Positions 1 through 12,816 of a DNA stretch of 12,816 nt are shown in pieces. A program made the translations under genes and the position numbers. Each line of letters opens with the position of its first letter. The first letter of the stretch is position 1. The notes beneath the pieces are model-generated. The model saw only the letters and a list, made by a program, of their open reading frames with translations. It had not been told where the DNA came from and searched no databases. This DNA comes from an uncultured Methanosarcinales archaeon (GTDB taxonomy: Archaea > Halobacteriota > Methanosarcinia > Methanotrichales > Methanotrichaceae), in contig CALMJN010000438.1 of assembly GCA_937864385.1 (NCBI GenBank), forward strand, positions 1 through 12,816. Reading direction: 5' to 3'.

Positions 1-134
1 AAATGCAGGTCTTCTTCTCCATTATGATCCAGGCCAATCTCTGTCCCTTCTAGAGCGATCATATAAATAGCCAGGCCTCTTCGGATCTGACAATCAGCAA
101 TAATAACGCCAAGATGGCCAAAAGATTTAGCCAA
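1..134 (-). CDS. Possible 5' part of an unidentified gene, cut by the left edge
   Basis: The minus strand is open without a stop from about position 228 to the window edge. The translation looks protein-like: from a TTG at 134 it begins MAKSFGHLGVIIADC and continues through a GTEIGLDHNGEE stretch. No in-frame ATG or GTG lies upstream. The choices are TTG at 134 or ATG at 62. A TATA-like element (TTTATAT on the minus strand, about 172-166) sits some 32 nt upstream of the TTG, which would suit a nearly leaderless transcript. No Shine-Dalgarno is seen. I do not recognise the family, only about 45 residues are visible, and the frame could be open by chance. Confidence 0.3.
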   Translation of the reverse strand, partial: MAKSFGHLGVIIADCQIRRGLAIYMIALEGTEIGLDHNGEEDLH

Positions 135-261
135 AGCCGACCGCCGCCTCAGGCCTTCCTTTGGGATATAAATTCCAAGCCAACTGCCGGGACAATGCAG
201 AGAGGTATCAGGGCATGCCGTTCGATCGGATTAAAGATGTGGATAGATCTTTCTTAATCCA

Positions 262-768
262 TCAGAGCCTCTCACTTAGGGTGAGCAGGAATAGCTGCAT
301 ATCCTCATCCCAGACCCGCTCTGCCTCCAGGCCGCAGATCTCGAACAAGACCATCTCCACAAGAAGGTATACCCTGGCCTTCTCCCTGATGCAGCCAATG
401 AGGGCCTCCCGTCCCCTGCCCAGCCCGGAATGAATGTGCAGACGGGGTCCATGGGCGGAAGGATAGAAGGTGGCCATTCCAAAGACCTCCCAGGCGCTCT
501 CATAGGCCTCGATATTGGGGGAAGGCGGCATCTCCGGCCTCTTGGGGCCGGTGACCGCCCGGCCGTCTCTTATAGCTCCCAAGAACAGGGCGGTGCAGGA
601 CTCAATTCCTTTCTTCTCCAGAAACATTTGCAGTGATTCGATCAGGTCTTCTCCATGATCCATCCTCAAGACGAAGATCCTTCCCGGTCTGCCCTCGGAA
701 TATTGCATGAAGAAATGGTAACGTCCTGGCTCAAACTTATCATTTTTGATCTTCCCGCTCCAAGCCAT
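262..768 (-). CDS. PPC/DUF296-domain protein (PD1-like)
   Basis: This 168-residue protein matches the plants-and-prokaryotes conserved (PPC, DUF296) domain in layout. It has an RIFVLRMDHGEDL strand-helix entry (residues 30-42), an SCTALFLGAIRDG segment (58-69), and the metal-ligand-type HIH at 111-113. A VYLLVEMVLFEI strand follows at 133-144. Prokaryotic PPC proteins form trimers and are often annotated as PD1-like DNA-binding proteins, but their function is mostly unknown. The third histidine, usually in a GGH-type motif after the HxH, is not obvious; GREALIGC occupies that place, so metal binding is uncertain. ATG at 768 is chosen because the frame stays open upstream to a stop at 859 but has no ATG, GTG or TTG there. 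An AGGTGG lies directly against the start, too close for a good ribosome site. The gene is divergent from the membrane protein at 900. Confidence 0.8.
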   Translation of the reverse strand: MAWSGKIKNDKFEPGRYHFFMQYSEGRPGRIFVLRMDHGEDLIESLQMFLEKKGIESCTALFLGAIRDGRAVTGPKRPEMPPSPNIEAYESAWEVFGMATFYPSAHGPRLHIHSGLGRGREALIGCIREKARVYLLVEMVLFEICGLEAERVWDEDMQLFLLTLSERL

Positions 769-847
769 CCACCTTTTTCCCAGACCCTGGCCAAAGTCGT
801 TCCGCTCGAAGCTGCAGCGAATATCCAGCCAGAGCCCTGGGTAGGCG

Positions 848-872
848 ATCCTATTAGGCTATCCTATTTATT
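848..872. promoter_or_regulatory. Divergent promoter region with a short direct repeat
   Basis: An AT-rich island sits in the 131-bp spacer between the genes at 768 (minus) and 900 (plus). CTATTTATT (about 864-872) can read as an archaeal TATA box for the plus-strand gene. Its centre is about 30 nt before the ATG and no Shine-Dalgarno precedes that ATG, so a nearly leaderless transcript is plausible. The complement, AATAAATAG, could serve the minus-strand gene but would give a leader of roughly 70 nt. ATCCTATT occurs twice, at 848-855 and 861-868, 13 bp apart. This could be an operator or chance. Confidence 0.35.
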
Positions 873-899
873 GTATCAGCCGTCATTAAGTATCTTGAT

Positions 900-1511
900 A
901 TGAAAGGCAATGATGTCTCCCCCAGCCTGTGGTTTTATGCTCTGGCCATATTTATTGTGCTCTCCGGATTTGCCGGGTTTGCCGGCCTGCTCTACACCGG
1001 GATCTCCGATTCCGTTAGCGGCCTGATGCAGATTAAAGCCCCGGGAAACGCAGAGCTCAACCTCTCTCTGAGCGGGGAGTGGACGGTATTCTACGAGAAC
1101 AACAGCTATTTCGATGGCAAGATCTACAGCACAGGCGAAGAGATATCCGGGCTGGAGGTCCGGGTCAGGGAAAAGGCTACCGGCCTTGACCTGGCTGTCT
1201 ATCCGGCAAATGTGAGCTTTAGCTATAGTCTGGGCAGTCGCAGCGGCAGATCAATCCTTGCCTTCCGGGCGCCGAGGGCCGGGGTCTATCAGTTCAATTC
1301 ATCATATCCCGGGCGCGGCAGCCCTGAAATCGTCCTGGCCGTGGGGAAAGGCATGGCAGAAGGGCTGTTCTCATCTATTGCCCTATCCATGGCTCTTCTC
1401 TTCGGATCCATATTGCTGGCGTCGATAGTGGCCTATTATACCTTTAGCAGGAGAAAGAGGGCTTTCCTGAAAAGAGAAGAGGAAGAGAGGCTGATGGGCG
1501 GCGATAGCTGA
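900..1511 (+). CDS. Hypothetical membrane protein, two transmembrane helices flanking an extracytoplasmic domain
   Basis: I do not recognise this 203-residue protein. A hydrophobic helix spans residues about 11-33 and a second about 156-181, followed by a basic stop-transfer tail (SRRKRAFLKR) and an acidic cluster. The ~120 residues between them are rich in Ser, Gly, Tyr and alternating hydrophobic positions, which suggests a beta-sandwich-like domain. With the basic tail inside, both termini would be cytoplasmic and the middle domain outside the membrane. Possible N-glycosylation sequons occur (NNS, NVS, NSS). ATG at 900 has no clear ribosome-binding site but lies at leaderless distance from a TATA-like box. 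The gene ends 3 bp from the convergent nitroreductase. It could be an archaeal surface or signalling accessory protein, but nothing in the sequence fixes a role. Confidence 0.75.
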   Translation: MKGNDVSPSLWFYALAIFIVLSGFAGFAGLLYTGISDSVSGLMQIKAPGNAELNLSLSGEWTVFYENNSYFDGKIYSTGEEISGLEVRVREKATGLDLAVYPANVSFSYSLGSRSGRSILAFRAPRAGVYQFNSSYPGRGSPEIVLAVGKGMAEGLFSSIALSMALLFGSILLASIVAYYTFSRRKRAFLKREEEERLMGGDS

Positions 1512-1514
1512 AAT

Positions 1515-2024
1515 CTACCAGCCATTGTAGTGCACTCGATCCTTTCTGTACCTTTGAGGTAGAGCCGGCTGTTCATCCGGATATCCCAATGTCACCAGGG
1601 CGAAGGGGGTGATCTCCTCGGGAAGGGTGAGGAGCTTTCTAAAGCCTTCAATCCTCTCTTTGAGCGGATAGATCCCGGCCCATACTGCGCCAATACCCAG
1701 AGCGTGCGCCGCCAGCAGCATATTTTCTACAGCCGCAGAGCAGTCCTGCACCCAGAAATCGGGATACTTCTCGAGAGTGCTATCGCTGCAGACCAGTATC
1801 GCCGCCGGAGAATGGCGGCACATGGAGGCGGTGGGGCAGATCCTGGGCACAGCGTCCAGCAGATTGCGTTGGTCCAGGACCACGAACTGCCAGGGCTGCT
1901 CATTTCCCGCCGACGGCGCAAACATGGCCGCCTCCAGGATGTCCTTTATAACCTCGGTGGGTATTGCTTTATCCTGATATTTTCTGATGCTCCTTCGGGT
2001 CTTAATTGCTTGCAGAATTTCCAT
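1515..2024 (-). CDS. Nitroreductase-family FMN-dependent oxidoreductase
   Basis: The 169-residue protein carries the nitroreductase hallmarks. An N-terminal RRSIRKY phosphate/FMN-binding motif sits at residues 10-16, followed by an FAPSAGNEQPWQFVVL segment at about 35-50. Near the C-terminal half lies the GIGAVWAGIYP motif, then an ALVTLGYPDEQP strand that usually closes the flavin site. Family members use NAD(P)H and FMN to reduce nitro compounds, quinones or flavins and act as dimers in the cytoplasm; the substrate here is unknown. The length is usual for the short archaeal members. I chose ATG at 2024 rather than the in-frame ATG at 2057. The protein then begins at the conserved MEILQAIKTRRS, an AGG lies about 8 nt upstream, and a TATA box at 2058-2065 would start transcription downstream of the longer start. 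Confidence 0.9.
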   Translation of the reverse strand: MEILQAIKTRRSIRKYQDKAIPTEVIKDILEAAMFAPSAGNEQPWQFVVLDQRNLLDAVPRICPTASMCRHSPAAILVCSDSTLEKYPDFWVQDCSAAVENMLLAAHALGIGAVWAGIYPLKERIEGFRKLLTLPEEITPFALVTLGYPDEQPALPQRYRKDRVHYNGW

Positions 2025-2057
2025 GGCAAAACCTGATCTTAAGTTCCTTGCTGCCAT

Positions 2058-2065
2058 TATAAATC
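2058..2065 (-). promoter_or_regulatory. TATA-like box of the nitroreductase gene
   Basis: On the minus strand the octamer ATTTATAA lies 34-41 nt before the ATG at 2024. Archaeal transcription usually begins about 25 nt downstream of the box centre, here near 2036. That leaves a leader of roughly 12 nt with an AGG in it. This supports the shorter protein start. Confidence 0.5.
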
Positions 2066-2180
2066 GATAATGCTTCCTCTCCTATAGCTAGAAAATGCAT
2101 TAAAATTGGATCAAAATAGGCGGCCAGCCTGTCATCTTTTTTGGTGATAGTTCTTTAACAGTCGTTATCGGTAGGCCGCA

Positions 2181-2199
2181 TTTAAAGCTTCGGTTAACC
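2181..2199 (+). promoter_or_regulatory. Candidate promoter and palindrome upstream of the atwA operon
   Basis: The spacer between the nitroreductase start and atwA is about 240 bp, the only sizeable non-coding stretch before the operon. TTTAAAGCTT at 2181-2190 is the best TATA-like element; it would start transcription near 2210 and give a leader of about 50 nt. It is followed by GGTTAACC, a perfect 8-bp palindrome at 2192-2199, between box and start where a repressor could bind. Another AT-rich stretch, CATTAAAATTGG (about 2098-2109), is an alternative. No terminator or structured RNA was recognised here. Confidence 0.3.
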
Positions 2200-2262
2200 T
2201 TAAGTAGCATCATGGCAGGAGTGGTAGCGAATTGACAATATGATACAGTGAGCTTACGGGGC

Positions 2263-3873
2263 ATGATTGATTTGGCGCCTTTTATCGAGATACGGGATTT
2301 AACAGTTCGGTTTGGAGACGTAGTGGCTCTCCGCAATATAAATCTGGTTATAGAAGAGGGCAAATCGGTGGGAATCCTGGGAAGGAGCGGCTGCGGCAAG
2401 AGCGTGCTCATGCATGTCCTGCGCGGAGTGGAGTCATTTCCCGACATATCCGGAAGCGTGATCTTCCATGTGGCCAGGTGTGAGAAATGCCACCATGTGG
2501 AGATGCCCAGCAAAGCCGGTGAGAGTTGCCGCTGCGGAGGAGTTCTCAGCCCGGTTGATGCCGATTTTGTAAAACTGGATATCAACGATCCTCTTCGCCG
2601 TGATATCACCCAGAGAATTGCCATCATGCTGCAGAGGACATTTGCCCTTTACGGCGATGAGAGAGTGATAACCAACGTCATGAGGGCCGTGGAGGAGAAG
2701 GGTGATACCATGAGCGTCCACCGGGCCGCTGACCTTCTGGATGAGGTCAACCTCTCTCACCGTCTGATGCATGTGGCCAGGGAGCTATCCGGGGGAGAGA
2801 AACAGAGGGTGGTCCTGGCTCGCCAGCTGGCCAAGTCGCCCATGATTCTCCTGGCGGATGAGCCTACCGGGACGCTCGATCCGGGCACAGCCAAGGTGGT
2901 GCACGAATCCATCAAGAGGGCTGTCAAGGACTTCCACATGACCCTGGTCATCACCAGCCATTGGGAAGATGTCATGATTGAGCTCACCGACAAAGCCATA
3001 CTTTTAGATGAGGGCGAGATCAAGGCGGAGGGCAAGCCCACCGATATAGCCGCTAAATTCCTGGGCATGGCCGGGACCCTGGGCAAGAGAGAGGAGGTAG
3101 AACTGGGGGCGCCCATAATCAAGGCCAACGGCCTGGCCAAGAGATATATCAGCATCGACCGGGGAGTGGTCAAGGCGGTGGACACCGTCAGCCTGGAGAT
3201 CAATGAAGGGGAGATCTTCGGCCTGGTAGGCGTCTCGGGAGGGGGCAAGACCACCCTCTCCAAGATGATAAGCGGCATAATAACCCCCACAGGCGGCAGC
3301 ATATCGGTCCGGGTGGGAGACGATTGGGTGGATATGACCGTGCTGGGCTCCAATGGACGGGGCCGGGCCACGAAATACATTGGCGTATTGCACCAGGAGT
3401 ACACCCTTTATCCCTCCCGAAGCGTGATCGAGAATCTGACCGAGGCCATTGGCCTGTCCCTGCCCTTCGAGCTGGCGGAGAGAAAGGCCATTCACACCCT
3501 GGAGACGGTGGGATTCTCGGAGGAGCATGCCGAGGAGGTCCTATCCAAGATGCCCGACGAGCTTTCCGAGGGAGAAAGGCATCGAGTGGCCATGGCTCAG
3601 GTACTGATCAAGGAGCCGAGAATTGTGATCCTGGATGAGCCCACCGGTACCATGGATGCCATCACCAAGATCGAGGTTACCAAGTCCATCTTGAACGCCC
3701 GCCAGGAATTGGGGGAGACCTTTGTCATCGTCAGCCACGATATGGACTTTGTCAGGAATGTCTGTGACAGGGCCATGCTCATGAGAAACGGTCAGGCTAT
3801 ATTCACTGGACTGCCCAGCGAGGTCCTGGACAAGATTACAGAAGAAGAAGAGAAAGAGATGCTGGGGAGTTAA
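2263..3873 (+). CDS. atwA: Methyl-coenzyme M reductase system component A2 (twin ABC ATPase)
   Basis: A2 is the soluble ATPase of the complex that reductively activates methyl-coenzyme M reductase by bringing its Ni-F430 to Ni(I). Two ABC nucleotide-binding domains lie in tandem in 536 residues. Domain one has Walker A GRSGCGKS (40-47), signature LSGGEKQR (175-182), Walker B ILLADE (195-200) and the switch histidine in ITSHW. Domain two has Walker A GVSGGGKT (323-330), signature LSEGERHR (434-441), Walker B IVILDE (454-459) and IVSHD. Domain one carries an insertion with four cysteines, CxxC then CxC at residues 73, 76, 89 and 91, which could hold zinc or an iron-sulfur cluster. No membrane segment is present, so this is not a transporter. 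ATG at 2263 is preferred because homologues start a few residues before FIEI; a GTG at 2248 would add five residues. It is the first gene of the operon. Confidence 0.93.
   Translation: MIDLAPFIEIRDLTVRFGDVVALRNINLVIEEGKSVGILGRSGCGKSVLMHVLRGVESFPDISGSVIFHVARCEKCHHVEMPSKAGESCRCGGVLSPVDADFVKLDINDPLRRDITQRIAIMLQRTFALYGDERVITNVMRAVEEKGDTMSVHRAADLLDEVNLSHRLMHVARELSGGEKQRVVLARQLAKSPMILLADEPTGTLDPGTAKVVHESIKRAVKDFHMTLVITSHWEDVMIELTDKAILLDEGEIKAEGKPTDIAAKFLGMAGTLGKREEVELGAPIIKANGLAKRYISIDRGVVKAVDTVSLEINEGEIFGLVGVSGGGKTTLSKMISGIITPTGGSISVRVGDDWVDMTVLGSNGRGRATKYIGVLHQEYTLYPSRSVIENLTEAIGLSLPFELAERKAIHTLETVGFSEEHAEEVLSKMPDELSEGERHRVAMAQVLIKEPRIVILDEPTGTMDAITKIEVTKSILNARQELGETFVIVSHDMDFVRNVCDRAMLMRNGQAIFTGLPSEVLDKITEEEEKEMLGS
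3864..3869 (+). promoter_or_regulatory. Ribosome-binding site setting the TTG start of mmp3
   Basis: GGGGAG inside the last codons of atwA lies 6 nt before the TTG at 3876. No ATG or GTG is placed as well, so this site decides the start. Confidence 0.6.
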
Positions 3874-3875
3874 TT

Positions 3876-5399
3876 TTGAGAGTCTTGGTCGATGGCAGAG
3901 AGCTAGAGCTATCTGTCGGCGCAACTCTTGCTGACGCCTTGGGCAGTAGCGGGGCTTATATCGCCCCTGGAGCAATAGTAGGAGTGGTTAAAGGCCGGGG
4001 AGAGAAGTTCCGTCAGACCAACTCCTATTGGCTGAGTACGAGTAAGGGCAAGCTGAGAATCGAGCTTGCAGAGAGCGAACTGCTGAGCATCTGGCATGAG
4101 AGCGTGGACAGAATATCCGGTTCAACTGTAAGATGGTCTTCCGCCGATGGCGTCGCCTTCGGGCTTTTTCCTTCTGAGATCTCTTTTTCCCGGGACGCCC
4201 AGGAGTACAACCGCTGGGAGGTTGTGCTGGGGGCAGCCGGTTTTGATCGGGAGAACACCCAGATCATCTTCATCCGCAGAAGGCATACCGCAGCTTATGG
4301 CACTCCCAAAGAAGGCGGAGTAGTGGGCCATGTGGTGGGGGGAAAGAACACTTTGGACCGTCTGGCGGCAGGCGATCGAATAGAGAGCATAGAGCCCATT
4401 GTGGAATGGCAGGAGATAACTGAGAAGCAGGCTACCCTGGACCTCTCCATGGCACTGGAGGAGGGGATGGAGATCTTCACCACTGTTGAGGCAGAGCTGA
4501 ATGAGGATGCACCCCTGGGTGCAGAGTTTTTCCTGGCCCTTACCCGGGAGGGAACCCTCACCGTCGATGCCGTCTCCAGCTCTTATACATCCTCCGATAT
4601 GCTGCTGAGCGAGCCCATGATCTTCGAGAACCGCGAGCCACGCCTGGAGGGTGCCGTGACCGTACGAACCGCCGGCAGGGGTCTCGGCAGGATATTCGTC
4701 TACAAGAAGGATCGAACCTCCAACCCCGCTCACTCCGTGGTGGCTCGAATCATATCCGGAATGGATATGATCAAGCTGGCAAGCCCGGGTGAGAGAATCA
4801 CCATAAAAGTCCGTCCGGAGCGGATAATGCTTCTGGGCAAAAGCCTGAAAGACGCCCTGTCCCAGATGCAATCCTTGGGAATCCAGGTCCAGGCAGAAGG
4901 CTACCAGGGAGAGGATGCGGTGGTGGTCAAGCAGGATCCCGGAGCGACCATGGCCATATTGAAGAATAAGGCCGTAGTGCTCCATTCCATGCCTTCCAGC
5001 CGCTTGGTAGCGGTAAAACTCTACAGCGATCAGGCCCCCAAGACTCTGGACTACTTCCGGCATGTAACCGGTCTCAAGGAGAGGCCGCTTGGACCTCTGC
5101 CTGTCTTTTTTGTTTATGAGAATACCCTTCTCTTCAAGCCGGATGTGGATGCCACAAGCTACAAGGAGCTTTTGCCGGAGAACAAGCCCGAGGGACCTGT
5201 TCCAGCCGGTTCTATTGCCGTTTCCAACACCGTTTCCAAGAAGATGGGCATGGTGGGGGTCAAGCTGGCAGAGGACAAGCGCTACGGCCCATCGGGAGAG
5301 AAGTTCGAGGCCACCAATATAATCGGACGGGTGCTGGAACCGGAAAAGCTCAGAGATGTGAAGGAAGGGGAGACGGTTTACATCCTGGAGGTGCGCTGA
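3876..5399 (+). CDS. mmp3: Methanogenesis marker protein 3
   Basis: Mmp3 is a conserved methanogen protein found with A2, McrC, Mmp7 and Mmp17 in the MCR activation complex. The 507-residue product begins with a ThiS/ubiquitin-like fold (MRVLVDGRELELSVGATL, residues 1-18). It also has two regions resembling cyclophilin-type peptidyl-prolyl isomerases. The first is at about 200-300, with APLGAEFFLALTREG and a GRGLGRIFVYKKD loop. The second is C-terminal, with VAVKLYSDQAPKTLDYF at about 372-388 and a conserved GPSGEKFEATNIIGRV near the end. There is no cysteine in the whole protein, so it cannot itself ligate an Fe-S cluster through thiolate; a scaffold or chaperone role is more likely. The TTG start at 3876, 2 nt after atwA, is supported by a Shine-Dalgarno and by the ThiS-like strand beginning at once. 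Translation is probably coupled to atwA. Confidence 0.92.
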   Translation: MRVLVDGRELELSVGATLADALGSSGAYIAPGAIVGVVKGRGEKFRQTNSYWLSTSKGKLRIELAESELLSIWHESVDRISGSTVRWSSADGVAFGLFPSEISFSRDAQEYNRWEVVLGAAGFDRENTQIIFIRRRHTAAYGTPKEGGVVGHVVGGKNTLDRLAAGDRIESIEPIVEWQEITEKQATLDLSMALEEGMEIFTTVEAELNEDAPLGAEFFLALTREGTLTVDAVSSSYTSSDMLLSEPMIFENREPRLEGAVTVRTAGRGLGRIFVYKKDRTSNPAHSVVARIISGMDMIKLASPGERITIKVRPERIMLLGKSLKDALSQMQSLGIQVQAEGYQGEDAVVVKQDPGATMAILKNKAVVLHSMPSSRLVAVKLYSDQAPKTLDYFRHVTGLKERPLGPLPVFFVYENTLLFKPDVDATSYKELLPENKPEGPVPAGSIAVSNTVSKKMGMVGVKLAEDKRYGPSGEKFEATNIIGRVLEPEKLRDVKEGETVYILEVR

Positions 5400-5400
5400 G

Positions 5401-5817
5401 ATGCTGGTCACCAAGTATGTGATAACTTCCTCAGAGTCGAATATCCTTCCCTCTGATATCGCCATGAAGATCTATGGCTCGAAGTATGATGTCACCGTAA
5501 AGGAGACATGCATGGGTGTGACTATCAATGGCGAAGAGGAAGTCATAGATGAGCTGGTCAAAGAGATCCGAGCTCTGGACCCGGCGGGAATTTTCATCAA
5601 GGACCGGGGCTTTCCGCCAGGAGATCCCAGGCGCTGCCGGGGCCGGAGGGGCGGTGGCGCCAGGCCCGGCTTTTATATGATTGAATCCGAATCCAAGATC
5701 CTGCCCATGATCTCCCGGGCCCTGACCAGCGAAGGCGAAATCCCCGTCCTTGCTGAAAAGAAGAGGCCTCTTTCCCCGGGCAGGCTGCAAGAGATAATAA
5801 AAGAGGATTTATCCTGA
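5401..5817 (+). CDS. mmp6: Methanogenesis marker protein 6
   Basis: This 138-residue protein matches Mmp6, a small conserved methanogen protein of unknown biochemical function. Visible hallmarks are a TVKETCMG segment with Cys37 and the invariant-looking FPPGDPRRCR at about 71-80 with Cys79. An Arg/Gly-rich stretch, GRRGGGARPGF (81-91), comes directly after. The ferredoxin-like alternation of strands and helices around these motifs is my reading only. ATG at 5401 starts 1 nt after the mmp3 stop. GGAGGTG at 5387-5393 gives a 7-nt spacer and lies within the final mmp3 codons. The two spaced cysteines and the basic glycine-rich loop suggest binding of metal, a nucleotide or RNA, or a partner protein, but which one cannot be told. 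Identification rests on family resemblance and operon position. Confidence 0.88.
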   Translation: MLVTKYVITSSESNILPSDIAMKIYGSKYDVTVKETCMGVTINGEEEVIDELVKEIRALDPAGIFIKDRGFPPGDPRRCRGRRGGGARPGFYMIESESKILPMISRALTSEGEIPVLAEKKRPLSPGRLQEIIKEDLS

Positions 5818-5826
5818 GGTAAATCA

Positions 5827-6264
5827 ATGGCTAAAGTTATCGTTTATCCTCCTACCAGCACCATTCTCTCGGACCTCGTGGCCAGAATGGGCCATAAGGC
5901 CCTTGTGGTTCCCGAAGCAGTTCGCAAGTTGGTTACAGAGAGCGGTATAGATTCTCCTCCCCTGAATATGACCCCTGAGGAGCCCAAGAAGGGGCTGCGC
6001 TATGCGGCGGTGGACGTGCCTTCCGGGGTGAGAGGACGGATGTCACTGATCGGCCCCATCATCGAGGAGGCCGAGGCGGCCATCATAGTGGAGGACCCCG
6101 GCTGGCTCACCGGCTGCGCCGGATGCTCTCGAACCAATGAGCTGGTGCGCCTACTCATCCGAACCAAAGGAGTTCCGGTGCTGGATCTGGCCTACCCCAG
6201 CGATGATGCAGAGGCTAGGGTATTTGTGCATAAGATCAGGTCCTTCCTGGAGGGATTGAATTGA
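5827..6264 (+). CDS. mmp5: Methanogenesis marker protein 5
   Basis: The 145-residue protein resembles Mmp5, another methanogen-restricted protein of unknown function. It begins [18 protein letters not shown], has a central [21 protein letters not shown] region (70-90) and then [14 protein letters not shown] with a CxxC at Cys97 and Cys100. The end, [16 protein letters not shown], resembles a Rossmann-type strand-loop-helix. The CxxC is the obvious candidate for metal, cluster or thiol chemistry. GAGGT at 5816-5820, overlapping the mmp6 stop, places ATG 5827 at a 6-nt spacer. The stop overlaps the start of mmp15 by 4 nt (TTGA), so the two are translationally coupled. The order mmp6-mmp5-mmp15 supports the identification. 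Confidence 0.88.
6249..6255 (+). promoter_or_regulatory. Ribosome-binding site setting the TTG start of mmp15
   Basis: GGAGGGA lies 5 nt before the TTG at 6261 and within the end of mmp5. Start and stop overlap as TTGA. Confidence 0.7.
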
Positions 6265-7487
6265 TCAGAATAGCCCAGCTCTCCTGCGGTGCAGAGTACA
6301 GCGGAATTCAAAGGGAGATCGAGAGGGCGGCAGAGACGGTTGGGGCCAAGCTGGTTTATCCTGAGGTCTCTTTGGACGATATACTCAATGTGGAGAATAC
6401 ATTCGGCGTCTCCGTATCATCAGGCGACCTGAATATGGCCATGGCCCGGGCGGTGCGCATTGTCCAGAATCCAGACCTCGCCGATGCGGTGATAGTCATG
6501 ACCTGCTTCCGCTGCGCTGAGGCGGCCATCATCCGATCCGAGATCAGAAAGTACATTCATGAAAACTCCAAGATTCCCGTCCTGAGCTACTCCTTTACCG
6601 AGAGGACCACGGCGGAGACGCTTCTGACCAGAATGGAAGCGCTGGTCACCACAGTCAAGTACCGGGGCCTCTTGGCCCGGGAGAAGCAGACCGGGCTGAC
6701 CGCCGGAATCGACTCCGGCTCCACCACCACCAAGGCGGTGGTTATGAAAGACAACCAGGTCATAGGCACGGGATGGAATCCCACCACCGAGGTCTTGCAG
6801 AGCGCTGAGGATGCCCTGACTGCCGCCCTCAAGATGTCCGGGGTGGCCAGAGAGGAGCTCCAAGCCACTGGCGTCACCGGATATGGGCGGTTTCTGGTGG
6901 GAAAGCACATCAACGCCAAACTGGTCCAGGAGGAGATCACAGTCAACTCCAAGGGGGCCGTCTTTTTGGCCGACGCCCAGAGGGGTCCGGCTACGGTCAT
7001 TGATATCGGCGGCATGGACAACAAGGCCATCTCGGTGCAGGACGGAATTCCCGGCGGCTTTACCATGGGCGGAATCTGTGCCGGAGCTTCCGGCCGGTTT
7101 TTGGAGCTGACGGCCAAGCGTCTGGGTGTGGACATCACTGAGCTGGGCAAGCTGGCGCTGAAGGGCGACTATCAAAACGTGGCCATGAACAGCTACTGCA
7201 TAGTTTTCGGCACCCAGAGCCTGGTCAACAATCTGGCCATGGGCCGAAAGCCGGAGGACGTGGCCATGGCCGCCTGCCACTCTGTGGCGGAGCAGGTCTA
7301 TGAGCAGCAGCTACAAGAGGTGGAGGTTAAAGAGCCGGTGATCATGGTGGGTGGGACATCATTGATCGAGGGGCTGCCCAAAGCCATGGAAGAGCTTCTT
7401 CAGATCAAGGTCACTGTTCCCAAGTACGCCCAGTACATCGGAGCGGTGGGTGCGGCGCTGCTGGTCTCGGGGCTGCTGGAGGAATAG
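6261..7487 (+). CDS. mmp15: Methanogenesis marker protein 15, BadF/HgdC-type ATP-dependent [4Fe-4S] activator
   Basis: The 408-residue product joins a methanogen-specific N-terminal domain (about 1-140) to an ASKHA ATPase of the BadF/BadG/HgdC family. In the ATPase part the phosphate-1 loop is DSGSTTTK (151-158), phosphate-2 is DIGGMDNK (248-255) and the adenosine motif is MVGGTS (362-367). Cys273 in [11 protein letters not shown] and Cys313 in NSYCIVFG match the two cysteines that, in dimeric family members, hold one [4Fe-4S] cluster between subunits. Such proteins use ATP hydrolysis to push an electron to very low potential, which is what Ni(II)-F430 reduction needs. A direct role in MCR activation is inference. 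The N-domain adds Cys9, Cys82 and Cys85 (CFRC), a possible second cluster or acceptor site. Phosphate-2 reads GGMDNK rather than the more usual GGQDxK. Confidence 0.92.
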
Positions 7488-7489
7488 AG

Positions 7490-8062
7490 ATGGACCCAAT
7501 GGAGGTCTTCAAGATCGAGGTTACGGGGGAAGAGGAATACGGGGCGAAGAAGTACCGTGAGATCATCATGGACATCCTGCAGGACCTCGGCCTCATACGG
7601 TCCATAGGCAAGCTATATGTTTATGTGGATATAAAAAAGCCGTTCTTTTCCGTCTTCGGCCTACTTCGCTCCGGAATTCCTCCTCTGACGGCCAATGATG
7701 TGGGCGATGTGATGAAGGTCCAGGGCGGCTATCAGATCAAGATCAACGATGAAGAGCATATGGCCGACCTGCTGAAAGTGCTCTGGGAGCATTACGGCAG
7801 GGAGAGGGTGGAGCAGCCGGCCAGGGATGTGGTGATCATCGCTTCGGACAGCTCGCCCGGCGAGCTGGTGGTGGCGGACCTGGAGGCGGAGTTTTTGCAG
7901 GATCTCACCGATGCCCTGGTCAGGATTGCTCCGGAGGGCTTTCGCAACCGGCGCAATGAGATGACCAAGGACAGCTTCCTTTTCATAGCTGCCGAGGAGA
8001 GTCTGACCCCTGAGATGATATCTGAGATCAAAGAGAAGATCCGGGAGATGGAGAATGCTTGA
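7490..8062 (+). CDS. mmp17: Methanogenesis marker protein 17
   Basis: Mmp17 is a conserved methanogen protein that purifies with A2, McrC, Mmp3 and Mmp7 in the MCR activation complex. This copy has 190 residues, no cysteine, no membrane segment and no recognisable catalytic motif. Conserved-looking parts are IKKPFFSVFGLLRSG (48-62), a GGYQIKI strand, and an acidic SSPGELVVADLEAEF stretch. The absence of cysteine points to a structural or adaptor role. ATG 7490 has GGAGGA at 7478-7483 with a 6-nt spacer; an in-frame ATG at 7499 is possible but worse placed. The 3' end overlaps mmp7 by 8 nt, so the two are almost surely translated together, as befits partners in one complex. Confidence 0.9.
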   Translation: MDPMEVFKIEVTGEEEYGAKKYREIIMDILQDLGLIRSIGKLYVYVDIKKPFFSVFGLLRSGIPPLTANDVGDVMKVQGGYQIKINDEEHMADLLKVLWEHYGRERVEQPARDVVIIASDSSPGELVVADLEAEFLQDLTDALVRIAPEGFRNRRNEMTKDSFLFIAAEESLTPEMISEIKEKIREMENA

Positions 8063-8978
8063 GCCTGTGATGTTCACGGGAGGGTTGTACAAGCACGACC
8101 TGGTAGTGGAGCTGGTGGAGGATCTGGGAGGATACATCCTGCAGAAGAATATGACTCAGACCGAGATCATACTCTTAATTCTGATTCCCGTGGAAGACAT
8201 GCCTGTCTTGCAGGCGCTGGTCAAGGAGCTGAGAGGGGAACTGGTTCGTGCCCCCCTGGCCGGAACTGAGGTGGCAGTGATAACGCCTACCCTGGCCATT
8301 CATCATCTGCCTCATGTGGCCTGCGATATAGCCGAATATCTGCGCCGGCATGGCTCCAAGACCAATATGATTGGCATGGCCAGAGGAGTGGGCCGGGAGA
8401 TCGCCCAGATCAATGAATATGAGAGCGCACTCATAAACGAGCATGATGCAGCGGTGTTCATCTACGGCAACTTTCAGGATTGCATCAAGAAAAAGGGGGA
8501 CCTGTACCGGAACCTCAGCGTTCCGGTGGTGGTCACCGGAGGACCGGAGATCGATCCCAAGGAGCTGCCTTATGCCTTCGACTATGTCCAGAACATAGGG
8601 AGGATGGCCCATAGATCGAGAAAGGCCACGGAGATAGGATCTCTGGACAAGATCGTGGATGCTGTGGGCCGGGCACTGGATAAGACCAGGGCTTCAATAG
8701 CCAAGGATCCTCTCACCACCTCTCCGCCCCGGATCATGGACGCGGTGCGGGAGCAGGTGCCGGAGGTGGAGTTCTCCTACTCCCCCCTTCCCATCGCCCT
8801 CAACCTGAACGGACTGCGGATCAAGCTTCCCTTCAGCCGCTTCAAGGATGCAGTGGCGGCGGTGAGCTTCGATGAGGGGGTTCGCCTGGGTGAGATCGCC
8901 ACCATAAGGCCCTCCCAGATGAAGGACTATATACTGGTTAGGATATTGCCCGCTTCAGAGACCGGGTTTGTATTTTAA
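8055..8978 (+). CDS. mmp7: Methanogenesis marker protein 7
   Basis: Mmp7 (307 residues) is a methanogen-specific component of the MCR activation complex, associated with McrC, Mmp17, Mmp3 and A2. The N-terminal half alternates strands and helices (MFTGGLYKHD at 6-15, then a hydrophobic EIILLILIPVED strand). It carries an AIHHLPHVACDIAEYLRRHG segment (81-100) and MIGMARGVG (105-113), then YGNFQDCIKKK (137-147) and PVVVTGGPEID. Only two cysteines occur, Cys90 and Cys143, with His83, His84 and His87 just before Cys90; these are the plausible metal or cluster ligands. The C-terminal third (about 245-300) looks like a separate small domain. ATG 8055 lies inside mmp17 with GGGAG or GGAG just upstream. 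It is the last clear member of the tight operon, and no strong terminator follows. Confidence 0.9.
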   Translation: MLEPVMFTGGLYKHDLVVELVEDLGGYILQKNMTQTEIILLILIPVEDMPVLQALVKELRGELVRAPLAGTEVAVITPTLAIHHLPHVACDIAEYLRRHGSKTNMIGMARGVGREIAQINEYESALINEHDAAVFIYGNFQDCIKKKGDLYRNLSVPVVVTGGPEIDPKELPYAFDYVQNIGRMAHRSRKATEIGSLDKIVDAVGRALDKTRASIAKDPLTTSPPRIMDAVREQVPEVEFSYSPLPIALNLNGLRIKLPFSRFKDAVAAVSFDEGVRLGEIATIRPSQMKDYILVRILPASETGFVF

Positions 8979-9041
8979 AAGGTTCAGGTTCGGTGCTCTA
9001 AAAGAGGCGATAGAGGATGAGCATAAAGGCAGGGAAGAGCA

Positions 9042-9494
9042 ATGGGCTTTGAGGATGAGCTGGATGCCATACTGGTCAAGGGCAAGGATAAGGCAGCGCA
9101 GGATATCCTGAAATCGATAGAAAGCACCTATGGGGAGGTCCCTTACGTCTTTCAGTTTATGAAGGACAGCCCGGAGATCTTCATCACCAAGGTGCTGCAC
9201 AACAATGCCATCCAGAGAAGCTCGGCTCTGGATGCCAAGACAATTGAGCTGATATCTGTGGCCGTCTCGGCGGCCATGAGATGCAGCCACTGCCTGAAGC
9301 TGCACATCCGCATCGCCGCCAATCTAGGCATCCCGGACGACCAGATCGCAGCCGCCGTTTTTCTGGCGGGAAATCTTGTCAATGCCAGCGTCCTGGCCAC
9401 TGCCACCCGGCATCTGGACGAGGAGAGGGATGTCTGCCGGGCCTGCGGCATCGGCAGCGGGACCTGCGAGATACATGGGGAAAGGCGGGACTGA
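9042..9494 (+). CDS. AhpD/carboxymuconolactone decarboxylase-family protein with a C-terminal cysteine tail
   Basis: The 150-residue protein has the all-helical AhpD-like fold signature. MRCSHCLKLHIRIAANLG (79-96) contains the redox motif CxxCxxxH (Cys81, Cys84, His88), and AVFLAGNLVNASVLAT follows. In characterised AhpD-type proteins the two cysteines act in peroxide or disulfide reduction; carboxymuconolactone decarboxylase itself lacks them, so thiol redox is the better guess. The last 20 residues add a second cluster, CRACGIGSGTCEIHG, with Cys132, Cys135, Cys142 and His145. This is unusual for the family and looks like a small zinc or iron site. The start at 9042 follows a purine-rich GGCAGGGAAGAG. 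The gene lies 63 nt after mmp7 on the same strand, so it may be read through from the operon, though this is not shown. Confidence 0.85.
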   Translation: MGFEDELDAILVKGKDKAAQDILKSIESTYGEVPYVFQFMKDSPEIFITKVLHNNAIQRSSALDAKTIELISVAVSAAMRCSHCLKLHIRIAANLGIPDDQIAAAVFLAGNLVNASVLATATRHLDEERDVCRACGIGSGTCEIHGERRD

Positions 9495-9516
9495 AAGCCC
9501 CCGGCTCACCGGTCAA

Positions 9517-9525
9517 TTTTTATCT
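9517..9525 (+). promoter_or_regulatory. Candidate TATA box for the regulator-rlmH unit
   Basis: TTTTTATCT lies in the 74-bp spacer after the AhpD-like gene, about 45-52 nt before the ATG at 9569. The spacer is clearly AT-richer than its surroundings. The same T-run could instead help end upstream transcription, as oligo-T does in archaea. Confidence 0.35.
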
Positions 9526-9568
9526 ATTTTCCAGACATAGCTCTATTTTAGCAGACGACGAGGATACT

Positions 9569-9856
9569 ATGCCCGCAGAGGACAAGGATCAGGATCGTGG
9601 CTGGCAGGGGTCGGAGGGCCATCGCTTCGCCCTGGAGGTCCTGCAGCTCGCGCTGCGGCGGCAGATGCTCCGGCTGGTCGCCGGGGGTATGAAAGATAGA
9701 GAGCAGATCGGCCAGGCGCTCAAGCTCAGCCCTTCGTTGGTCGATTATCACCTCTTTATGCTGGAAAAAGCCCTGGTCGTCGAGAGATGTGAGGCGGGCT
9801 GGGAGGCCAGCCGCACCGGCCTGCTCTTTTTGGAGAAGGTGGAGAGCGGGGCGTGA
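9569..9856 (+). CDS. Small ArsR-like winged-helix transcriptional regulator
   Basis: This 95-residue protein is a minimal winged helix-turn-helix. After a polar start of ~18 residues come helix one (FALEVLQLALRRQMLRLVA), GGMKDREQIGQAL and the recognition helix KLSPSLVDYHLFMLEKA (52-68). A short wing (LVVERCEAGWEASRT) and a final helix follow. The SPSLVDYHLFMLEKALVVER pattern is close to the ArsR-type 'xVSxHLxxLExxGLV' rule. Only one cysteine is present (Cys74), so no CxC metal sensor is seen. The frame is open upstream into the AhpD-like gene, but ATG 9569, with CGAGGA five nt before it, is the natural start. Its stop overlaps the rlmH start (GTGA), so it is probably co-translated with rlmH. 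Its targets are unknown. Confidence 0.8.
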   Translation: MPAEDKDQDRGWQGSEGHRFALEVLQLALRRQMLRLVAGGMKDREQIGQALKLSPSLVDYHLFMLEKALVVERCEAGWEASRTGLLFLEKVESGA

Positions 9857-10335
9857 TCATCCGGATCATAGCCGTGGGCCGGCTGAGGGAGAGATACTGG
9901 CAGGAGGCGGCAGCGGACTATGCCCGGCGCATCCGCCCCTACGCCCGGCTGGAGATAGAGGAGGTGGCCGAAGCCCGGCTCAAGGATGGAGCCTCGGCAG
10001 CGGAGGAGAAGAAGGCCATGCAGGAGGAGGGGCGGGCCATCCTGGAGAGGCTGAAGGGGCATGAAGGAGCGGTGGTGGCCCTGGACCGTCAGGGCAGGAG
10101 CCTGGACTCTTTGCAGATGGCGGCATGGCTGGAGGAGATGATCCTGGAAGGGCGTGGCGATGTGGCCTATGTCATCGGCGGGTCGTTGGGGCTGGCTCCG
10201 GAGGTATTGCAGAGGGCGGAGTGCAGGCTCTCTTTTTCCAGGATGACCTTTCCCCATCAGATGATGAGGGTGATTCTGCTGGAGCAGATCTATAGGGGGA
10301 TGAGGATAATGAGAAAGGAGCCGTATCACAAATGA
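9853..10335 (+). CDS. rlmH: 23S rRNA (pseudouridine-1915-N3)-methyltransferase
   Basis: RlmH is a small SPOUT-class methyltransferase that adds a methyl group from S-adenosylmethionine to pseudouridine 1915 (E. coli numbering) in helix 69 of the large ribosomal RNA. The 160-residue length is typical. Visible motifs are ALDRQG (76-81), the glycine-rich knot loop VIGGSLGL (107-114) that binds the cofactor, the FPHQMMRVILLEQIYR helix (133-148), and the terminal EPYHK (156-160) that is nearly invariant in the family. GTG at 9853 is used: it overlaps the regulator's stop by 4 nt and gives MIIRIIAVGRL, the usual first strand. RlmH is widespread in bacteria and patchy in archaea. Pairing with a winged-helix gene looks like a local feature. 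Confidence 0.93.
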   Translation: MIIRIIAVGRLRERYWQEAAADYARRIRPYARLEIEEVAEARLKDGASAAEEKKAMQEEGRAILERLKGHEGAVVALDRQGRSLDSLQMAAWLEEMILEGRGDVAYVIGGSLGLAPEVLQRAECRLSFSRMTFPHQMMRVILLEQIYRGMRIMRKEPYHK

Positions 10336-10353
10336 GGGGATATCAAGCAATTC

Positions 10354-10361
10354 AGTTTATC
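10354..10361 (+). promoter_or_regulatory. Candidate TATA box upstream of the restriction-modification gene
   Basis: AGTTTATC in the 87-bp spacer between rlmH and the next gene lies about 62-69 nt before the TTG start. Transcription would begin near 10385. Just downstream, GCTTTTTGG (10377-10385) is a short T-run that could weakly terminate rlmH transcripts. Both are weak calls. Confidence 0.25.
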
Positions 10362-10409
10362 TCTGCTGTCCCGCAAGCTTTTTGGTGTGAGCCATGTTTG
10401 AAATGGGCC

Positions 10410-10416
10410 GAGGAGA
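10410..10416 (+). promoter_or_regulatory. Ribosome-binding site setting the TTG start of the restriction-modification gene
   Basis: CGAGGAG ends 6 nt before the TTG at 10423. The ATGs at 10394 and 10403 are in another frame that stops soon, so this site decides the start. Confidence 0.6.
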
Positions 10417-10422
10417 GAAAGA

Positions 10423-12506
10423 TTGGCGGAGCCGGCGGAGTCAAACGATAAGCAGAACCTGTTCAGCAACAGCGGCCTATTTTCAAACCACTATCTGGAG
10501 AATATGATCCAGAAGTCTCCCGTGTGGAATGACGACGCCAGTCTAGCTGAGGTTTACTCGGCGATTAGGGATATCTACATCAAAAAGAGCCGGAATTTCG
10601 AGAGATACGTCGAGGCGGATCTGGAGCACAACTGGATCCGTCCGGTACTGGACAGACTGGGCCATTATTACGGGGTGCAGGAGAGCGTGCATCAGGACCC
10701 CCTCAAGCCGGATTATGCCTTCTTTGCCGATAAGGAGGCCCTGGATGAGGCCTATTCCCATAAGAAGGGTTCAGATGATTTCTACAAAAATGCTGTTGTG
10801 GTAGGGGACGCCAAGGCCTGGAATGTGGCCCTGGACAAGAGCCGGCAGGGAAAGGTACTGAGGGAAGCAGCCAATCCCAGCCTTCAGATCGACAACTACC
10901 TGAGAGCGACGCCGCCCAAGTGGGCCATTCTGACCAACGGCAGGCTCTGGCGGCTCTATCATGAGGATACCAGCTTCAAGCTGGACTGCTTTTATGAGGT
11001 CAATCTGCCTGAGCTGATGAAGCAGGTGGAGAGGACGGGGGAGACGGAGCCCTTCAAGTACTTTTATCTCTTCTTCCGGCGGCAGGCCTTCCCGGAGGAG
11101 CCTCTGGGCACATCCTTCCTGGATAGGGTGAGGCAGGAGAGCCTGGCCTATGCCCAGAAGGTTGGCAGCGACCTGCAGGAGAATGTCTACCGGGCGATGA
11201 AGATCCTGGCGGAGGGCTTTTTCGCCGAGCCGTCCAATTCGCTGTCGCACTCGGAAGAGGACATCAGGGAAGTTCAGGACAACTCCATGCGCCTGCTCTA
11301 CCGGCTTTTATTCATCTTCTATGCTGAGAGCAGGAAGCTTCTGGATACCGATAACAGGCGCTACAGGGAGATGAGCCTCAAGAAGCTCAAGGAGGAGATT
11401 GCAGAGAAGCTGGATCAGGGTGAGGCCCCTCTGGCGGTCCGGTCCACCTACTGGGAGGGGCTGCGGGATTTATTCCGGCTGATCAACGACGGGAGCGAGG
11501 CCTTCGGCTACTCCCGAGAGGAGTTTTATATCCCGGCTTACAACGGCGGGCTCTTCGACCCGGTGAAAAATCCATTTCTGTCCGGCAAGAAGATCGGAAA
11601 CTCCTATCTGGCAGAGGCCCTTGACCTTCTGGCCCGCTCGGATGGGGAGAGGGGAAAGGCCTATGTGGACTACTCCTCCCTGGACATCCGGCACCTGGGA
11701 TCGATTTACGAGGGAATTCTGGAGTATAGGCTGCACCTGGCTGGGGAGTGCATGGCAGCGGTCCGGGAGAAGGGCAAGGAGGTCTGGCTGGCTCAAAGCC
11801 AGGTGGGAGCCAGGAAGGTCACAGACAGGGTTGAGGCAGGCCGGCTTTATCTGGTCACGGACAAGGGGGAGCGGAAAGCCACCGGCTCGTTTTATACGCC
11901 GGAGTATATCGTCAAGTACATCGTCAAGAACACCCTGGGGCCGCTGATCGATAAGATGATGGAGGAGGCGATGATGTCCGCCGATCTGAGGCCAGGGCTG
12001 CTCAAGAAGCTTCTCTCCCTCAAGGTTCTGGACCCGGCCATGGGCTCGGGCCACTTTCTGGTGGAGGCCACGGACTACATCGCCCGGGAGATCATCCACG
12101 CCCGGGAGATGGCCAGGCAGGAGGAGCTGGAGTCGGAGGCGGTAGCCGAGGCGGATATCCACTGGGCCCGCCGGGAGGTGGTCAGAAACTGCATCTACGG
12201 CGTGGACCTCAATCCCATGGCCGTGGAGCTGGCCAAGCTATCCCTCTGGCTGACCACAGTGGCGGCGAACAAGCCGCTATCCTTTCTGGACCATCACCTG
12301 CGATGCGGCAACAGCCTGATAGGAGCAGAGCTGGAACGGCTCACAGTGCTGCCGGGCCGGCCTTCCGAGGATACGCCTCTCTGGAGCTTTGGCCTACGGA
12401 GCCACACGGAAGGGCTGCTGAAGAAATACAGCCTCATGGCAGCGCTTCCCGACGACAGCCTGGCCATGGTGAAATGGAAGGAGGATCAGTTCCGGCAGAT
12501 CAGGGA
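10423..12506 (+). CDS. Eco57I-like nuclease-methyltransferase (type IIG-type restriction enzyme), 3' truncated
   Basis: From TTG 10423 the frame is open to the window end, but real homology stops near codon 690. The N-terminal ~150 residues look like a PD-(D/E)XK nuclease: KPDYAFF with Asp97, and VVVGDAKAW with Asp129 and Lys131. A long helical linker follows. Next is an N6-adenine methyltransferase: motif X-like ATGSFYTPEYIVKYI (486-500), motif I VLDPAMGSGHFLVEA (535-549) for S-adenosylmethionine, and IYGVDLNPMAVELAKLSLWL (591-610). The catalytic NPPY motif and any target-recognition domain are missing because the sequence changes origin about 12490-12510. Such proteins cut and methylate DNA with one polypeptide; BREX PglX is a relative, but PglX lacks a nuclease. 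No other BREX or type I genes are visible. The end coordinate is an estimate. Whether the complete gene is functional cannot be judged. Confidence 0.85.
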
Positions 12507-12584
12507 GGGGGACCTCCGCACCTTCGACGTGGTGGTGGCCATGGACAGGGACAACCTGGCCGTCCTCGAGGAGATCTCCTCCGC
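12490..12584 (+). other. Stretch resembling part of a low-molecular-weight protein tyrosine phosphatase
   Basis: In the same frame as the methyltransferase, the translation RQIREGDLRTFDVVVAMDRD, followed directly by NLAVLEEI, fits the middle of low-molecular-weight tyrosine phosphatases. In that family a 'DFxxFDxVxAMDxxNL' segment follows the substrate pocket. It does not fit a methyltransferase motif IV, which would read FDxVxxNPPY. Neither the CX5R active-site loop nor the C-terminal DP motif is present, so this is at most a ~30-residue fragment. It may be foreign DNA joined at a chimeric point. The match is short and made by eye. Confidence 0.4.
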
Positions 12585-12618
12585 CGCCGGCGGCATTCCT
12601 GCGGCAAACGCGACGAAG
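12490..12618. other. Chimeric junction zone
   Basis: Left of this zone lies the archaeal methyltransferase on the plus strand. Right of it lies a high-GC fragment of an unrelated enzyme on the minus strand. Both genes are cut mid-domain in the zone, and between them is a short stretch like a third protein. No repeat, transposase or att-like site is seen. This is the pattern of an assembly or cloning join. Confidence 0.7.
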
Positions 12619-12816
12619 GCGAGGAGCATGCCGACCGACTTCCCCCCGATCAGGCCGGTCCCGATCATCCGCCTCCGGATGGCCCGCAGGTCGGAGGGGT
12701 CGAGCCACCGGGACGCCAGGTCGATCAGCCGCTCGTCCCGGGTCACCATCATCCGCAGGTCGCGGTGGAAGGTCCCGGTCCCCTCCTCGCCGGCGGACGC
12801 CCCCGGCGCCGCCTTG
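12618..12816 (-). CDS. Fragment of a PEP synthase/pyruvate phosphate dikinase-type protein, cut at both ends
   Basis: The minus strand is open from the right edge. It encodes a FHRDLRMMVTRDERLIDLA stretch, then RWLDPSDLRAIRRRMIGTGL, IGGKSVGMLLA. The IGTGLIGGKSVGMLLA run is the glycine-rich entry of the ATP-grasp nucleotide-binding domain in a PEP/pyruvate-dikinase-like family. The usual continuation (an ARAIL-type helix) is absent: after position 12618 the minus-strand frame reads FVAFAAGMPPAAEE, which does not fit. About 66 residues are visible. GC is strikingly high (45 of 60 bases in 12661-12720, 31 of 36 in 12781-12816), unlike the rest of the window. It probably comes from a high-GC bacterium. 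The true start lies beyond the edge. Confidence 0.7.

Follow-up and report, generated by a model that had tools for sequence, protein, structure and literature searches.

The DNA originates from an uncultured Methanosarcinales archaeon (Methanotrichaceae; assembly GCA_937864385.1) and covers positions 1 to 12,816 of contig CALMJN010000438.1 on the forward strand; this whole stretch of 12,816 nucleotides is referred to as the window. Within it we found atwA standing together with the run mmp3-6-5-15-17-7, the gene content of a methyl-coenzyme M reductase (MCR) activation operon, and a further gene behind mmp7 (Table 1). All seven proteins scored above the curated NCBIfam cut-offs. A previous sequence-only reading had described seven genes on the same strand with gaps of 2 (atwA to mmp3), 1, 9, −4, 2 and −8 nt, and every open reading frame and spacing was recovered as described. 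It should be noted that an alternative in-frame GTG start is possible for atwA at 2248.

Table 1 Genes of the MCR activation run and the gene which follows it, with family scores.
Gene	Position	Strand	Product or remark	Family score
atwA	2263-3873	+	Component A2, twin ABC ATPase	TIGR03269, 828.7 bits (cut-off 517.1)
mmp3	3876-5399	+	Activation-complex protein; TTG start	TIGR03268, 551.1 bits (cut-off 234.45)
mmp6	5401-5817	+	DUF2102	TIGR03272, 141.7 bits (cut-off 125.95)
mmp5	5827-6264	+	DUF2112; single alpha/beta domain	TIGR03271, 209.8 bits (cut-off 140.25)
mmp15	6261-7487	+	TTG start	TIGR03286, 699.4 bits; TIGR00241, 323.9 bits
mmp17	7490-8062	+	Activation-complex subunit	TIGR03291, 138.0 bits (cut-off 67.1)
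mmp7	8055-8978	+	[8Fe-9S-C] ligand protein	TIGR03274, 396.3 bits (cut-off 349.15)
AhpD-like eighth gene	9042-9494	+	Carboxymuconolactone decarboxylase family	PF02627, 52.4 bits (cut-off 23)

The seven genes are likely to form one transcript, as predicted from the sequence. Every run of five or more T between 2263 and 9494 lies inside a gene, the first such run past the eighth gene being at position 9517, and an Rfam scan of the whole window gave zero matches. A sigma-70 promoter scan was set aside as its model is unsuited to archaea. The end of the run at 8978 is not clear-cut: the seven genes of the earlier reading are all present, but that reading omitted the conserved eighth gene. Strong orthologues of this gene were found in 52 of 148 genomes, in all 52 cases downstream of mmp7 on the same strand and in 43 of them no more than 200 nt away. 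Its protein belongs to the AhpD-like proteins by family and motif, with E67, C79, C82 and H86 of the AhpD motif E-x11-CxxC-x3-H conserved in 18/18 sequences. One further invariant cysteine lies towards the C-terminus.

A2, Mmp3, Mmp7 and Mmp17, which had been named as known partners in MCR activation, do belong to the activation complex whose structure has been solved (PMC12176620), in which Mmp17 sits at the outermost Fe-S cluster. In A2, C69, C72, C85 and C87 were present in all 22 homologues and probably form a zinc site. The [8Fe-9S-C] ligands of Mmp7 in M. maripaludis are H84, C90 and C143 (PMC12176620); we took H83, C89 and C142 of our Mmp7, each found in 24 of 24 homologues and one off the M. 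maripaludis numbers, as their equivalents by number rather than by alignment.

We compared 80 named Mmp15 loci, the best 80 of 548; whichever of the seven genes are present stand in the same order, and because of this the arrangement is not due to chance. All seven genes were found in 59 of these best 80 loci; of the 21 incomplete loci, 14 break off less than 200 nt from the locus end and 7 do not (L100, L123, L127, L133, L138, L146 and L152). Directly upstream of mmp15 lies mmp5 in 79 of the best 80. A strict mmp6-5-15 unit was ruled out because five loci (L123, L127, L133, L138 and L146, each with at least 616 nt upstream) lack mmp6 in front of mmp5, which is the first gene of the run there. 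Of duplicated Mmp15 genes, one copy has no mmp5 next to it; there are nine such solo copies, in families f6 and f24, and when the neighbours of seven of the nine were compared by eye we found no common gene apart from one pair. The solo copies in L057 and L072 lie beside similar membrane-protein frames. McrA and Mmp15 were both found in 87 of 148 genomes, the genome comparisons being within a single phylum.

Archerases are ATP-driven devices which push electrons to a very low potential. Mmp15, which had been considered unassigned, is by sequence and predicted fold an archerase-type ATPase, consisting of an HGD-D-like N-terminal domain (Mmp15-N) joined to the ATPase. It scored well above the cut-offs of the archerase families (TIGR00241: 323.9 vs 125.4 bits; PF01869: 240.1 vs 31.5 bits), and a PDB sequence search gave five matches, all archerases. 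The AlphaFold model (pLDDT 90.2) has the ATPase fold with the phosphate and adenosine motifs; its ten best PDB fold matches were archerases, with rmsd values of 1.7–2.2 Å for eight archerases and 3.6–4.1 Å for DCCP-R. Numbering residues from codon 6264, G148, D150, G152, K157, D247, G249, G250, K254, G363 and G364 are common to Mmp15 and 14 canonical archerases. The invariant cysteines (34/34 homologues) are encoded at codons 6285, 6504 and 6513 in the N-terminal domain and at 7077, 7197 and 7275 in the ATPase. Codons 7077 and 7197 specify C272 and C312, which also occur in 14/14 canonical archerases, fall on conserved archerase cysteines in three alignments (including 1hux and 4eht) and occupy positions which we take to be the ligands of the bridging [4Fe-4S] cluster. 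In PMC4153887, Mmp15 is annotated as a "CoA-substrate-specific enzyme activase"; some of the searches of open-licence PMC papers for Mmp15 as the archerase of MCR gave no paper.

Mmp5 carries an invariant CxxC (codons 6115 and 6124; 29/29 homologues), and Mmp6 carries two invariant cysteines (codons 5509 and 5635; 21/21 homologues). In one unnamed family (f5) Mmp6 and Mmp5 are a single fused protein. We searched the operon proteins against an HGD-D profile built from 35 sequences and obtained E values of 3.1e-6 for Mmp15-N and 1.4e-5 for Mmp5, with no such likeness among the other operon proteins. As controls, none of seven other profiles did better than E 0.026, and the best E values over 100 column shuffles per query were 0.0073 (Mmp15-N) and 0.01 (Mmp5). 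The models of the two domains have an identical order of strands and helices, and one cysteine is aligned with HGD-D; C8 of Mmp15 lies two columns off the HGD-D cysteine. HGD-D was the top non-self family in a Pfam scan of Mmp5 (2 of 29 homologues, best E 0.0014), whereas for Mmp15-N it reached E 0.07 in 1 of 20, behind five other families. Among PDB folds compared with Mmp5 by Foldseek, chains of BzdNO, HadBC and DCCP ranked 1, 3 and 8; none of the matches reached E 0.001, the best having an E value of 0.019, a TM score of 0.43 and an rmsd of 7.1 Å, close to a flavodoxin at E 0.038. PDB sequence searches with the Mmp5 and Mmp15-N profiles gave nothing significant; DCCP chain 7yyl_C was the second of two matches for Mmp5, at E 1.3. 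Both proteins fall below the 28.4-bit threshold of PF06050 as single domains and are thus outside the HGD-D family itself. With moderate confidence, we consider that they resemble the C-terminal alpha/beta domain of HGD-D and double-cubane proteins.

A search of the source genome (93% complete) for HGD-D (PF06050), the protein family which archerases usually reduce in the 2-hydroxyacyl-CoA dehydratase (HAD), benzoyl-CoA reductase and DCCP systems, gave no match; the same was true of 76 of 91 Mmp15-bearing genomes, this genome included. For this reason we rejected the idea that Mmp15 belongs to an HGD-D system. Because of the archerase identity of Mmp15, the HGD-D likeness of two domains, the absence of HGD-D itself from most genomes, the adjacency of mmp5 and mmp15 and the Mmp6-Mmp5 fusion, we lean slightly towards Mmp15, Mmp5 and Mmp6 being a split, dedicated archerase module which feeds the [8Fe-9S-C] chain of Mmp7 and McrC. 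The run would then encode two ATP machines, A2 of the ABC type and Mmp15 of the archerase type. A2 would bind MCR and help to open it. Two copies of Mmp15 would hold one [4Fe-4S] cluster between them, with ATP hydrolysis driving an electron to very low potential; this electron would pass to Fe-S centres on Mmp15-N and Mmp5, in place of the HGD-D or double-cubane partner and with Mmp6 as the partner of both, then to the [8Fe-9S-C] cluster of Mmp7 that lies furthest out, facing Mmp17, and on through McrC to F430. For this module we infer the Fe-S clusters, the dimer, the use of ATP and the electron transfer to Mmp7. That it is a split archerase/double-cubane machine serving as the natural ATP-driven electron source of this nitrogenase-like chain is a more tentative proposal, to which we give somewhat less than an even chance. 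Mmp5, Mmp6 and Mmp15 had previously been suggested as electron-delivery or assembly candidates: the direction was right, but Mmp15 can be assigned and the argument is already in print, as a study published in Nature in 2025 reasons from an equivalent cluster that activation requires the additional Mmp proteins (PMC12176620).

The HGD-D likeness could instead be convergent, with Mmp5 and Mmp15-N being ordinary small Rossmann or flavodoxin-like domains and Mmp15 reducing Mmp7 or another partner directly. The weak Foldseek values of Mmp5 and the Pfam scan of Mmp15-N, which does not favour HGD-D, would fit this; yet both domains independently match one HGD-D domain, with a cysteine aligned and beyond the controls tried, and we regard convergence as unlikely. 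Alternatively, Mmp6, Mmp5 and Mmp15 may build or load the [8Fe-9S-C] clusters, archerase reducing power being used, ahead of activation and not during it, for inserting the NifB product into McrC and Mmp7 or maturing it there. In M. marburgensis nifB follows the mmp cluster, the three proteins are not in the list of those co-purified with tagged McrC from M. maripaludis, a complex already loaded with clusters (PMC12176620), and their sets of invariant cysteines are what a scaffold might carry. Against this, the archerase dimer of benzoyl-CoA reductase acts as electron activator of the catalytic dimer (PMC11971306), the available text of PMC12491067 on NifB and cluster assembly names no archerase, and there is no nifB among the 12 scanned proteins of the window. 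This makes a role in cluster loading rather unlikely, if worth keeping in view.

It has also to be considered that the smaller complex purified through McrC can switch MCR on when given Ti(III) citrate and ATP, and that AMP-PNP gave a moderate increase (PMC12176620). Because of this, ATP could act through A2 only; ferredoxin would then reduce the Mmp7 clusters directly, and Mmp15, Mmp5 and Mmp6 would have another MCR-linked job, for example repairing MCR or F430 after oxidation, their genes being clustered for co-regulation. The suggestion in PMC12176620 of a possible ATP-dependent rise in the F430 potential agrees with such a route, and the co-occurrence of McrA and Mmp15 tells nothing of the step concerned. 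However, Ti(III) citrate is an artificial reductant, and the authors put the low activity and the failure of DTT down to missing auxiliary proteins (PMC12176620). If ferredoxin were the donor, a conserved ATP-driven electron injector would have nothing to do. We therefore hold this explanation to be improbable.

MCR makes nearly all biologically generated methane, and how cells reduce its nickel cofactor is a major gap: free F430 has a potential of approximately −650 mV and ferredoxin of approximately −400 mV, and the assay relies on an artificial reductant (PMC12176620). If the split archerase module is real, Mmp15, Mmp5 and Mmp6 would answer where MCR obtains electrons of very low potential, and the step could be tested through named genes and residues. 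MCR activation would use two ATPases, A2 opening the enzyme and Mmp15 injecting electrons, uniting nitrogenase-type clusters and an archerase in one ancient system. Producing MCR in foreign hosts would call for adding the three proteins, which would also be a candidate target for curbing methane emission.

The gene cluster itself is already known and was rejected as a new discovery (PMC12176620, PMC3226654, PMC4153887); what is added here is the content of Mmp15, Mmp5 and Mmp6. A profiling paper of 2011 lists the run as a seven-gene marker cluster of Methanohalophilus mahii (PMC3226654, Table 1), and beyond the phylum which we compared it occurs in Methanothermobacter (PMC12176620) and in Methanomassiliicoccales (PMC4153887, Table 5). 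Judged by the consecutive identifiers in these tables, the M. mahii and Methanomassiliicoccales clusters have the same genes in the same order, the latter additionally holding mcrC, and the accessible parts of both papers propose no function for Mmp15, Mmp5 or Mmp6. With the archerases HgdC, HadI, DCCP-R and MbdPQ (of benzoyl-CoA reductase), Mmp15 shares the ATPase fold, the nucleotide motifs and both cluster cysteines; it differs in its additional N-terminal cysteine domain, in lacking an HGD-D partner in most genomes and, compared with canonical archerases, at 21 positions that are fixed in Mmp15 but mostly occupied differently in these, 7 of the 21 lying no more than eight residues from a cluster cysteine. 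In the HGD-D proteins HadBC, BzdNO and DCCP, among which BzdN and DCCP carry the double-cubane [8Fe-9S], it is the C-terminal alpha/beta domain which Mmp5 and Mmp15-N resemble, whereas here they are single domains in two proteins. The solved activation complex (PMC12176620) has its A2, Mmp3, Mmp17 and Mmp7 encoded at this locus, with the Mmp7 ligands apparently conserved; the genes for these four form one run here with those for Mmp6, Mmp5, Mmp15 and the AhpD-like protein, whereas M. maripaludis has its extra Mmp genes dispersed.

In the window, the sequence-only reading had placed atwA, mmp3, mmp6, mmp5, mmp15, mmp17 and mmp7 in one direction with gaps of 2, 1, 9, -4, 2 and -8 nt, and the ORF coordinates bear this out. 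All seven ORFs exceed curated NCBIfam cut-offs, for component A2, Mmp3, Mmp6, Mmp5, Mmp15, Mmp17 and Mmp7 respectively. The window is one entire contig of a 2.26 Mb genome in 489 contigs, and the closest named Mmp15 among the best 80 of 548 loci, from a Methanothrix MAG, is 99% identical, which points to a Methanothrix as the most probable host.

Features of the window, with the numbering used for residues
Feature	Position (nt)	Strand	Remarks
Stem-loops followed by T runs	2116-2150		Intergenic, upstream of atwA
TATA-like ATTTAAAGC	near 2180		Upstream of atwA
Run from atwA to mmp7	2263-8978	+	Mmp15 residues counted from codon 6264
Eighth gene, AhpD-like	9042-9494	+	Residues numbered from codon 9048
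Short ArsR-like HTH protein			Immediately precedes the RlmH-type gene
RlmH-type 23S rRNA methyltransferase	9853-10335		Above NCBIfam cut-off
Region with a long methylase-like frame	~12540-12816	+	By eye, this frame seems to stop short, with a different - strand frame reaching the contig end; possibly a misassembly

Comparison of gene order with other genomes agreed with this arrangement, as the genes present followed one order in all 80 named Mmp15 loci, which are near relatives because they are the best 80 of 548. The complete seven-gene run was found in 59 of these best 80, and mmp5 lay immediately upstream of mmp15 in 79, the exception (L112) breaking off at mmp15. Among the 21 loci without the full seven, 14 were broken off within 200 nt of the locus end and 7 were not (L100, L123, L127, L133, L138, L146 and L152). 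The run starts at mmp5 in L123, L127, L133, L138 and L146, where mmp6 was absent from the 616 to 9,538 nt of upstream DNA, so mmp6 is not a constant neighbour of mmp5; L152 (Ca. Argoarchaeum ethanivorans) contains mmp6-5-15 only. In a second sample of 40 stretches picked from Halobacteriota genomes, mmp5 was directly upstream of mmp15 in 31 and mmp15 stood alone in 9, all from genome families f6 and f24. Partial runs retained mmp5-mmp15 in f6 and f16 and mmp3-6-5-15 in f11.

Mmp6 is tied to Mmp5 by a natural fusion, since a single open frame covers both matches in three genomes (G063, G092 and G127) of family f5, which we guess to be Archaeoglobi. One of the three frames was translated and 2 of the 3 were scanned against families; both scanned frames contained Mmp6 then Mmp5 in one protein, with the Mmp6 part (117 and 120 bits) slightly below the cut-off of 126. 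Separately, the Methanothrix MAG 280 chromosome (CP086218.1) carries two copies of the run (L097 and L100), one with atwA and without the eighth gene, the other with the eighth gene and without atwA in the 7.6 kb upstream.

By family score, cysteines and predicted fold, Mmp15 is an archerase, a member of the ATP-driven electron-injector family. Residues 147-401 of the ORF scored 323.9 bits against acyl-CoA dehydratase activase. Each of the five matches that a PDB sequence search gave up to E 1 is an archerase, and C272 and C312 align with conserved archerase cysteines in the three PDB alignments shown. The AlphaFold model (mean pLDDT 90.2) falls below 50 only at 271-273, in the cluster loop, and its ten best PDB folds are archerases, led by MbdQ (TM 0.92 over target, 1.7 A). 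Six cysteines are invariant among 34 Mmp15 proteins: C8, C81, C84, C272, C312 and C338. The nucleotide motifs and both aligned cysteines are common to Mmp15 and 14 canonical archerases from HGD-D (PF06050) loci; 21 positions are fixed in Mmp15 (at least 95%) where the others mostly have another residue, and 7 of these (269, 270, 274, 276, 316, 318 and 320) lie within 8 residues of the two cysteines.

Two full-length Mmp15 paralogues were present in each of the seven f6/f24 genomes looked at (L033-L036, L053-L058, L061, L062, L071 and L072), forming two well-supported clades in a midpoint-rooted tree, as from one old duplication. Both retain all six cysteines, and in the five f6 genomes one copy adjoins mmp5 and the other is solitary. 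The pair is a possible heterodimeric archerase; we guess this lineage to be ANME-1 or alkane oxidisers.

The usual electron acceptor of archerases is an HGD-D protein, such as HadBC, BzdNO or DCCP. PF06050 was found in 26 of 148 Halobacteriota genomes; of the 91 Mmp15-bearing ones only 15 had it, and a profile search did not find it in this genome. Among the matches listed, it was present in 24 of 25 genomes with an archerase-only match (exception G121), a set which leaves out a 435-bit Mmp15 fragment in G128. Since HGD-D is missing from most Mmp15 genomes, Mmp15 there would need another electron acceptor.

Mmp5 and the N-terminal domain of Mmp15 were compared with an HGD-D profile built from 35 sequences, E values being for single comparisons. 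The N-terminal domain of Mmp15 (Mmp15-N, residues 57-129; E 3.1e-6) and Mmp5 (68-144; E 1.4e-5) both align to the same C-terminal HGD-D stretch, with Mmp15 C84 and Mmp5 C97 on a cysteine conserved in 35/35. As controls, seven other neighbourhood profiles, including the Mmp15 ATPase domain, gave E 0.026 or worse, 100 column shuffles per query gave best values of 0.0073 and 0.01, and reversed queries 0.071 and 0.098. Against the HGD-D C-terminal domain only, the alignments lengthen to residues 1-131 (Mmp15-N) and 1-144 (Mmp5), and in this trimmed alignment Mmp15 C8 is two columns away from an HGD-D cysteine. Compared with each other, Mmp15-N and Mmp5 aligned across 36 columns at E 4e-4 (probability 35%), against 0.0079 for the best among 100 shuffles. 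In Pfam-wide scans HGD-D was the top non-self family for 29 Mmp5 sequences, but only 2 matched (best E 0.0014), and it was not favoured for 20 Mmp15-N sequences (1 match, E 0.07, behind five other families). The Mmp5 model (pLDDT 83.0) has the same strand/helix order as Mmp15-N; its search of 350,542 PDB chains ranked BzdNO first (probability 0.93), an unrelated microtubule protein second, HadBC third (0.90), a flavodoxin fourth and DCCP eighth (0.84), none of the matches being as good as E 0.001. There is thus moderate evidence that Mmp5 and Mmp15-N are distantly akin to the HGD-D domain. The BzdN double-cubane lies between two such domains, according to the available part of PMC11971306, which suggests by analogy that a cluster could be sandwiched between facing Mmp15-N and Mmp5 domains.

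The available part of a 2025 structural study (PMC12176620) describes A2 carrying two ATP molecules, and a set of three [8Fe-9S-C] clusters, the carbide being unproven, that leads from the Mmp7/Mmp17 surface to F430. Activation there required both Ti(III) citrate and ATP, did not work with DTT and gave low activity; its authors expected further Mmp proteins. We propose Mmp15 as the missing electron donor for MCR activation. The Mmp7 ligands given in the same part are H84 and C143, with C90 possible; the window's H83, C89 and C142 are one number off and are kept in 24/24 homologues.

In the same fixed set of 148 genomes, Mmp15 was above cut-off in 91, McrA in 88 (excluding an extra match in G119, E 2.2e-4) and both in 87, with Mmp5 in 90, Mmp6 in 92 and Mmp7 in 92. 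Mmp15 occurred without McrA in G047, G054, G103 and G142 (61-89% complete) and without Mmp5 in G093; McrA occurred without Mmp15 in G027 only, where a gap is likely since mmp6 is matched at the edge of a contig. Such co-occurrence is expected, because "methanogenesis markers" were defined by that pattern (PMC3226654, available part). Four genomes (G007, G025, G027 and G045), each having an additional divergent McrA, had a second Mmp7 (185 to 356 bits) as well, and other genomes have several McrA and one Mmp7 (e.g. G082, G118 and G147). A McrC-like gene (L002, G000:C271:1651-1986) is on a different contig from mcrA (C429); by eye, it adjoins a frame resembling phosphoglycerate mutase and has an H and a C spaced like the published McrC ligands H49 and C55.

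Downstream of mmp7, the AhpD-like eighth gene has E67, C79, C82, H86 and C140 invariant in 18/18 homologues. Strong orthologues (at least 188 bits) were found in 52 of 148 genomes, each of the 52 following mmp7 on its strand, within 200 nt in 43 and at most 2,685 nt away (between profile matches); weaker matches (up to 116 bits) in fifteen more genomes were left uncounted. Matches of any strength at E 1e-15 came from 67 genomes, none of them in family f6 or f16. Of the 80 named loci (best 80 of 548), 42 contained the gene. A thiol-disulfide or peroxide-protecting role is our guess.

Neither a split archerase module of Mmp15, Mmp5 and Mmp6 without an HGD-D partner nor the eighth gene of the run was found in the open-licence literature, among the matches listed. 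The operon itself is already known, and the general idea that extra Mmp proteins aid MCR activation is already published.
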